64,000 bases of DNA, from NCBI GenBank assembly GCA_903642275.1, contig CAHJWK010000004.1, positions 1 to 64,000 on the forward strand, given 5' to 3'. Origin of the DNA: Chitinophagaceae bacterium (GTDB lineage Bacteria > Bacteroidota > Bacteroidia > Chitinophagales > Chitinophagaceae). The notes under the pieces were generated by a model. The model was not told the DNA's origin, did no database searches, and saw nothing but the letters and a program-made list of their open reading frames with translations. Position 1 is the first letter of the stretch; each line of letters starts with the position of its first letter. The position numbers were made by a program, and so were the translations under genes. Positions 1 through 64,000 of this stretch are shown here, in pieces.

Positions 1-1729
1 AGATTTTTTTATGCGACCTGTTTATTTGGATACAGCTTCTAAAGCTGCAACAGTGTACCCAGCTGTTGCCAATGTGAATTTTGATTATCCATACACAGCA
101 AATGATTTATTTATAGACGGAGAAAATAATTTCTGGATAACCACTGCGCTAAACGGGCTATATTTTTATAACAGGCAAACAGGTAAAACCATTCATTATG
201 CATACAGCGAAAAGGCAGGTTCATTACCTACCAATCAGTTAATGAATATTGTACAAGACCGGCTTGATGCAAATATTTTATGGTTAGGTTCTTTAGGTGG
301 AGGCTTAATAAAATTTAATAAAATAACCGGTAAATGCAGGTTTTATACAGTGCATGATGGCTTACCTAATAATACAGTGTATGCAGTAATTGCAGATAGC
401 AGAGGCAAGTTATGGTGCAGCAGTAATAAAGGTATTTTTTCATTCGACCCGTTAACAGATGAAGTGCTGCAAAGCTTTACATCAAAAGACGGATTGCCCG
501 GTGATGAATTTAACCGTTATCATTTTCTTGAATTACCTGGTGACAGTATAGCTTTCGGAGGTATTGATGGATACACCGTATTTAACCCGCTTACTGTTTC
601 AAAAGATAATTTTCAGCCACAGGTTGTAATTACAGCTATCAGTGTAAACAATAAACCTGCAGACTATGGCGACGCTTTATCACCGTTTAAGGAGGACATA
701 AATAATCTGTCACAAATAAAATTACCCTATAATAAAAACTTTTTATCTTTTGAATTTGCTGCGCTTGAATATAATGTTCCTGAGAAATTAAAATACAGGT
801 ACATACTGGAGAATTTCGATAAGGACTGGGTATATACCGGTAATAACAACATAGCAGCTTATACAAAGCTGCCACACGGAAAATACACATTAAAAATTAA
901 CGCTACCAACACTGCAGGCGAATGGAGTAAGTATGTAAAAACACTGATTGTAATTATTCAGCCGCCTTTCTGGGAAACATGGTGGTTTACCTGTTTATGG
1001 TTACTGGCTGTAATTGCATTAATTTATTATTTTCTCCGTTCAAGGGTTATTGCTATACAAAAAAAAGAAAGACAAAAAATGAAATTTGAACATGAAGCTT
1101 CAGAATTGAAAGCTCAGGCTTTAAGGGCCCAGATGAACCCGCATTTTATATTCAATTCGCTTAATTCTATAAAGGCATTGATACAGGAAGATAAGAGACA
1201 AGAAGCTGTAATTTATCTTACTACATTTTCAAAGCTTATACGTACGCAGCTTAATAACGCACAGCAGGAAGTGAGTTTGCATGAAGAATTAGAAACCTGC
1301 AGGTTATATGCGCAGTTAGAGGCACTGCGTTTTGGTGCTAAGATTGAATGCAGTTTTATGGTTGATGAAAACATAGATACCAGCTCGTTAAAAGTGCCGC
1401 CGTTAATTCTGCAGCCTTTTATCGAGAATGCCATCTGGCATGGCATACTGCCTAAAAAAAGCGGTAAGGTTTCAGTAACAGTTAAACGCGATAACGATAC
1501 TATTGAATGTATAATAGATGATGATGGCATCGGGCGTGATATGGCAATGCGTAATAAATCTCAAACTTCCTCTACTTACGAATCTAAAGGGATGGGGCTT
1601 GTAAAAAACAGGCTTATTATGTATAATAATATTAGTGCTAACAAAGCAAGCATTGAAATAATTGATAAAAAAGAAAATAACAGGCCTTCAGGCACATTAG
1701 TAATAATAAAATTTAAACCGGAAGCATGA
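1..1729 (+). CDS. LytS-type sensor histidine kinase (5' partial)
   Basis: The reading frame is open to the first base, so the gene starts upstream of the window. What remains shows beta-propeller (reg_prop) repeats such as NGLYFYNRQTGK, then a Y_Y_Y domain (about residues 210-315 of the visible part), one membrane helix (WWFTCLWLLAVIALIYYFLR), and a His_kinase domain with the phospho-acceptor motif QMNPHFIFNSLNSIKAL. A HATPase domain follows (LILQPFIENAIWHG, GMGLVKNRL). In this family a periplasmic propeller senses a ligand and the cytosolic part phosphorylates a LytTR regulator. The stop overlaps the next gene's start as ATGA, so the two are co-translated partners. The ligand cannot be told from the sequence. 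Confidence 0.93.
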   Translation, partial: DFFMRPVYLDTASKAATVYPAVANVNFDYPYTANDLFIDGENNFWITTALNGLYFYNRQTGKTIHYAYSEKAGSLPTNQLMNIVQDRLDANILWLGSLGGGLIKFNKITGKCRFYTVHDGLPNNTVYAVIADSRGKLWCSSNKGIFSFDPLTDEVLQSFTSKDGLPGDEFNRYHFLELPGDSIAFGGIDGYTVFNPLTVSKDNFQPQVVITAISVNNKPADYGDALSPFKEDINNLSQIKLPYNKNFLSFEFAALEYNVPEKLKYRYILENFDKDWVYTGNNNIAAYTKLPHGKYTLKINATNTAGEWSKYVKTLIVIIQPPFWETWWFTCLWLLAVIALIYYFLRSRVIAIQKKERQKMKFEHEASELKAQALRAQMNPHFIFNSLNSIKALIQEDKRQEAVIYLTTFSKLIRTQLNNAQQEVSLHEELETCRLYAQLEALRFGAKIECSFMVDENIDTSSLKVPPLILQPFIENAIWHGILPKKSGKVSVTVKRDNDTIECIIDDDGIGRDMAMRNKSQTSSTYESKGMGLVKNRLIMYNNISANKASIEIIDKKENNRPSGTLVIIKFKPEA

Positions 1730-2475
1730 TAAGAGCAATTATTATTGATGATGAACCCAACTGCATAAAAACATTCCAGAATGACTTGAAAATGTTTTGC
1801 CCTGATGTTACAGTAATAGACACCTGCCAGTCAGCAAAGGAAGGGTTGTTATCCATAAAAAGAAACCAACCTAATCTTATTTTTCTTGATGTGGAAATGC
1901 CGTGGATGAATGGCTTTGAAATGCTAGAACTTATAGATAAAGAAATTAATTTTCAAATCATTTTTACAACTGCTTACGACCAGTTTGCTATTAAAGCTTT
2001 TAAAGTAAGCGCGGTTGATTATTTATTAAAACCTGTTGACAGCGATGATTTAATTCATTCTATTGAAAAGGTAAAGAAGACAGTGCATGATGATGGAGGC
2101 ACCCAAAACGTTAGTAATCTTTTACAAAATAATAAAACCGATGTTAAGCATCAGAAGATAGCTATATCTAACAGGGAAGGTTATGATTTTATTCCTGTTG
2201 ATAAGATTATTTATTGTAAAGCCAATGGCGCCTATACAGAAATTGTTTTGGATGGTAACAAAAAAATTATTCTTTCAAAGCCCTTGGGTGAAACAGAAGA
2301 AATGTTACCTGCTGAATTGTTTGAAAGAATACATCATTCCATACTGGTAAATGTTCACCATATAAATCAATACAAAAAAACAACCGGCTCTTATATTATT
2401 ATGAATAATGGGGATGAGTTGAATGTATCAAAATCTAAAAAGGAGCATTTGCTTATAAGATTAGGCGTAAAATAA
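1726..2475 (+). CDS. LytTR family response regulator
   Basis: A 249-residue protein with an N-terminal receiver domain (acidic IIDDEP pocket, phospho-acceptor Asp in LIFLDVEMPWMNGF, conserved Thr/Lys in FTTAYD and LLKPVD). The C-terminal LytTR DNA-binding domain has the typical FIPVDKIIYCKANGAYTEI and ERIHHSILVNVHHI stretches. It overlaps the kinase stop by four bases (ATGA) and is very likely its cognate output, acting as a transcription factor. The target genes are not evident. The next gene downstream belongs to an unrelated island. Confidence 0.95.
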   Translation: MIRAIIIDDEPNCIKTFQNDLKMFCPDVTVIDTCQSAKEGLLSIKRNQPNLIFLDVEMPWMNGFEMLELIDKEINFQIIFTTAYDQFAIKAFKVSAVDYLLKPVDSDDLIHSIEKVKKTVHDDGGTQNVSNLLQNNKTDVKHQKIAISNREGYDFIPVDKIIYCKANGAYTEIVLDGNKKIILSKPLGETEEMLPAELFERIHHSILVNVHHINQYKKTTGSYIIMNNGDELNVSKSKKEHLLIRLGVK

Positions 2476-3028
2476 AATAAATAGGATTGTAAATTTATAC
2501 CATATAGATTGTTTACAGGCATACAAACAACTCTTTGTTGAATGCCGCTTTAGCGTTATCGGTGTTAACAATCTTATAAAATAGATTCCTTTTGTCGAAC
2601 GATTTAGGGGTTTTTTATTGCTTACTTTTTTTTTATAGAGAATGATTGCGTCGCGTTTTTGAACTACTAATAGGGAAAATTTTGCGATATATCCGCACAA
2701 ACAATTTTAAGATTATAAAAGTTTATATCACTTTAGCAGTATTTAGAACCACAGCCTCTAAAACAAATGCTTCTAGTTCTATTTAGCCTCGTTTAAAACA
2801 CACCCTTATTTCAAAATAAATTTCTTGTTTGCTGTTAATTCTCATATTCGCATCATTTATATACTTTATATAATACCTGCGGAATTGACCGATAGTCCGT
2901 AACTCCTTCTAAGGACGGTCTCAGGGCAAGTACTTGAATATCGGAGAAGAGGAAACACCCGAAGTGACGGTTATAGTGCAGCCGTATAAATCCGCACTCT
3001 CCCATTCAATAATAACTAATCTGATTTT
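2476..3028. other. intergenic region with a possible structured element at 2880-3000
   Basis: There is no convincing gene; the open frame on the minus strand is AT-rich and unlike any protein. At 2885-2920, GACCG and TCC (separated by a four-base ATAG bulge) pair with GGACGGTC, giving a bulged hairpin. A purine-rich stretch follows, then a short GC-richer segment up to 3003. This may mark the left part of the decayed island or a small RNA. No copy of the tRNA-Leu 3' end was recognised here. Confidence 0.3.
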
Positions 3029-3304
3029 ATGAACACAGAAGTTCAGGGAGATGGCATTTATGCTAAGCCCATTTTAAATTTTAAAGAAGCTTGTGAATTA
3101 ACTGGATTCACAGCCTCATACATGCGTAAGTTATGCATGTGGAATGTTATTTCATTTTCAAAACCGAACGGTAAAGTTTTACGATTTGAAAGAAAAAAGT
3201 TAGAAGCCTGGCTTCTCAGTAATCCTAACACAACAATTCAAGAACGGCAAACAAAAGCAGTACTGCAATTAACAACTCGCAAACAAAAAACAAAACAGAA
3301 CTAA
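3029..3304 (+). CDS. small excisionase-like helix-turn-helix protein
   Basis: The 91-residue product has the helix-turn-helix pattern of HTH_17/excisionase proteins: LNFKEACELTGFTASYMRKL followed by a wing with NGKVLRFERKKLEAWLL, and a basic, glutamine-rich tail. Such proteins bind DNA and either direct excision or regulate mobile elements. It is the first gene of a decayed island that ends with a broken tyrosine recombinase next to tRNA-Leu, so an Xis-like or regulatory role fits. The frame is intact, unlike its island neighbours. Function beyond DNA binding is inferred. Confidence 0.7.
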   Translation: MNTEVQGDGIYAKPILNFKEACELTGFTASYMRKLCMWNVISFSKPNGKVLRFERKKLEAWLLSNPNTTIQERQTKAVLQLTTRKQKTKQN

Positions 3305-3340
3305 AACCAAGTGCACACTAAGCGAAATGATTAGCCGCTA

Positions 3341-3650
3341 CATGGTATTAGTAGAAAGCGAGCAAAGATTAATGAATGCGTCCGTACCAGATTTATGCGG
3401 TAAAGGCTATTGTACCGAAGCTGAGATTTGAGGAGTTTAAAGATAGTGTGGAGTGGGAAGAAAAAACATTAGGGCAAATCGGAGATGTCTTAATGTGCAA
3501 AAGAATTTTTGCCGAAGAAACAAATCCCAATAGTGGTGTTCCTTTTTTAAAATTGGAACATTAGGCAGTAAACCTGATGCGTTTATTAGCAAACAATCAT
3601 AAAAAAGAATTAATGCAAGGGCTGTCTCCAAGAAATTACCTAAAAGAAAA
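3341..3650 (+). pseudogene. hsdR 3'-fragment fused to hsdS remnant
   Basis: This short stretch carries type I restriction remnants in three frames. ESEQRLMNA and, one frame over, MRPYQIYAVKAI are motifs of the HsdR helicase subunit. They run straight into VPKLRFEEFKDSVEWEEKTL, the usual start of an HsdS target-recognition domain. The HsdS reading breaks again at a run of Ts: PNSGVPF continues as FKIGTLGSKPDAFISK in the next frame. KELMQGLSPRN, resembling an HsdS C-terminal helix, lies just before 3650. A deletion appears to have joined hsdR to hsdS, with frameshifts before and after. No functional product is expected. Confidence 0.75.
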
Positions 3651-3652
3651 TT

Positions 3653-4713
3653 ATGAGTTTAAAGGATGTGGCAAAACAAATCAATGAAAGTAAGGAAAAC
3701 ATTTTTCTTATTTATGCATTTAATGCAACTGGAAAAACAAGACTTTCTGTTGAATACAAAGATTTGACAAAAGCAAAAAATGAAGGTAGACACGTTGGTG
3801 TTTATTATAATGCTTTTAGCGAAGACCTCTTCTACTGGGATAATGACGAAAAAAATCAAGGAGCAAACAAAAAAATATTTAAAATTTTCCCAGTACTTTA
3901 AATGACTTTCATACTTTGATAACGGAGGATGCAGTGAAAGAAAAATTATTTCCTTATAATCCGACCTTATAATTTTTATTTTAACCCATACAAAACGTCC
4001 CCAGATTATAAGTCTATATCTTTTTTCAAAGAAGGCAAGGAAGACGTTCCAATAAAAATATCGAGAGGCGAAGAACGAATTTTTATATGGTGCTTTTTTT
4101 AGCATTGTTTGATGTTGAAGGATGGGCAGACAAGCAAAATGAACATGTAATTATAGATGACCCGGTTTCAAGTTTAGATGACCACAATATTTTTATTACC
4201 GCCTCTTCAATTTTCGACTTAATAGGAAACCATTTTGAAAATAGAAAAATGATAATTACAACACACCACATGGGGCTTTTTACTATTCTTCAAGATTGGT
4301 TTAGCAAAGGTGAGAAAGCTTCTAAATTTAAAAATAATGATAAAGAAAAAACGCCGAGGTACAAATTGTGCATATTGGAATGTAAAGAAGAAGTTGCCAA
4401 ATTAACGAATACAAAAAAAGGAGTGATGCTTTACATTTGAAACTATTACAAATGTTAGAAGACACTACTGCAGGGGATTTGTCATTTTATCACTTTGCTG
4501 TGTTGAGACAAGCACTTGAAGTTATAGCGTTATTTTTAGGAAAACCCTATCTTGGATATGTATTGCAACAAATAGAGGTTGAAAATCCTGATGAAGTTGT
4601 AAAGGTTATTAATTTCATACAGCCATAAAAAAGTTTATTCTTATCATTCAGAAATCGTTCACGAAGCTGACAGGAACGTTTTTAATAATGTTTTTTGGCA
4701 AACTAAAGACTAG
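3653..4713 (+). pseudogene. broken PrrC-like AAA ATPase (anticodon-nuclease family type)
   Basis: Three frames together give one protein. The start has a P-loop (YAFNATGKTR). The middle has a Walker B and D-loop (EHVIIDDPVSSLDDHN) and a sensor-like His (IITTHHMGLF). The end reads FYHFAVLRQALEVIA, then after a frameshift HKKVYSYHSEIVHEADRNVF up to a stop at 4713. This is the AAA_13/PrrC-RloC architecture commonly found inside type I restriction loci, where PrrC cleaves tRNA when restriction is inhibited. The part between the P-loop and Walker B is much shorter than in full-length members, so a large internal deletion as well as frameshifts has killed it. Assignment to PrrC rather than another AAA_13 protein is inferred from context. 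Confidence 0.72.
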
Positions 4714-4743
4714 ATACAATTTTGCTCTTCATAACTAATTTGT

Positions 4744-6352
4744 ATGACAGCAATAGAACAACAACAATTAGGAAGAACATTATGGGGAATTGCAGATGAA
4801 TTGCGCGGTGCAATAAATGCAGATGATTTCAGGGATTATATGCTCTCATTTTTATTCCTTCGTTACTTACTGATAACTATGAGATTGCAGCTAAAAAAGA
4901 ATTAGGTTCAGATTATCCTGGTTTAGATAAAAGTGATAAGCGTTCTCCCTTAGCGGTTTGGTATAATGCCACTAAAGCAGATGTACCAGAGTTTGAAAAC
5001 AAATGCGCCGAAAAGTTCATTATGTAATAGAGCCGCAATATTTGTGGAGCAATATTGCAGAATAAGCAAGACAACAAAAAAAAGAGTTATTAACTACGCT
5101 TCAACAAGGTTTTAAATATATAGAAAATCAGTCTTTTGAAAATGAATTCCTGGGTTTGTTTTTAGAAATAAATCTTGATTCAGATAAATTAGGCAGAGGT
5201 TACCCCACGCAATGCAAGGCTTTGCACCATTATTCAAAAGATTGCAAAAGGCATTGCCAAATTCTCAACTAACACCAATATTTTAGGTGATGCCTATGAA
5301 TATTTGATTGGTCAGTTTGCTGCAGGCTCCGGTAAGAAAGCAGGTGAGTTTTATACACCCCAACCTATTTCTTTCATTCTCTCTCAAATAGTAACATTAG
5401 ACAGTCAAAGTCCATCTTTGGGCAAAAAGAAAAAGCTGGATAAGATATTAGATTTCGCCTGCGGTTCCGGTTCTCTTCTTTTGAGTGTGCGAAAAGAGAT
5501 TGAAGGAAAATGATGGAATTGTTGGCAGAATTTACGGGCAGGAAAAAAATATAACTACTTATAACCTTGCCCGTATGAATATGCTATTGCATGGTGTAAA
5601 AGATACCGAGTTTGAAATACATCATGGCGACACATTGGACAATGACTGGGATAAATTAAATGAAAGAAACCCGGCAAAGAAAATAGAGTTTGATGCGGTT
5701 GTAGCTAATCCGCCATTCAGTTTACGCTGGGAACCATCAGAAGTAATGGCTGAAGATTTTCGTTTCAAAAGTTATGGTCTTGCACCAAAATCAGCAGCAG
5801 ACTTTGCGTTTTTATTGCACGGCATTCATTTCTTAAGCAAAGAAGGTACGATGGCAATCATTCTTCCGCATGGTGTATTATTCAGGGGTGGCGCAGAAGA
5901 ACGCATTCGCACCAAACTATTAAAAGATAACAACATTAATACAGTAATTGGTTTACCTTCTAATTTATTCTTTTCAACAGGAATTCCTGTTTGCATATTG
6001 GTATTGAAGAAATGTAAGAAGTTTTGATGATGTACTTTTTATTAATGCAAGCGAACATTATGAAAAAGGTAAAAGGCAAAATGCATTGTTAGATGAACAC
6101 AAAGAGCAAATTGTTGAAATCTATAAAAACCGAATTGATGCACCGAGGTATTCCCGCAAAGTATCAATAGAAGAAATCTAAAAGAATGATTTCAATTTGA
6201 ATATCTCCCGTTATGTAAACACTTCCATTGATGAGGAGATTATTGATTTAGAAGCGGTGAATGAAACTTTGGTTGAATTAGAAGAAAAGATTACGAAAGC
6301 ACGGGAAACGCATAACGTGTTTTTAAAAGAGTTGGGATTGCCATTAATTTAA
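4744..6352 (+). pseudogene. hsdM: type I restriction-modification methyltransferase subunit, frameshifted
   Basis: The start reads LGRTLWGIADELRGAINADD followed by FRDYMLSFLFLRYL, the HsdM N-terminal helical domain. The frame is lost at about 4865, recovers as SDNYEIAAKKELGSDYPGLD, and is lost several more times before 5304. The catalytic part is legible: GSGKKAGEFYTPQPISF, motif I DFACGSGSLLL, then after another shift NMLLHGV and motif IV VANPPFSLRWEPS (the NPPF of N6-adenine enzymes). The C-terminal helices are again split by frameshifts and in-frame stops (6010-6352). At least five lesions are visible, so it cannot be active. It once formed part of a type I RM locus with the hsdR/hsdS scraps upstream. 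Confidence 0.88.
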
Positions 6353-6452
6353 TTCCCTTTTAAACGTGTAATATAGTTAGTAGAGAATGTTTAAAGCTTG
6401 TAGGATAAATTAAACCGTGCTCCGATTGACTGGTTTACAACTGTTCAAAATA

Positions 6453-7523
6453 TCAAACAATCTCAAATTCAACTTTAAGACTATCAACTGCGTTTCTTTT
6501 AAGCTGGTCTGCTGAATCTACATATCGCATTGTATGTTTGAGCGAGGTATGTCCAAGTAGTTTTGAAGTTGTAAGTATATCTGTACCGTTAAATATCAAA
6601 TTAGTGCCCATTGAGTGACGACCATTATGCGAAGTTATATCCTTTGTTATACCTGCTCTTTTAACCCATGCTTTAATAGTTTTGTTTGCACCGTTTACGG
6701 TAGGTAAATCAAATACCAACTTTTACTTTCTTCCTTTTCACCCAATAAACGTATAGCTGTATCATTTAAGGGCACAAAAACATGTACGTTGGTTTTACCT
6801 TGTAAAACAACCATACTCTTTGCATTTACGTCAATGTCTTTCCAATACAAGTTTTTTACATCACACCAACGTAAGCCTGTAAAACAACAAAATAAAAAGG
6901 CTTTTCTAACGTTTTCGTTTTGTGTTTCTGTAGCTGCTAATAGTTGTATCTCGGTTAGTGATAAGACATCCTTCTTTTTAGCTGTTCCGCCGCCTGTTGC
7001 CATCACTTCCGCGGCAACATTTTTCTGCATCATTTCTTTTTGTATGCGGCTTTCATTATTTTCTTGAATCTTATAAAGTATGACCGGTCGCCTTCACCGG
7101 TACATGTTGCTTTAAGGTGCTCCCAAAACCCTTGTACAATGTCTTCCGTTAGTTTTCCAAAAGCCAATCCAGCTAATGATTCTTTTTCAAGGTATTCACC
7201 AAAACGCTTGGTTTGCTCCAAACATATTACGTTTATCTTTTTTCATATAAGTGTCGCAATATTTTAACATCCATGCTATAATTTCTGTTTTGTATTTAGT
7301 TTGCTTTGTTATGCGCCCTTGTTCAAAAATTTTTGCTTCTTTGTTTGCTCTGGCTTGTTCAGCAAGCCTCTTATTTATTTTGTTCTTTATCCACTTGTGT
7401 CCGTGGTCTGTTTATTAATTTATAAGGCAATGTCTCAACTGTTCTACTCCCTTTATAAATAATATCTAAACGTAAAGTAATTACACCTGCTTCGTTTAGC
7501 CGTTCTCTAAGCGTTACATCCAT
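6453..7523 (-). pseudogene. tyrosine recombinase (phage-type integrase), frameshifted
   Basis: Reading from 7523 on the minus strand, MDVTLRERLNEAGVITLRLD begins the N-terminal arm-binding domain and is interrupted by a stop and frame change near 7390. The core-binding domain continues as EYLEKESLAGLAFGKLTEDI, shifts near 7033, and the catalytic domain gives TGLRWCDVKNLYWKDID (first Arg), shifts near 6718, then HNGRHSMGTNLIFNG (HxxR), LLGHTSLKHTMRYVD (His and the Tyr nucleophile). All catalytic residues survive but at least three frameshifts separate them. It lies beside tRNA-Leu with its N-terminus toward the tRNA, as expected for an element that once integrated there. Confidence 0.88.
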
Positions 7524-7663
7524 AATTTGTATTTTTCCTGTGTTTTTGCTATTTCAAAGTCTTTCGGCTTTGGTAACGTTCTTGTAACGTTTCAGTTTTA
7601 AATATAGTCAAAACAAAGGAAATTAAAGAATGCAAAAGCATTATCTTTTATTGGTAAAAATAT

Positions 7664-7693
7664 AAAACCTGTCTCATTCAAAAGACAGGTTTT
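7664..7693 (-). terminator. intrinsic terminator downstream of tRNA-Leu
   Basis: The arms AAAACCTGTCT and AGACAGGTTTT form an 11-bp perfect stem with an eight-base loop and end in T residues on the minus strand. It directly follows the tRNA 3' end and would stop tRNA transcription before the decayed integrase. Confidence 0.85.
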
Positions 7694-7694
7694 A

Positions 7695-7778
7695 TGCCCG
7701 AGACTGGATTCGAACCAGCACGCCGTTTCCAGCGCTACCACCTCAAAGTAGTGCGTCTACCAGTTTCGCCACCCGGGC
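7695..7778 (-). tRNA. tRNA-Leu (anticodon GAG)
   Basis: The minus strand folds as a class II tRNA. The acceptor GCCCGGG pairs with CTCGGGC (one G-U), the anticodon stem CTACT/GGTAG encloses the loop TTGAGGT with anticodon GAG, there is a long variable arm, and the T loop is TTCGAAT. The discriminator is A and CCA is not encoded. It lies next to a broken tyrosine recombinase and is the probable integration target of the island at lower coordinates. Confidence 0.95.
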
Positions 7779-7831
7779 TTATCTACGCAAATTACATCTA
7801 TCATCTTATCATGCAAAATGCATAAATAATA

Positions 7832-8995
7832 TTAAGCTTCAGGTTTTTTCAATTCAATCCTGAAAGTAGTGCCTTTACCCTGTTCACTGTTTTTTATATA
7901 AATTAAACCTTCGTGATATTGTTCAATAATACGTTTACTTAAAGTTAATCCAAGCCCCCATCCTCTTTTTTTAGTAGTAAAACCGGGATTGAAAACTTTT
8001 GTAATATTGTTCTTTGCAATGCCTTTACCGGTATCAGAAATATCAATTAAAATTTTAGGTGGCAGCTCTGCTATGTGTACTGTTATTGATCCTTTGCCTT
8101 CACTGGCATCCAGCGCATTTTTTAAAAGGTTTTCAATCACCCAATCAAATAATGGCGGTGAAATTTTAGCTATAATTAATTGCTTTCCTTCAGTGTTTAA
8201 AGTAAACTTAACCTTGCCACCGGCTCTTCTTTTTATATAATCAATCATAAAGCTTACCTGCTCAACAATATTTTTTTCTTCAAGATGCGGATTGCTTCCG
8301 ATTTTACCGAAGCGATCCGTTATAAGCTCAAGCCGGTTTACATCTTTTTCAATTTCACCGCCTAATTTTTCGGTACCTGCTGCTTCTTTCAAAACTTCTA
8401 CCCAGCCTTTAAGGCTTGAAACAGGCGTGCCTAACTGGTGCGCTGTTTCTTTTGCCAGCCCTGCCCATACCTGGTTCTGCATACTTATATAAGATGTACG
8501 CTGTGCTATAATAGTGATAGTTAAAAATAAACCAGCCACTATTAACTGAACGATAGGGTAGTAGCGAACTTCCCGTTGCAAAAGACTATTGCCATAATAA
8601 TACTTATTAGCGATGTATGGCTTTTCGCTTAATACAAGAATGATTGGCTCATGCTCTTGCTTAAATTCATCAAATTTGTTCTTTAAATAATTTTTATCAG
8701 CCTTTACTTTATTGCTGTCCAAATTCCGGTAGTCGTTAATGATGCTGTCTTTTTCATTAGTTGCAATAATGGGTATATCTGTGTTTTCAAGCGATATTTT
8801 AAATGCAAGTGTAAGGTTAGCTTCATTGTTAGAATTGATGATGGTATGCTGCGCTTCTACCCAGGTTTCAACACGCAGCTTTTCATCTTCAGCAATTTTT
8901 TTAGACAGGTAAGATGAATAAAAAATAGTACTGCTTACTATTGCAGCTGCAACTATAAACAGTAAAGTTCGCCCGTTAAGCCATTGATGTATCAC
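7832..8995 (-). CDS. membrane sensor histidine kinase
   Basis: A GTG at 8995 gives a natural start just before a membrane helix (LLFIVAAAIVSSTIFYSS). The frame also extends to a TTG at 9022, but that lies almost against the upstream gene's terminator, so 8995 is preferred. A short extracytoplasmic region and a second helix (VQLIVAGLFLTITIIA) lead to a dimerisation/phospho-acceptor box (AHQLGTPVSSLKGWVEVLKE) and a HATPase domain with N box LLKNALDAS, G1 ISDTGKGI, and G2 GWGLGLTLSKRIIEQ. It is an orphan kinase: no response regulator is adjacent, and its signal is unknown. Confidence 0.92.
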   Translation of the reverse strand: MIHQWLNGRTLLFIVAAAIVSSTIFYSSYLSKKIAEDEKLRVETWVEAQHTIINSNNEANLTLAFKISLENTDIPIIATNEKDSIINDYRNLDSNKVKADKNYLKNKFDEFKQEHEPIILVLSEKPYIANKYYYGNSLLQREVRYYPIVQLIVAGLFLTITIIAQRTSYISMQNQVWAGLAKETAHQLGTPVSSLKGWVEVLKEAAGTEKLGGEIEKDVNRLELITDRFGKIGSNPHLEEKNIVEQVSFMIDYIKRRAGGKVKFTLNTEGKQLIIAKISPPLFDWVIENLLKNALDASEGKGSITVHIAELPPKILIDISDTGKGIAKNNITKVFNPGFTTKKRGWGLGLTLSKRIIEQYHEGLIYIKNSEQGKGTTFRIELKKPEA

Positions 8996-9025
8996 GGTTC
9001 TAAAATATAGAAATAGGTGCAAATA

Positions 9026-9055
9026 AAAACCCGCAGTAATATTACCACGGGTTTT
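9026..9055 (-). terminator. intrinsic terminator of the coiled-coil protein gene
   Basis: On the minus strand AAAACCCG and CGGGTTTT pair around a second palindrome (GGTAATATTAC), giving a long stem followed by TATTT. It separates the coiled-coil gene from the kinase gene that follows on the same strand. Confidence 0.75.
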
Positions 9056-9071
9056 AAATTATTTATTATTG

Positions 9072-10067
9072 TTAACCAAACAAACCGCCTTTCTTTAAAG
9101 ATTTTGTTCCTTCGCCAATTTTATAACCATTCTGATAAATCTGAATTTTATAATCACCCGTTTGATACTTACCGCTTTCTGGCTTCCAGTCAAAACTTAC
9201 CGGCATGCGCTGACCCTGTTGATACTGAACGTCAACCTTATTGGTAAACACTTTTTCACCTTCATCACGTGTTTGAAAAGTACCACTGCCGTTTGCAGGA
9301 ATAGTGATTGGATGACCATCAGGACCTGTTACACAAACATATAATTCTTTGGTGCCGCTCGGTGCTATTCGGTTTTCATCAAGCATAAAAGATACTCTGA
9401 ACACGTCTGCTTTTTTTGCAGTAGTAGTTACTTTTTCTTTACCACTTCTTTTAATATCAAGTGCCGTAATATCAACATCAGAAGCATGTAGGGTTGAACC
9501 AACATCTTCAACCTGAGCCTTAGCTGCCTGTGTTGTAGATAAGTCTTGCTCAACACGTGTTTTTTGTGCAGTAATTGTATCTCTTTGTGTAGTCAAATCC
9601 TGATTAGCTGTAGTTAAAGTTTGATTCTGCTGCTTCAATTGTTCTACCTGTGTTAACAAATCAGTAATCTTACCATTTAATTCTTTAATCATTGAACGCG
9701 CCCTGCCAAGGTCAGCATTTTTTTTGCTCAGTTCCGTTTTAATACTACTTTTTAAACTGTCAATACTTGATTGTTGTAAAGCAAGGTCACCTTTTAACTT
9801 CGTATTAGAGCCTGTTAAAGAATCCATTCTTGACAGCGCATCGTTATATTCTGTTTCTACGGCGCTGCGGGATGAGTCTGCAACTGTATACTGAGTAGTT
9901 AATGTTTTAATCTGTTCACCTGATTTATTCTTATCATAAATTATATAACCCCATGTACCAACCAACGCCGCTATTAAAATACCATACACTAATTTGCGGT
10001 TATCTTTAGGTGGTTCCTGGTTGGGTTGGTTGCCTGGAGATGCCGAAGGATAATTACTGTAACTCAT
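9072..10067 (-). CDS. membrane-anchored coiled-coil protein of unknown function
   Basis: The 331-residue protein has a proline-rich cytosolic start (SASPGNQPNQEPPKD), one membrane helix (VYGILIAALVGTWGYIIYD, about residues 28-46), then roughly 140 residues of heptad-rich coiled coil (LQQSSIDSLKSSIKTELSKK, TTANQDLTTQRDTITAQKTR). A compact C-terminal beta domain (about 195-331) contains FRVSFMLDENRIAPSGTKEL and is glycine-rich at the end. Proteins of this layout recur in Bacteroidota, but I know no assigned role. It is divergent from the exonuclease gene with a short shared spacer. A role in envelope organisation is only a guess. Confidence 0.8.
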   Translation of the reverse strand: MSYSNYPSASPGNQPNQEPPKDNRKLVYGILIAALVGTWGYIIYDKNKSGEQIKTLTTQYTVADSSRSAVETEYNDALSRMDSLTGSNTKLKGDLALQQSSIDSLKSSIKTELSKKNADLGRARSMIKELNGKITDLLTQVEQLKQQNQTLTTANQDLTTQRDTITAQKTRVEQDLSTTQAAKAQVEDVGSTLHASDVDITALDIKRSGKEKVTTTAKKADVFRVSFMLDENRIAPSGTKELYVCVTGPDGHPITIPANGSGTFQTRDEGEKVFTNKVDVQYQQGQRMPVSFDWKPESGKYQTGDYKIQIYQNGYKIGEGTKSLKKGGLFG

Positions 10068-10100
10068 AGTTAATTATTATTTGATTTTAAAAGAAATATT

Positions 10101-10826
10101 TTGATTACCACGATATCGCTTTTTAATTTATTACTTATTGATATAGAAACGGTTCCTTGTTATGATTGTTATGACATGCTACCTGATAACTTAAAAATAC
10201 TCTGGGGCGACAAAATTTCCAAAACCATGCCAGAAAACATACTGCCCGAAGCCAGTTATTCATTGAGAGCAGGTATTCTTGCTGAGTTTGGAAAAATCAT
10301 TTGCATTTCCACAGGATACTTTTATGAAAATACAGATAAACAAATCTGCCTTAAAATTAAAAGCATTTATAATGATGATGAAAAGATTTTATTAACTGAA
10401 TTTTTAAAAATAACGGATGCGTTTTACAAAGTAAACCGTTTCCAGTTTGCAGGCCATAACATCAGGGAATTTGATGTTCCATATATCTGCCGCAGGTTAT
10501 TAATAAATAATATTGAATTACCTTATTACCTGCAATTGCATGGCGCCAAACCCTGGGAAATAGAAATGGTGGATACATTACAATGGTGGAAGTTTGGCGA
10601 TTATAAAAATTATATATCGCTGAATCTACTGGCAAATGTTTTAAACATTCCAACCTCTAAAACAGATATGGATGGAAGTAAGGTACGTGATGTTTATTAT
10701 AATGAAAAAGATCTTGAACGCATAAAAACTTATTGTGAAAAAGACGTGATGGTTGTTGCCAATATATTGCTGCGTTTTAAAAATTTACCCTTACTGCAGG
10801 ATGAATGTGTTGCCATTATTAAATAG
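10101..10826 (+). CDS. predicted 3'-5' exonuclease, PolB-like (DNA_pol_B_exo2 type)
   Basis: The DEDDy exonuclease motifs are all visible: LLIDIETVP (ExoI Asp and Glu), FAGHNIREFDVPYICRR (ExoII Asp) and YCEKDVMVVANILLRF (ExoIII Tyr and Asp). At 241 residues it matches the stand-alone exonuclease domain, with no polymerase part. The first ATG in frame would remove ExoI, so translation must start earlier; the TTG at 10101 is the only reasonable candidate. It is expected to act on DNA or RNA 3' ends in the cytosol. Specific substrate and pathway are unknown. Confidence 0.85.
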   Translation: MITTISLFNLLLIDIETVPCYDCYDMLPDNLKILWGDKISKTMPENILPEASYSLRAGILAEFGKIICISTGYFYENTDKQICLKIKSIYNDDEKILLTEFLKITDAFYKVNRFQFAGHNIREFDVPYICRRLLINNIELPYYLQLHGAKPWEIEMVDTLQWWKFGDYKNYISLNLLANVLNIPTSKTDMDGSKVRDVYYNEKDLERIKTYCEKDVMVVANILLRFKNLPLLQDECVAIIK

Positions 10827-10856
10827 CGATACCTTCTTATAATTGATAAAAGCAAC

Positions 10857-10864
10857 TATATTTG
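10857..10864 (+). promoter_or_regulatory. TAnnTTTG -7 promoter box of tRNA-Phe
   Basis: TATATTTG matches the Bacteroidota -7 consensus TAnnTTTG and sits ten bases before the mature tRNA 5' end. A matching -33 TTG was not assigned with confidence. Confidence 0.7.
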
Positions 10865-10874
10865 CAGCCCATTT

Positions 10875-10947
10875 GGTGCGGTAGCTCAGTCGGTAGAGCA
10901 AAGGACTGAAAATCCTTGTGTCGGCGGTTCGATCCCGCCCCACACCA
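10875..10947 (+). tRNA. tRNA-Phe (anticodon GAA)
   Basis: A 73-base cloverleaf: D stem GCTC/GAGC, anticodon stem AAGGA/TCCTT with loop CTGAAAA (anticodon GAA), T stem GGCGG/CCGCC with loop TTCGATC, discriminator A, no encoded CCA. The acceptor GGTGCGG/CCACACC has one mismatch, C5 opposite A68. All other invariant positions fit. Confidence 0.95.
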
Positions 10948-10960
10948 CTAAAATCACAAT

Positions 10961-10988
10961 ACCGTCTCATAATTCATGAGGCGGTTTT
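10961..10988 (+). terminator. intrinsic terminator of tRNA-Phe
   Basis: ACCGTCTCAT pairs with ATGAGGCGGT (one G-T pair) around AATTC and is followed by a T run. It is correctly placed 13 bases after the tRNA. Confidence 0.85.
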
Positions 10989-11279
10989 TATTTGATATAA
11001 TATCTTGAATAAAATAGTTTGTTGATTTGGAAGTAAGTAACAGATAAGTTGAACTTAAGACCAAGAGCTTTTTTCTTTCTTAGAGTGTGAACTAAAGCAA
11101 CCGAACCATCGGTCAAATATAACAACGTTATTTATTGTAATGCCGGGCATCGCTGTAAAAGTATTCTTACTTATTATACTACTTCATGCCATCTATAAAA
11201 AACTACAATTCAATAGAAGCACAAAATTTTATTGATGCTTTATTGATTGGCGTAATGCTTGTAGCTTGCAGCAACGCAA

Positions 11280-12281
11280 ATGCTATCCTTTCAACATACT
11301 GAATATTTTATTGCATTATTGGTGTTGCTGCCGTTGGCGGCTTTGTTATTTTTTGTTTTAAGATGGAAGAAAAAAGCAGCAGGAAAACTGGGTGATATTG
11401 CGCTCATCAATCAACTCACAAAAAATTATTCTGATAAAAAGTACAGGCTGAAATTTATATTACTGCTTGCATGTATTGTGTTTATAATTATCGCAGGTGC
11501 CAACCTGCGAAAGCCGGTACAAAGTGCCAAAGAAGATACCGCAGGCATTGATATAATGATTGCGCTGGATGTTAGTAAAAGCATGTGGGCAGAAGATGTA
11601 AAGCCATCGCGGCTTGATGCGGCAAAGCAGCTTGCTAATAATTTAATTGACCAGTTAGGCAGTAATCGAGTTGGCCTTGTATTGTTTGCCGGCCGTGCAT
11701 TTTTGCAGATGCCGTTAACTACAGACCTTTCTATTGCTAAACTCTATATTGCCAATGCATCGCCGGATGCAGTGCCTGTGCAGGGAACTGTGTTGGGTGA
11801 TGCTTTACAGGTTTGCGCCAATTCACTAGACACAAAAGAAAAGAAGTTTAAAGCCGTTGTTTTAATATCGGATGGGGAAGACCATGACGAACATTCAAAC
11901 AGGATATTAAAGCAGCTTGCAGATGATGGTGTGGTAGTTAATACTATTGGTGTTGGTACTGTAGATGGTGCGCCGATTAAAGAACCAGGCGCATCAGATT
12001 ATAAAAAAGATAATAACGGGCAAACAGTTATCACCAAACTTAATGAAAAGGAACTGCAAACTATTGCACAGCAAACGGGTGGCAATTATTATCATTTGGA
12101 TGATGCCGCAAAAACATCCGGTGATGTTGCAGCTCTATTAAATTCCATGCAGAAAAAATCAATTGAAAATAAAGGCGTGAAAGAATATACTTCACTGTAT
12201 GCAATATTTGTGTTGCTTGCGTTATTGATATTAATTGCCGAAGTGTTTGTTCCTGAAACCAAAAAATTAAAAACCGTTTGA
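11280..12281 (+). CDS. batB: BatB-like von Willebrand factor A protein
   Basis: Two helices at the start (FIALLVLLPLAALLFFVLRW and LKFILLLACIVFIIIAGANL) anchor a VWA domain with the MIDAS motif DVSKSMWAED and the family stretch SNRVGLVLFAGRAFLQMPLT, plus ISDGEDHDEH and GVGTVDGAPI. A last helix (YAIFVLLALLILIAEVFV) closes the protein. This is the BatB subtype of the Bacteroides aerotolerance operon. The following BatC gene overlaps its stop by four bases. BatA, BatD and BatE genes and the MoxR ATPase usually found beside it are absent here; the next gene is an unrelated lipoprotein. Confidence 0.9.
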   Translation: MLSFQHTEYFIALLVLLPLAALLFFVLRWKKKAAGKLGDIALINQLTKNYSDKKYRLKFILLLACIVFIIIAGANLRKPVQSAKEDTAGIDIMIALDVSKSMWAEDVKPSRLDAAKQLANNLIDQLGSNRVGLVLFAGRAFLQMPLTTDLSIAKLYIANASPDAVPVQGTVLGDALQVCANSLDTKEKKFKAVVLISDGEDHDEHSNRILKQLADDGVVVNTIGVGTVDGAPIKEPGASDYKKDNNGQTVITKLNEKELQTIAQQTGGNYYHLDDAAKTSGDVAALLNSMQKKSIENKGVKEYTSLYAIFVLLALLILIAEVFVPETKKLKTV

Positions 12282-12889
12282 AGTATTGTGCAACGATATT
12301 TTTTGGTCTGATGCATCTTTCCATATTTGCACAACATGCCGGTAATGATATTGCAAAAGGCAATGAAGCTTACCGTAAAGGCAACTATTCATCAGCCATT
12401 GAAAGTTATAAAAATGCACTACGCCAAGAACCTGAAAATAATACGGCACGCTTTAACCTTGCCAATGCTTTGCAGAAGAAAAACGAAACAGAACAATCAG
12501 AAAAAGATTATGATGAAATAATTAAATCGGCTGATGTTAATTCGCTTAAATCTGAATCTAACTATAACAAAGCACTGGCATTCGTAAAAGAAAAAAATCT
12601 TAAGAATGCTGTTGATGCTTTCCGCGAATCTTTGAAACAAAATCCGTCTGATGATGATACCCGCGAAAACCTGCAAAAAGCAATAAATGAACTTAAACAA
12701 CAGCAACAGCAAAATCAGCCCCAGCCAAAAAACCAACCCAAACAACAAAACCAAAAGCAACAAAAGCAACCCCCGCCTAACAAGCAAATGATGCAGCAGA
12801 AATTTAATGAACTGCGCAACCAGGAAAAACAACTGCAAAAGAAATTGCAAAGCAAGAACAGCAACGGCGACCAAACCGAAGACTGGTAA
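12278..12889 (+). CDS. batC: BatC-like tetratricopeptide protein
   Basis: The start is a TTG inside the batB stop region (TTGA overlap), giving a good signal peptide (YCATIFFGLMHLSIFAQ). The next in-frame ATG at 12311 would cut into it. TPR units follow: GNEAYRKGNYSSAIESYKNA, FNLANALQKKNETEQSEKDY and NKALAFVKEKNLKNAVDAF. The C-terminus is extremely Gln/Pro/Lys-rich (about residues 148-190). BatC proteins are periplasmic partners of BatB. Length (203) is near the family norm. The low-complexity tail is typical of this family. Confidence 0.87.
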   Translation: MKYCATIFFGLMHLSIFAQHAGNDIAKGNEAYRKGNYSSAIESYKNALRQEPENNTARFNLANALQKKNETEQSEKDYDEIIKSADVNSLKSESNYNKALAFVKEKNLKNAVDAFRESLKQNPSDDDTRENLQKAINELKQQQQQNQPQPKNQPKQQNQKQQKQPPPNKQMMQQKFNELRNQEKQLQKKLQSKNSNGDQTEDW

Positions 12890-12999
12890 TCTTACACATC
12901 CTTTTAAGTTTATTTAACGCTTGTTAGTTTTAACTGCTAACATCATTTTATATCATAGCTGCATGAAGATAACATCAGCAAACAAAAAAAATATGTATT

Positions 13000-13461
13000 A
13001 TGAAAACAACTTTTACGCTGGTTACCGTGCTGCTTATTACACTATGTTTTACATCTTGTGTTAAAGAGGTTGACGTTATAACACCACCTGTACAAAACCC
13101 AATTACCGGTGCCTGGTATGTAAGTGATGCTTCAAGCAATAATGGTTACGGCTGGGCAAGCTTTAATGCAAACCTGCCCGGTGTATTTAGTTTTTACGGC
13201 GATGGCACCGCGCAATACGCTGACAACCTCGGAACGATGAATGGAGACTGGAGCAGTGATTTTGTGTACACCGATTATTATGATGAATATGGCAACTATG
13301 AAACCAACAGCCATAATGATTTTAAAGTAGATGTTTCAGCAAACGATGGCAGTTATGTTGACCTGAGTTTTGATGACATCATCTTTGCCGGCAACAACCA
13401 GTTTATCGCAACTTATTATGATGGCAAAACCATAGAGCGTTACACATTTACGCGTAATTAA
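13000..13461 (+). CDS. predicted outer-membrane lipoprotein of unknown function
   Basis: A 153-residue protein with a lipoprotein signal (TLVTVLLITLCFTSC, Cys at about residue 20). The mature part contains NPITGAWYVSDAS and repeated aromatic beta-strand-like stretches (FSFYGDGTAQYADN, FIATYYDGKTIERYTFTRN), a pattern typical of small lipocalin-like DUF4488/DUF5004 lipoproteins of Bacteroidota. The assignment to a specific family is uncertain. It stands alone between batC and a repeat array and is followed by its own terminator. Confidence 0.8.
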   Translation: MKTTFTLVTVLLITLCFTSCVKEVDVITPPVQNPITGAWYVSDASSNNGYGWASFNANLPGVFSFYGDGTAQYADNLGTMNGDWSSDFVYTDYYDEYGNYETNSHNDFKVDVSANDGSYVDLSFDDIIFAGNNQFIATYYDGKTIERYTFTRN

Positions 13462-13483
13462 ATTAATCAAAACCCTAAACCCG

Positions 13484-13511
13484 GCAGTTTGCAAGCGCAA
13501 CTGCTTTTTTT
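13484..13511 (+). terminator. intrinsic terminator after the lipoprotein gene
   Basis: GCAGTT and AACTGC pair across a GC-containing loop and are followed by seven T residues. Confidence 0.8.
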
Positions 13512-13607
13512 ATGTTTCTAATAAAGGAATTCTTAACTTTAATACCTGTTACGGCTTGCATCTCTCACCAATATCCGCTTACCTGCATAAATTTTTATAG
13601 CGATTTC

Positions 13608-13859
13608 CTGTAAATCGCAACCGGCGACAGGTTTTTTGTAACCGGCGCCCTGTAAACTGCAACCGGCAGTAGGTTTTTTTAATCATGCACCTTGTAAATC
13701 GCAACCGGCGACAGATTTTTTGCAACCGGCACCTTGTAAACTGCAACCGGCAGTAAGTTTCTGCCATCTGTAACCTTGTAAACTGCAACCGGCAACAGGT
13801 TTTTATCCTCCGGCACTTTGTAGAAGCTAAACGGCAGCCCGTTTTTATATCCGCCCCTT
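13608..13859. repeat. six-copy imperfect 42-bp tandem repeat
   Basis: Units begin at 13608, 13650, 13691, 13733, 13775 and 13817, with lengths of 42, 41, 42, 42, 42 and 43. Each contains TGTAAA followed by GCAACCGGC and a T-rich end. Units 1 and 3 share AAATCGCAACCGGCGACAG, while 2, 4 and 5 share AAACTGCAACCGGCA. In the minus-strand frame from 13870 the 42-bp period gives a 14-residue repeat (KNLLPVAVYKV), broken by the 41-bp unit. The array ends 36 bases before the next gene's start. Confidence 0.92.
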
Positions 13860-13895
13860 AGAGAAAACAATTATAAACAATTAAAAATTTTAATT

Positions 13896-14789
13896 ATGGA
13901 CTTAAAACAAACTGCTAAAAACAACATGTATAAAGCAGTACTTGGCTTTTTATTGAATTTTATTACAGCAATCAATGCCTTTAAACGCGCAGCTGCCGAA
14001 GCAGCAAAATTTACCGGGCTTAACAAAACGCTTGACGGTTACATTGCCCAGCAGCAGGGCAGCACTACCGGCAATACCGGTCAAAAAGATACATTGTTTA
14101 AAAATATGGTGGCGCTTACCGTAAAAGCCAGCCGAAAAACGCTGGTATATGCTATTGACCAGGAAGACGAAAACCTGCAGGCACTTTTTAATGTACAGGA
14201 AAGTGATTTTATAAAGATGCCCGGGCAAACAGCGCTGGCTAAAATTGATAATATTTACAGCGGGCTTCAAAAATTGAGCGGTCAACTGGATGATTACCGT
14301 GTAACAGCAGATGATATTACAGCAATAGGTGATGGCATTACGGCTTATGAAGCTGCTGCCGGTACACCGCAGAATACGAAAGCCGCCATTGAAGCCGGCA
14401 CCAAAGGCATTGAGGCTACCATGCCGCTGATTGATAAATGCCTGCACATTCTGGATGACCTTATTGTGCATGGTATGGATGATGATGCTGACCTGGTGAA
14501 CACTTACCGCAAAGTGCGCCGCATTATAGAAACCGGTACGCGCCATACCGGTTTGATTGCAACTATTAATGATGCTGCAGGCAAAGGCATTGAAGGCGCA
14601 CAAATGCTGGTGCAGGAGCTGAACAAACATGCGCTGAGCGATATACTTGGTGTTGCCGACATAGAAAGCATGAAGCCCGGCATGTATCATGTAATTTTTA
14701 GTGCCGATGGTTATGCGTCGCAAACACAGATTCTAAAAATTGAGCAGGGTAAAACGCTGACAGAGGTTGTGGTGCTGGTGAAGGAGTGA
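13896..14789 (+). CDS. hypothetical helical protein with C-terminal carboxypeptidase-regulatory-like domain
   Basis: The 297-residue protein has no signal peptide or clear membrane span. Residues 1-205 are mostly helical (AKNNMYKAVLGFLLNFITAI, TLFKNMVALTVKASRKTLVY). Residues 220-297 look like a carboxypeptidase-regulatory or CnaB-type beta-sandwich (TGLIATINDAAGKGIEGAQM, MKPGMYHVIFSADGYASQTQ). I do not recognise the family function. A 42-bp tandem repeat array lies in its leader and a strong terminator follows, so it is a single-gene unit. The N-terminal half might bundle or bind a partner, but this is speculation. Confidence 0.82.
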   Translation: MDLKQTAKNNMYKAVLGFLLNFITAINAFKRAAAEAAKFTGLNKTLDGYIAQQQGSTTGNTGQKDTLFKNMVALTVKASRKTLVYAIDQEDENLQALFNVQESDFIKMPGQTALAKIDNIYSGLQKLSGQLDDYRVTADDITAIGDGITAYEAAAGTPQNTKAAIEAGTKGIEATMPLIDKCLHILDDLIVHGMDDDADLVNTYRKVRRIIETGTRHTGLIATINDAAGKGIEGAQMLVQELNKHALSDILGVADIESMKPGMYHVIFSADGYASQTQILKIEQGKTLTEVVVLVKE

Positions 14790-14815
14790 GGTATTTTCTT
14801 ATTTGTTATTGATGA

Positions 14816-14840
14816 GACCCGCCGTGAGGCGGGTTTTTTT
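14816..14840 (+). terminator. intrinsic terminator
   Basis: CCCGCC-GTGA-GGCGGG followed by seven or more T residues; a textbook hairpin closing the preceding gene. Confidence 0.92.
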
Positions 14841-14893
14841 TATTACTTTAAAACTTGTTTAAATAATTAAGTAAAATTGTAGATTGAATTTTT

Positions 14894-16066
14894 ATGATTA
14901 CACAAATTGATATATCAAATTTCAGAAGTATTAAACAGCAAAGCATTAAGCTTAAGAAGTTTAATATTTTATATGGACCGAATGGAAGCGGGAAAAGCAG
15001 TGTGGCGTATGCGCCGTATATAATGCGCAATTTTATGGTTAATCCAAATCAAAGATTGGATAGTTTGTTTAATCTTGGGTTTATAAATTTAGGTGGGTTT
15101 GAGACTGTTTCAAGAAATACTTATGATATAGAATTTACAATTCACGTTAATAAAGACTTTAGTGATGTTTTGAGTAATGTTATTAATTCTGATTATTCTT
15201 TTAATTTGAGTTTAGCTAATGATAATGATGTTATCGGTTCTTATATTTCTTATAAAATTGATAATAGTTACAAAGGCCATATTCGCATCAATCATCCTTA
15301 TACTTTATTAAACAAAGAATCTGTTTTCAATGATATAAAATTGATTTGGAATGGACTTACTTTTCAAACTACAAATAACAAAGTTGAAGATGATAATCTT
15401 GCATATACACTTAATCAGCTTTATGAAGAAATAAAACGAATAGAAGTCATATCCGTAAAAAGAGGTTTTTTCTCTCCTATATTTTCTTTAGAATCGAAAA
15501 CTGATGAAGCATTATTTGCAATGCAGATAAGAGATGAAGGAACAGGCTTCGAATCTAAAATAGATTATTATTTTAAACAACTTTTTAATAAAACATTTCG
15601 CTTTGTTGCAATTCCTGGCAGCACATCGTTTTATTTAAAAACACAAAACTCAAAAGGCTTTACAACAGATTTGGTAAACGAAGGTTTTGGCGTAAACCAA
15701 TCATTATACATTCTTATTAATCTTTTAAAGAAAAGTACCAAACTTGCGTTTATTGAAGAGCCTGAAATTCATTTACATCCAACTGCACAGGCAAAACTTG
15801 TAGATATTTTTGCAGAGATAATTAAGAATGAAAACAAGCAAATTTTTATAACTACGCATAGCGAAAACATTGTTTCTTCTGTGTTGAGTAAAATTGCAAA
15901 AGGTGAATTAAGTACTGATAATGTGCAATTTTATTTAGCCAAAACGGAAGACGATGAAACCAAAATAATTCCGCAGGAAGTAAACAGCAAAGGACAAATA
16001 GAAGGTGGCTTGATGAACTTCATGGAAACCGAACTCTCCAACCTAAAAACCATGCTCGGCGTTTAA
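14894..16066 (+). CDS. AAA15/AAA21-type ATPase of a two-gene module
   Basis: The 390-residue protein is an SMC/OLD-like ATPase. The start is the usual ISNFRSIKQQSIKLKKFN, with a P-loop GPNGSGKSS (about residues 28-36), a Walker B LAFIEEPEIHLHP (about 285-297), and the His switch FITTHSENIVSSV. No TOPRIM nuclease domain follows, so this is the short ATPase form rather than an OLD nuclease. Its stop shares one base with the start of the PIN-like gene (TAATG), so the two are co-translated. Short ATPases paired with a nuclease or toxin are a recurring layout of anti-phage modules. Codons are more AT-rich than in the neighbouring genes. Confidence 0.88.
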   Translation: MITQIDISNFRSIKQQSIKLKKFNILYGPNGSGKSSVAYAPYIMRNFMVNPNQRLDSLFNLGFINLGGFETVSRNTYDIEFTIHVNKDFSDVLSNVINSDYSFNLSLANDNDVIGSYISYKIDNSYKGHIRINHPYTLLNKESVFNDIKLIWNGLTFQTTNNKVEDDNLAYTLNQLYEEIKRIEVISVKRGFFSPIFSLESKTDEALFAMQIRDEGTGFESKIDYYFKQLFNKTFRFVAIPGSTSFYLKTQNSKGFTTDLVNEGFGVNQSLYILINLLKKSTKLAFIEEPEIHLHPTAQAKLVDIFAEIIKNENKQIFITTHSENIVSSVLSKIAKGELSTDNVQFYLAKTEDDETKIIPQEVNSKGQIEGGLMNFMETELSNLKTMLGV

Positions 16067-16539
16067 TGGCAAGAGGCACACACCTAACCATTGATGAATG
16101 GTTTTATCATTGGTTTGATGACGAAGAAAGTTCTTTACTTATTACTGCGTTTTTTGAAAAGCTACTTGAGGTGTGTGATAAGATTGTTCTTCAAAGAGGA
16201 ACTAGATTAGCTAAAAAATTTTATGATTTATGTGAATCTTCAATTTACTATCCGCCTCTTAGTAGAAGGCGTGTAAAATTTTTAATGAATTCAATTATAA
16301 GTAATATTAATAAAGTTCATTGGGTTGATGAAACAGAAAAGTTTTCAGCAGAAATTGTAAATCGTCTTCCGCGTAAAGACGTTTACCTGGTTGAGATGTG
16401 TTCCATGACAGTCGATAAAATTTTAATAACTACTGATAGAACACTCCATCAAAATATTACAGACCTGTATAAAGAGCTTGGAATAATTGTGTTGTTTGCA
16501 GAAGATTTTATAAAGGCTTATCCTGAATTATCATTTTAA
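16066..16539 (+). CDS. PIN-like nuclease partner of the ATPase
   Basis: The 157-residue protein starts with THLTIDEWFYHWFDDEE, where an early Asp after a short hydrophobic strand fits the first PIN acidic residue. Its last third has YLVEMCSMTVDKILITTDRT then LGIIVLFAEDFIKAY, the helix-strand order with a (T/N)D motif seen in PIN domains. No membrane or signal segment is present. The one-base overlap with the ATPase gene argues for a stoichiometric complex. The PIN call is from motif order only; the second acidic residue between the two ends is not certain. A toxin or effector role is inferred. Confidence 0.62.
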   Translation: MARGTHLTIDEWFYHWFDDEESSLLITAFFEKLLEVCDKIVLQRGTRLAKKFYDLCESSIYYPPLSRRRVKFLMNSIISNINKVHWVDETEKFSAEIVNRLPRKDVYLVEMCSMTVDKILITTDRTLHQNITDLYKELGIIVLFAEDFIKAYPELSF

Positions 16540-16611
16540 TTACTTTTTAAGTCTATATCTTATATTATTCCTCCCAAAACAAAATCCTCCCTACATCTGT
16601 TATAACAATAC

Positions 16612-17358
16612 ATGGTATTTCAAACAAAATCATTTCTTGTTATAACCACTTTGCTGGTTGTTATATGTGTGGGTTGTAAAGGACAAACAAAAACAGCAGC
16701 ACACAGCGATAGTTCTTATACTTATACAAACGGCAGCGTTGATGGCATCGGTAAATTTTATATGGGCAGGGAGATTGCGCATGTAATGGGTGCGGCCGGC
16801 AGCGAATGGCTTGAACGCAGCAGCCGCCAGCAGGAAGAACACAGCGACCAGGCGATTGACAGTTTGCCTTTGCAACCGAACAGTACCGTTGCAGATATTG
16901 GTGCAGGCACCGGTTACTATACATTCAGGATTGCGGCTAAAATACCTGCGGGTAAAGTATATGCCGTAGATGTACAGGATGAAATGGTGGCACAACTGCA
17001 AAGCAAAAAGAAGGCAACGCATGCAAGCAATGTGGTAGTAATTAAAGGCAGTGAAACATCAACAAATCTTCCGGCAAATTCTGTTGACCTTGCTATTATG
17101 GTAGATGTATATCATGAGCTGGAGTATCCGCATGAAGTGCTGCAATCTTTATATAAAGCACTTAAGCCAAACGGTAAGTTGCTGCTGCTGGAATATCGTA
17201 AAGAAGACCCGTCTATACCAATAAAAGAACTGCATAAATTAAGTGTGCAACAATCTAATAAAGAACTTGCTGCAAACGGGTTTGTATTGTATCAGCGCAA
17301 AGAATTTTTGCCCATTCAGCATTACCTGTTATATGCGAAAGCCGGTAATAAAAAGTGA
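16612..17358 (+). CDS. exported lipoprotein with class I SAM methyltransferase domain
   Basis: A hydrophobic start ending in VVICVGCKG is a lipobox, so the protein is probably lipid-anchored outside the inner membrane. The rest is a class I methyltransferase: motif I VADIGAGTGYYTFRIA, the acidic loop VYAVDVQDEMVAQL, LAIMVDVYHEL (motif IV position) and LLLLEYRKED. A methyltransferase outside the cytosol would have no S-adenosylmethionine, yet proteins of this layout recur in Bacteroidota and Proteobacteria. Substrate unknown. It is followed by another lipoprotein gene on the same strand. Confidence 0.83.
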   Translation: MVFQTKSFLVITTLLVVICVGCKGQTKTAAHSDSSYTYTNGSVDGIGKFYMGREIAHVMGAAGSEWLERSSRQQEEHSDQAIDSLPLQPNSTVADIGAGTGYYTFRIAAKIPAGKVYAVDVQDEMVAQLQSKKKATHASNVVVIKGSETSTNLPANSVDLAIMVDVYHELEYPHEVLQSLYKALKPNGKLLLLEYRKEDPSIPIKELHKLSVQQSNKELAANGFVLYQRKEFLPIQHYLLYAKAGNKK

Positions 17359-17478
17359 TGAGTTATGAGCGATTATTTATAAGAGAATCTGCAATTGCTT
17401 ATAATCATTATCGCTTCTTTATCTGGAAGAATATATTATACTTGCATCAGAAATAAAATTGATTACACAAGTAAGTAT

Positions 17479-18015
17479 ATGAAACGAATCTTATTCTGCC
17501 TGGTTTGTATTACGGCAACCGCCTGCAATTCCGGTTCTTCAAAAATTTCAAAAGACACTGCTACGATTGGTTATTCCGATTCATCTGTGCAGGTTGCTGA
17601 CAGTACGCATCCAAGAGACCGCGCCAGCCTTAATTATAAAGTTGATACTTCCAGCTATGTTTCGAAAACATTATTGCAGCCACGTGATACATTGCTTACT
17701 GTTGATTTGCATGATGGCAAAGGCAGTGTAAAAGGATATTTAAGCGGCATTGGAAAACATATATCTGTGATGGTTCCGGTTACAATGGGCGATAGCATAA
17801 CTGCTGAAATTATACCCGAAGTTGATAGTATGAATATTCGCTTCAACCAGATTTATATTCCGGTTGGTAAAGATGGAAAATATGATGGCCCGTTTTCAAG
17901 AAAGATAAGTTATCCCGTAACTGTAAAAGGAGCATACAGATTAATTATCGGTTCTAATCTTATGGCAGAAGGTAAAACAAACGGAAACTTTACCTGTAAT
18001 GTGGTTATCAAATAA
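17479..18015 (+). CDS. hypothetical lipoprotein
   Basis: The frame is open from a TTG at 17395, but the ATG at 17479 begins a clean lipoprotein signal (KRILFCLVCITATACNSG, Cys in ATAC). The mature part has serine/threonine-rich spacer residues and a beta-strand-rich domain (VDLHDGKGSVKGYLSGIGKH, YPVTVKGAYRLIIGSNLMAE). No family is recognised. The stop codon lies directly against the stop of priA on the other strand, so the two genes converge with no spacer and no visible terminator between them. Confidence 0.8.
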   Translation: MKRILFCLVCITATACNSGSSKISKDTATIGYSDSSVQVADSTHPRDRASLNYKVDTSSYVSKTLLQPRDTLLTVDLHDGKGSVKGYLSGIGKHISVMVPVTMGDSITAEIIPEVDSMNIRFNQIYIPVGKDGKYDGPFSRKISYPVTVKGAYRLIIGSNLMAEGKTNGNFTCNVVIK

Positions 18016-20499
18016 TTAAACCGGGTCAACATCTGGAATGATGTCAACACTTCGATAACGCTTATTAAATTTTAAGATAGCAATTTGTTGTTCGATCTGC
18101 AGCTTGCAATTATTAATTAGTTCCGCATGCTTTGGCAGCTTTATTAATACATCCCATAAATACTGATTGCGGATGCGGTTAACAACAGGTTGCGCTGGCC
18201 CGGTGATGTATTGCTCAAAATCTTTTTTAATGCCCATCACTAAAATATTTGCAGCTTCTTCTGCAATGTGATTTTCCTTATGTTTAAACGTAAGATGAAT
18301 CAATCGTGTAAACGGCGGGTAATGGTAATAACGCCGGCTTTGAATTTCAAAATCGTACAAGGCACTATAATCATGATTGATAACAAACTGCAGCACCGGA
18401 TGTTTTGTATTGCTGACCTGTATTAAAACTTTACCCAAATCATCTTTACGGCCGGCACGTCCGCTAACCTGTTCCATCAACTGAAAGGCACGTTCATTCA
18501 CACGGAAATCTGCAAAGTATAAAAGGCTGTCTGCATCTAAAATGCCAACAAGATTTACATGCTCAAAGTCAAGGCCTTTTACAATCATTTGTGTGCCCAC
18601 CAACAGGTTTATCTTTTGCTGTTCAAATAATTTTATCAGCGTATCATGATTGTTCTTTCCCTTCATCGTATCATAATCCATGCGGGCAACTTTTGCCGAT
18701 GAAAAAGTTTCTGCAACCAGCTCTTCAATTTTTTCTGTACCGAAATTGCGCTGCTTAAAATCGTGGCTCCCGCATTGTGGGCAGGTATATAAAACAGGAT
18801 ATTCTGTGCCGCAGTAATGGCAAACCATTTTATTTTTTGCCTTGTGATAAGTGAGCGTAACATCGCAGTTCTGGCACTGTGCAATCCAGCCGCAAACATT
18901 GCAAACAATGTAAGGCGTATAACCGCGGCGGTTCTGAAATAAGATGATTTGTTTGTTTTGAGAAAGCGAATTATCAATCGCTTCTTTCAGTTGCGGAGAG
19001 ATTAATATTTTTTCTTTTGATGCGATGGCTTTGATGTCAACCAGTTCAATATTTGGATAAGCAGCGTTACCATAACGTTCCTTCAATTCAACCAATGCAT
19101 ACTTGTTTGTTTGAACATTATAATACGATTCGATGGATGGCGTTGCGCTACCCAATAAAACTTTAGCGCCATATAACGAAGCATAATATACAGCAGCATC
19201 ACGTGCATGATAACGTGGCGCAGGGTCTTGTTGTTTATAAGATGCATCATGTTCTTCATCAGCGATAATTAAACCCAACTCTTTAAAAGGCAGGAACAAA
19301 GATGAGCGTGCACCAAGAATAATTTTTATCTCATTGTTCTTAATGCGGTTCCATATTTCAACACGTTCATTGGGATTAAACTTTGAATGATATACTGCGA
19401 TGTAACCACCAAAATGTTTTTGCAAACGACGAATGATTTGTGCTGTTAAAGCAATCTCCGGCAGCATGTATAAAACCTGTTTGCCCTGCTGAATGTATTG
19501 TTCAATCAGCTTAATATACAATTGCGTTTTACCGCTTGCAGTGGCACCATGTAAAAGACAAACCTGTTTTTCAATGAAGGCATTTTGTATTTGTGTAAAT
19601 GCAGTTTGTTGTGCATCAGATAAAGTAAAATCAATTAAAATATTTTTAGGTAAACTATGTATGCGGTTGATGGAACGCTTTTCGGCAAGCAGGATACTTT
19701 TATCCAGTAAGCCGTTTAACTGTGCTGTAGTTGCGTTTGATTTCTTTAATAATTCTGATTGCGTTACTTCATTTTCATTTCTTATTAAATGAAGATAAGA
19801 TAGCAGCAATTCCATTTGCTTCGGCGCACGTGAAGCGTTGTTAAGCAGTTCGGCAAGCTTGGTTTCATCACGGAATTGAGGATGAAGTATGATGTACGTT
19901 TCATTCTTCTCCTTATATTTTTCTTTCAATTCTTCCCAAACATGTGCAACATTTTTTTCAATCAGCCTTTTTATAACAGGATACACGTTTGATGAATCAA
20001 GCAGTTGCTGCACTTCACTCAGCTTTAATTCTTTCTTTACATTCAGCGCTTCTGCAACAATGTATTCGCGGTCATTCAGGTCAGTGAAATCTTCGCCATG
20101 TTCATCGTTCCAAACAAGAATTGTTTCGCTTGATAATTTTAAATTTGATGGCATCGCAGCCTGCATCACTTCGCCTTCGCTGCACATATAGTAATCCGCA
20201 ATCCATTGCCATAACATTAACTGTTGCTCGTACAACAGCGGCTCATTATCTAAAATATTTATTACAGGCCGCGGCTCGAAACCTTCCGTTTTTTCTTTAA
20301 TAATTTTTTTTATGATGCCTGAATAACGTTTATTTTTTAATTGTACTTCTGCACGAATGCCTGGCTTTGCAGCTGACTGATATTCCGCCGGAATACTCCA
20401 TGTATAATTTTTTGGTAAAGCAAGCGGAATAATGATTTCCGCAAAGCTTTCGTTTGCTGATGGAGTATATTGGAATAAATTTTTACTGAAAGAATTCAT
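18016..20499 (-). CDS. priA: primosomal replication restart helicase PriA
   Basis: The 827-residue protein has an N-terminal 3'-end-binding domain, a P-loop LLHGATASGKTQLY, the Walker B DEEHD, helicase motifs (LGSATPSIESY, ILFQNRRGYTP), and the zinc cluster CNVCGWIAQCQNCDVTL followed by CHYCGTEY and CPQCGSHD, giving eight cysteines. The motif GRAGRKDDLG is helicase motif VI. PriA recognises stalled forks and reloads the replicative helicase in the cytosol. Length fits Bacteroidota members, which are longer than E. coli PriA. The start at 20499 precedes FSKNLFQYTP and is well placed. Confidence 0.97.
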   Translation of the reverse strand: MNSFSKNLFQYTPSANESFAEIIIPLALPKNYTWSIPAEYQSAAKPGIRAEVQLKNKRYSGIIKKIIKEKTEGFEPRPVINILDNEPLLYEQQLMLWQWIADYYMCSEGEVMQAAMPSNLKLSSETILVWNDEHGEDFTDLNDREYIVAEALNVKKELKLSEVQQLLDSSNVYPVIKRLIEKNVAHVWEELKEKYKEKNETYIILHPQFRDETKLAELLNNASRAPKQMELLLSYLHLIRNENEVTQSELLKKSNATTAQLNGLLDKSILLAEKRSINRIHSLPKNILIDFTLSDAQQTAFTQIQNAFIEKQVCLLHGATASGKTQLYIKLIEQYIQQGKQVLYMLPEIALTAQIIRRLQKHFGGYIAVYHSKFNPNERVEIWNRIKNNEIKIILGARSSLFLPFKELGLIIADEEHDASYKQQDPAPRYHARDAAVYYASLYGAKVLLGSATPSIESYYNVQTNKYALVELKERYGNAAYPNIELVDIKAIASKEKILISPQLKEAIDNSLSQNKQIILFQNRRGYTPYIVCNVCGWIAQCQNCDVTLTYHKAKNKMVCHYCGTEYPVLYTCPQCGSHDFKQRNFGTEKIEELVAETFSSAKVARMDYDTMKGKNNHDTLIKLFEQQKINLLVGTQMIVKGLDFEHVNLVGILDADSLLYFADFRVNERAFQLMEQVSGRAGRKDDLGKVLIQVSNTKHPVLQFVINHDYSALYDFEIQSRRYYHYPPFTRLIHLTFKHKENHIAEEAANILVMGIKKDFEQYITGPAQPVVNRIRNQYLWDVLIKLPKHAELINNCKLQIEQQIAILKFNKRYRSVDIIPDVDPV

Positions 20500-20593
20500 G
20501 GATTATACGAAGATAATCAGTACTTATTTGTTGCAGGTTTAGAGACGTGATAGATAGCTGCGAAGTTTGGAGAGCTGTTGTAAAATGTTAAGA

Positions 20594-20657
20594 CAACTCG
20601 ATGGTGTGCTGCGGTTTGCCTGCTAAAAACCAGCTGTTGTTTATCAGGCATTACAAG
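20594..20657. repeat. dispersed repeat, copy 1 (partner at 33735-33800)
   Basis: This intergenic stretch matches 33735-33800 over about 65 bases with few changes; both share ATGGTGT, CCTGCTAAAAA and ATCAGGCAT in the same order and spacing. Neither copy codes for a plausible protein. The unit may be a small non-autonomous mobile repeat. Confidence 0.7.
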
Positions 20658-20667
20658 AACAGCAAAA

Positions 20668-21507
20668 TCAAATAATCTCTTTCAAAAAAATTTCAATCGT
20701 ATCAAACGAGTTACTAAGTGTATTGCCAAACCAGCCATGGCCTGCGTTTGAATAAACAACCAATTTATTTCTCACACCATTTTGTTCAAGCTTTTTTTGT
20801 AAGGCTTGTGACTGCGAAACATCAACAAGATAATCCTGTTTGCCGTGAAAGATTAATGTAGGTGGTGTATATGTATTAATGAAATTTACAGGGCTTAATT
20901 CCTTATATGCATTATTTGTTTGAGGCGTTCCGCCGATAGCAGATTCCATTAAATGAGGAATCATGGCATTCCATGGATTATTATACATATCTATAAGATC
21001 AGCAGGGCCAAAGAAATCAATTATAGCGGCTATCTGCGGTTGCTTATTTTTATACGATTGCAATAACGCAAGATGTGCTCCTGCTGAAACGCCAACCATT
21101 ACCAGCTTGCTAATATTTATATTATAAGAACCGGCATTTGCGGCGATAAAGTCAACAGCTGACTTGATATCTTCTTCCTGTTCGGTAAAATGAATAACCG
21201 GTGACATTAGCCTGTAATCAATATTAAATATAGCGTACTGCGGCAGGCGCCTTTTAAAGCTGTCAACATAAGATGCGAGGCTGTGCCTGCTGCCATTGGT
21301 CCAACCGCCACCATGTAACAATATTAACGATGGCGTGTTTGTTTGTGAGCGGTTTGCAGGCGGGTAAACATCCATCCGCTGCAAAGCATTATCACCGTAG
21401 GAAACATTTAAAAAAGTATCAGTGTTAAAAGTATTATAGGTTTCGGCAGCACTGGTATTCATAGTATAAACTGTCATAAATAAAAGGGAAAAAAATAGAA
21501 TTTTCAT
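20668..21507 (-). CDS. exported alpha/beta hydrolase (esterase/lipase family)
   Basis: The ATG at 21507 gives a clean signal peptide (KILFFSLLFMTVYTMNTSAA); the ATG-like start six codons earlier adds only polar residues. The fold shows the oxyanion motif LLHGGGWTNG, the nucleophile elbow VGVSAGAHLALL (Ser), the catalytic Asp region FHGKQDYLVD and His in NAGHGWFG. This is the HGGG-type esterase (BD-FAE-like) often acting on acetyl or feruloyl esters of plant polysaccharides. Substrate is not shown. It has its own spacer on both sides and no operon partner. Confidence 0.88.
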   Translation of the reverse strand: MKILFFSLLFMTVYTMNTSAAETYNTFNTDTFLNVSYGDNALQRMDVYPPANRSQTNTPSLILLHGGGWTNGSRHSLASYVDSFKRRLPQYAIFNIDYRLMSPVIHFTEQEEDIKSAVDFIAANAGSYNINISKLVMVGVSAGAHLALLQSYKNKQPQIAAIIDFFGPADLIDMYNNPWNAMIPHLMESAIGGTPQTNNAYKELSPVNFINTYTPPTLIFHGKQDYLVDVSQSQALQKKLEQNGVRNKLVVYSNAGHGWFGNTLSNSFDTIEIFLKEII

Positions 21508-21679
21508 CTCCGCTATTATCGTCAATTGCCATGCCCGCGCTATATAACATTTGGTTAAACCTTCATTCGCTTTCTTTGCTGCTGCATTTGCTTCTTAAAA
21601 ATTATGCTGCTCGTGATACAGGTGACTAAGGTTAGTAGCTTACGTGTGATTACATAATAATTTCTTTGAGGCGTGCTTG

Positions 21680-22048
21680 TTAATTATTTAACTCCGGCAC
21701 CGCATCCCAATTTGTCAGCAATACAGTAACTAATGCTGCAGCTGCCATGCCCAGGTTAAACCCCACCGCACGTTTATCTTTTCGTATGGGTTCATAGAAT
21801 GTTGCCGATACCAGTACTGCTATATTTATACAATCGACAGTACGATGGGTTTTATAAGGAATTAAATGTTTTATTCCTAACGGATAATCAGTAACTGCGC
21901 TGTAGGCAGCGGTATTTATAGCTTGTCCTATATAAAACCGTTTTGCTTTTTTATTTAAACCAACAAAACGGGGAACAGCAAACAAGGCTGCTGAAAATAC
22001 ATAATCTATTACGCCGTGTAACGAAGGAGACAAGGGTTTAGTCTTCAT
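21680..22048 (-). CDS. small membrane protein of unknown function
   Basis: Starting at the ATG at 22048, the 122-residue product has the segments HGVIDYVFSAALFAVPRFV, CINIAVLVSATFY and NLGMAAAALVTVLLTNW, likely three membrane helices, with conserved-looking SLHGVIDY at the start. Such proteins are common and uncharacterised in Bacteroidota, and are often found with stress or envelope genes. A terminator lies upstream, so it is not part of the PRC-barrel unit. Confidence 0.75.
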   Translation of the reverse strand: MKTKPLSPSLHGVIDYVFSAALFAVPRFVGLNKKAKRFYIGQAINTAAYSAVTDYPLGIKHLIPYKTHRTVDCINIAVLVSATFYEPIRKDKRAVGFNLGMAAAALVTVLLTNWDAVPELNN

Positions 22049-22112
22049 AATTTTATTGTTGTATAACAAAGATTATTCCTTGCTCACTTACTTTATCTCT
22101 AATCTAAATAAA

Positions 22113-22138
22113 AAAAGGGAACCGGTTAGTTCCCTTTT
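22113..22138 (-). terminator. intrinsic terminator after the PRC-barrel gene
   Basis: AAAGGGAAC and GTTCCCTTT pair with a short loop and are flanked by A and T runs, so it can work in either direction; on the minus strand it closes the PRC-barrel gene. Confidence 0.85.
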
Positions 22139-22155
22139 AAAAAAGCCTTAGCATA

Positions 22156-22791
22156 TTATAAATCGCCACCTGAAAAATCGCTTGATGGTATATGTGCGTC
22201 ACCAATGTTCTTTGATGTTTTGTTCGCTGCGGTATTTTTATAATCTTCAGCGTCATCATCTATATCAGAATCTATCGTTTCTTCATCTAAAACAGACGTC
22301 CTGCGGTTTTTAAAAAGATTGTTTTCATTATAGAAATCATTATCATAAAATCCTGCATAAGTATCCATGTGGTCTAATGCTAATCCTGTTTCATCTACAG
22401 CACCGGCATCATTAATAGGAAATAAGTTTCTTACTGATGTCTCATGCTCACGGGTAATATCATCATTATCATATTCAGGATAACTCTTTACCTGCTCAGT
22501 TGATACGCCAGGCAGGTAAACATCATTATCACTGGTATGCAACTCACCCAAACCTATTGGCACCAGTATATGCTTCCTGTCCATTTCATAATCATTGTTT
22601 TTTGTATCAACAACCATATAACGCACTTTACGTACCTCTATATCAAATATTAATTCATCTACTTTTCCTACTTGTTTGCCATTCCTGTCTTTAACGTCCC
22701 AGCCACGAATATCCGGTTCCCCATCTTTAATTTCAAAATCGCTGCCGCTTAATTTTTCCAGGTGTTTACCTGTTTGTTCTGTATTTTTCAT
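22156..22791 (-). CDS. PRC-barrel domain protein
   Basis: The first 110 residues form a PRC barrel (IRGWDVKDRNGKQVGKVDEL, VRYMVVDT, HILVPIGLGELHTSDNDVYL). The C-terminal half is low-complexity and acidic (EDYKNTAANKTSKN). There is no signal or membrane segment. PRC barrels bind RNA or proteins and in this form are linked to stress responses (YsnF/AvaK-type). It is 27 bases downstream of the OmpA-like gene on the same strand, so the two are probably one transcript, which suggests an envelope or desiccation stress link. Confidence 0.88.
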   Translation of the reverse strand: MKNTEQTGKHLEKLSGSDFEIKDGEPDIRGWDVKDRNGKQVGKVDELIFDIEVRKVRYMVVDTKNNDYEMDRKHILVPIGLGELHTSDNDVYLPGVSTEQVKSYPEYDNDDITREHETSVRNLFPINDAGAVDETGLALDHMDTYAGFYDNDFYNENNLFKNRRTSVLDEETIDSDIDDDAEDYKNTAANKTSKNIGDAHIPSSDFSGGDL

Positions 22792-22818
22792 ACTGATGTT
22801 TTAATTATTATAAATTAT

Positions 22819-23475
22819 TTATTGCGCTTTTCTTACTGCTACTTCCACACGGCGGTTCTGCTGCCTGCCCTGTGCTGTATTGTTTGTTGCAACAGGCTGG
22901 CCTTCGCCGATAGCATTGATAGAAATTTTTGATGAATCTATGCCACCATTTGCAGCTAACCAGTTACGTACAGCTTCAGCACGCTGCTGCGCAAGCTCTT
23001 TATTGTAACCTTTAGAGCCTACTGAATCTGTATAGCCAAATATTCTGATATCGCCGCCTTTATAACGCTGGCTGATAGAAGCTGCCACCTGTTTCAGGTT
23101 ATCAGCAGCATTTTTTCTGATGGTACTGTTGCCTGTTTCAAACAATACATTTTCGCCAAGACTGTAAATGCTGTAATTGTCATTACCGTTTACGCTGATG
23201 TCTTTATTGGTAATTTCTGAGTAAGAAGCGGTTGGTGCACTGCGGTCAATATTATTCCAGTCGGCTGCACCATTTACAGGTACTGTTGTAGCAACTGCTC
23301 CTGCATTGGCAGATGTATCAGGGCCAATATTGGTAGTAGAATCACCCATACTTGCAACGGTATGTGTTCTGTTACAACTGCGCAGTAACAGGAATAAAAG
23401 AAGTATTGCAATTAGCGCTATTAACCATGGTAACCAGGAAGTTTTTTTCTTAGGTTGTACGTCAAGATCTGCCAT
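22819..23475 (-). CDS. membrane-anchored OmpA-like peptidoglycan-binding protein
   Basis: A short lysine-rich start and a membrane helix (WLPWLIALIAILLLFLLL, about residues 14-31) are followed by a Ser/Thr/Ala-rich linker and an OmpA C-terminal domain: NVLFETGNSTIRKNAADNL, IRIFGYTDSVGSKGYNKELA, QQRAEAVRNWLA and QQNRRVEVAVR. The domain binds diaminopimelate of peptidoglycan from the periplasm. Because the anchor is an inner-membrane helix rather than a lipid or barrel, it tethers the inner membrane to the wall. It is the first gene of a probable unit with the PRC-barrel protein. Confidence 0.9.
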   Translation of the reverse strand: MADLDVQPKKKTSWLPWLIALIAILLLFLLLRSCNRTHTVASMGDSTTNIGPDTSANAGAVATTVPVNGAADWNNIDRSAPTASYSEITNKDISVNGNDNYSIYSLGENVLFETGNSTIRKNAADNLKQVAASISQRYKGGDIRIFGYTDSVGSKGYNKELAQQRAEAVRNWLAANGGIDSSKISINAIGEGQPVATNNTAQGRQQNRRVEVAVRKAQ

Positions 23476-23556
23476 AATTTAAATTTTGTTTATGTATATA
23501 TGTAAATACCGTGCCGTTATCGCTGGTAGCTATCAGCTAAGGTTATCTTTATTTTA

Positions 23557-23649
23557 ATGGCAGACGTGCACAGCAAAAAAGTTAGAATTTATAATCTGAA
23601 TCACAGCATTAAAAGCAGGCATACAAAACCTGGAATACAGCTGCTATAG
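23557..23649 (+). pseudogene. vsr 5'-fragment, copy A
   Basis: The 30-codon frame MADVHSKKVRIYNL then SIKSRHTKPGIQLL ends in TAG. It matches the invariant N-terminus of Vsr mismatch endonucleases (MADVHSKEVRSYNMSRIKGK as in copy F) with an inserted codon. No later part of vsr follows, so it is a remnant rather than a gene. Confidence 0.8.
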
Positions 23650-23758
23650 CTTGGTCTTGTCCTGAAATAACCACAGGCTTAACGGTACCATGCAGAGGAT
23701 AAATGCATATTCTATACATTGCAGTTTATAATCCTTAGTCAGTAACCAATCAGGCAAC

Positions 23759-24457
23759 ATGTCTCACCATCCCTCAGCAACAGACCATCCAAAGCAAGAT
23801 TTCCAGGTAGAAAGAATTGCTTTTTTCAGCGATGCGGTTTTCGCGATAGCACTTACTTTATTAATTATCGAATTCAGGCCGCCCATCATTTTAAAAAACA
23901 CAACCGCGGCAGAATTATTTAAACAGCTAAGCGACTTAAAATATAAATTCATTGCACTGGTGGCGAGCTTTACTTTAATCATCAGTTTCTGGATGCGGCA
24001 TCATACTTTATTCAAACATATTCATAATTATAACAAGCCAATTATTGTAACCAATATGTTGTTGCTGTTGCCCATCATATTCTTTCCCTTTGCCACTGCA
24101 TTCTTACAGGAAAGCGTTAATTCGCAAAGTGCTTTAATCATTATTCCTGTACGCCTTTTCTTTGTTGTTAACATTATCGCCTCTGCAATACTATATGTGT
24201 TATATTACCTTGTAATAAAGAAATACCCCCGGTATTCTTACCCGATGATTGAAAAAGATAAACGGGAATTTGACTACCAGTTGCTTTTAATGATTATCAG
24301 TTTTTCACTTGTGGTTATTATATCATTTTTCTCAATCGTGTTTATGTATTTTGGCATTGTACCACTGGGTGTTTATAATTTCTACGATACCTATATCAGG
24401 AAATGGCGGCAGAAAAGAAAACTTGCTGCGAAGAATATACAAACAGCCCGTAAATAA
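23759..24457 (+). CDS. TMEM175 family potassium channel
   Basis: The 232-residue protein has the family signature RIAFFSDAVFAIALTLLIIE on its first helix (FSDAVFAIAxT filter motif), WMRHHTLFKHIH after the second, and further helices (IIVTNMLLLLPIIFFPFATA, LFFVVNIIASAILYVLYY, LLLMIISFSLVVIISFFSIV). This is a six-helix DUF1211/TMEM175 unit. Bacterial members form tetrameric potassium-leak channels in the inner membrane. The start ATG at 23759 is followed by a polar lead typical for the family. It is monocistronic, with vsr fragments on both sides. Confidence 0.9.
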   Translation: MSHHPSATDHPKQDFQVERIAFFSDAVFAIALTLLIIEFRPPIILKNTTAAELFKQLSDLKYKFIALVASFTLIISFWMRHHTLFKHIHNYNKPIIVTNMLLLLPIIFFPFATAFLQESVNSQSALIIIPVRLFFVVNIIASAILYVLYYLVIKKYPRYSYPMIEKDKREFDYQLLLMIISFSLVVIISFFSIVFMYFGIVPLGVYNFYDTYIRKWRQKRKLAAKNIQTARK

Positions 24458-24504
24458 CCAGTCGAAATTATGTAACAGCTATTCGCATACAATTACTTTA
24501 GTTA

Positions 24505-24609
24505 ATGGCAAACGTGCACAACGCAGCAGTAAGAAGTTATAACAACTTGTCCGCTTATTGCGGGATCAACCGCATAAAAATAAGAGATGCAAAGCCGGAG
24601 AAAGATGCT
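24505..24609 (+). pseudogene. vsr 5'-fragment, copy B
   Basis: ATGGCAAACGTGCACAA starts a frame MANVHNAAVRSYNN, then an insertion, then RIKIRDAKPEKD. The order MAxVH, VRSYN, RIK, KPE is that of the Vsr N-terminus. The frame continues with unrelated codons into the neighbouring ABC gene, so no full vsr exists here. Confidence 0.72.
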
Positions 24610-24644
24610 GGTACGCCGTTTACAAGCGAAGTTTTATTTGTCTG

Positions 24645-26204
24645 TTATAAATGCCTTATCTCATATTTTCTAAGCGCAAAGCTCATCATCACAAGGAAAA
24701 ATATTATCATCAGCATAAAACCGGTATAATGCAGGCCATTATGCATGCCGCCAAAATAATCCAAGAAAGGAATGTGGTTTACTACGCAGTAGGTAAGCAG
24801 GAAAAAAAGGATTTCAAATAATTTATTTCCCCCGCTTAATATGCCAAGAAAAACGGCAAACACTACAATTAAAACAGCACCGATAATAATCTCTGCAACA
24901 GGTAACAGGTTACCACCGGCTGCATAACGTACCAGTACAGGAAAAGCTAAAGCCACAGCCAAAATAATCCCGGCTATTATTTGTGAAACCAGTAACCTGC
25001 TTACAGGTTTATAAGCAGCGTATGTAAAGTAATGAACACGGTTAGTTTTTTCTTTTGTCGCCAGGTCACTCCAGCGGCTAACCTGTAAAAACCAAAGTAC
25101 AGGCAGTATAATTTGATGTGCTATAAGTAAAGGCGCAAAAATTAATGCAATCATGCCACCAATATTAACCAGCCAGAACCATTTAGAGCCTTTCCTGAAA
25201 AGCATTAATAATTCTGTTTTAATAAATGGCATAATTCCATATGCCGGTGTAATAGCAGGCAATGCAGCAAGTTGTATATCGCCGGTTATTAACCCAGAAG
25301 AAATAGTGGTGGTAAGCTTCTTCTTTTTTATACTGATTCTTTCCTTTACATCAAACCGGTGAAAGAACTTAGACGATATAAAAATCAGTAACAGGCTGAA
25401 ACAAATCCATGCAAACCGGCTTGCAATAAATGCGGGCTGCCATTGTATGCCCTCAAACACAAAAGTTTTTATATCCTGTTTAGCAACAAAATTAAAACCC
25501 ATTGAAGTAACCTGTAGATGTTTATGCAAATGCGAACGCACAAACTCTTCCATACCGGTTGTTACGGCTTTCACGCCAAAAGGGTCAAACAGGGTCATCC
25601 CTGCATCGTTTGAAGTTGTTACTTCTGCCATTATCATATTGAATAAAATAAAAAACAGGATATACTGGATTACAGGCCACCTGCCGAAAAATACTTCCGC
25701 CACAACGGCTAATGAGGAGATAAAAAACAAAGCCGGTAAAACAACAAAAGTATAAGGCAAAATAAATGGTGTTATCTCAAACGAAAATCCTTTGCCCCGC
25801 AAAAAAAACAGCGCAATGCTCATCGCAAAAACAATGGTGCAAATGCTTAACAGTACTAAAAAATTACTCAGCACTTTTGAAAGCAAATACTTAAAATTGG
25901 TGATAGGAGTAGTAGCGATAATCATTCCCACTTCCGTATCAATATCTTTTCTTATGCTGTTGTTCACCAGGTAAAAACCAATCAGCGAAAGAAACACACT
26001 CGTCATAATAGCGGTTACATAGCCAATCCATGCTGCGTTGTAAACACCAACAAAGTTTCCAACACGTACAGTAGTATATGTGGCACCCGGCGCAGGTACA
26101 AATGTGTAAGCAATGCATAAGCTTATGGCAAGCGTTATCAGGAAAGCGTAACTGCGGGTACGCTGCAGGTAATCTGCTTTAATAATGCTGCCGGTATAAT
26201 TCAT
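24645..26204 (-). CDS. ABC-2 type transporter permease
   Basis: The ATG at 26204 lies one base after the ATPase gene's stop and begins MNYTGSIIKADYLQRTRSYAFL, typical of ABC-2 permeases; the longer frame to 26288 overlaps the ATPase gene and is not needed. About ten or more membrane helices are visible (VTAIMTSVFLSLIGFYLVNN, LVLLSICTIVFAMSIALFFL, GVAVAAPHVLVRYAAGG-like regions), with a large soluble or extracellular loop after the sixth. With its ATPase it forms an exporter of unknown substrate in the inner membrane. Confidence 0.88.
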   Translation of the reverse strand: MNYTGSIIKADYLQRTRSYAFLITLAISLCIAYTFVPAPGATYTTVRVGNFVGVYNAAWIGYVTAIMTSVFLSLIGFYLVNNSIRKDIDTEVGMIIATTPITNFKYLLSKVLSNFLVLLSICTIVFAMSIALFFLRGKGFSFEITPFILPYTFVVLPALFFISSLAVVAEVFFGRWPVIQYILFFILFNMIMAEVTTSNDAGMTLFDPFGVKAVTTGMEEFVRSHLHKHLQVTSMGFNFVAKQDIKTFVFEGIQWQPAFIASRFAWICFSLLLIFISSKFFHRFDVKERISIKKKKLTTTISSGLITGDIQLAALPAITPAYGIMPFIKTELLMLFRKGSKWFWLVNIGGMIALIFAPLLIAHQIILPVLWFLQVSRWSDLATKEKTNRVHYFTYAAYKPVSRLLVSQIIAGIILAVALAFPVLVRYAAGGNLLPVAEIIIGAVLIVVFAVFLGILSGGNKLFEILFFLLTYCVVNHIPFLDYFGGMHNGLHYTGFMLMIIFFLVMMSFALRKYEIRHL

Positions 26205-26205
26205 A

Positions 26206-27072
26206 TCAACGGTTATTATAGGTAAGAAATAAATAAGCATCTTCCAGCGATGCTGTGCACGCAACTGAGCCTGCTGCAGGCGCATCACTTATATAGCGCA
26301 CCCTTGTTTTATCTTTTTGCCGCATGCTGTCTATAACCTGGTAATTTGTTTTAAACGCATCTGTTAGCGTGTTCTCTATAACCGTTTCAAATAATCTACC
26401 GTCTAACTGTTTAATAATCGCTGCCTGTGTGCCCTTAGCTATCAGTGTTCCGCTTTTCATAATAGCAACTTCATCGGCAATCGTTTCTATGTCAGATACA
26501 ATGTGCGAGGAAAGAAAAATAATGCAGTCACCGGCCATCCCGGCTATTAAATTCCTGAAGCGTACCCGTTCTTCCGGGTCAAGGCCAACCGTAGGCTCAT
26601 CAAATATTAAAACCTTGGGGTCATTCAGTAAAGCCTGCGCAATACCAATACGCTGCTTCATGCCGCCTGAGTAAGTGCCTATTGGTAACCGTGCCGCCTC
26701 AACAAGGTTGACACCTTCCAGTAACATCTCGATTCTTTTATGCAAACCGCTTCCCCCAACACCTTTCATGGCAGCTATGTAGGCAAGAAATTCATACGCA
26801 TTCAGGTTAGCATATACACCAAAATCCTGCGGCAGGTAACCAAGTACTTTTCTTATATAATCCGGTTCCCTAACAATGTTATGCCCGTCAAGGGTAACTA
26901 TTCCTTCCGTAGGCTGGCTTATGGTAGCAATAATTTTCATCAGGGTTGACTTACCGGCACCATTGGGCCCAAGTAAGCCAAGTATGCCGTTCTCAATAGT
27001 CAGCGAGTAATCCTTCAATCCAAACTTTTCTTTCCGGTATCTTTTTGAAAGATGTTGAATGGACAGTACCAT
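26206..27072 (-). CDS. ABC transporter ATP-binding protein
   Basis: The ATG at 27072 is preferred over the GTG at 27078. Motifs: Walker A LLGPNGAGKSTLMKI, Q loop LPQDFGVY, signature YSGGMKQRIGIAQ, Walker B VLIFDEPTVGLDPEER, and H loop LSSHIVSDIE. The C-terminal extension (about 60 residues) is typical of CcmA/YhaQ-type exporters. The gene is translationally coupled to the permease that follows. The pair is an ABC-2 exporter; cargo is unknown. Confidence 0.93.
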   Translation of the reverse strand: MVLSIQHLSKRYRKEKFGLKDYSLTIENGILGLLGPNGAGKSTLMKIIATISQPTEGIVTLDGHNIVREPDYIRKVLGYLPQDFGVYANLNAYEFLAYIAAMKGVGGSGLHKRIEMLLEGVNLVEAARLPIGTYSGGMKQRIGIAQALLNDPKVLIFDEPTVGLDPEERVRFRNLIAGMAGDCIIFLSSHIVSDIETIADEVAIMKSGTLIAKGTQAAIIKQLDGRLFETVIENTLTDAFKTNYQVIDSMRQKDKTRVRYISDAPAAGSVACTASLEDAYLFLTYNNR

Positions 27073-27121
27073 AAGCACGATTTACTGCAAAATATAATAT
27101 TTCTTTATGCTTATGTAATTG

Positions 27122-27165
27122 CGGAGCACGAAGCAACGTCATTGTGAACGTAGTGAAGCAATCTT
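27122..27165. repeat. REP-like repeat
   Basis: GAGCACGAAGCAACGTCATT continues as GTGAACGTAGTGAAGCAATC, a sequence repeated in variants at 33527, 36127, 38038 and, inverted, near 47612. The halves GAAGCAA and its partner suggest hairpin potential. It lies between the ABC operon start and the FG-GAP gene, 84 bases before a vsr fragment. Confidence 0.75.
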
Positions 27166-27248
27166 CATTATCATTATTATCAAGCCAAACAAATCATTAA
27201 AATCTGTTCAATCACCCTGCTAACACCCAACACTAATAACTTTGTTTA

Positions 27249-27299
27249 ATGGCAGCTGTGCACAGTAAAGAAAGTAAAATTATAGTAGTAGTAGTATAA
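27249..27299 (+). pseudogene. vsr 5'-fragment, copy C
   Basis: Only the first codons persist: MAAVHSKESK, then a GTA run and TAA. TAACTTTG immediately upstream matches a TAnnTTTG -7 box, as in copy E. The fragment stops well before any catalytic Vsr motif. Confidence 0.68.
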
Positions 27300-27398
27300 G
27301 ACATTAACAAAAATAAAATGTTACCTTTTAATAATTTAAAAAATTAATTTTACTACAGGTTTAATCATTAATTGGCACTATAAACCTATTAACTGCAT

Positions 27399-30300
27399 AT
27401 GAAAAAATTTCACCCAATTAAACGGTGGTTTACTGTTATAATTCTTTCAATTTTTTGCACAAAAACCATATGTGCACAGCCTGTTATAAATTCATTCAGC
27501 CCTGCCTCAGGGAGTATAGGAAGTACTGTGATAATCACAGGAAATAATTTCAGTATTACTCCTGCAGGTAATATTGTTTACTTCGGTGCTGAGCAAGCTC
27601 ATGTTAATACTGCAACATCTACTGCACTTAATGTTACAGTTCCGGTCGGTGCAGATTATGAACCCTTATCTGTAACAGTAAATCACTTATCAGCCTACGC
27701 AAAACTCCCATTTCTGGTAACATTTCAGGGCAGCCATTCAATTGATTCATCCAGCTTTGCATTCAGAATAAATTTTAACAGCGGCAGCTATGTATTCGGA
27801 GTAGCTACTGCTGACTTTGATGGTGATGGTAACACAGATGTGGCTTCCATGAATTACAGTGATGATAACATCACCATATTCAATAATACAGGCAATCTGC
27901 GGTTTCTGAGCCTTACTTTAAATGTAAGATTGAATACGGATGAAAACCCTGCTGCAATTACTGTTGCAGATATTGATGGTGATGGTAAAAAAGATATTAT
28001 CATTACAGAAGATATTTCAAGAAAAATTGCCATATACAGGAATACAAGCACACCGGGAAATTTTTCGTTTGAAGATAAAAAAGAGTACGGCACATTTACC
28101 TATCCTGTTAATGTTGCTGCCGGCGATATAGATGGAGATGGCAAACCCGATCTGCTCGTAACAAATAATCAGGATCAAACGGTATCAGTGTTTAGAAATA
28201 CCACTACCGGCAACATAATATCGCTTGCTGCCCCTGTTAATTTTAGTACAGGCGAAGCGCCTTATGGCATTGCAGCGCAGGATGTGGATGGAGATGGTAA
28301 GGCAGACATGATTGTCGGCAATCAGTATTCTAATTCCGTGTCTGTTTTTCTCAATACCAGTACTGTACAAAACATTGCATTTGCAGCAAAAACCGATTTT
28401 ACTACCGGCAGTCAGCCTTATGGTATAGGGGTTGCTGATGTTGATGGAGATGGTAAAGCGGATATTATAACTGCCAACCTTGATACAACCACCATATCTG
28501 TTTTGAGAAATACTTCTTCTGTTGGTAACACCACATTTGCAGCAAAAGAAGATGTTGATATAAAAGGCGGCGCAAATGCTGTTGCCGTAGGGGATATAGA
28601 TGGCGATGGCAAACCGGATATTGCGGTAAGTAATAGCAGTGTGTATATGGCAGTGATTAAAAATACAAGCACTGCAGGTTTACTTTCTTTCCAACCTGTG
28701 GTTCAGTATCAGCTTAACGGGTCTGCTAATTGCATAGCCCTGGCCGATATTAACAGGGATGGTACACCGGATATCATAACAGGACAATTTCAGTCTGTAT
28801 CTGTACTAAGAGGTGTGAGCAAGCCGTTTATTACTTCATTCAGCCCTTCAAAGGGTATATCAGGCACACCTGTTACCATTCACGGGTATGGCTTTTTAAC
28901 TGCATTGGCTGTAAACTTTGGCGATAGTGCCGCCTTATCATTTACCATAAATTCAGATACGGTTATTACGGCTATTGTGGGTTATGGAAACAGTGGTGAA
29001 GTAATAGTAACTACGGTTGATGGTATATATACGTTGGATAGCTTTACGTATATCCCGCCACCCGTTATAACATCAGTAACGCCGATTTATGGGCCTTTGG
29101 GTACAACAGTGACTATAAAAGGTAACCATTTTGTGGCTTCACCAGATAGCAACACCGTTTATTTTGGTGCTGTAAAAGCAACTGTACTTACCGCCACAGA
29201 TACGCTGGTTACAGTTAATATTAAGGCTGGTACCAGTTACAAAACAATATCACTTACCTGCAACAGGCTTACTGCAACCTGGTTGCTTGCCTTTGATGTT
29301 ACTTTTCGCGGCGCAAAAGAAACATTTGGTGCTAATGATTTTGTGAACGCGGGAGAGTTTGCTACGGCTGACTTCCCGGTTGATATAGCAGTTGCAGATT
29401 TAGACGGGGATGGCAAGCCCGATTTTATTACACCTGATGCTGGCCTGGCACCAGGTATTTCTGTATTGCGAAATACCTCCGGCGCTTCAATCACATCCTT
29501 TGCTGCTCATATAGACTATGCTTTGCCATTCACGCCAAGATATATCACTACAGCAGATTTTGACGGCGATGGCAGGCAGGATGTTGCAGTTACAGGTAAC
29601 TCAGGGGAAGATAACCTGATTAAGATATTTCAAAATGCGAATACTGCGGGAAATATAAATCTTACTGATGGCGGCACCTTTTCTGTGGGGTATGAAAATT
29701 ATCCCAACGGTATTGCAGCCGGTGATTTGGATGGTGATGGCAAACCGGATGTTGCTGTTATTTCAGGTTCATTTATAACCATTATACAAAATACCGGTAT
29801 TAATGGCCATATTTCTTTTGGAGACGGCATACACCTTGGGTCATTCGTGAATGGTAATAAAGTTTTTATAAATGATTTTGATGGTGACGGTAAAGCCGAT
29901 GTTGCAGCCGTAGATAATGAAGGCAATTTAAGTCTGTATAGAAACATTGGCGGCAATGGTGTAATATCTTTTGCACCGGTACTGCAGTTTAATGCCGGTG
30001 ATATAGCGAATGCTGTTAAAGCTGGAGATTTTGACGGTGACGGCAAACCTGATATTGTTGTAGCGGATAGAGATTTTAATATATCTGTCTTTAGAAATAT
30101 AAGTGTTCCCGGTACAATAAGCTTTGATGCGCAAAAAACTTATTCTCTGGCTGATAATGACAGCCTCGTGTCAGGCCACCCTATTGCTGATATAAGTGTA
30201 GCTGATTTAGATGGTGATGGCAAGCCCGAAATTGCCGCTGTGTATGACAGTCCGGAAATTATAAGTGTGCTTAAGAACGATTGCAAGCCAGGCAACATTT

Positions 30301-30971
30301 CCTTTAAACATCACGTTGAGTACCAGGCGCATTATTCCCTGTTTAATCTCGCAACTGCAGATGTAACCGGTGATGGTAAGGCTGATCTTATCGTAGTAGA
30401 AAACAACGCTCCGGCCATAGAAGTTTTATCAAACCAAATACAAACGGTGCTTGCTGTAAACCTGTTTAATTTTAAAGGCCTCGTTACCAATAACCAGGTG
30501 GTATTAAACTGGCAATCTGCGGGTACTTTGCCTGTGGATAGCTTTCAGGTGCAGCGATCTGCAAACGGCATTAATTTTAAAACAATCGGCACAGTACAGG
30601 CACTTAATAATGTGTCTTCCTACACTTTTACAGATGCATCGCCTTTACAGGGTGTAAATTATTACCGGCTGCAGGTTAAAGAAAAAAATGTTACGGGGAT
30701 TACTTATAGCGGTATAATTACTGAAAGCCTGCATAAACCGGCTGTAAGAATATACCCTAACCCTGCAAACGAAAGTCTGTATATAAATAACCTTGATGCA
30801 ACAGCTGCATCGGTATTAAGCATTACAGATGCAGGTGGTAAAGTATTATACCTGCAAAAGGTGCATCAGTCTGCTGTCACACTTAATGTGCATTTATTAC
30901 CGGCGGCAGTTTATTTCCTTAACATTACGTCAGCAGGTTCAGCAACCGTTATGCGGTTTTTAAAGAACTGA
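27399..30971 (+). CDS. T9SS-secreted FG-GAP/VCBS repeat protein with TIG domains
   Basis: The 1190-residue protein opens with a signal peptide (WFTVIILSIFCTKTICAQ) and a TIG/IPT domain (PVINSFSPASGSIGSTVIIT). Then come FG-GAP/VCBS repeats, each with a calcium-binding DxDGDGxxD (ADFDGDGNTDVASM, GDIDGDGKPDLLVTN), two more TIG domains near residues 475-640, and a second set of FG-GAP repeats to about 1015. It ends with a beta domain and a type A sorting domain (VRIYPNPANESLYINNL). The tail directs export by the type IX system and anchoring to the cell surface. An adhesive or carbohydrate-binding role is likely; the ligand is unknown. Confidence 0.92.
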   Translation: MKKFHPIKRWFTVIILSIFCTKTICAQPVINSFSPASGSIGSTVIITGNNFSITPAGNIVYFGAEQAHVNTATSTALNVTVPVGADYEPLSVTVNHLSAYAKLPFLVTFQGSHSIDSSSFAFRINFNSGSYVFGVATADFDGDGNTDVASMNYSDDNITIFNNTGNLRFLSLTLNVRLNTDENPAAITVADIDGDGKKDIIITEDISRKIAIYRNTSTPGNFSFEDKKEYGTFTYPVNVAAGDIDGDGKPDLLVTNNQDQTVSVFRNTTTGNIISLAAPVNFSTGEAPYGIAAQDVDGDGKADMIVGNQYSNSVSVFLNTSTVQNIAFAAKTDFTTGSQPYGIGVADVDGDGKADIITANLDTTTISVLRNTSSVGNTTFAAKEDVDIKGGANAVAVGDIDGDGKPDIAVSNSSVYMAVIKNTSTAGLLSFQPVVQYQLNGSANCIALADINRDGTPDIITGQFQSVSVLRGVSKPFITSFSPSKGISGTPVTIHGYGFLTALAVNFGDSAALSFTINSDTVITAIVGYGNSGEVIVTTVDGIYTLDSFTYIPPPVITSVTPIYGPLGTTVTIKGNHFVASPDSNTVYFGAVKATVLTATDTLVTVNIKAGTSYKTISLTCNRLTATWLLAFDVTFRGAKETFGANDFVNAGEFATADFPVDIAVADLDGDGKPDFITPDAGLAPGISVLRNTSGASITSFAAHIDYALPFTPRYITTADFDGDGRQDVAVTGNSGEDNLIKIFQNANTAGNINLTDGGTFSVGYENYPNGIAAGDLDGDGKPDVAVISGSFITIIQNTGINGHISFGDGIHLGSFVNGNKVFINDFDGDGKADVAAVDNEGNLSLYRNIGGNGVISFAPVLQFNAGDIANAVKAGDFDGDGKPDIVVADRDFNISVFRNISVPGTISFDAQKTYSLADNDSLVSGHPIADISVADLDGDGKPEIAAVYDSPEIISVLKNDCKPGNISFKHHVEYQAHYSLFNLATADVTGDGKADLIVVENNAPAIEVLSNQIQTVLAVNLFNFKGLVTNNQVVLNWQSAGTLPVDSFQVQRSANGINFKTIGTVQALNNVSSYTFTDASPLQGVNYYRLQVKEKNVTGITYSGIITESLHKPAVRIYPNPANESLYINNLDATAASVLSITDAGGKVLYLQKVHQSAVTLNVHLLPAAVYFLNITSAGSATVMRFLKN

Positions 30972-31056
30972 TAAAATAACCTGTCTATGCAGATTGCTAT
31001 TAACAATATAATATTACACTATAACATTGATTTAAACATTTGTCAAAAGGGTTACG

Positions 31057-31794
31057 TTACCAGGGTATTGCTCCTGTTTCCGGGTTATATTCTTCACTGA
31101 AAAACTTTCCTGTTGGTCCGTTGGCATCAACAATGGCATATTTAACGATGCGTTTGCCGGCTTCTTCAACAGTACCTGTGCCACGGTGATTATTAAAATC
31201 GGTTTTAATAAAGCCCGGGTCAACTGCATTTACTTTAAAAGCGGTGTCCCGCAGTTCATACGCCAGGTTAATGGTGTACATATTTAAAGCAGATTTTGAG
31301 GGCAGGTAAACAGCTCCTTTATAATTATAATACTGCCAGCCTGGGTCGCTGTGAAGCGTAAGCGAACCCTGGCTGGATGATACCATTACAATGCGTGGCT
31401 CAGCAGATTTTCGCAGCAAGTCAACAAAAGCCTGCGTTACTCTTACAACACCAAATACATTGGTGTCAAACACTTTTTTAAATGTTTCTATGCTGGCCTC
31501 GGTTGCTGTTTGCGGCAAGCCACCACTGATGCCTGCGTTATTAATCAGCACATCCAGCGTGTCTGTTCTTTTTCCTAATTCAACACGAGCAGCTTTAACG
31601 GATGCATCGTCGCTTACATCTATCTGTATCGCTTCCACTTCATGCAAACCTTCGGCTTTAAGTTTTTCTACTGCTTCCTCGCCGTTCTTTAAATCACGGC
31701 TGCCTAAATAAATATAATATCCCTTTTGCAGCAACTGGCGTGCAGTTTCGTAACCAATGCTTTTATTGGCTCCTGTAATTAATACTTTCTTCAT
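31057..31794 (-). CDS. short-chain dehydrogenase/reductase
   Basis: A classical 245-residue SDR: cofactor motif ITGANKSIGYETA, NNAGISGG, catalytic Ser in IVMVSSSQGS, and YLPSKSALNMY (YxxxK), followed by NAVDPGFIKTDFN. The acidic/basic pattern after the second strand (LGSRDL) suggests NADP(H). It lies 66 bases downstream of an AraC regulator on the same strand, and the pair (regulator-SDR) is a common arrangement in which the regulator controls the reductase. Substrate unknown. Confidence 0.92.
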   Translation of the reverse strand: MKKVLITGANKSIGYETARQLLQKGYYIYLGSRDLKNGEEAVEKLKAEGLHEVEAIQIDVSDDASVKAARVELGKRTDTLDVLINNAGISGGLPQTATEASIETFKKVFDTNVFGVVRVTQAFVDLLRKSAEPRIVMVSSSQGSLTLHSDPGWQYYNYKGAVYLPSKSALNMYTINLAYELRDTAFKVNAVDPGFIKTDFNNHRGTGTVEEAGKRIVKYAIVDANGPTGKFFSEEYNPETGAIPW

Positions 31795-31860
31795 AATTTT
31801 CTTTTTGTAAAGGCAAAAGTATATGGTACTTAGTGCTGCAATATGGCACTTGTGTTGGAA

Positions 31861-32754
31861 TCACTGGTACATTTCACGGATGTTGTTACGGTAACTTAGC
31901 GGTGTAGATGTGTTAAGGCGTTTGAAAAATCGGTTAAAGTAAGAGGCGTCTTCAAAACCCAGCCGGTAAGCAATTTCTTTTATAGAATAATCTGTATGAA
32001 AAAGCATGCGCTTAGCTTCCAGCAACAGGCGGTCATGTATATGCTCGATAGCTGTTTTACCGCTTTGCTCTTTTATCAGCTCACTGAAATGCCCGGCTGA
32101 AAAATGCAGCATGCCTGCATACGTAGCCACATCCTGTATATCTGTAAAATGTTCACTTATTAATGCTTTAAACTGTATCAGCAGGTCATGGTTTACTGGC
32201 TTGTCATTATTTGTAAACTGTGTACTGTATAACCTGCTGATGTAAATAAGCAATACCCGCAGGTACGCCAGCAGCATACTGTTATGCCAGCCCTGTTTAG
32301 ATTGGTATTCCTCAAGCAGCTTTGCTGTAATGTCATCAGTAAAAGCTACATCTGAAGGCAGTAAAACCAACTCATGTTCATTACGCAGGTTCTGTATTAC
32401 GGGCAACTGTTTCAGCAGCCTGTTTTCTTCCATATCCAGAAATTCTTCTGTAAAACTCAGGGTTACTACATGCATGCATCCTGATGCTTCTTTTAAGAGC
32501 ACCTGTTGCGGCGAGGTAAAATAAACAGCATTTGGGCGTGTGTCATAAGGCACCATATCTGCCCAGAACCGGCTGCTGCCCTGCTTTACAAACACCAGCT
32601 TATGATAGTCCTGCCGGTGCGGCACGAAAAAAAGATCTTTTTGTTGTTGGGTTAATGCGCCGCCTTCTGTAATCTCGAATTGTTTACCGCCGGTGCTGCC
32701 ACTCTGCTCAAGTGAGTAAACCGGTATAAAGGTTTCAGTTGTTTGCGTTAGCAT
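31861..32754 (-). CDS. AraC family transcriptional regulator
   Basis: The 297-residue protein has an N-terminal cupin-like region (VPHRQDYHKLVFVKQGSSRF) and a C-terminal double HTH: DVATYAGMLHFSAGHFSELI and DYSIKEIAYRLGFEDASYF followed by NRFFKRL and TPLSYRN, the AraC signature. It likely controls the SDR gene directly downstream. The effector is not evident. Confidence 0.93.
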   Translation of the reverse strand: MLTQTTETFIPVYSLEQSGSTGGKQFEITEGGALTQQQKDLFFVPHRQDYHKLVFVKQGSSRFWADMVPYDTRPNAVYFTSPQQVLLKEASGCMHVVTLSFTEEFLDMEENRLLKQLPVIQNLRNEHELVLLPSDVAFTDDITAKLLEEYQSKQGWHNSMLLAYLRVLLIYISRLYSTQFTNNDKPVNHDLLIQFKALISEHFTDIQDVATYAGMLHFSAGHFSELIKEQSGKTAIEHIHDRLLLEAKRMLFHTDYSIKEIAYRLGFEDASYFNRFFKRLNTSTPLSYRNNIREMYQ

Positions 32755-32948
32755 ACTGCAAAGCTAAGTATAGCAAGGTATTTTAATGAGATGTGCATGC
32801 AACATCATTACAATGCAATTAATAATTTTGCTGCGCCTGCATTTTAACGGAAAACAAACCAGAGATTTGTCAACACAGTAAAGTACTAAAATTACTGCAG
32901 GCTGTGCACGGCTGGCAGGGCCATCATCAATTAAAGTGTAAACCATTA

Positions 32949-33488
32949 ATGTATCCCAACGCAGACATACTTGAATTTCTGTTTGCCACGGTGGCCACTA
33001 TTGTAGCTACACTAACAGGCTTGATTGGTGCCTTCTCCACGTTTCGCCTGCAAAAAATTGTTGGCGAAATACAGCTGTTAAAGGGTTTGTTATTGCAGAA
33101 GCAATTACCTAATGGAAAAATTTTTAATGATTATGTAAAGGGCGATAGTTATTATTTGCGTGAAAAAATATACGACCTGGATATGGACAGCATTTTCACA
33201 CTGGAAAAACTGGTTACCGGTAATAAGCTGGAAACACAGCTTAACGAATTAATGCTTGATATTGATAATATTAAACGTAACCAGGTATTGCACGACCAGA
33301 TAGAATCAGTTTCCATCAGCGGCTTTATAAACTCACTCGCATTTGTGTTTTGCAGCCTGGCATTGCTTATAGGTACAAACGGGCTTATTGCAACGGGGCA
33401 ATGGTTATGGCTCATACTCGCTGTGTATATGTTTGCAGTTGCCTATGTGCTAAGGTTGTTTATCAAAGGATTAAAACACCTGGTATAA
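32949..33488 (+). CDS. hypothetical protein with terminal membrane helices
   Basis: The ATG at 32949 is preferred; the upstream extension of the frame to 32904 adds 15 polar residues before a natural start. The 179-residue product has a first helix (LFATVATIVATLTGLIGAFS), a cytosolic helical middle with KIYDLDMDSIFTLEKLVTG and NELMLDIDNIKRNQVLHDQI, and two C-terminal helices (FINSLAFVFCSLALLIGTNG, LWLILAVYMFAVAYVLRLFI). No family is recognised. It is a single gene between the AraC gene and a repeat-rich gap. Confidence 0.75.
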   Translation: MYPNADILEFLFATVATIVATLTGLIGAFSTFRLQKIVGEIQLLKGLLLQKQLPNGKIFNDYVKGDSYYLREKIYDLDMDSIFTLEKLVTGNKLETQLNELMLDIDNIKRNQVLHDQIESVSISGFINSLAFVFCSLALLIGTNGLIATGQWLWLILAVYMFAVAYVLRLFIKGLKHLV

Positions 33489-33912
33489 CCTGGTTAAAGA
33501 CTTATATAATAAACAATCAACGTTATGCAGGGAGCGAACAACGTCATTGCCAACATAGTGAAGCAAATGAAAGGCATTCATCGAGACCAATAAATATAAA
33601 TTATGAATAAAATAATCAGCTTAAGCGGTATCATTAAAACAAAATTTTAATGCATGATACATTCGAAGCATCCGTCAGGCCCCTTTGAATCTTTATCCGC
33701 AAGGTAACTATCAATACACACCATCTTACTTACCCACCTCAATGGTGTACTGTAGCTTTCCTGCTAAAAATCATCTATTGTTTCATCAGGCATGTGTAAG
33801 TATTGTACAGAGATTGTTTTACAGGCTTATCAACAAACTGCAAATTATTTCTCCTGAAATTAACTGTACATAAATCAAATTAGCTAATTTTCCTTTCATT
33901 ATATTTATTCTT
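33489..33912. other. repeat-rich intergenic region
   Basis: It holds a REP-like copy (33527-33566, ACGTCATTGCCAACATAGTG then AAGCAAATG), the word GGCATTCATCGAGACC shared in variants with 38100-38310, a second copy of a dispersed repeat (33735-33800), and AT-rich filler. No gene is supported; the 62-codon frame over 33685-33873 just reads through the dispersed repeat. Confidence 0.6.
33735..33800. repeat. dispersed repeat, copy 2 (partner at 20594-20657)
   Basis: It shares AATGGTGT, CCTGCTAAAAA, ATTGTTT and ATCAGGCAT with 20594-20657 in the same order. Both lie in gaps next to divergent or unrelated genes. Confidence 0.7.
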
Positions 33913-36114
33913 ATGGCTGCCAAAAAATCGTTCAAAGATTTAACTGACCTGGAACATCTTGGTGTTACAGGCAATGTAAAACAGGTAATGCAGGTATGTT
34001 ATAAAGCGCACTACCAGGCAGGCAGCATTATAAAAGGTGAAATTGAAATGGATGCACCGTTGCGCAGTCCCAATATCCTTGAAACATTTAATGAAAGTGG
34101 ATACCATACAGAACAGGTATCGTACAGACCTCATGGTAATGAAAAACACATATATGATGATAACAGGCATAGTTTAAAAACCATATACTTTGAAGATAAA
34201 GATACCATCACACGCATAACTACCAGCACCTATGATGATAAGGGCAATTACCTGGAAAGCATTACTGCCCAGGCGGATGGCACTGAGTTATGGCGACGTA
34301 CATCAGCATACAATGATAACAACAAACGGATAAGTGAACATACTTATAACGGATCTGATCAAACTTTACGGGAGTATTCCTTATTTTCTTATACTGAAAA
34401 AGGAGACATGCTTTCACACATACAGTATGATGCAGACGGCGTTATTAAATACACGTATGAAAGAAAGTACGATGATAATGGATATCTGATTGAAGATATA
34501 ACTGAATGGAGCGATCCCACCATGGCTAAGCAAAGCAAACGCTCTGTTCGCAAAAACAACGAACATGGCGATTGTATAGAACATACGGTGTACAATATGG
34601 ATGGCACACTGAGAGACGTATATACTTATTCTTACCAGTATGACAGCGAGGGTAAAAAAATTGTTGCTGAAAGAGAAGATTTTGAATTATACCCTAAAGC
34701 ACCAGGCGAAACAGAAACATTTGAATATGATGACCGCGGTAACTGGATTAAAAAAACAGTGTGCTATAAAACTGTTCCGAAGTTTATGGTTGAACGCGAA
34801 ATTGTGTATGCAGATGATGCGCCAGGGAAAACTCTCATTCATCCCCTCGAAAATAAACCCGAAGCCGGGAGGGCTGTTCAGCATATTTATAAACAGGAAG
34901 AATTATCAGATGAAGAGTTGCGCTTTCTTGCGGAAAGTAACACCCAGGCAGACCAGTTTCCGCTGGTACGCTACTATACTTTGGTTTATAAAGAATTTCC
35001 TTCTGTTACTACCTACAATAATGCATATATTGAAGTACAACATTTATTAAAGCGGTTGAAAGAAGATATGAATGCACAGCTGTTACACACGTACAGCAAT
35101 GCTTATAATGGTTACACACCTAAATTCTTACGCTATACATTAAATTTTTCGTCTTACTATGGTTACATGGTGCATGTACATGCCATCAGTTCAGAAGATG
35201 CAGATGAATACAGGATACCTTCCTATATGAACGATATAGACACGTATGGTTCCGTGCTTTTAGGAAACGTTATGTTATTAAAACCCTCCGAAAATTATGG
35301 TCACCAGGATAAATATTTTGAAGACGAAATAGAACGCCACTTAGTGGCATGTATGCTGGATAAAAAACCGGAGAAGCCTGTTATCAGTATCATAGAGGTT
35401 GCTGATAACAATTTCACAATGCGTGAGCATGCGGTAAATGACAATTTCGTAATTAAAGACCTTGACATTAATTACGGCTATGGCTTTCAGAAATTTCATA
35501 ACGAGCTTATTCAGCGTTTCTCCACAGGCACAAAAGGGTTGGTATTGTTTCATGGTGAGCCGGGCACAGGTAAAACCTATTATATACGCCACCTGCTGCG
35601 CACCATGGTATCAAGAAAAAAAGAAGTTATTTATATGCCGCCTAATATGGCAGATCATCTTGTAGAGCCGGCATTTATCACCTTTCTTACACAAACCATT
35701 AAAAGCAGGAGCAGGGAGGGCAGTTTTTGCGTGTTGCTGATAGAAGATGCAGAGCCTTTGCTTGCCCGCCGGCAGGAAGGTGTGCGCATACAAGGCATCA
35801 CTAACCTGCTTAATATGAGTGATGGTATTTTAAACGATCTGCTTAACCTGCAGATCATCTGTACATTTAATGTAAGCGTAAAAAAATTAGACAGTGCTTT
35901 ATTAAGGCCAGGCCGCCTTATAGCACGCAAAGAGTTTAAACCGCTTTCTGTAATTGATGCTAACCGGCTGGCACAGCGCATTGGTGTAAAACACCATTTT
36001 ACTGCCCCTGCTACATTGGGCGAAATATATGCGCTGCAAAAAAACAGTAATACGCTGCTGCATGATGTGGACTATAATGAGAATTCTTCTGAACGGATAG
36101 ATGATCTTGTATAA
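33913..36114 (+). CDS. YD-repeat/AAA+ ATPase fusion protein
   Basis: A 733-residue protein with two unlike parts. Residues 40-300 hold beta-strand repeats of the RHS/YD type (TYDDKGNYLESITAQADGTE, KYDDNGYLIEDI, TYSYQYDSEGKK). The second half is an AAA+ domain: Walker A LFHGEPGTGKTYYIRHLLR, Walker B CVLLIEDAEPLL (Glu-Asp order altered from the usual DE), sensor 1 LQIICTFNV and the arginine-finger motif ALLRPGRL. There is no signal peptide, so YD-like repeats sit in the cytosol, unlike secreted RHS toxins. The AAA+ part resembles proteasome/FtsH-like or BCS1-like ATPases. Role unknown. Confidence 0.85.
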   Translation: MAAKKSFKDLTDLEHLGVTGNVKQVMQVCYKAHYQAGSIIKGEIEMDAPLRSPNILETFNESGYHTEQVSYRPHGNEKHIYDDNRHSLKTIYFEDKDTITRITTSTYDDKGNYLESITAQADGTELWRRTSAYNDNNKRISEHTYNGSDQTLREYSLFSYTEKGDMLSHIQYDADGVIKYTYERKYDDNGYLIEDITEWSDPTMAKQSKRSVRKNNEHGDCIEHTVYNMDGTLRDVYTYSYQYDSEGKKIVAEREDFELYPKAPGETETFEYDDRGNWIKKTVCYKTVPKFMVEREIVYADDAPGKTLIHPLENKPEAGRAVQHIYKQEELSDEELRFLAESNTQADQFPLVRYYTLVYKEFPSVTTYNNAYIEVQHLLKRLKEDMNAQLLHTYSNAYNGYTPKFLRYTLNFSSYYGYMVHVHAISSEDADEYRIPSYMNDIDTYGSVLLGNVMLLKPSENYGHQDKYFEDEIERHLVACMLDKKPEKPVISIIEVADNNFTMREHAVNDNFVIKDLDINYGYGFQKFHNELIQRFSTGTKGLVLFHGEPGTGKTYYIRHLLRTMVSRKKEVIYMPPNMADHLVEPAFITFLTQTIKSRSREGSFCVLLIEDAEPLLARRQEGVRIQGITNLLNMSDGILNDLLNLQIICTFNVSVKKLDSALLRPGRLIARKEFKPLSVIDANRLAQRIGVKHHFTAPATLGEIYALQKNSNTLLHDVDYNENSSERIDDLV

Positions 36115-36126
36115 GTCACCGGGAGA

Positions 36127-36153
36127 CGTCATTGCTGAGGCATGAAGCAATCT
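36127..36153. repeat. REP-like repeat
   Basis: CGTCATTGCTGAGGCATGAA then GCAATCT is a variant of the repeat at 27122 and 38038 with the middle shortened. It lies 12 bases before vsr fragment D. Confidence 0.65.
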
Positions 36154-36165
36154 AATTAAAAAACA

Positions 36166-36250
36166 ATGACAGACGCACACCTCTAAAAACAACCCGTAGC
36201 TTTAATATGGCCTGCATTAACGGTTAAGATACAAAGCCGGAGAATACCAC
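36166..36250 (+). pseudogene. vsr 5'-fragment, copy D
   Basis: ATGACAGACGCACAC aligns with copy E, then the frame is lost; AATATGGCCTGCATTAACGG and GATACAAAGCCGGAGAATAC align with the NMSRIKGKNTKPEI coding part of copy F. Stops fall at codon 6 and again after INGT-equivalent positions, so it is the most degraded copy. Confidence 0.68.
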
Positions 36251-36300
36251 ATTAACCGGTTTGCCCCGCGATATAGCAAAAGCGATTTGTAATAATATAA

Positions 36301-36327
36301 AATGGTTCGTGCCTCGCACGAACCATT
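36301..36327 (-). terminator. intrinsic terminator after the neprosin-like gene
   Basis: A 12-bp perfect stem (AATGGTTCGTGC / GCACGAACCATT) with a three-base loop, followed on the minus strand by TTTATATT. It lies 33 bases beyond the gene's stop. Confidence 0.85.
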
Positions 36328-36360
36328 GCTTTCAAATCTATTGCTGTTTATACAATTACA

Positions 36361-37851
36361 TTATCGCTGCTGCATATTAAATTCTGCCTGGCGCTCACCT
36401 AAACTTTTAATTTCCTTTTCAATAACACCTAAGGTTGACATCAGGGCGAGCTTTTGCATTGCTGCTCCTTCGTCACCTGCTTTTTGCGCCAGTTTATAGG
36501 AGGCAAGCAAGGTAAGCAGCTTAGCTGCAAGAGGCCCCGGATCTCCCGGGCCAACAATATGAATATGGCCCTGTGCATCAATGTAGGCGCCGCCCCCGTC
36601 GTTTATAATTCCAAACAGGATAAGGATTACTTCGGCAGCAAATTTTTGCGGAAACAGTATATGCCTGCGCCGCTGCGTACCGCCTGCATAAAAATAACTT
36701 CCCCAGTCACTCCCGCTATTCATAGTTGAGATGATATCGTATAAATCTGAATCTTCAGCAGAATCGGAACCATTGTGATTACTCATTGCACCGTTTGCAT
36801 TGGTTTGTACCAAAAGGTTCTTTTGAAAGCAGGCATACGTCCATCCTTCTTCTGCTTTATAACCACTGCCCATTTGAATGGTGGTTAATGTTTCAGGGCG
36901 ATCATCTGAATAAACTTCTCCCCAAAAGGCAACCCAGTTTGCATGATCTCCCAATGTTACAGCACCGTTCCTGTTTCCAAAAAAAAGGCTGGCCGGGTAA
37001 TAACCCAGCCATATTCCCTGCACCTGGAACCACCAGTTACCTTGCCATAGCTGGTATTTAATAGTTATACCTACCTGCCCGCCACCCGGTGTGCTGCTTC
37101 CGTTTATCAGGGCGCCGGGATAAACATTTGCATCGTACTGTTTCCAGCCATCAACATCTGTATTATACCCGCCAAGATAATCACCGTCCGTTGTATAACC
37201 ATTGGTAGTATAATAGGTAAAAATATGCGGTAACAAATCGCCGTTTAATGAATGGTCAACAGTCCAACCGGCTTCAAGTGATTGCAACTGGGTGTTATCA
37301 TAGTTCTGCATGCCCGTTTGCATAATAGAATGCCCGTCTCCCTGGCTATCTTCCAGTATCGGTGTCCACACATTAAGAAAACACTCGCATCCATAGCAGG
37401 TAGTACTGTCAGCACTGGTAGCGTGCAGGTAGCCTGCCGGATCAGGAGGTAAAGACTCCGGGTTTTTTGCACCGGCATTATCATTTTTGTTTACCAGGAA
37501 CCTGCCATCACGCCCCTTTTTTGAAAGGTACTGCTGTAAGTTTTTATTGGTTTTTAGTGCTGCTGCATTTTTACGGAGAACAGGTACTGTTCCTTCCGGT
37601 CCGCGTTCAACGCTATCGTTATGCAGCTCAAAACCGGCGAGCTTAACCGCTGAATCTTTAGCTTTTATGTTTTGGCCGTTTACAGGCGGTGGTGTAGCAA
37701 TTTTTCCACCCGGATGCTGTGATTCAATTGGTATCCAGTCAAGAACCTGGCCACTTGGTGTACGTGTGGTTTTAACCACTTTCCGCTTTGCTGCCCGTAG
37801 TTCGAAATATTGTTTTATTTCTTCGTGTGGCATTTGAGAATCATAATTCAT
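36361..37851 (-). CDS. neprosin-like peptidase (DUF239 family)
   Basis: Residues about 175-420 match the neprosin domain: LQSLEAGWTVDHSLNGD, HIFTYYTTNGYTTDGDYLGG, ITIKYQLWQGNWWFQVQGIW, LGYYPASLFF and WVAFWGEVYSDDRPE. The two glutamates that define this glutamate-peptidase family in plants are at equivalent places, E193 (SLEAGW) and E312 (FWGEVY). The N-terminal 140 residues resemble the plant activation peptide region, with TRTPSGQVLDWIPIESQHPGG and PPP. No signal peptide is visible at this start, which is odd for a peptidase of this kind. Closest known relatives are in plants and some bacteria; activity is inferred. Confidence 0.85.
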   Translation of the reverse strand: MNYDSQMPHEEIKQYFELRAAKRKVVKTTRTPSGQVLDWIPIESQHPGGKIATPPPVNGQNIKAKDSAVKLAGFELHNDSVERGPEGTVPVLRKNAAALKTNKNLQQYLSKKGRDGRFLVNKNDNAGAKNPESLPPDPAGYLHATSADSTTCYGCECFLNVWTPILEDSQGDGHSIMQTGMQNYDNTQLQSLEAGWTVDHSLNGDLLPHIFTYYTTNGYTTDGDYLGGYNTDVDGWKQYDANVYPGALINGSSTPGGGQVGITIKYQLWQGNWWFQVQGIWLGYYPASLFFGNRNGAVTLGDHANWVAFWGEVYSDDRPETLTTIQMGSGYKAEEGWTYACFQKNLLVQTNANGAMSNHNGSDSAEDSDLYDIISTMNSGSDWGSYFYAGGTQRRRHILFPQKFAAEVILILFGIINDGGGAYIDAQGHIHIVGPGDPGPLAAKLLTLLASYKLAQKAGDEGAAMQKLALMSTLGVIEKEIKSLGERQAEFNMQQR

Positions 37852-38497
37852 GATAATAATTTTTTACGGTAATACTTTACCTGTTTATAATTTTTATTGG
37901 CCTTAAACAATTTAAAGCCTGTAGTGTAGTCGCATTTACATACATAATTGTAACAACAAATAATCAATACCACTTTCAATCAAGCGAAGGCTTCCCGGTA
38001 AGTTGGTATTAAAGCTAAATTGCACATTATTGCAGAGGCACGAAGCAACGTCAATGCGAACGTAGTGAAGCAATCTGCGCTTAGTAATATTATTGAGACA
38101 AACAAATCATAATGCACGTTAGTAAATGCAAAGCATTTATCGAGACCTAATAAAAACTATTATCCAAGATATAAGCTCATAATATAAACACCGTCATTCC
38201 CGGCCTGATCGGGAACCTGCTTAAGTTATATCATTGAGTCAAATAAAATCGTATAGTACGATAGTAAATGCAATGCATTCACCAAGCCATTTAATAATCA
38301 TAATGCACGGGATAATTTTCTTAAGCGGTATAACTGCATCATTTAGCGCAATGCATAACCAGCAGTTTTTTCTTATAAGCTTTCAGGCAGCTTCATATGT
38401 TGTTTAGCCGCTTTATTGTGCAGCATTTTAAAGACTCAAACATTCAATAAAAAGTTAGATGATATATTTGAATGCATCTTAAAACTGCGGCAACAAC
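37852..38497. other. intergenic mosaic of dispersed repeats
   Basis: No gene is supported. In order it holds a REP-like copy (38034-38076), GAGACAAACAAATCATAATG, GCAAAGCATTTATCGAGACC, a palindromic CGTCATTCCCGGCCTGATCG repeat (38193-38221, again at 40989-41016), a second pass with AGTAAATGCAATGCATTCAC and AATCATAATGCACG, and TTCTTAAGCGGTATAACTGC. Several of these words recur in the 33489 gap. Nested insertion or repeated slippage could make this pattern. Confidence 0.65.
38034..38076. repeat. REP-like repeat, best-preserved copy
   Basis: GAGGCACGAAGCAACGTCAA then TGCGAACGTAGTGAAGCAAT. The internal GAAGCAA...GTGAAGCAA and the CGTCAATGCGAACG part match copies at 27122, 33527 and 36127. Confidence 0.75.
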
Positions 38498-40894
38498 ATG
38501 TATTCATTTAAACTTTACTCGTTTTATTTTCTGAGTTTATTTCTTTTAGCTGCTACAATCACATCAGCGCAAAACACAGCGTTACAAAAACAGTTAGATC
38601 AAAGCCGCTACCTAACTTTCACCATGAAAGCTGATTCAGCAGATATGGGAATTACACGGTGGCTGGCGAAAATAGCGGCTAAAACACGTAATCTTCCTCT
38701 TGCAACAGATTTTAAAGCCTTGCAGTTAAATGGCCCCGGCGCTATCAGCATCAACAAACAAAATACTATAAGCGGCAAGGGAAGCGTAATGATTGAAACA
38801 CCAACATCGCTGGCTGTAAAAAATCCAACAAATAGAAGCTATGCTTTTGCTGAACTGGTACGCCCGTTAAATAATGAAAACCTGCAGGCATATAACCGTT
38901 TTTCTGTTTGGGTATATGCAGATGCGCCCGGTATTAATTCAGTGTTTGTGGGCTGCACTTTATACAACAAGGGCAAACATATTATGCCAACGCCCGGCCG
39001 TTTTGAAGGCCAGCATTTTGTAACTGTATATCCAAACAAATGGCAGCATATTGTTTGGGAAATTCCTGATCTGTACCGCGATTCTGTTTCAGGATTTTCT
39101 GTAAGCATCATGCTCAGCGGTTCGCCTAAAGGTGCTGCAGATACCATGCGCTTATATGTTGATGATATGCACATTGATGCAGTGGAAGCAGAAAACACAC
39201 GTGGCTTTGATCTGCGTAAAAATGCAATTGCTTTTTGCAACAGCGGCTACAGAACGGATGCAGTAAAACAGGCGTTGGTGCAACATGTAAACACCACAAA
39301 ATTTCAACTGCTCAATGCAAACAATACAATAGTTTTTTCGGGTGATGGAAAGCGCCTTGACAGTGGTTTTGTTCAAATGGATTTCAGCCGTTTTACAACA
39401 CCGGGTTACTATACATTAAAGATCGATAACCTTACAACAAAGCCTTTCCCGGTTGGTGATGATGCCTGGCTTGCAACTGCCTGGCACACACTTAATTTCT
39501 TCTTTGCCGAACGCTGTGGTTACGATCAGCCGGGCATTCACCAGGTCTGCCACCAGGATGTTTATTGTGTACATCCTGACGGGAAAAAAGTAAGTGTAAG
39601 CGGCGGCTGGCATGATGCTGCAGACCTTACTCAAGGTATTGGCAACACTGCAAGAGCAGGCATTTCAATGTTAGAACTTGCATCATCCATACAAAATAAA
39701 AATCCGCAGCTATACAACCGTTTGCTGCAGGAAGCACGCTGGGGTTTAGACTGGACTTTACAAACACGTTTTGGTGATGGCTATCGCGAAGGTGGTTTAA
39801 TAATCGGCATCTGGAGTGATAATATAGTTGGAACAAAAGACGATATGCAAAACCAGGCAACCAATAACCCTTCAGATAATTTTATAGGCGCATCTTACTG
39901 TGCTATGGCAGCACCTTTTTATAAAGATGATGTTGCATTTTCTTACCTGCTTAAAAAAGCGGCAACAGAAGATTTTGCTTTTGCTGTTGCAAAGCTTGAT
40001 TCATCCGTCAACAATAAAAATGAAACAGACATGTATGCGCTGGCAACGGTTGCTGCCATGCATTTATATCGTTTAACAAAAGACATAGCTTATCTAAATT
40101 ATGCAACACAATATGCACGCTTAGTAATGAATTGCCAGCAGTTAGAAAGAAGAACAGACTGGTCAGTTCCGTTGCATGGCTTCTTTTATGAGTCGCATGA
40201 GAAGAAAAGGATACTGGCTTACTTCCATCGCAGTGATGAACAGATGATGATAGAAGGGTTATGCATGTTATTAACCGATGTGCCGCAACATCCTGATGCC
40301 GCATTATGGAAAGCAGGTTGCCATGCTTATGCAGATTATCTGCATGATATAGCAAATGTGATGCAACCGTATGGCATTTTGCCGGCTGCTGTATATGAAT
40401 TAAATAATGCCGACTTTGATGGCATCTATCATGAAGGTGCTGCTGTGGGCATGCCTTCTATGCACGAGTATAACGCGGAAGTAAAGAACGGCATCCATTT
40501 AGGTGGCAACTTTTACCTGCGCCGCTTTCCCGTAGCTTACCAGTTCCGCGGTTTTCATGCCGTACTAATGGGTAAGGCAAAAGCAGCTTTCCTGCTGGCT
40601 GATGCATTGCATGATACATCTTTAACAAATATTGGTACCAGGCAACTGGAATACATTGTTGGCTATAACTCTTTTGCCATGAGCACTATCTACGGTGATG
40701 GCTATAATTATCCAACCTTGTACGGCGCTTATGCCGGTGATGTGGTAGGTGCCGTGCCTGTTGGTATTGAAACATTTGAAAATGATGATGAACCATACAT
40801 GCCCATGCAGGTAAACGCTACTTACAAAGAAATATGGACACACTCTGCTGCCAGTGTTATGTGGTTATTATCAAAGATTTTAAAAGATAACTGA
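38498..40894 (+). CDS. glycoside hydrolase family 9 enzyme
   Basis: A signal peptide (FYFLSLFLLAATITSAQ) is followed by a carbohydrate-binding-like domain (about residues 60-235; WVYADAPGINSVFVGCTLYN, DTMRLYVDDMHIDAVE), an Ig-like CelD_N domain (YRTDAVKQALVQHVNTTKFQ) and a GH9 (alpha/alpha)6 catalytic domain. Catalytic Asp is in SGGWHDAADLTQG; IVGYNSFAMSTIYGDGYNYP and a candidate general-acid Glu in NATYKEIWTHSA close the domain. GH9 enzymes cut beta-1,4-glucans or related polymers outside the cell. The variant YKEIW tail suggests a non-cellulase specificity. No Sus partners lie beside it. Confidence 0.9.
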   Translation: MYSFKLYSFYFLSLFLLAATITSAQNTALQKQLDQSRYLTFTMKADSADMGITRWLAKIAAKTRNLPLATDFKALQLNGPGAISINKQNTISGKGSVMIETPTSLAVKNPTNRSYAFAELVRPLNNENLQAYNRFSVWVYADAPGINSVFVGCTLYNKGKHIMPTPGRFEGQHFVTVYPNKWQHIVWEIPDLYRDSVSGFSVSIMLSGSPKGAADTMRLYVDDMHIDAVEAENTRGFDLRKNAIAFCNSGYRTDAVKQALVQHVNTTKFQLLNANNTIVFSGDGKRLDSGFVQMDFSRFTTPGYYTLKIDNLTTKPFPVGDDAWLATAWHTLNFFFAERCGYDQPGIHQVCHQDVYCVHPDGKKVSVSGGWHDAADLTQGIGNTARAGISMLELASSIQNKNPQLYNRLLQEARWGLDWTLQTRFGDGYREGGLIIGIWSDNIVGTKDDMQNQATNNPSDNFIGASYCAMAAPFYKDDVAFSYLLKKAATEDFAFAVAKLDSSVNNKNETDMYALATVAAMHLYRLTKDIAYLNYATQYARLVMNCQQLERRTDWSVPLHGFFYESHEKKRILAYFHRSDEQMMIEGLCMLLTDVPQHPDAALWKAGCHAYADYLHDIANVMQPYGILPAAVYELNNADFDGIYHEGAAVGMPSMHEYNAEVKNGIHLGGNFYLRRFPVAYQFRGFHAVLMGKAKAAFLLADALHDTSLTNIGTRQLEYIVGYNSFAMSTIYGDGYNYPTLYGAYAGDVVGAVPVGIETFENDDEPYMPMQVNATYKEIWTHSAASVMWLLSKILKDN

Positions 40895-41036
40895 TATGCT
40901 CTTACGCCGTTTTATCCGCAGGTTTCTCTTACAAATGCCTGATCTCATATGGCCACTGCATCATTGCGAAGAACAAGGCATCTAAGCGTCGTCATTCCCG
41001 GCCTGATCGGGAATCTCATATTTATAGCTTTGTTTA
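40895..41036. repeat. intergenic repeats ahead of vsr copy E
   Basis: 40961-40978 resembles the start of the REP-like unit (CATCATTGCGAAGAACAAGG), and 40989-41016 repeats GTCATTCCCGGCCTGATCGG from 38194. TAGCTTTG at 41026-41033 matches a TAnnTTTG -7 box directly before the ATG of vsr copy E. Confidence 0.6.
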
Positions 41037-41150
41037 ATGACAGACGTACACAGCAAAGAGGTAAGAAGTTACAACATGAGCCGCATTAAAAGCAAGGATA
41101 CAAAGCCGGAGAGGTTAAAAACTATTGCCTTATTACACTTTACATGCTGA
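41037..41150 (+). pseudogene. vsr 5'-fragment, copy E
   Basis: MTDVHSKEVRSYNMSRIKSK then DTKPERLKTIALL and a stop. Twenty-five codons match the Vsr N-terminus of copy F almost exactly, then the sequence leaves the family. It carries a -7 box right before the ATG, so a leaderless peptide could be made. Confidence 0.82.
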
Positions 41151-41160
41151 TATTAAATGC

Positions 41161-41184
41161 AAAAGGCTGCCTGCAGACAGCCTT
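41161..41184 (-). terminator. intrinsic terminator after DUF6266 gene 1
   Basis: On the minus strand AAGGCTG pairs with CAGCCTT and is followed by TTTGC; it sits 22 bases past the stop. Confidence 0.78.
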
Positions 41185-41206
41185 AGAACTTTAAATGCAT
41201 ACATCT

Positions 41207-41842
41207 TTAGCTCACCACAAGTTCGCCCGTATAGAAACTGTTGGATGCATCTTCGCCATCTACTGTAATGAAGGCAATCCAGGTTTCAATTGTTTGCCCT
41301 GCAAAAGGGCTAACGTCAAGTGTTGCTGAGCCTGAGTTGCGTGTGCCGTCACTGTTAGTAGAAATTGCCTGATTTAAACCGGGGCAAAAAGCAACCAGCA
41401 CTGCCTGATCCAACGGGTTGGTTCCGAGTACCTGGCTGTTATCTTTCCAGGTAAAATAAACCTGCCCACCCGTTACTGTAGCTGCCGGCGCAGTTGCGTT
41501 AGGCAAGTCTCCACGGCTTACCAGCGCTTTTGTATAATCAATAACATAATCAGGAGCTTTGCCTGTTACCGCGTTATTGTAATTGTACGAAACGGCTGCG
41601 TTGTTTTGAGACATTCTTACCGCATACTTTTTAAAAGTAAGCTGAATGATTGGCGTTAAGGCATTTACGAAGTTAATAACGATTGAAAACCTTAACTGAT
41701 GATCGATCTGATCTGCTGTTGATGTGCGTTTTTTAACCAGCGGCTGGCTACGCATATACGCTACATTTTTCCAAGAACTGCCAACTACGGGACCTACGGT
41801 GCCTGATACGGGACCGAGCATCCCTTTACTAAATCTACCCAT
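41207..41842 (-). CDS. DUF6266 family protein 1
   Basis: The 211-residue protein carries the family hallmarks: an N-terminal glycine-rich GMLGPVSGTVGPVVGSSWKN with YMRSQP, a helical core (FKKYAVRMSQNNAAVSYNYN, AVTGKAPDYVIDYTKALVSR), then an Ig-like beta domain with VYFTWKDNS and ETWIAFITVDGED and the end SFYTGELVV. Function is undescribed. It is about 50 percent like the protein at 50420, and both have the same upstream neighbours: an HTH gene and an 11-bp iteron array. No signal peptide is seen. Confidence 0.88.
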   Translation of the reverse strand: MGRFSKGMLGPVSGTVGPVVGSSWKNVAYMRSQPLVKKRTSTADQIDHQLRFSIVINFVNALTPIIQLTFKKYAVRMSQNNAAVSYNYNNAVTGKAPDYVIDYTKALVSRGDLPNATAPAATVTGGQVYFTWKDNSQVLGTNPLDQAVLVAFCPGLNQAISTNSDGTRNSGSATLDVSPFAGQTIETWIAFITVDGEDASNSFYTGELVVS

Positions 41843-41963
41843 TGGTTTTTTAATTTAAATGATAAGATATTGTTAGTGCAAGTGCCACGTGCAAACCGGT
41901 ATTACATTAAGCATATTGCACAACGAATGTATTTATGCTTTACTATTGAAAAATGAAGTGTGT

Positions 41964-42006
41964 TGCAGATTGCACGTTATTGCACAAGATTGCATGTAAT
42001 TGCATT
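41964..42006. repeat. TTGCA repeats at 10-bp spacing
   Basis: TTGCA occurs at 41963, then ATTGCA at 41969, 41979, 41989 and 41999, the last four exactly ten bases apart. The 10-bp period places them on one face of the helix. They lie between the iterons and the start of DUF6266 gene 1. Confidence 0.75.
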
Positions 42007-42082
42007 AATTATTATGATGATAGTTTTACTTATGCTATTAAAAAGCTTTGTTTTGTTTGGAGAAATGGACCTGACCTGTAAA

Positions 42083-42192
42083 CCAATAGCTGATGTATGG
42101 CTGGTGTATGCGAAGTGTATGCAAAACCTATATACAACCTATACAAAACCTATATAACTCCTATATGCAGCCTATATAAAACCTATAGAAAG
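42083..42192 (-). promoter_or_regulatory. 11-bp iteron array 1
   Basis: On the + strand CCTAT starts at 42127, 42138, 42149, 42160, 42171 and 42182, exactly every 11 bases, and degenerate units (TGTAT or CCAAT) continue the phase at 42116, 42105, 42094 and 42083. Read in the direction of the flanking genes the unit is ATAGGTTTTGT-like. The array begins about 40 bases after the HTH stop and ends 240 bases before DUF6266 gene 1. Probable binding site array for a protein, perhaps the HTH product. Confidence 0.8.
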
Positions 42193-42232
42193 ATGGCTGT
42201 TAGCTATCAGCTGTTGGCTTAATACAATGTTT

Positions 42233-42502
42233 TTAGTAATGCAGGGTTTGCTCTAATATCTGGAGAATGCCGGGCAGGTAATAGAAAATTCTTTTGTCGA
42301 GCATGGAAAAAGGGAATATGCCCCTATCATGATAATATTGCATAGTACGTAAGGAGAAACCAAAAGCCTGCATAACCGTTTGCCGGTTTACCCAATCTCC
42401 CGGTTTGGTGTTGATGGCTTTTATAGTAATTGATTTTTTAGCAGCTTTGGTAAGCCTGTGCCTTACAAACGGTTTCTGCGTTTGTTTTTTTGAATTGCGC
42501 AT
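42233..42502 (-). CDS. HTH protein paired with DUF6266 gene 1
   Basis: The ATG at 42502 (MRNSKKQTQKPFVRHRLTKA) is preferred; the frame extends to 42580 but adds no domain. The 89-residue product has a basic start, then the HTH-like core DWVNRQTVMQAFGFSLRTMQ and the end YYLPGILQILEQ, which matches the protein at 49556 (LEDWVDKSVILRALGF, YYLPGILFILEQ). This is a MerR/excisionase-type winged helix. It precedes the iterons and DUF6266 gene on the same strand, so it is likely their regulator or replication/transposition partner. Confidence 0.8.
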   Translation of the reverse strand: MRNSKKQTQKPFVRHRLTKAAKKSITIKAINTKPGDWVNRQTVMQAFGFSLRTMQYYHDRGIFPFSMLDKRIFYYLPGILQILEQTLHY

Positions 42503-42952
42503 ATGACAAGGATATTGGTTACAAAAAAGGAGTTGCAATTTATTAAATCCTGTTTTTATACCAGATATGTGAAAAGACATAAAAATATCCTCTGAGGACG
42601 GTGTGGTATGAGGCTTTAATTATTTATATATTTTTTATTTCGAACATGTTTGCTTTTAAATGTGTTAATTAATGCTTTTATTATATACTTTTTCTCTTGA
42701 AAGAAAAAGTAACAAAAAATTCAAGGACAAATGATAAGCAACACATTTATCTCGTTGAATTTTTATTTTAATTGTCTCGATGAATGCTTCGCGTTTGTCC
42801 GTTCGCCCTGATTTAGCTTTAATACTATTGCTCTTTCAACTTTGTTGCAATGATGCCTAATCAATGTTTTTACAACGTATTAAGAAGCAAGTATTTGTAT
42901 TGCCAGTGCACGGGACGCTAATTGTTTTAAGTTGTGTATTTAACTTGCGATA
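42503..42952. other. AT-rich gap with palindromic repeat
   Basis: No gene. ACTTTTTCTCTTGAAAGAAA-AAGT at 42688-42711 is an 8-bp stem palindrome followed by AACAAAAAATTCAAGG, a word combination often seen between Bacteroidota genes. A further stretch (GTCTCGATGAATGCTTCGCG) resembles the CATTCATCGAGAC words elsewhere in the window, inverted. Confidence 0.5.
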
Positions 42953-43051
42953 ATGGCAGATGTACACAGCAAAGAAGTGAGAAGTTATAACATGAGCCGC
43001 ATTAAAGGCAAGAATACAAAGCCGGAAATACTGATGCGGAAGCTTGTTTAA
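42953..43051 (+). pseudogene. vsr 5'-fragment, copy F (longest)
   Basis: Thirty-two intact codons, MADVHSKEVRSYNMSRIKGK then NTKPEILMRKLV, end in TAA. They are a perfect-looking Vsr N-terminus; Vsr nicks T:G mismatches made by deamination at methylated cytosines. The catalytic part is missing. It lies on the opposite strand 12 bases past the end of the TdeIII-like endonuclease gene, the natural place for a vsr gene in a restriction locus, so this may be the parent fragment of the dispersed family. Confidence 0.88.
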
Positions 43052-43063
43052 AACTTAAAAGAA

Positions 43064-43846
43064 TTATTTAAAATTAAACTTAGCAAAGTACTCATCTATT
43101 TCAGAATGAAGTTCTATTCCAACTTTTTCAAAAGCATCTAAAAGCTGCTGGTATGTTCCTTCGCCACCTAGAAAATCCCAAAATTCTTCACCTACTTTTA
43201 ATTCATTAGGTAAATCCAACATCCCTCTCATTGTCCAGCGATTGTATGGTTGTGGATAATAAGGATTATAAGGAATAGCAATAAGTGTTTGTATATTTAA
43301 GGTGGGATCTTCAGCAAGTCCCGCAGCAATCCATTCTAATAATGTTCTTTTAAATTCTTTAAAACCACCGGCATTCGGCTTTGCAGTTTTTAAGTCAAAA
43401 AGAATAACATCTCCATTACTTCTAACCAACTTTACATCAACTTTAGTAAGTCTAACTGCTCGCATTTGTCCTTTCTGACAAACCGCTCTTATCGCTTCTA
43501 TTTCATATATTTTATTCGGATTAATTGTAGCAGTTGTTAAGCCAGTCATAATATGTTCTATAACCAAAAATGCTTCTGAACTCATTTGCAAACCAGCTAC
43601 CTGTTGAGACGATGCACTTTCAAAATTATCCATTGCAATTGCTTTGGCTACAGGCTCAAAAATACTTGTACCAAAATTTGTATTAAGGGAATGAATAAAT
43701 GAAAACAAAGCCATTCTATCCCTGCCCAAGAGCCTTGTATGAAAAGGCATTGCAGCGGGTTCAGGTTTATAATTTAGAAACTTATTCCGTAAACTATTTC
43801 TTAAAACAGTTTCGACGTTTTGTATTTGTACTGGAGTAAGTGCCAC
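43064..43846 (-). CDS. TdeIII/MjaII family type II restriction endonuclease
   Basis: The 260-residue protein matches the family from end to end: PFHTRLLGRDRMALFSFIHS, NTNFGTSIFEPVAKAIA, TTATINPNKIYEIEAIRAVC, KVDVKLVRSNGDVILFDLKT (Asp and DxK of a PD-(D/E)xK core), FKEFKRTLLEWIAAGL, IAIPYNPYYPQPYNRWTMRG and EEFWDFLGGEGTYQQLLDAF. Known members cut GGNCC; that specificity is therefore likely here. It is the last of four genes on this strand, 15 bases after the Mrr-like gene. The protecting methyltransferase is the first gene of the same unit. Confidence 0.93.
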   Translation of the reverse strand: MALTPVQIQNVETVLRNSLRNKFLNYKPEPAAMPFHTRLLGRDRMALFSFIHSLNTNFGTSIFEPVAKAIAMDNFESASSQQVAGLQMSSEAFLVIEHIMTGLTTATINPNKIYEIEAIRAVCQKGQMRAVRLTKVDVKLVRSNGDVILFDLKTAKPNAGGFKEFKRTLLEWIAAGLAEDPTLNIQTLIAIPYNPYYPQPYNRWTMRGMLDLPNELKVGEEFWDFLGGEGTYQQLLDAFEKVGIELHSEIDEYFAKFNFK

Positions 43847-43861
43847 TATATTTATGTAAGT

Positions 43862-44611
43862 TTATACGATTTCAACAAAATTTATATCATTTTTCAGGTT
43901 TGTTAAATTTAATTCTCCAGAAGGGTATATCCAATCAATTTTTTTTTGAATTATCCCTTGAGCACATAAGCAACAAATATCTATAATATCTAAATAAATA
44001 ATATCAGTGCTTCTACAAAGTCTTATAGATTCCTCACTATAAAAATAACTTGCCATAAAATACACATGAATATGAGAAAAAGTATTAAGTAAAAATCTTG
44101 TATACTTAGGATTAACTGTACTAAATTCTTTTCTTGAAAATAATATTACTGAGCCTGCTAATTGCCTTATCTCTCCTGTGCCCACTAAATTATTTTCAAA
44201 ATGCTTACATTGTCCGAGAATACAATGTTTGATGTCAATATTTAATTTATCAAAATTTGATTGTGCAATAAAATCAATTCCTTGATCGTGGGAAACTTTT
44301 GTACCATAAAAATTTTCATACCCTAAACAACTGCAAACAACAGCTGAAAGTTTTTCAAATTCACTAGGAGACAATTTAATTATTTGGTCTAGCAACAAGT
44401 GTAAAAAAGAATGCTTTTTAATAAATAAGGCATTTGCATTATCTATTTCAAATATTAATTCTTTGTATTTCGTTGAGTATTTTTCTAAAAATGAAGATAT
44501 ATCATTGACATCTATCCCATTAGTTACTTCATCATAATCGAAAAAATTAATACTATTTGTGGGATTAAGAAAAAGCTTGATTGATAGATTTCGTGTTACA
44601 GCGAGATTCAT
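43862..44611 (-). CDS. Mrr-like restriction endonuclease domain protein
   Basis: The 249-residue protein has about 75 unmatched residues followed by an Mrr_cat-type nuclease: KLSPSEFEKLSAVVCSCLGY, TKVSHDQGIDFIAQSNFDKL (Asp) and KHCILGQCKHFENNLVGTGE (QxK in place of ExK), then EIRQLAGSVILFS. This is the fold of nucleases that cut modified or foreign DNA. The C-terminal third is unassigned (HVYFMASYFYSEESIRLCRS). Its start overlaps the ParB-like gene's stop by four bases (ATGA), so it is translated with it. Role in the island is unclear: a second nuclease, or a recognition partner. Confidence 0.85.
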   Translation of the reverse strand: MNLAVTRNLSIKLFLNPTNSINFFDYDEVTNGIDVNDISSFLEKYSTKYKELIFEIDNANALFIKKHSFLHLLLDQIIKLSPSEFEKLSAVVCSCLGYENFYGTKVSHDQGIDFIAQSNFDKLNIDIKHCILGQCKHFENNLVGTGEIRQLAGSVILFSRKEFSTVNPKYTRFLLNTFSHIHVYFMASYFYSEESIRLCRSTDIIYLDIIDICCLCAQGIIQKKIDWIYPSGELNLTNLKNDINFVEIV

Positions 44612-45696
44612 TTTTGATTGTTTTTAGACAAAAATTCATTCATAAGATCTTTTATTACTTGCATTGAATTTTTATCCTCCTTGGTATAACTTAATATATT
44701 ACCGATGGGAATATTCACAAGAGTTTTTTCTATATTTTTAATAATCTTAGAAAACTGCCTTTGCGTATAAGCATAATTTTGACTCAGAGTTTCATTAAAA
44801 TTACGTGTCCTTTCCATGTATTCTAATGTCTCCTCATCATCTATAATATTTTCTAACTCTCTTACTTCCTTATGATTCAAAATGATTGGATCAATAATTT
44901 CAGATTCATTAGATTCATCATCGGTTTCAATCAGTGGGGTTATCCAAGAAAAAAATCTTTTTTTATTATCTGAATTTTTGAAACTAAAAGTATTCTCATC
45001 CCAGCCTATCCATTTTTTTAACTTTGGCTTTGTTGTTAATTCAATAAACATTTGTAGTTTTTGATAAGGATCAAACCTATCTCCATAGTTTTCAGATTTT
45101 ATCTCCTCTAAAAACTCTTGAATCGCCAAATATCCTCGAATTTGTTGCTCAACGGAGCTCTTATTTAAGCCAATTTTTTTAGCAATGTCAATTTCTTTCT
45201 CTCCTTGATTTTTTAATTCGTATAATAGTTTTGATTGATTGTATGTGTCCCATTTTTTATTTCCACTTACATGCTTTAACCCCATTAGTATCAAATAATC
45301 CTTATCATTTAGATAAATATATAAGACAACTTCAATAGGGCTATCAAGGAAAGATGGATCAAGAATACCAATATCGTATCCCTTATCTTTTTGCTCTTTT
45401 AATACTTTTAAAGCAGCGAGCCTTCTATTGCCTTCAATGACCAAATAATTTTCACTATTTTCATACCTTTTAACAAGAATATTATCTACTTTTAAAAATC
45501 CATTTATTTTAATACTTTCTATCAGATCATTTATTTTGAAATTATTTTCCCCTGCAATAAAATATGTTGTTCTTTTTTGAATACCAGGTTTTAAAATACT
45601 TTTTTCATCAATGATGTTCCAATCAGGATTGCTTCTTAATCTATAATTATTTGGGTCAAGAAATAAATTCTCTAGTCTTACTTTTATTGCCTCCAT
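44608..45696 (-). CDS. ParB-like nuclease domain protein
   Basis: The 362-residue protein starts with the ParB/Sulfiredoxin fold: KVRLENLFLDPNNYRLRSNP, INDLIESIKINGFLKVDNIL, then YLVIEGNRRLAALKVLKEQK (the ENRRLxAL box) and VVLYIYLNDKDY. An HTH-like part follows (EIDIAKKIGLNKSSVEQQIR), so the chain has both ParB nuclease-like and DNA-binding segments. It is not a plasmid partition pair, since no ParA is present. ParB-like proteins of this form are frequent in restriction and defence islands. The start lies one base after the methyltransferase stop. Confidence 0.87.
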   Translation of the reverse strand: MEAIKVRLENLFLDPNNYRLRSNPDWNIIDEKSILKPGIQKRTTYFIAGENNFKINDLIESIKINGFLKVDNILVKRYENSENYLVIEGNRRLAALKVLKEQKDKGYDIGILDPSFLDSPIEVVLYIYLNDKDYLILMGLKHVSGNKKWDTYNQSKLLYELKNQGEKEIDIAKKIGLNKSSVEQQIRGYLAIQEFLEEIKSENYGDRFDPYQKLQMFIELTTKPKLKKWIGWDENTFSFKNSDNKKRFFSWITPLIETDDESNESEIIDPIILNHKEVRELENIIDDEETLEYMERTRNFNETLSQNYAYTQRQFSKIIKNIEKTLVNIPIGNILSYTKEDKNSMQVIKDLMNEFLSKNNQK

Positions 45697-45697
45697 A

Positions 45698-47293
45698 TTA
45701 TTGAGTCTTTAAATGAAATATTATTTCAGAATAAGCACTTTTATCTTTTTCTGTCCTATTTAAAACAGGTCTTTTAAATTGATTTACGATTTGCATTCCT
45801 GCATTTTCAGCAATGGTTGGATACATATTGTATTTATCATTTGCGACTAAGAAAACATCATAATCTTTCACAAAGAATTGCTTGCAATTTTTTAATACAT
45901 CACTTATGCCTTTTATGTAACTATTTTTTGCTTCTTTGCCTTGACCTTTAAAAAGCGGACCAATTTCTAGTTCATCTTTTCGTTCAAAGCCAAACAGATC
46001 GTAAGCATACGCATGTTGTTCGTGATAATCAATTAAACCAACATAAGGAGGCGAAGAGAATATGCCTTTTATTTTTTCCTTTTTCACTACATCAGCAAAA
46101 GATGAACTGTTTTGTTCAAGTTCTTTAAAAATATCAATATGTCTGCTATCACCTGTTAAGCAGTATTGGAAGGTATCTGTTCGTGATTTATCAAATTGAG
46201 CTAAGCGTTTAATTGTGTCTTTGGAATATGTTTCCCACCATTTTAAAATGGAAAATAAAGGCTTGCATATTTTACCATGCTTAGAGCAATAATAAGTTGT
46301 AGTTATGGGTTCATCAACAAGTGTTGCAAGATCAGCGTGTGTAGTAGCACGACAGGAGCGAATAGCACGACTTAATATAACGCTTATAATTTTTTTTGTT
46401 TTTTGATTTGGTATTTTTTTAATCTCGTTAAAAACAAATTCAATTTCATTTCTTACATGTTGCGAATACCACTTATCTAAAAAATTATCAGATTTATCCT
46501 GTCTTAATTTAATCTTATATTCTTCAATAAGTTTTTTATAAACTGGTAAAAATTGTTCTTCTTTTTCCTTTCCGTATTTATCTTCATTAATTAATCCCTG
46601 CTTTAAATCATATTTATATTTTGGAACAGGAAAACACTCTGTGTTAAACTTATATAATTCACCCAGCAGTTTTTGTTCAAATTCAATTGAATGCGCATTT
46701 TCGAGAAATTTTTTTAGTTCAGTAGTTATGCGATTAATTTCTTCTTGGACATTTAATAAGTCATACTTGATTACTTTACAATTTGCAATCAGTGTATTAA
46801 AAATAGAAACATCAATACCAATCGCATGCATTCCTAATTCTGAAGCCTGAACCATTGTTGTTCCGCTGCCAGAGAATGGATCAAGAATTATATCTCCTTT
46901 TTTAAAATAAACTTCTTTTTTAAAATTATCAGTGTGATTATCTAAAAAGTATTCAACAAGTTGTGGAATGAACTTTCCTTTGTATGGATGAAGCCTGTGA
47001 ACATGTTTTGTAGTTTCAGATTCTTTATATTTATCAAACGATAAAGTCCAGTTTAAATCTTCACCAAGTTTGTCTTTGTAATTTGTTTCCCTGTAACCAT
47101 TATAAGATTTATAGTATTGTATTAGTTCGTCTTTTAAAATTTGAGGAGAGCCATTTTTTCCAATCTTTTTTATTCTTCCATATTGTATAAGGTAAGAGAT
47201 GTTTGAGATAGTTACTATTTTGCCAATATGAGAAGTTGCCCATTCGCTAGCTTCTTTTATTGTGAATAATTCTTCTTTTTCAAACACTTTCAT
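45698..47293 (-). CDS. DNA methyltransferase, SPPY type (probably N4-cytosine)
   Basis: The ATG at 47293 is preferred over the TTG one codon up. Residues 10-60 form a MerR-like HTH (FTIKEASEWATSHIGKIVTI). The catalytic part has HPYKGKFIPQLVEYFL, SAM motif I IILDPFSGSGTTMVQASELG, GIDVSIFNTLIANCK, and later motif IV FSSPPYVGLIDYHEQHAY. SPPY is typical of N4-cytosine enzymes. The order SAM motif before SPPY, with a long insert of about 250 residues containing the target-recognition part, fits the partners of TdeIII/MjaII endonucleases. It protects the host at the shared site, probably GGNCC. First gene of the island operon. Confidence 0.9.
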   Translation of the reverse strand: MKVFEKEELFTIKEASEWATSHIGKIVTISNISYLIQYGRIKKIGKNGSPQILKDELIQYYKSYNGYRETNYKDKLGEDLNWTLSFDKYKESETTKHVHRLHPYKGKFIPQLVEYFLDNHTDNFKKEVYFKKGDIILDPFSGSGTTMVQASELGMHAIGIDVSIFNTLIANCKVIKYDLLNVQEEINRITTELKKFLENAHSIEFEQKLLGELYKFNTECFPVPKYKYDLKQGLINEDKYGKEKEEQFLPVYKKLIEEYKIKLRQDKSDNFLDKWYSQHVRNEIEFVFNEIKKIPNQKTKKIISVILSRAIRSCRATTHADLATLVDEPITTTYYCSKHGKICKPLFSILKWWETYSKDTIKRLAQFDKSRTDTFQYCLTGDSRHIDIFKELEQNSSSFADVVKKEKIKGIFSSPPYVGLIDYHEQHAYAYDLFGFERKDELEIGPLFKGQGKEAKNSYIKGISDVLKNCKQFFVKDYDVFLVANDKYNMYPTIAENAGMQIVNQFKRPVLNRTEKDKSAYSEIIFHLKTQ

Positions 47294-47367
47294 CAATTTT
47301 TAATAAAACAAATTTAATATAGATGAAATGCACAAAATTGTTATCATTGTTTTTTTAAATTTCATCA

Positions 47368-47484
47368 TTATTTTTTAATCAAATGCTTTTGTTTTCGGTT
47401 AATATTGGCTAAAATACTTTTAGCAGTTGATTTCTTAGTTATGGTAATAGTTGTAGGTGGATTTGTTTTCAATAATGCTTTCAT
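47368..47484 (-). CDS. possible small basic protein upstream of the RM operon
   Basis: A 38-codon frame (MKALLKTNPPTTITITKKST, ending KQKHLIKK) lies 74 bases before the methyltransferase on the same strand. It is lysine- and threonine-rich with no recognisable domain. A leader peptide or small regulator is possible, but it may also be a chance frame. No clear ribosome-binding site is seen. Confidence 0.3.
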   Translation of the reverse strand: MKALLKTNPPTTITITKKSTAKSILANINRKQKHLIKK

Positions 47485-47578
47485 AAAATAATTCTTTAGT
47501 TAAAATTAAAATTAGAAAAAAGTTTTAATTCGTTGTCTTTGTAAAACACATCTTCTACACAACACATAAAAACCAAAA

Positions 47579-47598
47579 CAGCACCCTTTTAAGTGCTG
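47579..47598 (-). terminator. weak terminator-like hairpin
   Basis: On the minus strand CAGCAC and GTGCTG pair and the sequence continues TTTTGGTTTTTATG. It could stop transcription coming from the pseudogene copy at 47788-48035. Confidence 0.5.
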
Positions 47599-47611
47599 CT
47601 GTCTCAACCAA

Positions 47612-47645
47612 CGGTTTGCTTCACTGCGTTCGCAATAACGTTGAT
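47612..47645. repeat. REP-like repeat, inverted copy
   Basis: Read on the minus strand, ATCAACGTTATTGCGAACGC then AGTGAAGCAAACC is a variant of the REP-like unit at 38034. It is the only copy found in this orientation. Confidence 0.65.
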
Positions 47646-47787
47646 CACTTTCTGTCGTAGCATGGTTTTCATCGCATAGCCTTGTGCGTTGTTTGAGACC
47701 CTGCGTTTCATAATCAATTTAACACAACTAACAGCACCTGCATAAACATTACTGCGGCATTTCAACTTCGCCGCATCTAATAAATAA

Positions 47788-48035
47788 CTATTTAATTTGG
47801 TTATTAAACACCGCATTATCAACTTCCATGGCTAATCTAACAATATGGCGGGAAAGTATATCTTCAATATCAAGGAAACCCTTGCTTTCCATGGTAAGCA
47901 GGTCATCAGCATAAATCTCCGTTATTAGTTTTAAGCCCGCTCATTAAGTACATTAATAAGTTTCTTCATATCCTCCTGCGATTGTTCGGCCAGTTTCTTG
48001 GCAATATTCAGGCCACGTAATATTTTTTCCGCTAT
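47788..48035 (-). pseudogene. pseudogene copy of the small gene at 49138
   Basis: About 240 bases match 49133-49389 closely (TATTAAACACCGCATTATCA, CTTGCTTTCCATGGTAAGCA, GGTCATCAGCATAAATCTCC). One A of the run TTTTAAAGCCC is lost near 47935, shifting the frame, and the start ATG is changed to ATA. It lies on the other side of the GH5 gene in the same direction, so the GH5 gene is flanked by direct repeats. Confidence 0.9.
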
Positions 48036-48196
48036 CCAATTGGATTAACGGCAACGCCTAAGCGCAAAAAGAAAGTTGACACCTGCAAATATTTTGGTGA
48101 GCCTGTTTATATCTTCCGTTAAAGGAAGGTATAAATATGTCAAAGACACAGGAGCTATCTAAATCCATAATTCCCTAACTTACCTTTATAACAGGT

Positions 48197-49123
48197 ATGG
48201 AAAATAATTCAACAATGGCACAACCGGTTGTTATACATGGGCAATTGCATGTGGAGGGTATTCAGTTAAAAGATAAGAATAATGATGCAGTCGTTTTGCG
48301 GGGAATGAGCTTTGGCTGGCATAACTGGTGGCCACGTTTTTATAATGCGGATGTAGTAAAATGGCTTCGTGAAGATTGGGATTGCTCTGTTGTAAGAGCG
48401 GCCATGGGCGTAGAGCCGGAGGGCGCATACCTTGACAAACCAGAGTGGTCTGTAGAAAAAATTAAAGCCGTAATAAATGGTGCCTTACGGGAAGGCATAT
48501 ACGTAATTATTGACTGGCACTGTCATAACATAAGACTGGAAGAAGCCAAAAAGTTTTTTACAGAAATGGCAAAAGCGTATGGCAAGTACCCGAATGTGAT
48601 CTATGAAATTTTTAATGAGCCTGAGCATCAAACCTGGCAGGAAGTAAAAGCCTGTTCCCTTGAACTGATAAAAACCATAAGAGCTGTTGATGCAAATAAT
48701 GTTATCCTTGTGGGCTGCCCGCATTGGGACCAGGATATTGATTTGGTAGCAGATGACCCCATAACCGGCTTTAGCAATATTATGTACACGATGCATTTTT
48801 ATGCAGCTACGCACAGGCAACCCTTGCGGGATAAATGTGACTATGCACTTGGTAAAAAGATTCCCATTTTTATTTCAGAATCTGCAGGTATGGAAGCTAC
48901 AGGCGATGGCCCGGTAGATGATGCCGAATGGAACAGGTGGATAACCTGGGCTGAGGCAAACAAGATAAGCTGGTTAACCTGGTCTGTTGCTGATAAGGAC
49001 GAAACCTGTTCTGTTGTGTTTTCTTCAGCAAATTCAAACGGGCATTGGGAGGAAAAAGATTTAAAAGAATCCGGTAAAAAAGTTAAGCAATTATTGCGGA
49101 AATATTCCGGCAGTAATAAGTAA
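48197..49123 (+). CDS. glycoside hydrolase family 5 (cellulase-like) without signal peptide
   Basis: The 308-residue protein is a compact GH5 (beta/alpha)8 barrel: VVLRGMSFGWHNWWPRFYNA, VVRAAMGVEPEGAYLDKPEW, IYVIIDWHCHNI, the acid/base Glu in VIYEIFNEPEHQTW, MYTMHFYAATHRQPLRD, the nucleophile Glu in IPIFISESAGM and WLTWSVADKDET. It resembles the GH5_2 type that cuts beta-1,4-glucan or related chains. The start MENNSTMAQPVVIHGQLHVE has no signal peptide, unusual for an endoglucanase; the enzyme may be cytosolic or carried by a non-classical route. Flanked by direct repeats. Confidence 0.92.
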   Translation: MENNSTMAQPVVIHGQLHVEGIQLKDKNNDAVVLRGMSFGWHNWWPRFYNADVVKWLREDWDCSVVRAAMGVEPEGAYLDKPEWSVEKIKAVINGALREGIYVIIDWHCHNIRLEEAKKFFTEMAKAYGKYPNVIYEIFNEPEHQTWQEVKACSLELIKTIRAVDANNVILVGCPHWDQDIDLVADDPITGFSNIMYTMHFYAATHRQPLRDKCDYALGKKIPIFISESAGMEATGDGPVDDAEWNRWITWAEANKISWLTWSVADKDETCSVVFSSANSNGHWEEKDLKESGKKVKQLLRKYSGSNK

Positions 49124-49137
49124 AAAATCTATTCAAT

Positions 49138-49389
49138 CTATTTAATCTGGTTATTAAACACCGCATTATCAACGTCTATGGCTAAGTTAACAATATGGCG
49201 GGAAAGTATATCCTCTAAGTCCAGGAAACCCTTGCTTTCCATGGTAAGCAGGTCATCAGCATAAATCTCCGTTATTAGTTTTAAAGCCCGCTCATTAAGT
49301 ACACTAATAAGTTTGTTCATATCTTCCTGCGATTGTTCAGCCAGTTTCTTGGCAGCGTCCAGGTCACGTAATATTTCTTCAGCAGACAT
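49138..49389 (-). CDS. small helical protein, intact member of a three-copy family
   Basis: The 83-residue product (EEILRDLDAAKKLAEQSQED, ALKLITEIYADDLLTMESKG, DILSRHIVNLAIDVDNAVFN) is charged and almost fully helical, with no known domain. Two decayed copies lie at 47788-48035 and 56800-57024 on the same strand. Its stop lies 14 bases from the GH5 stop in convergent orientation. Function unknown; the repeated decay suggests that the gene spreads or duplicates readily. Confidence 0.75.
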   Translation of the reverse strand: MSAEEILRDLDAAKKLAEQSQEDMNKLISVLNERALKLITEIYADDLLTMESKGFLDLEDILSRHIVNLAIDVDNAVFNNQIK

Positions 49390-49555
49390 ATGGTAAAATT
49401 TAGCAGTTAAATTAAGTTATTAATCATACATCATCAACACGTTTAACCATTCTTGTCTTCTACGGCTACAATCTTATCCTGTCATTACTTTCTAATAATT
49501 ACATATTTAATAAATTTACTATCCAAAAATTCAATAAACTAACAAAGCTTAAAAA

Positions 49556-49825
49556 ATGAAAGCCAAAAAACACACACCAAAAATCACTGTTCCTGCAACC
49601 GTAACTTTTATCAACGGCAACAAACACATTACTATGCAAATTCAAAACACCCGCCTTGAAGACTGGGTAGATAAATCAGTCATTTTACGGGCACTTGGTT
49701 TTACAGATAAAACTTTGCGCACTTTAAGGGGTAATAAAATAATTCCATGTGGAAAGTTGGGAGGGTCATACCGCTATTACCTGCCCGGCATCCTGTTCAT
49801 CCTCGAACAAAGCGCAGCCTGCTAA
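49556..49825 (+). CDS. HTH protein paired with DUF6266 gene 2
   Basis: An 89-residue basic protein with the core LEDWVDKSVILRALGFTDKT, LRGNKIIPCGKLGGSYRYYL and the end PGILFILEQ, paralogous to the protein at 42233 although only modestly identical. It has the winged-helix (MerR/Xis-like) pattern. The next gene on the same strand is DUF6266 gene 2, with an 11-bp iteron array in between, as at the first locus. Confidence 0.8.
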   Translation: MKAKKHTPKITVPATVTFINGNKHITMQIQNTRLEDWVDKSVILRALGFTDKTLRTLRGNKIIPCGKLGGSYRYYLPGILFILEQSAAC

Positions 49826-50419
49826 AGCTAAATTCTTCGGTTGTATTTTGTTCTGGCTTCATGTTATTCATAATTAATCAATAACACTGCACGTCATTCC
49901 CGCGCAGGCGGAAATCTGTTCTTGTAATTATTTGCTTATTTCGATACCACACCCTTAATTATTTAATCCGGCCAATCCATTAATCTAAAAAATATAAGTT
50001 CAGCTATTCCCTTCTTGCCCTTCTCTTTCGGAGAGGGGTTGGGGTGAGGTCTTCTTGCCCTCCTCTTTTGGAGAAGGGTTGGGATGAGGTTCCCTTCAAC
50101 TACCTTGTAGGGACCTGATAGGGAACTGGAAGGGACCTTGTAGGGACTTAAAAGGAACGTTAAAAAATGTATGCTGACGCATGTTTTTCCTGTAAGCTGT
50201 AGCGTTGTTTTCAGGCGTTTAAATAAACTTAAAAGTTATGTACTTAAAATCAGGGCATGGTAAAATCAGGAAAAAAAGGGAAGAATGTGCCGGTTCACGG
50301 TAATAAGTGCCTGTTGAATAAAATGCATAAAACGCTTTTCTACATTCGTATCTGGAAAGCAGGGCAGCCATTGTTGCCAGGCTTTAAATCCAATATTACT
50401 TTATAAAAAACCATTTAAA
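49826..50419. other. intergenic region of DUF6266 locus 2
   Basis: No gene is supported. It carries CGTCATTCCCGCGCAGGCGG (49890), two nearly repeated CTTGCCCTTCTCTTTCGGAG/CTTGCCCTCCTCTTTTGGAG units (50020-50090, reminiscent of ACCCCAACCCTTCTCCTCGT at 62134) and the iterons at 50105-50159. After 50160 the sequence is AT-rich up to the DUF6266 start, with no clear promoter. Confidence 0.6.
50105..50159 (+). promoter_or_regulatory. 11-bp iteron array 2
   Basis: Five contiguous 11-base units: TTGTAGGGACC, TGATAGGGAAC, TGGAAGGGACC, TTGTAGGGACT, TAAAAGGAACG. An inverted partial unit (TTCCCTTCAAC) precedes them at 50090. The array ends 260 bases before DUF6266 gene 2, close to the 240 bases at locus 1, and the shared core is T-A-GG. 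Confidence 0.82.
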
Positions 50420-51055
50420 ATGGCACAGATTGAAAGTGGTATTCTCGGGCCTGTAGAGGGGTCCGTAGGTACCGTAACAGGCGCAAGATGGAAAGGCATT
50501 CATTACATCAGGATTCGTTCTCAGAAACGCAGGGGCGAATCTTCCGCCAAACAGGTTGATGTACAGTTGAGATTCTCGCTTATCCAGAATTTTCTGCAGA
50601 CTATGGCAGGGCTTATTAAGCTCACTTTTAAGAAGTATGCGGTAGATATGACGCAGTTCAACGCGGCATTCTCCTACAACTTTCACAATGCCATAACCGG
50701 CAAATCACCCGATTATGTTATTGAGTACAAAAAAGCACTGGTAAGCCGCGGCGAACTGCCAAACGCTAATGCGCCACAGGCAACCGTAACAGGTTCGGTG
50801 GTGTATTTCACATGGCAGGATAACAGTGGTACAGGCACTGCCGCAGCTACTGATAATGCAGTGCTGGTGGTGTTTTGCCCCAACCTTAATTTAACCATCT
50901 ACAGTACCAATGTGGGTACACGTGCAGATGGTGCCGCACAGCTTGATGCAGTTAATTTTAAAGGCGAAACGGTAGAAACCTGGGTTGCTTTTCTTTCTGC
51001 TGACGGGGAAGATGCAAGTCCAAGCTTGTACACCGGCGAGTTACAGGTTGCTTAA
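50420..51055 (+). CDS. DUF6266 family protein 2
   Basis: The 211-residue protein is the paralogue of that at 41207: GILGPVEGSVGTVTGARWKG, YIRIRSQ, LTFKKYAVDMTQFNAAFSYN, NAITGKSPDYVIEYKKALVS, VYFTWQDNSG, VETWVAFLSADGEDASPSLY, TGELQVA. Same length, no signal peptide or membrane segment, and the same split into glycine-rich start, helical centre and Ig-like end. Function undescribed. A strong terminator follows. Confidence 0.88.
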   Translation: MAQIESGILGPVEGSVGTVTGARWKGIHYIRIRSQKRRGESSAKQVDVQLRFSLIQNFLQTMAGLIKLTFKKYAVDMTQFNAAFSYNFHNAITGKSPDYVIEYKKALVSRGELPNANAPQATVTGSVVYFTWQDNSGTGTAAATDNAVLVVFCPNLNLTIYSTNVGTRADGAAQLDAVNFKGETVETWVAFLSADGEDASPSLYTGELQVA

Positions 51056-51064
51056 CTGTAAATT

Positions 51065-51098
51065 AAGAAGGCCGCATATTCTGCAGCCTTCTTTTTTA
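51065..51098 (+). terminator. intrinsic terminator after DUF6266 gene 2
   Basis: AAGAAGGC pairs with GCCTTCTT (with inner GCA/TGC) and is followed by six T residues, ten bases past the stop. Confidence 0.9.
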
Positions 51099-51144
51099 TC
51101 TCTTTTAATTATTTCCACGTATGAATGTCAATCGGCTGAATGCT

Positions 51145-52710
51145 TTATTCCACTGCAAATTCAATTTCATGTTCATGTTGACTCGCTGCTTTCTTTTTAT
51201 TCCAGAACAAAACGAGAAATGGTACCAGTAATAAAAAGAAAAATCCTAAATAAATAAACATGTCTTTATAGGTAAGAAAACTTGCCTGGCCACTTACCTG
51301 CCTTGAAAGAAGACCTTCTGCGGCTTTGGAGGCAGATGCCTGGTCTAAGCCTTTGCTCATAAGTCCGTTTGTCATCATAGACAATCGTTGTTGCGTTAAA
51401 GGGTCGGTAAGGGTTAAGTGTTCAGAGAGATAAGAATAATGCATATAGGTTTGCCTGGTAATGAACGTTGTTATCAATGCTATGCCGATGGAACCGCCCA
51501 ATTGCCTTACCATATTGCTTAAAGCTGTGCCCTGCGGTATCTCCCTGCCTTCAAGATTGGCGAGAGAAATAGTGGTAAGTGGTATAAAGATTAAGCCCAT
51601 TGCTAAACCACGTATAATTAAAGGCAGGAAAAAATCACTGCTGCCTACCTGTGTGTTAAACCAGCTCATCATATAAGAAAAAAGAAAAAACAGCACCAGC
51701 CCAATGCCTGCATATATAGCCGGATGTACATATTTTTTCTTAAGCAGTGAGCCTACTACCGGCATTGCAATAGCTGTGGCAATACTGCCGGGAAATAACA
51801 ACAAGCCGGTTTGCATAGCCGTAAAGCCTAATAGATTCTGGCACATGACGGGGATGATAAGCGTAGTGCCATACAAGCCAAAGCCTAATACAAAATTAAA
51901 CAGGGTTCCTGTTGTGAAGGAACGGTTATTAAAAAGCCGCAGGTTTACAATCGGGTCTTTTACCACCAGTTCCCGCCAGGTGAAAACAATTGCCGAAATA
52001 CATGCTATAATACTAAACCAGGTTATATAAGGCGTCTCAAACCAGTCTTCGCTCTGCCCCTTTTCCAGTACAATCTGTAGCAGGCCAATAGCAAGTATTA
52101 GCATGGCAAGCGCAAGCCAATCCATTTTAGCTGCATGCATTTTTTCCTTCGGTTCCTTCACATACAAAAAGGTTAATATAGTTGCCAAAATACCAATAGG
52201 AATGTTGATATAAAAAATCCATTGCCATGATGCATTATCTACTATATAACCGCCGAGTGTTGGGCCAATGGCAGGCCCGATAATTACTCCCATACCATAA
52301 ATAGCAGTGGCAAATCCTATCTCTTCTTTAGGAAATGTTTCTATGATGATTGCCTGGGCTGTAGAAAGCAAACCGCCGCCGCCAATGCCCTGCAGTACAC
52401 GGAAAATCACCAGCTCCCATATATTGGTTGACATGCCGCAGAAGATAGAGAATACTGTAAACACCATGATAGATACAGCAAAATATGTTTTACGCCCGAA
52501 GCGCGCGCTTAACCAGCCTGATAGCGTGATCATAATTACATTAGAGATGGCATAACCTGTAATTATCCACCCTGCATCTTCGAACGATGCGCCAAGATTA
52601 CCCATGATATTATTAAGCGCAACATTTACAATTGAGGTATCAATCAACTGTAACAACGCCGCTGTTACTACCGTACAAATTATAATTATCTTATCTGCTG
52701 TCCATTTCAT
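51145..52710 (-). CDS. MFS multidrug exporter, DHA2 (EmrB/QacA) family
   Basis: The ATG at 52710 begins MKWTADKIIIICTVVTAALL, a natural family start; the frame to 52779 adds 23 residues that run through the operator. The protein has 14 predicted helices. Motif C-like GVIIGPAIGPTLGGYI, motif A GWLSARFGRKTYF, and LIDTSIVNVALNNI (motif D1) identify the EmrB/QacA branch, which exports drugs with proton motive force. It is the second gene of a unit with the TetR-type repressor, which is expected to control it from two identical operators. Confidence 0.92.
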   Translation of the reverse strand: MKWTADKIIIICTVVTAALLQLIDTSIVNVALNNIMGNLGASFEDAGWIITGYAISNVIMITLSGWLSARFGRKTYFAVSIMVFTVFSIFCGMSTNIWELVIFRVLQGIGGGGLLSTAQAIIIETFPKEEIGFATAIYGMGVIIGPAIGPTLGGYIVDNASWQWIFYINIPIGILATILTFLYVKEPKEKMHAAKMDWLALAMLILAIGLLQIVLEKGQSEDWFETPYITWFSIIACISAIVFTWRELVVKDPIVNLRLFNNRSFTTGTLFNFVLGFGLYGTTLIIPVMCQNLLGFTAMQTGLLLFPGSIATAIAMPVVGSLLKKKYVHPAIYAGIGLVLFFLFSYMMSWFNTQVGSSDFFLPLIIRGLAMGLIFIPLTTISLANLEGREIPQGTALSNMVRQLGGSIGIALITTFITRQTYMHYSYLSEHLTLTDPLTQQRLSMMTNGLMSKGLDQASASKAAEGLLSRQVSGQASFLTYKDMFIYLGFFFLLLVPFLVLFWNKKKAASQHEHEIEFAVE

Positions 52711-52724
52711 GATATAATTATAGC

Positions 52725-52738
52725 TGAATAAATATTCA
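52725..52738. promoter_or_regulatory. TetR operator, inner copy
   Basis: TGAATAAATATTCA, a perfect 14-bp palindrome, inside the end of the tetR gene region and 14 bases before the MFS start. It is identical to the copy at 53341. Confidence 0.85.
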
Positions 52739-52754
52739 TTTAATATGTAAAAAA

Positions 52755-53327
52755 TTATCTTTTTAAACCATCCCAGCACATTTGAAACATTTGTTCAATT
52801 GTTTCTTTACTTAGTTTTCTGCCGGCGTAATGTGTATGTTTCACTGTTTCATTTATTGAGCCAGCCATAAAAGTTAATAGCAATATCGTGTCTTCATTTT
52901 TAACCAGCCGCTGCTTTTTTCCTGCTTCCATAAGGCTGAATAAAGGTGTAAACAATTTCTTTGTCATCTCTCTTGTGGTTTCAGTTATAAAAGGCGAATG
53001 ATAACACTGATCTACAAACAACGCTTCATCAAATTTTTTAATGCGATAATTTAAAAGATTAAGCCAAATTGTTTTCAGCCCTTTTTTAAATGGTATTGAA
53101 GTATCGTAATTTTTAAAATACACGGCTGCCGAAGCATTACGGCAAGACGTAAATAACGAATTGATAAGTTCAGTTTTATTTTTGAAATAAATATATAAAG
53201 TGCCGGTAGCAATATCTGCTTCTTTAGCTATCTCACCCATAGTAACACCGGCAAGTCCTTTTAACTTAACCAGCTTAAGCGTGGCTTTATAAACCTGTTG
53301 AATCTTTTTATCATCGCGTGGCTTCAC
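52755..53327 (-). CDS. TetR/AcrR family repressor
   Basis: The GTG at 53327 gives 190 residues. The N-terminal HTH is clear: VYKATLKLVKLKGLAGVTMG, EIAKEADIATGTLYIYFKNK, TELINSLF. The C-terminal helical part (TREMTKKLFTPLFSLMEAGK) binds an unknown inducer, likely a drug or toxic compound. Two identical palindromic operators, one 14 bases upstream of the start and one before the MFS gene, indicate autoregulation and control of the exporter. Confidence 0.93.
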   Translation of the reverse strand: MKPRDDKKIQQVYKATLKLVKLKGLAGVTMGEIAKEADIATGTLYIYFKNKTELINSLFTSCRNASAAVYFKNYDTSIPFKKGLKTIWLNLLNYRIKKFDEALFVDQCYHSPFITETTREMTKKLFTPLFSLMEAGKKQRLVKNEDTILLLTFMAGSINETVKHTHYAGRKLSKETIEQMFQMCWDGLKR

Positions 53328-53340
53328 GTGTCAAAATTAA

Positions 53341-53354
53341 TGAATAAATATTCA
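53341..53354. promoter_or_regulatory. TetR operator, outer copy
   Basis: A second TGAATAAATATTCA, 14 bases upstream of the repressor's GTG start. The exact repetition of a 14-bp palindrome around one gene is strong evidence that it is the binding site. Confidence 0.87.
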
Positions 53355-53469
53355 TTTAAAAGAGGCGCATTTAAGCATGTATGGCATCTGCCTCACCAAC
53401 AATTAGGTTATTCTTTATTTTTCTTTAACAAACTCATCTATACTGCCACAACATGTTAATACAGTCCGT

Positions 53470-53625
53470 TGATCCATTAGTCCCTGCAACTCCCTTCAAC
53501 CACCTTGTAGGGATTTGAAAGGGATATTTAAACAAGTCAAACTCATTTATCCCGGTTTCATAAATTAAGCCACTGCTATATTTATTATTCAGGTGTTATA
53601 GCAAGTTCTCATTTTCGCAAAGCAG
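53470..53625 (-). pseudogene. decayed coding fragment with iteron-like repeats
   Basis: Minus-strand frame: ENLL, stop, HLNNKYSSGLIYETGINEFD, LFKYPFQIP. It is similar to 54808-54970 on the same strand (LLNYLNSTNTAGELSYNNGI DKFGLLQHYKG). Inside, TTGTAGGGATT and TGAAAGGGATA (53505-53526) repeat the 11-bp iteron of locus 2, with two inverted units (TCCCTGCAACT, CCCTTCAACCA) before them. Parent protein unknown. Confidence 0.5.
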
Positions 53626-53694
53626 GTATAATGATAATAGAAGATCACAATAAATATGCTGAACGCAAGTTTTATTATCTAAATAAACCTGGCG

Positions 53695-54783
53695 ATGAAA
53701 ATTATTATTGGCTTTGCAACATATATAAGCATTATAGTTTTTATTTCCTGCCAAAAAAATAATACTCCATCACAAAATCCCGTAACAGATTCGCTATATT
53801 TTCCACCGGCGGGCAGTAGTCAATGGCAAACAATTTCAGCTGCATCACTTGGCTGGAATACAGATAGCCTGGATGATCTTTATTCATATCTTGAAAGTAA
53901 AAACACCAAAGCTTTTATTATTCTTGACCATGGAAAAATAGTTACGGAAAAATATTTCGGAACCTTTACTGCAGACAGCGTTTGGTATTGGGCATCTGCA
54001 GGTAAAACGCTCACTGCCTTCATGGTTGGCATTGCGCAGCAGGAGGCGTTGCTTAATGTTAATGACCTTACTTCAAAATATTTAGGAACGGGATGGACAT
54101 CTGCACCGGCGGATAAAGAAAATCTTATCACCATAAAAAACCAGTTAACCATGACTTCCGGTTTGGATGATGGTGTTTCAGATCCTGACTGCACTTTACC
54201 ATCCTGCCTTCAATATAAAGCAGATGCGGGCACAAGATGGGCTTATCATAATGCAGCTTATACTTTGCTGAGCCAGGTAATAGCCAATGCCAGTGGCGTT
54301 TCTTACAACAATTTTTTTCAGCAGAAGATTGCCGGTATAACAGGCATGAGCGGGTTATGGGTTCAATCGCTCAATTCCAATAATATATTTTACAGCAATG
54401 CGCGCAGCATGGCAAGGTTTGGATTGCTGTTATTGAACAAGGGTAAATGGGATAACACACCTGTATTGAGTGATGTAAATTATTTCAATAGCCAAGTAAA
54501 TACTTCGCAGGATTTAAACCTGAGTTATGGTTATTTAACCTGGCTGAATGGCAAAAGCAGCCACATGTTACCCACTATTCAGTCTATATTCCCCGGCTAT
54601 CTTATTCCGGATGCACCTGCAGATATGTTTGCGGCATTGGGTAAAAATGATCAGAAAATATATGTTGTGCCATCTTTAAATCTTGTTGTAATAAGAATGG
54701 GAAATTCGGCAGGCGGGGTTACAGAGTCTTTATCTGATTTTGATAATGAGCTGTGGGGAAAACTAAAGGCGATCATTGAATAA
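53695..54783 (+). CDS. class C beta-lactamase-like serine hydrolase (lipoprotein)
   Basis: A lipoprotein signal (FATYISIIVFISCQKNN) is followed by a beta-lactamase/transpeptidase-like domain: nucleophile Ser in WYWASAGKTLTAFMVG (SxxK), TMTSGLDDG, AYHNAAYTLLSQVIANASGV (YxN), and the closing VVIRMGNS. These are esterase or D-aminopeptidase-type enzymes rather than true beta-lactamases in most Bacteroidota. The ATG at 53695 is natural. Gene fragments related to each other flank it on both sides. Confidence 0.88.
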   Translation: MKIIIGFATYISIIVFISCQKNNTPSQNPVTDSLYFPPAGSSQWQTISAASLGWNTDSLDDLYSYLESKNTKAFIILDHGKIVTEKYFGTFTADSVWYWASAGKTLTAFMVGIAQQEALLNVNDLTSKYLGTGWTSAPADKENLITIKNQLTMTSGLDDGVSDPDCTLPSCLQYKADAGTRWAYHNAAYTLLSQVIANASGVSYNNFFQQKIAGITGMSGLWVQSLNSNNIFYSNARSMARFGLLLLNKGKWDNTPVLSDVNYFNSQVNTSQDLNLSYGYLTWLNGKSSHMLPTIQSIFPGYLIPDAPADMFAALGKNDQKIYVVPSLNLVVIRMGNSAGGVTESLSDFDNELWGKLKAIIE

Positions 54784-54799
54784 TACTATTAAGCCCCGG

Positions 54800-54990
54800 T
54801 AAATTTTTGCCCTTATTGGTCGCTGACCAACAATTCTTATCCTTTATAATGTTGCAATAAACCAAACTTGTCTATCCCGTTATTATATGATAATTCACCT
54901 GCTGTATTTGTGCTGTTTAAGTAATTCAGCAAGCTCCATTTAGTTTGTACAGGGTTATTATAAATGTAATTAAGCTTCTGTCCTTGTTAG
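54800..54990 (-). pseudogene. decayed coding fragment, partner of 53470-53625
   Basis: Minus-strand frame: NPVQTKWSLLNYLNSTNTAG, ELSYNNGIDKFGLLQHYKG, stop. The order LL-LN-G-L-Y-GI-F-L matches the other fragment at the same spacing, although nucleotide similarity is modest. No complete relative lies in the window. Probably the C-terminal end of a lost gene. Confidence 0.45.
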
Positions 54991-55003
54991 TGTTCCTTAA
55001 CAA

Positions 55004-55387
55004 TCAAGTTTCTCTATCGGTTGTACCATGCGCCATTGAGCCGCTCTGCCTGTATCTTACCAGTGCAACTACTACGTAGGCAATGGCAGCAAATACATAA
55101 CACCAGGGCAACGCTTTCTTACCGGCGTTAAAATAATCGGTAGCAATAAAGCCATAGCCAACAGCTTCTATTACCAGGAACACACTGTCAACAAAATGAT
55201 ACCGTTTTGCAAGCCGGTGATGTTGTAAAGCAATCAAAAGAAAAACAATACCCAGCCCTAAAAAAACAACATACGACGATTGATGGTCGTCATATTTCTC
55301 ATAAGCATGAACAAGTATTATGCAGCCTGCAAGTATATGTGCAAACCGCTTTACTTTTTCATTCTTTTCTTTAAACAACAACCCCAT
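55004..55387 (-). CDS. small membrane protein of unknown function
   Basis: The ATG at 55387 follows AAAAAAGGTTA, a usable ribosome site, so it is preferred to the GTG at 55426. The 127-residue product has helices FAHILAGCIILVHAYEKY, YVVFLGLGIVFLLIALQHHR, FVDSVFLVIEAVGYGFIATD and WCYVFAAIAYVVVALVRYRQ, i.e. four predicted membrane segments. No family is recognised. Single gene. Confidence 0.75.
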   Translation of the reverse strand: MGLLFKEKNEKVKRFAHILAGCIILVHAYEKYDDHQSSYVVFLGLGIVFLLIALQHHRLAKRYHFVDSVFLVIEAVGYGFIATDYFNAGKKALPWCYVFAAIAYVVVALVRYRQSGSMAHGTTDRET

Positions 55388-55479
55388 TAACCTTTTTTGT
55401 AAATATAACAGAAGCGGGTTTAACACGTACTTATGTGTTTATGCTGCTGAGCTAAAGTCAAGGCAAAAAGTAAAGCTCG

Positions 55480-55680
55480 GCCAGTGATAAATTTTTCAAC
55501 TATTAAGTTTTTCAGTATAAAAAACGCCACGAGCCATATCTTTTGCAGATTCAACAGGGCTTGTTATCCAGTCATCACCAATTCAATTGAAAGCGCATCT
55601 TGGTTAATACCCAGCATTTCATGTATGCGTTTACATTACTGCCTTGGTGTATGGTGTTCTTCGATAAACGATGAATGATA
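55480..55680 (-). pseudogene. broken XRE-family helix-turn-helix regulator
   Basis: Minus-strand sequence reads EEHHTPRQ, stop, CKRIHEMLGINQDALSIEL, then a frameshift before GDDW. The intact family reads HHxHQGxNVKRIREMLGIKQ, DALAIELGDDW. Several one-base losses explain every break. These proteins are common Chitinophagaceae regulators. Confidence 0.72.
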
Positions 55681-55774
55681 AAATAAGATAGATAACAGAA
55701 GTTATACTGTGCTATGATTATAAATATCTGAATATTGTGAATAATAGCTTTCTTTATCTTTTCAAAATAATATA

Positions 55775-56764
55775 ATGAAAATAAAACAATTAGGTAGGCA
55801 GGGATTAACAGCTTCTGAACTTGGGCTTGGCTGTATGGGGATGAGTGATTTTTATGGGAAGCGCAATGACGGTGAATCCATCAAAACAATACACCATGCT
55901 ATTGATGCAGGCATAAATTTTTTTGATACGGCTGATATGTATGGCCCCTATATTAATGAAGAACTGGTAGGTAAAGCAATAAAAGGTAAAAGAGATAAAC
56001 TTACTATAGCTACCAAGTTTGGAATTGTAAGAGACTCAAATAACCCAACAAGCAGGGGAGTGAATGGGAAACCTGCTTATGTAAAAAGTTCTGCTGAAGA
56101 TAGCTTGAAGCGATTAGGCATTGATATGATTGACCTGTATTACCTTCATCGCGTTGACCCTAGCACGCCGATTGAAGAAACGGTTGGTGCCATGGCTAAG
56201 CTTGTGCAGGAAGGAAAAATAAAGGGTATTGGATTATCAGAAGCATCAGCAACTACATTAAGAAAAGCACATGCCGTTCATCCTGTTACGGCACTTCAAA
56301 CAGAGTATTCATTATGGAGCCGCGAACCGGAAGATGAATTACTGCAAACCTGCAAGGAACTAGGGATAGCTTTTGTTGCATACAGCCCGCTTGGGCGCGG
56401 ATTTTTAACAGGGCAAATAAAAAAATTCGAAGACCTTGATGCAACAGATTACCGCAGGCATTCACCACGCTTCCAGGGAGAGAATTTTGAAAAGAATTTG
56501 CAATTAGTAAGTAAAATAGAAGAAATGGCAGAAAAGAAAAACTGCACCGCTTCACAATTGGCGCTTGCCTGGGTAATGGCACAGGATGATTACATTTTCC
56601 CGATACCGGGAACAAAGCGGATTAAATATCTTGAAGAAAATATTGGTGCCGTAAATGTAACGCTTACAAATAAAGAGCTAGAAGAAATAGATACCATTGC
56701 CCCAAAAGATGCAGCTGCCGGAATGCGGTACCCTGAAAGTTTTATGAACAGTGTAAACAGGTAG
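55775..56764 (+). CDS. aldo/keto reductase
   Basis: A 329-residue TIM-barrel reductase of the AKR13/YajO-like type: [36 protein letters not shown] (catalytic Asp, Tyr), LTIATKFGI (Lys), [10 protein letters not shown] (His), and the NADPH region [20 protein letters not shown] with [15 protein letters not shown]. It reduces aldehydes or quinones in the cytosol. The start [17 protein letters not shown] is typical. Monocistronic. Confidence 0.95.
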
Positions 56765-56799
56765 TGTTGACACGTTGATAGCAGTTTACCTTTACTTAC

Positions 56800-57024
56800 A
56801 TTTGGTTACTAAAACAGCATTATCAACTTCTATAGCCAAACGGGCAAGATGGCGGAAAAGCACTTCATTATTTCTTTAAGCTTTTGCTTTCAATGGTAAG
56901 CAGGTTATTAGTTTTAAAGCCTGTGCGTTAAGGATATTTATGAGTTTGTTATATCATCCGCGCGATTGTTCAGCAAGACTTTTGCCGCTTCAAGGTCTCA
57001 TAATATTTCTTCAGGTGACACACT
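56800..57024 (-). pseudogene. third, most decayed copy of the small gene at 49138
   Basis: AACAGCATTATCAACTTCTA, TTTGCTTTCAATGGTAAGCA and GGTTATTAGTTTTAAAGCCT follow the order of 49138-49389, but about 20 bases (equivalent to CATCAGCATAAATCTCCG) are deleted and several frameshifts are present. Same strand as the other two copies, 7.6 kb away. Confidence 0.82.
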
Positions 57025-57045
57025 CCAAAGTTTTAATAACTAAAA

Positions 57046-59595
57046 ATGATGAATAGAATTTTACTCTTTTTATTTACTTTCTTTTTTACAATTGCTGCTT
57101 TCGCGGGAAGAATATCAGGAATTATTTCTGATGATAAAGGCAATGCGTTGCCTTATGCATCCATACTTATAAAAGAAAAAGGCAATGGCACTACCGCTAA
57201 TCAGCAAGGCCATTATTTATTAGAATTAAATCCAGGTGATTATACAATTGTTGTGCAGTATGTTGGCTTTACAAAACAGGAAAAGAAAATACATGTTACC
57301 AACGATGATATAAAGCTTGATTTTATTTTACAGCCACAGCAATTGCAGCTGAATGATGTTATTGTTTCATCTAAAGGCAAAGACCCAGCTTATGCAATTA
57401 TCCGTAACGCAATAAAAAAGAGAGAAGAATACCGCAATGCACTGGATTCATTTACCTGCGAAGCCTATATTAAAACCCTGATTAAAACAAGGTCTTTAAC
57501 GCATAAGATATTTGGTAAAAAGATTGACAGCACAGACTGGAAATCAATGGGTGTAGATTCAGCCGGCAAGGGCATTATTTATTTGTCTGAATCACTAACT
57601 AAAATAGCTTTTAAAAAACCGGATAAAATAAAGCTGGAAGTTTTATCAGGAAGAGAAAGCGGAACCAGCGGCTATGGATTTAATTTTCCAACCTTCATAG
57701 ATTTCTATAACAATAATATTCAGGTGTTCGGTGGTCAAATGTCACCGCGTGGTTTTGTATGTCCTATTGCTGATGGCGCTTTTAACTTCTATAAATATCA
57801 TTTCCTGGGTTCTTATATTGAAGATGGCCGTAAGATAAACCGCATACAGGTTATACCACGAAGGGAGTATGAACCACTCTTTTCCGGAACCATTGAAATA
57901 ACAGGCGGAGACTGGCGTATTCATAGTCTTGATTTGATGCTCACCAAAGAATCTCAGCTTGAAATATTAGATACGATGGAGATAAGGCAGATACAGTTTC
58001 CTGTTACACAAAACATCTGGCGCACAAAAGACCAGGTGTTATATTTTACGTTCAATAAATTTGGTATTGATGCCGTTGGTAATTTTCTGAATGTGTTTAA
58101 TAATTATGATATTAATCCTTCTTTCCGAAAAAAATATTTCAACAACATTGTTGTTAAGTTCGATACAGGCGTAAATAAAAAAACAACTGCTTACTGGGAT
58201 TCAATAAGGCCTGTACCGCTTGAGCAGGAAGAAATAAAAGATTATAAGGTCAAGGACAGCATATATCACTATCAGCGGGATTCATCGTTTACAAAACATT
58301 ACAGAGATTCGCTTCGGCGCATGCAAGGCAAAATTAATGTGATGACTATATTGCAGAAAGGATTTACCCGTTCTAATTACAATCCTGCGAATTATACAAC
58401 TGTTGAATGGCAGCCTTTATTAAAACAGATAGAATATAATACGGTTGAAGGTGTGGCTTTTAATGCCGAAGCAACTATCAGCCATGTATTTCCTGAACGC
58501 AAAAGAGAATTAAGTTTTACGCCGCATTTACGTTATGGTTTAAGCAATAATCATTTTAATGCATGGGGAACGCTGAATTATAATAAGCGTTCAAGCTGGC
58601 CTGGCATTGATGATTCTATGAATGATGATGCGGCTTCGTACCGCGTTAATAATTTTTCTGTTAGTGGTGGTAAACATATAAGCCAGTTTAATAAAGATAA
58701 GCCAATATCACCTTTTATGAACGGAATTTATACACTTTTTTTTAATCATAATTACATGAAAATTTATGAAAATTATTTTGCCCATCTTAATTATAACGGA
58801 ACATCCCAAACAGGATTAAAATATACAGCCGAACTTTTATACGAAGACCGGATGCCGGTAAATAACACAACTGATTACTCAATATTTAAATATCAGCCAC
58901 AAAAGTTTACACCAAACTATCCTTTTGAAAAAATTGACAGCCAGTTCGTAAGACACCAGGCAGTAATTGCAACAGCATCTTTAGAATATCAGCCTGGCCA
59001 AAAGTTTATACAATACCCAAATTATCGTGTGCCACTTGGTTCAAAATATCCAACATTCAGGCTTGAATATGAAAAAGGGTTTAAGAATATTTTAGGCAGT
59101 GATGTTGACTTTGATAAGTGGAATTTTTCTGTTGCCGATGGTTTAAATTTTAAACTTGCAGGTCAGCTAAATTACCGAATTGATATTGGCGGCTTTTTAA
59201 ATTCCCGCTCTGTGTTTATACAGGATTACAGGCATTTTAATGGCAATCAAACTATATTTGCAAGCCGTTATTTGAACAGCTTCCAAGTAGCACCATATTA
59301 CGCAAACAGTACAACGGCTTCATTTTATACAACCATACATGCAGAGCATCATTTTAATGGATTGCTTACTAATAAAATACCATTGTTTAAAAAGCTTAAC
59401 TGGAATCTTGTCGCAGGCAGCAATGCCTTTTATGTAAACAGTAATAATAATTATATTGAAGTGTTTGCCGGTCTTGAAAATATACTTAAGCTGTTTCGCG
59501 TAGACTTGGTTGCATCATATCTTGATGGCAATAAAGGGCAGGTCGCAGTGCGCATAGGTTTAGGTGGCTTGTTAGGTGGCAAAATACAGTTTTGA
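57046..59595 (+). CDS. DUF5686 outer-membrane protein with carboxypeptidase-like domain
   Basis: A signal peptide (LFLFTFFFTIAAFAGR) leads to a CarboxypepD_reg-like domain (ISGIISDDKGNALPYASILI, TTANQQGHYLLELNPGDYTI, VVQYVGFTKQEKKIHV), the DUF5686 linker (AYAIIRNAIKKREEYRNALD, FTCEAYIKTLIKT) and a C-terminal beta-barrel with the terminal motif VAVRIGLGGLLGGKIQF, ending in Phe as outer-membrane barrels do. At 849 residues it has the normal family length. It probably sits in the outer membrane; transport cargo is unknown. Confidence 0.9.
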   Translation: MMNRILLFLFTFFFTIAAFAGRISGIISDDKGNALPYASILIKEKGNGTTANQQGHYLLELNPGDYTIVVQYVGFTKQEKKIHVTNDDIKLDFILQPQQLQLNDVIVSSKGKDPAYAIIRNAIKKREEYRNALDSFTCEAYIKTLIKTRSLTHKIFGKKIDSTDWKSMGVDSAGKGIIYLSESLTKIAFKKPDKIKLEVLSGRESGTSGYGFNFPTFIDFYNNNIQVFGGQMSPRGFVCPIADGAFNFYKYHFLGSYIEDGRKINRIQVIPRREYEPLFSGTIEITGGDWRIHSLDLMLTKESQLEILDTMEIRQIQFPVTQNIWRTKDQVLYFTFNKFGIDAVGNFLNVFNNYDINPSFRKKYFNNIVVKFDTGVNKKTTAYWDSIRPVPLEQEEIKDYKVKDSIYHYQRDSSFTKHYRDSLRRMQGKINVMTILQKGFTRSNYNPANYTTVEWQPLLKQIEYNTVEGVAFNAEATISHVFPERKRELSFTPHLRYGLSNNHFNAWGTLNYNKRSSWPGIDDSMNDDAASYRVNNFSVSGGKHISQFNKDKPISPFMNGIYTLFFNHNYMKIYENYFAHLNYNGTSQTGLKYTAELLYEDRMPVNNTTDYSIFKYQPQKFTPNYPFEKIDSQFVRHQAVIATASLEYQPGQKFIQYPNYRVPLGSKYPTFRLEYEKGFKNILGSDVDFDKWNFSVADGLNFKLAGQLNYRIDIGGFLNSRSVFIQDYRHFNGNQTIFASRYLNSFQVAPYYANSTTASFYTTIHAEHHFNGLLTNKIPLFKKLNWNLVAGSNAFYVNSNNNYIEVFAGLENILKLFRVDLVASYLDGNKGQVAVRIGLGGLLGGKIQF

Positions 59596-59615
59596 TAGAG
59601 CTTGCATTTAGTTTA

Positions 59616-60305
59616 TCATAATAAACCTTCATCTGCAAAGCTGTAGTAGCCATCTTCGCTTACTATGATATGATCCATTACAGCAATATCAAAGTATGCT
59701 GCTGCATCTTTAATCTTTTTAGTTAGCGCTTCATCAGCCCGGCTTGGCTTAACGCTTCCACTGGGATGATTATGACAAAGTATAATGCTCACTGCATCGT
59801 TTTCCAACGCTTTCTTTAAAATAATTCTTGGGTCTGCAATGGTTCCGGTAATGCCGCCTTCACTGATTATTTCATGATGCTTTATCTTATTAGCACGGTT
59901 TAAATAAACAACAGCAAATACTTCATGATTTTTATATTTCAACTGTGCTCTTAAATACTCGGCAGCATCTTTACTTTTAACTATGTTGTTTACTTTCTTT
60001 TCTGTCACTTCCCTTCGCAAACCTAATTCCAACGCGGCTGCAATAGCAATTGCTTTCGCTTCACCAATACCTTTTACTTTAAGCTTAATAATTTCTTTAA
60101 TTGATAATTTACCCAGCTTCTGCAAATCATTATCAACAGCAGCTAATAATTGCTTGGTAACATCAACAGCACTTCTGTCTTTTGTGCCGTTATTAATTAA
60201 AATAGCAAGCAGTTCAGCATTGCTTAAGGCGCTATATCCCTTAAGCAACATTTTTTCACGTGGGCGGTCATCTACGGCCCAGTTTTTAATAGAAGTATTT
60301 GCCAC
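59616..60305 (-). CDS. radC: RadC family DNA repair/JAB-domain protein
   Basis: The 229-residue protein has an N-terminal helix-hairpin-helix part (EKMLLKGYSALSNAELLAIL, ELKLKVKGIGEAKAIAIAAA-like) and the JAB-like metal site in the C-terminal half: EVFAVVYLNRANKIKHHEII, catalytic HNHPSGSVKPSRADEALTKK and DHIIVSEDGYYSFAD. The start is a GTG at 60305. RadC proteins look like MPN metalloproteins and are linked with recombination or natural competence; the biochemical activity is unsettled. Divergent from prs with a short spacer. Confidence 0.93.
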   Translation of the reverse strand: MANTSIKNWAVDDRPREKMLLKGYSALSNAELLAILINNGTKDRSAVDVTKQLLAAVDNDLQKLGKLSIKEIIKLKVKGIGEAKAIAIAAALELGLRREVTEKKVNNIVKSKDAAEYLRAQLKYKNHEVFAVVYLNRANKIKHHEIISEGGITGTIADPRIILKKALENDAVSIILCHNHPSGSVKPSRADEALTKKIKDAAAYFDIAVMDHIIVSEDGYYSFADEGLL

Positions 60306-60373
60306 AGAAAAATTAAAGCATCAAATTAATATTTCTTTTTTGAATTCTATCTTCGCCGTACAACTATACGTTT

Positions 60374-61336
60374 ATGGGCCCATCAGTAAAAATATTTTCA
60401 GGCACAGGTTCTCACCAGCTTGCAGCAAAAATTATAACCCGCTTTGGTGTTCCGCAGGGCAAAGTAAACATTCAAAAATTCAGTGACGGTGAGTTTCAGC
60501 CGGTGTTTTTAGAAAGCATCCGGGGTGATTATGTGTTTCTTATTCAAAGCACCTGTGCACCAACAGATAACCTGATGGAATTATTATTGATGATTGATGG
60601 TGCCAAGCGGGCAAGTGCCTATAAGATAATTGCAGTAATGCCTTATTTTGGATATTCAAGACAGGACAGGAAAGATAAACCGCGTGTTGCTATCGGCTCA
60701 AAGCTCGTAGCTTCTTTATTAGAAACTGCCGGTGCAGACCGTGTAATAACAATGGATTTGCATGCCCCGCAGATACAGGCTTTTTTTGATATTCCGGTTG
60801 ACCATTTAGATAGCTCTGCCATTTTTATTCCTTACATAGAAAGCCTTAAACTTGAAAACCTTACCTTCGCGGCCCCCGACGTGGGAAGTACCCCTCGTGT
60901 GAGGGAAATTGCAAGTTATTTTAATGCAGAAATGGTTATCTGCGATAAGCACCGTAAACGTGCAAATGAAATAGCAAGCATGGTATTGATAGGTGATGTG
61001 GAAGGTAAGGATATAATTCTGATAGATGATATTATTGACACCGGTGGTACGTTAGCGAAAGCAGCAGGTCTTTTAAAGGATAAAGGAGCTACAAGTGTAA
61101 GGGCATTATGTACGCATGCAGTTTTAAGTGGTAACGCTTACCAGACAATTGAGAATAGTGAGCTTGAAGAAGTAGTGGTTTGTGATACTATACCGTTAAA
61201 ACATTCCGGCCGTAAATTAAAAGTTATTTCAGTGGCTGATCTGTTTGCAATCGCAATAAGAAATGCTTATGAAAATAAAAGTATTACCAGCTTATTCATT
61301 CATTCGCAAATGCGGGAAAAGGTTGGAAAGATATAA
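60374..61336 (+). CDS. prs: ribose-phosphate pyrophosphokinase
   Basis: A 320-residue PRPP synthetase: KIFSGTGSHQLAAKI, DGEFQPVFLESIRGDYVFLI, the catalytic loop YFGYSRQDRKDKPR, TMDLHAPQIQAFFDIPVDHL and the PRPP binding motif ILIDDIIDTGGTLAKAAGLL. It makes PRPP for purines, pyrimidines, NAD, His and Trp from ribose 5-phosphate and ATP in the cytosol. First of a probable translation/nucleotide cluster with rplY and pth. Confidence 0.97.
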   Translation: MGPSVKIFSGTGSHQLAAKIITRFGVPQGKVNIQKFSDGEFQPVFLESIRGDYVFLIQSTCAPTDNLMELLLMIDGAKRASAYKIIAVMPYFGYSRQDRKDKPRVAIGSKLVASLLETAGADRVITMDLHAPQIQAFFDIPVDHLDSSAIFIPYIESLKLENLTFAAPDVGSTPRVREIASYFNAEMVICDKHRKRANEIASMVLIGDVEGKDIILIDDIIDTGGTLAKAAGLLKDKGATSVRALCTHAVLSGNAYQTIENSELEEVVVCDTIPLKHSGRKLKVISVADLFAIAIRNAYENKSITSLFIHSQMREKVGKI

Positions 61337-61367
61337 CGCTTAAAATCAATTAAAAATAGAATAACAC

Positions 61368-61386
61368 AAGCCGCAAAGCGGCTTTA
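61368..61386 (+). terminator. hairpin between prs and rplY
   Basis: AAGCCGC-AAA-GCGGCTTT; a compact stem with only a short T tail, so it may be an attenuator rather than a full stop. Confidence 0.6.
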
Positions 61387-61410
61387 TTGTCTTAAACAAA
61401 ACAAATAAAA

Positions 61411-62076
61411 ATGAAATCAATTACAATCGAAGGACAACTGAGGACCGAAACCGGCAAAAAAGCCACCCGGCAACTTCGCTCTCAGGAAATGGTGCCTGGT
61501 GTAATTTATGGTGGTGCGCAGGAAGTAAGTTTTTATGCTTCTGCCAAGGCTTTAAAACCACTTGTTTATACCAGCCAGTTTCAATTAGCAGAAGTTAATG
61601 TAGATGGTAAATCTTATACCTGCATTCTAAAAGACCTGCAGTTTGATAAAGTATCTGATCTTTTAAATCATGTTGACCTTTTGGAACTGGTAGAAGATAA
61701 AAAAATCGTTGCTGATCTGCCTTTAAAATTTACCGGCGCGGCAGCAGGTGTTAAAGAAGGTGGTAAGCTGGTTACAAAAATGAAATCGCTTAAAGTAAAA
61801 ACACTTCCAAAATACCTGAAAGAAAATATTGAGGTTGATATAACCAATCTTGAATTGAATGGTAACATTCGTGTAGAAGACGTGAAAGAAGACAATATGG
61901 AAATTATGAATTCGCCACGTATTCCTATTGCTTCAGTTGTATTAACAAGACAATTAAAACAGGAAGAAGCAACTACAGCACCTGCGGCAACAGCAGCAGC
62001 GCCAACGGCAAAAGCCGCAGCACCGGCTGCAAAAGCTGCTGCACCAGCAAAAGCGAAAGAAGAAAAGAAAAAATAG
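61411..62076 (+). CDS. rplY: 50S ribosomal protein L25/general stress protein Ctc
   Basis: The 221-residue protein has the L25 domain (SITIEGQLRTETGKKATRQL, LRSQEMVPGVIYGG, CILKDLQFDKVSDLLNHVDL) and the C-terminal TL5-type beta domain (VADLPLKFTGAAAGVKEGGK, LEVDITNLELNGNIRVEDV), followed by a low-complexity Ala/Lys tail (APTAKAAAPAAKAAAPAKA). It binds 5S rRNA. Position between prs and pth is the classical order. The alanine-rich tail is longer than in most relatives. Confidence 0.96.
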   Translation: MKSITIEGQLRTETGKKATRQLRSQEMVPGVIYGGAQEVSFYASAKALKPLVYTSQFQLAEVNVDGKSYTCILKDLQFDKVSDLLNHVDLLELVEDKKIVADLPLKFTGAAAGVKEGGKLVTKMKSLKVKTLPKYLKENIEVDITNLELNGNIRVEDVKEDNMEIMNSPRIPIASVVLTRQLKQEEATTAPAATAAAPTAKAAAPAAKAAAPAKAKEEKKK

Positions 62077-62092
62077 GTTTAATATTTTATTT

Positions 62093-62126
62093 ACAAAGCC
62101 CTGTAATAGTACGGGGCTTTGTTGTT
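62093..62126 (+). terminator. intrinsic terminator after rplY
   Basis: ACAAAGCCC and GGGGCTTTGT pair across a TGTAATAGTAC loop and are followed by TGTTT. Confidence 0.85.
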
Positions 62127-62129
62127 TAG

Positions 62130-62165
62130 ACCTCACCCCAACCCTTCTCCTCGTAGCGAGGGGCA
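62130..62165. repeat. CCCCAACCCTTCTCC intergenic repeat
   Basis: GACCTCACCCCAACCCTTCT then CCTCGTAGCGAGGGGC is the inverse of AGAGGGGTTGGGGTGAGGTC at 50030-50053 and of GAGAAGGGTTGGGATGAGGT nearby. Three copies are therefore in the window. Confidence 0.7.
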
Positions 62166-62200
62166 ATTGATTTAATACCTCTTATATTTAACTTAACTTA

Positions 62201-62776
62201 ATGAGTAGATTTTTAATATTTGGATTGGGTAATATTGGAGTAGAATATCAACAGACACGTCATAACATTGGTTTTGATGTGGTAACTGCTTTTGTTTTGA
62301 AACATAAAGGATCATTTACTACACAAAGGCTGGCAGAAACAGCAGAGATAAAATTTAAAGGAAAAATATTTTTCTGCATTAAGCCAACAACATATATGAA
62401 CTTAAGCGGCAAGGCATTTAAATACTGGATGGATAAAGAGAAGATTGAACTTGAAAATACTTTGACTATTGTTGATGATATTGCTTTGCCCGTTGATGCT
62501 TTAAGACTTCGGCCCGGTGGGAGTGATGGTGGCCACAATGGTTTAAAGGATATTCAGCAAAGCATAAACACAGCCAATTATCCCAAGCTGCGTTTTGGCA
62601 TTGGTAACAATTTTCCAAAGGGCATGCAGGCTGAATTTGTGCTTTCAAAATGGTTCCCTGAAGAGCTTAATCTTGTTTGGAAAAAGATTGAATACTGCTC
62701 ACAGGTGATTGAAGATTTTGCAACCGCAGGTATTGAGCGAACGATGAATATCGTAAATAATAAAATGAAATATTAA
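62201..62776 (+). CDS. pth: peptidyl-tRNA hydrolase
   Basis: A 191-residue enzyme with the family motifs LIFGLGNIGVEYQQTRHNIGF (Asn, His catalytic pair in GLGN and TRHNIG), FFCIKPTTYMNLSGKA, and LRLRPGGSDGGHNGLKDIQQ and RFGIGNNFP. It frees tRNA from dropped-off peptidyl-tRNAs. Start codon and spacing after the terminator suggest its own promoter. Confidence 0.97.
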   Translation: MSRFLIFGLGNIGVEYQQTRHNIGFDVVTAFVLKHKGSFTTQRLAETAEIKFKGKIFFCIKPTTYMNLSGKAFKYWMDKEKIELENTLTIVDDIALPVDALRLRPGGSDGGHNGLKDIQQSINTANYPKLRFGIGNNFPKGMQAEFVLSKWFPEELNLVWKKIEYCSQVIEDFATAGIERTMNIVNNKMKY

Positions 62777-62832
62777 AATACATATTTAAAACATTCTAAT
62801 TATTTTTATCCTTAGCTGCAAATGAGACTCCA

Positions 62833-63444
62833 ATGAAAATATTTTGTGTCGGCAGAAATTATGCTGAACATGCCAAAGAATTAAAGAACGAAATTCCGGC
62901 TGAGCCTGTAATCTTTTTAAAGCCTAAAAGTGCTTTACTGCTTGCCAACACACCATTTTATTATCCTGACTTTACAAACGAGCTGCATTATGAAGCTGAG
63001 CTGGTATTACGCATTTCAAAAAATGGAAAATATATACCTGAATCGCAAGCAGGTCATTACTTTAATGCCATTACGGTGGGCATTGATTTTACAGCGCGGG
63101 ATGTACAGAATGAATTAAAAGAAAAAAGCCTTCCATGGGAAAAAGCAAAAGCCTGGGATTGTTCAGCCGTGGTGGGCAAATGGAGTGACCTCGAATCTTC
63201 AATGGTTAGAAAACCGCTGAACTTTTCTTTGAATTTAAATGATGAATGCGTACAAAAAGGAAATAGCAGGAATATGATATTTTCTTTCAACCGTATTATT
63301 GCAGATATTTCAAAATATTTTGCATTGAATATCGGAGACCTTGTTTTTACCGGGACCCCTTCCGGTGTTGGTGAGTGTGTGGTGGGTGATAAACTGTGCG
63401 GATATTTTGAAGAGGAAAAAGTTTTTGAACTCGATATAAAATAA
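62833..63444 (+). CDS. fumarylacetoacetate hydrolase family protein
   Basis: The 203-residue protein is the short FAH form: CVGRNYAEHAKELKNEIPAE, ELHYEAELVLRISKNG (the metal-binding ExE), VGIDFTARDVQNELKE, and the close GDLVFTGTPSGVGECVVGD. Family members hydrolyse or decarboxylate acylpyruvates (fumarylpyruvate or oxaloacetate type). Substrate is open. Spacing of about 35 bases to the next gene suggests cotranscription. Confidence 0.93.
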   Translation: MKIFCVGRNYAEHAKELKNEIPAEPVIFLKPKSALLLANTPFYYPDFTNELHYEAELVLRISKNGKYIPESQAGHYFNAITVGIDFTARDVQNELKEKSLPWEKAKAWDCSAVVGKWSDLESSMVRKPLNFSLNLNDECVQKGNSRNMIFSFNRIIADISKYFALNIGDLVFTGTPSGVGECVVGDKLCGYFEEEKVFELDIK

Positions 63445-63478
63445 TTGAATTTATTTTTCCGTACAGGATATTTGTACA

Positions 63479-64000
63479 ATGCTTGATAACAAGATTCTCG
63501 CTGATGCCTTCAGGCTTATGGTTACCGCACGGTGTATGGGGGACATCTATGAAAACAACCGGCAGGTTTGCAGGTATGTTCATTCCACATCAAGAGGCCA
63601 TGAAGCTATACAGATAGCAACAGGCATGCAGCTTCTTCCAACAGATTTTGTTAGTCCTTATTACCGAGATGACAGCCTGATGCTTTCACTTGGTTATAAG
63701 CCTTATGAATTAATGCTGCAATTACTTGCCAAAGCAGATGATCCGTTTTCAGGAGGTCGCTCTTATTATTGTCATCCAAGCAATAAAAACACAGATAAGC
63801 CACGCATCATTCATCAAAGCAGTGCAACCGGTATGCAGGCGATACCTACAACCGGTTTAGCGCAAGGCATTAAATATCTTGAATCAATCAATTCATCACT
63901 TCTAAAAAAAGGGAAAAACGGTGAAGCGCCGGTTGTAGTGTGCAGTCTTGGTGATGATAGCATGACCGAAGGTGAAGTAAGCGAAGCTTTACAATTTGCT
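63479..64000 (+). CDS. TPP-dependent 2-oxoacid dehydrogenase E1 component (3' partial)
   Basis: The ATG at 63479 opens a frame to the window end. HSTSRGHEAIQIATGMQLLP is the E1 alpha substrate region, FVSPYYRDDSLMLSLGYKPY and the HPSNKNTDKPRIIHQSSATG loop follow, and VVVCSLGDDSMTEGEVSEALQFA begins the TPP-binding motif (GDxxxxEGxxxEAL). It is the alpha or fused alpha/beta form of a branched-chain or pyruvate-type dehydrogenase. The rest lies outside the window. Confidence 0.88.
   Translation, partial: MLDNKILADAFRLMVTARCMGDIYENNRQVCRYVHSTSRGHEAIQIATGMQLLPTDFVSPYYRDDSLMLSLGYKPYELMLQLLAKADDPFSGGRSYYCHPSNKNTDKPRIIHQSSATGMQAIPTTGLAQGIKYLESINSSLLKKGKNGEAPVVVCSLGDDSMTEGEVSEALQFA

Follow-up and report, generated by a model that had tools for sequence, protein, structure and literature searches.

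Arrays of short sites one helix turn apart upstream of DUF6266 promoters in Bacteroidota: candidate operators for a small regulator

Two DUF6266 loci and their arrays

The window, by which we mean the whole 64,000-nucleotide stretch that was analysed (positions 1 to 64,000 of contig CAHJWK010000004.1, assembly GCA_903642275.1, Chitinophagaceae bacterium), carries two loci at which a gene of the DUF6266 family is preceded by a putative promoter box, an array of short direct repeats and a small HTH gene. The features, in order of position, are as follows.

41207..41842, minus strand: DUF6266 gene 1 (PF19781, E 7.4e-50)
41924..41931, minus strand: putative -7 promoter box TACATTCG of locus 1, at a position that agrees with the box enriched across loci
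41967..42010, minus strand: proximal 10-bp array, four units TGCAATnnnn on the gene strand
42083..42126, no strand assigned: weaker 11-bp units in the same phase, with TGTATG at 42094, 42105 and 42116 and a marginal unit at 42083
42127..42192, no strand assigned: six strong 11-bp units, core CCTATA on the plus strand and TATAGG on the DUF6266 strand
42233..42580, minus strand: small HTH_17/MerR-like protein directly upstream of the locus 1 array; its true start may be internal
49556..49825, plus strand: small HTH_17-like gene upstream of array 2, of the same HTH subgroup as 42233-42580
50102..50165, plus strand: 11-bp array of DUF6266 gene 2, units TAGGGAnnnnn
50341..50348, plus strand: putative -7 promoter box TACATTCG of gene 2, 79 bp 5' of the start codon
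50420..51055, plus strand: DUF6266 gene 2 (PF19781, E 1.4e-54)

The initial annotation described locus 1 as a ten-unit array with an exact 11-bp period. The period and the six strong units are borne out, CCTAT beginning at 42127, 42138, 42149, 42160, 42171 and 42182 exactly as had been given. The weaker units, said to continue in phase down to 42083, number three to four: those with the TGTATG core hold, and the tenth is marginal. By TRF, 42123-42191 is a period-11 repeat with 75% matches and no indels, and 42089-42110 is listed as well. Autocorrelation, which had been proposed as a check, gives the same period, with a match fraction of 0.70 at lag 11, 0.59 at 22, 0.57 at 33 and 0.55 at 44, and 0.08-0.41 at other lags. 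The top 66-bp window at locus 1 scores 0.78 versus a maximum of 0.53 in 2000 dinucleotide shuffles. This array is the top 11-bp signal of the 64 kb. Scores of at least 0.55 occur there at two places only, the arrays of locus 1 and locus 2, and the latter, at 50102, also passes at 0.6; here and below, several cut-offs (0.5, 0.55, 66-bp windows) were in use and were picked during the analysis.

The array of locus 2 differs from that of locus 1 in its unit sequence, and the two have a TAGG core in common on the gene strand (TATAGG and TAGGGA). The end of the 11-bp array lies 169 bp from the box at locus 1 and 170 bp at locus 2. At locus 1, the box TACATTCG is 89 bp 5' of the start codon and about 24 bp past the 10-bp array. 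Other repeats were seen in the window, namely a 40-bp direct repeat (CTTCTTGCCC...) at 50011-50090, immediately 5' of the locus 2 array, and a 42-bp tandem repeat of about five copies at 13609-13822. Beside locus 1, a TdeIII-type restriction endonuclease gene and an adjoining methyltransferase-like gene occupy 43064-47296, a region of low GC.

The literature searched held no paper naming DUF6266. The AlphaFold model predicts an FnIII domain at the C-terminus; the model of the N-terminal half found no PDB match by Foldseek at E 0.001, which we take as neutral evidence. The array-linked genes at L251 and L275 were considered as DUF6266 relatives, and the relation was not supported.

Conserved layout across Bacteroidota

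For comparison, 150 non-redundant DUF6266 loci of Bacteroidota were assembled from genus, family, order and class searches together with named genomes; a set of 80 loci was obtained with a narrower alignment and favours canonical DUF6266. At a score of at least 0.5, period 11 is found in 66 of the 150 loci, period 10 in 28 and the harmonic 20 in 28, with 2-8 loci at each other period. In the first set of 118 loci, the upstream region passes at period 11 in 29% and at period 10 in 21%; arrays of these periods were found in none of 110 downstream control regions and in at most one of 65 regions far upstream. Six DUF6266 loci were found in the source genome, including, beyond the window, L006 with a clear 11-bp array and L003 with a 10-bp array. 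Across 1.2 Mb of this genome, which with the window forms our own-genome background and is a part of the complete genome, 11-bp windows of at least 0.55 fall at three places, one of which is a DUF6266 locus; in 400 kb scanned of genome G133 there were none at threshold. A second AGGGA-type 11-bp array of the source genome (L346:9449, contig C33 of G000) lies away from DUF6266. Some DUF6266 loci have phage-type genes beside them (a holin, PF05105, follows L117, and DUF5675 precedes L116 and L190), and no DUF6266 relatives were found in plasmid or phage collections.

The arrays are non-coding and precede a putative promoter box, TAnnTTTG, which is enriched at -100 to -76 (23 loci versus 0-3 in other bins). 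In 15 of the 15 loci with a recognisable box, the 3' edge of the 10-bp array stands 15-30 bp before it. A divergent DUF6266 subfamily has its 11-bp array near the gene instead. Two further elements, CCAAGTCC and the palindromic GTACCGGTAC, recur at -80 to -30, past the -7 box and ahead of the start codon.

TTCG/CGAA recurs on an 11-bp grid in 37 of the 150 loci, and on grids of 9, 10, 12 and 13 bp in 0-1 loci; GCAA recurs on a 10-bp grid in 21 loci, on the gene strand in 19 and on the opposite strand in 2. Many of the 11-bp arrays change polarity midway: both TTCG and CGAA units recur in 27 loci, mostly with TTCG first and in the register TTCG-N8-CGAA across the centre. TTCG and CGAA stand 12 bp apart in this register and 15 bp apart in the L006-like subfamily. 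Some centres, TTCGGGAATTCCCGAA and TTCGCAAATTTGCGAA among them, are perfectly palindromic.

Related loci, a comparison of orthologues having been suggested at the outset, keep the 11-bp period while the bases change, and their well-aligned arrays are free of slippage-type indels. L042 and L043 differ by 25 substitutions, L207 and L208 by 7, and L120 and L123 by 5, in each case with no indel; L004 and L014 are set apart by 29 substitutions, by one complete 11-bp unit that only one of them has, and by a single base close to the array edge. Some more distant pairs (L011/L012, L209/L210 and L017/L020) show further gaps, most of which fall at the array edges or beyond them, in stretches of uncertain alignment. 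A slippage tract (VNTR) was rejected, since the units differ in bases and well-aligned arrays differ by substitutions with almost no indels. The arrays are a conserved layout of helix-turn-spaced short sites just upstream of DUF6266 promoters, and with it the patchily distributed, unstudied DUF6266 family gains a conserved promoter architecture.

A possible operator and its binder

We put the chances at about even that these are cooperative operator arrays, docking strips for a small regulator that controls DUF6266. Each would act as a multi-site operator, its short half-sites 11 bp apart on one helix face, where molecules of a small DNA-binding protein would assemble cooperatively, head to tail; the assembled protein would then control, by activation or by repression, the DUF6266 promoter about 170 bp downstream. 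The second array, of period 10 and directly before the promoter box, would be part of that promoter. The initial annotation had also proposed cooperative binding, of the kind found at iterons. Protein binding survives as a putative function that the non-coding, promoter-upstream position and the strand-specific 10-bp core fit, whereas "iteron" in the replication or plasmid sense finds no support, since the search of the plasmid and phage collections gave no DUF6266 relative and the arrays sit in a gene's upstream region.

The most likely binder in the window would be the adjoining MerR/BldC-like HTH protein (42233-42580; 49556-49825 at locus 2). A small HTH_17/MerR-like gene stands within 1.4 kb upstream of 24 of 143 loci, both loci of the window included, and adjoins the array in about 23 loci. 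Scanned sequence of the source genome holds few members of the family (6 matches, two of them in the window). The linked proteins have 68-142 aa, and 18 of 19 match HTH_17; the best PDB sequence matches of the family are the BldC-DNA complexes 6AMA and 6AMK, weak at E 0.005-0.02. Three arrangements tie the HTH gene to the array. At L272, an inserted gene parts DUF6266 and the 10-bp array from the 11-bp array and the HTH gene; in G007, an HTH gene and an 11-bp array are present and no DUF6266 was found; and in two related mobilizable elements of the source genome, an HTH_17 gene has a 10-bp array directly upstream. In G889, a search with the HTH family led to the HTH-array-DUF6266 arrangement. 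As to the elements themselves (L326:16136-16650 and L148:7507-8030, on contigs C6 and C11 of G000), they are integrative and mobilizable, the array consists of direct repeats, and the genes after HTH_17 appear from their sequence to be primase-, MobC- and relaxase-like.

An HTH gene within 1.4 kb is absent from 48 of the 63 array loci with enough upstream sequence (Fisher p 0.07), and the upstream neighbours of array loci lacking one have no family in common. Similarity of the array units does not follow HTH similarity significantly (Mantel r 0.09, p 0.21; partial given DUF6266 0.19, p 0.07). A post hoc split, whereby HTH proteins with YYLPGIL-type endings lacked a TTCG array in five loci and most others had one, was broken by L194. 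Since a linked HTH gene is missing from most array loci and the covariation is not significant, we name this binder tentatively, and other regulators, or DUF6266, could take its place.

It is, in our estimate, somewhat unlikely that the operator arrays are bound by another protein, either a chromosomal regulator acting in trans or DUF6266 as the regulator of its own promoter. The many array loci with no HTH neighbour point this way, the constant unit being array plus DUF6266, as does the greater likeness of array units between loci with more similar DUF6266 proteins (on average 0.40 at DUF6266 identities below 25% and 0.81 above 70%). However, shared descent alone would give the latter relation, which the N-terminal half of DUF6266 shows no more strongly than the C-terminal half, and the predicted FnIII fold of the C-terminus also argues against DUF6266 as the binder. 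In favour of a different regulator, a second small protein family (66 aa, unnamed in Pfam and NCBIfam) occurs directly before the L231 and L239 arrays and beside the array of L338. The L338 array itself (L338:11132-11270, contig C25 of G000) is a strand-flipping 11-bp array with a GTGTATG core and does not belong to DUF6266.

Copies of the arrays are also dispersed. Of 296 genomes of the family, 43 have matches to four TTCG units on the 11-bp grid, a single genome having as many as dozens that overlap; many matches lie away from DUF6266, and they also occur in genomes in which no DUF6266 was found. Furthermore, the upstream arrays of L057, L058 and L281 have copies elsewhere, within the genome or the genus, that match them at 88-96% identity over 94-124 bp. 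Such dispersed intergenic copies make a repeat-element origin possible, and they may represent a repeat element, a regulon, or the two together. In some genomes the reversed control pattern, too, has many matches, which indicates that arrays with other cores exist, and the 11-bp arrays amount to a wider class of intergenic element in Chitinophagaceae. Nevertheless, we find it quite improbable that they are dispersed REP- or MITE-like elements that merely persist near DUF6266 with no regulatory role. They are found upstream and never downstream of DUF6266 (0/110), only two 11-bp arrays of at least 0.55 lie off DUF6266 in the 1.2 Mb of source genome, and a rigid period under base turnover, a fixed centre register and 10-bp arrays abutting the promoter box are further points against this. 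REP/RAYT pairing was rejected, because arrays are missing from most Y1 transposase loci: among the Y1_Tnp loci examined, only 3 have one, and two of these are DUF6266 loci. At another locus (L257; G134 C11:58633), a TTCG 11-bp array adjoins a gene that, by its sequence, reads like Cas9.

Very improbable, finally, is that the arrays work as RNA or DNA hairpins or via intrinsic DNA curvature alone; inverted halves and perfect palindromic centres in some arrays would suit a hairpin, but complementarity outside the core is no higher at exact mirror positions (0.44) than at shifts of 11 (0.39-0.46), so that it is the unit sequence that is conserved rather than pairing, and selection for hairpins was dropped. 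Most arrays lie upstream of the promoter box, and neither TTCG nor AGGGA, for example, is an A-tract. With arms not complementary beyond unit similarity, protein half-sites explain the arrays better.

Within the cooperative-operator explanation, we also considered a bolder form, which we rate as unlikely: that a two-array cassette (11 bp distal, 10 bp proximal) travels with DUF6266, its unit re-specified at each locus while the geometry stays fixed, and each cassette having its own small HTH reader, so as to give orthogonal operator/regulator pairs within genomes. The many natural variants, in which the geometry is kept and the sequence changed, make operator-regulator co-evolution, and likewise cooperative head-to-tail DNA binding, directly testable in Bacteroidota.

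Comparison with known systems

Arrays of 11-bp direct repeats are reportedly bound cooperatively at the parC/ParR partition site of plasmid R1. The DUF6266 loci differ in that no partition ATPase or actin-like gene was seen at them and no plasmid match was found. Replication or partition iterons were rejected on the search of plasmids and phages, which gave no DUF6266 match, and on upstream neighbours that are unrelated to each other.

Closer likenesses are found among small winged-HTH proteins. RdfS, of the excisionase type, forms small oligomers that coat DNA of low conservation (PMC11963761); the HTH_17 genes of the mobilizable elements described above, with their upstream 10-bp arrays, resemble this arrangement, although the DUF6266 loci yielded neither an integrase nor an attachment site. 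BldC of Streptomyces, a very small MerR-like wHTH protein, binds cooperatively and head to tail on variable numbers of direct repeats (PMC5859096). Its subunit site, however, is 9 bp with an AATT core (AATTxxxxC), whereas the arrays here have period 11 and other cores; against the NCBIfam model HTH_BldC, the L272 protein scores 12.2 bits versus a cut-off of 77, and the window protein at 42236-42580 has no match.

The MerR-type protein CarH binds tandem 11-bp direct repeats from one DNA face through a winged HTH and tolerates degenerate repeats (PMC9304148). The operators of the CarH/CarA photoregulators (Thermus, Bacillus, Myxococcales) and the DUF6266 arrays both consist of contiguous, exact 11-bp direct repeats. 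The CarH operators have three to five repeats that overlap -35/-10, and CarH carries a B12-binding domain; unlike them, the DUF6266 arrays reach about ten units, lie farther upstream and often have an inverted half, and in place of the TnnACA core of CarH they show TATAGG, TAGGGA, TTCG and others. By analogy, the DUF6266 arrays would stand close to known operators, to the tandem 11-bp repeats of CarH and the head-to-tail arrays of BldC, but be distinct from both.
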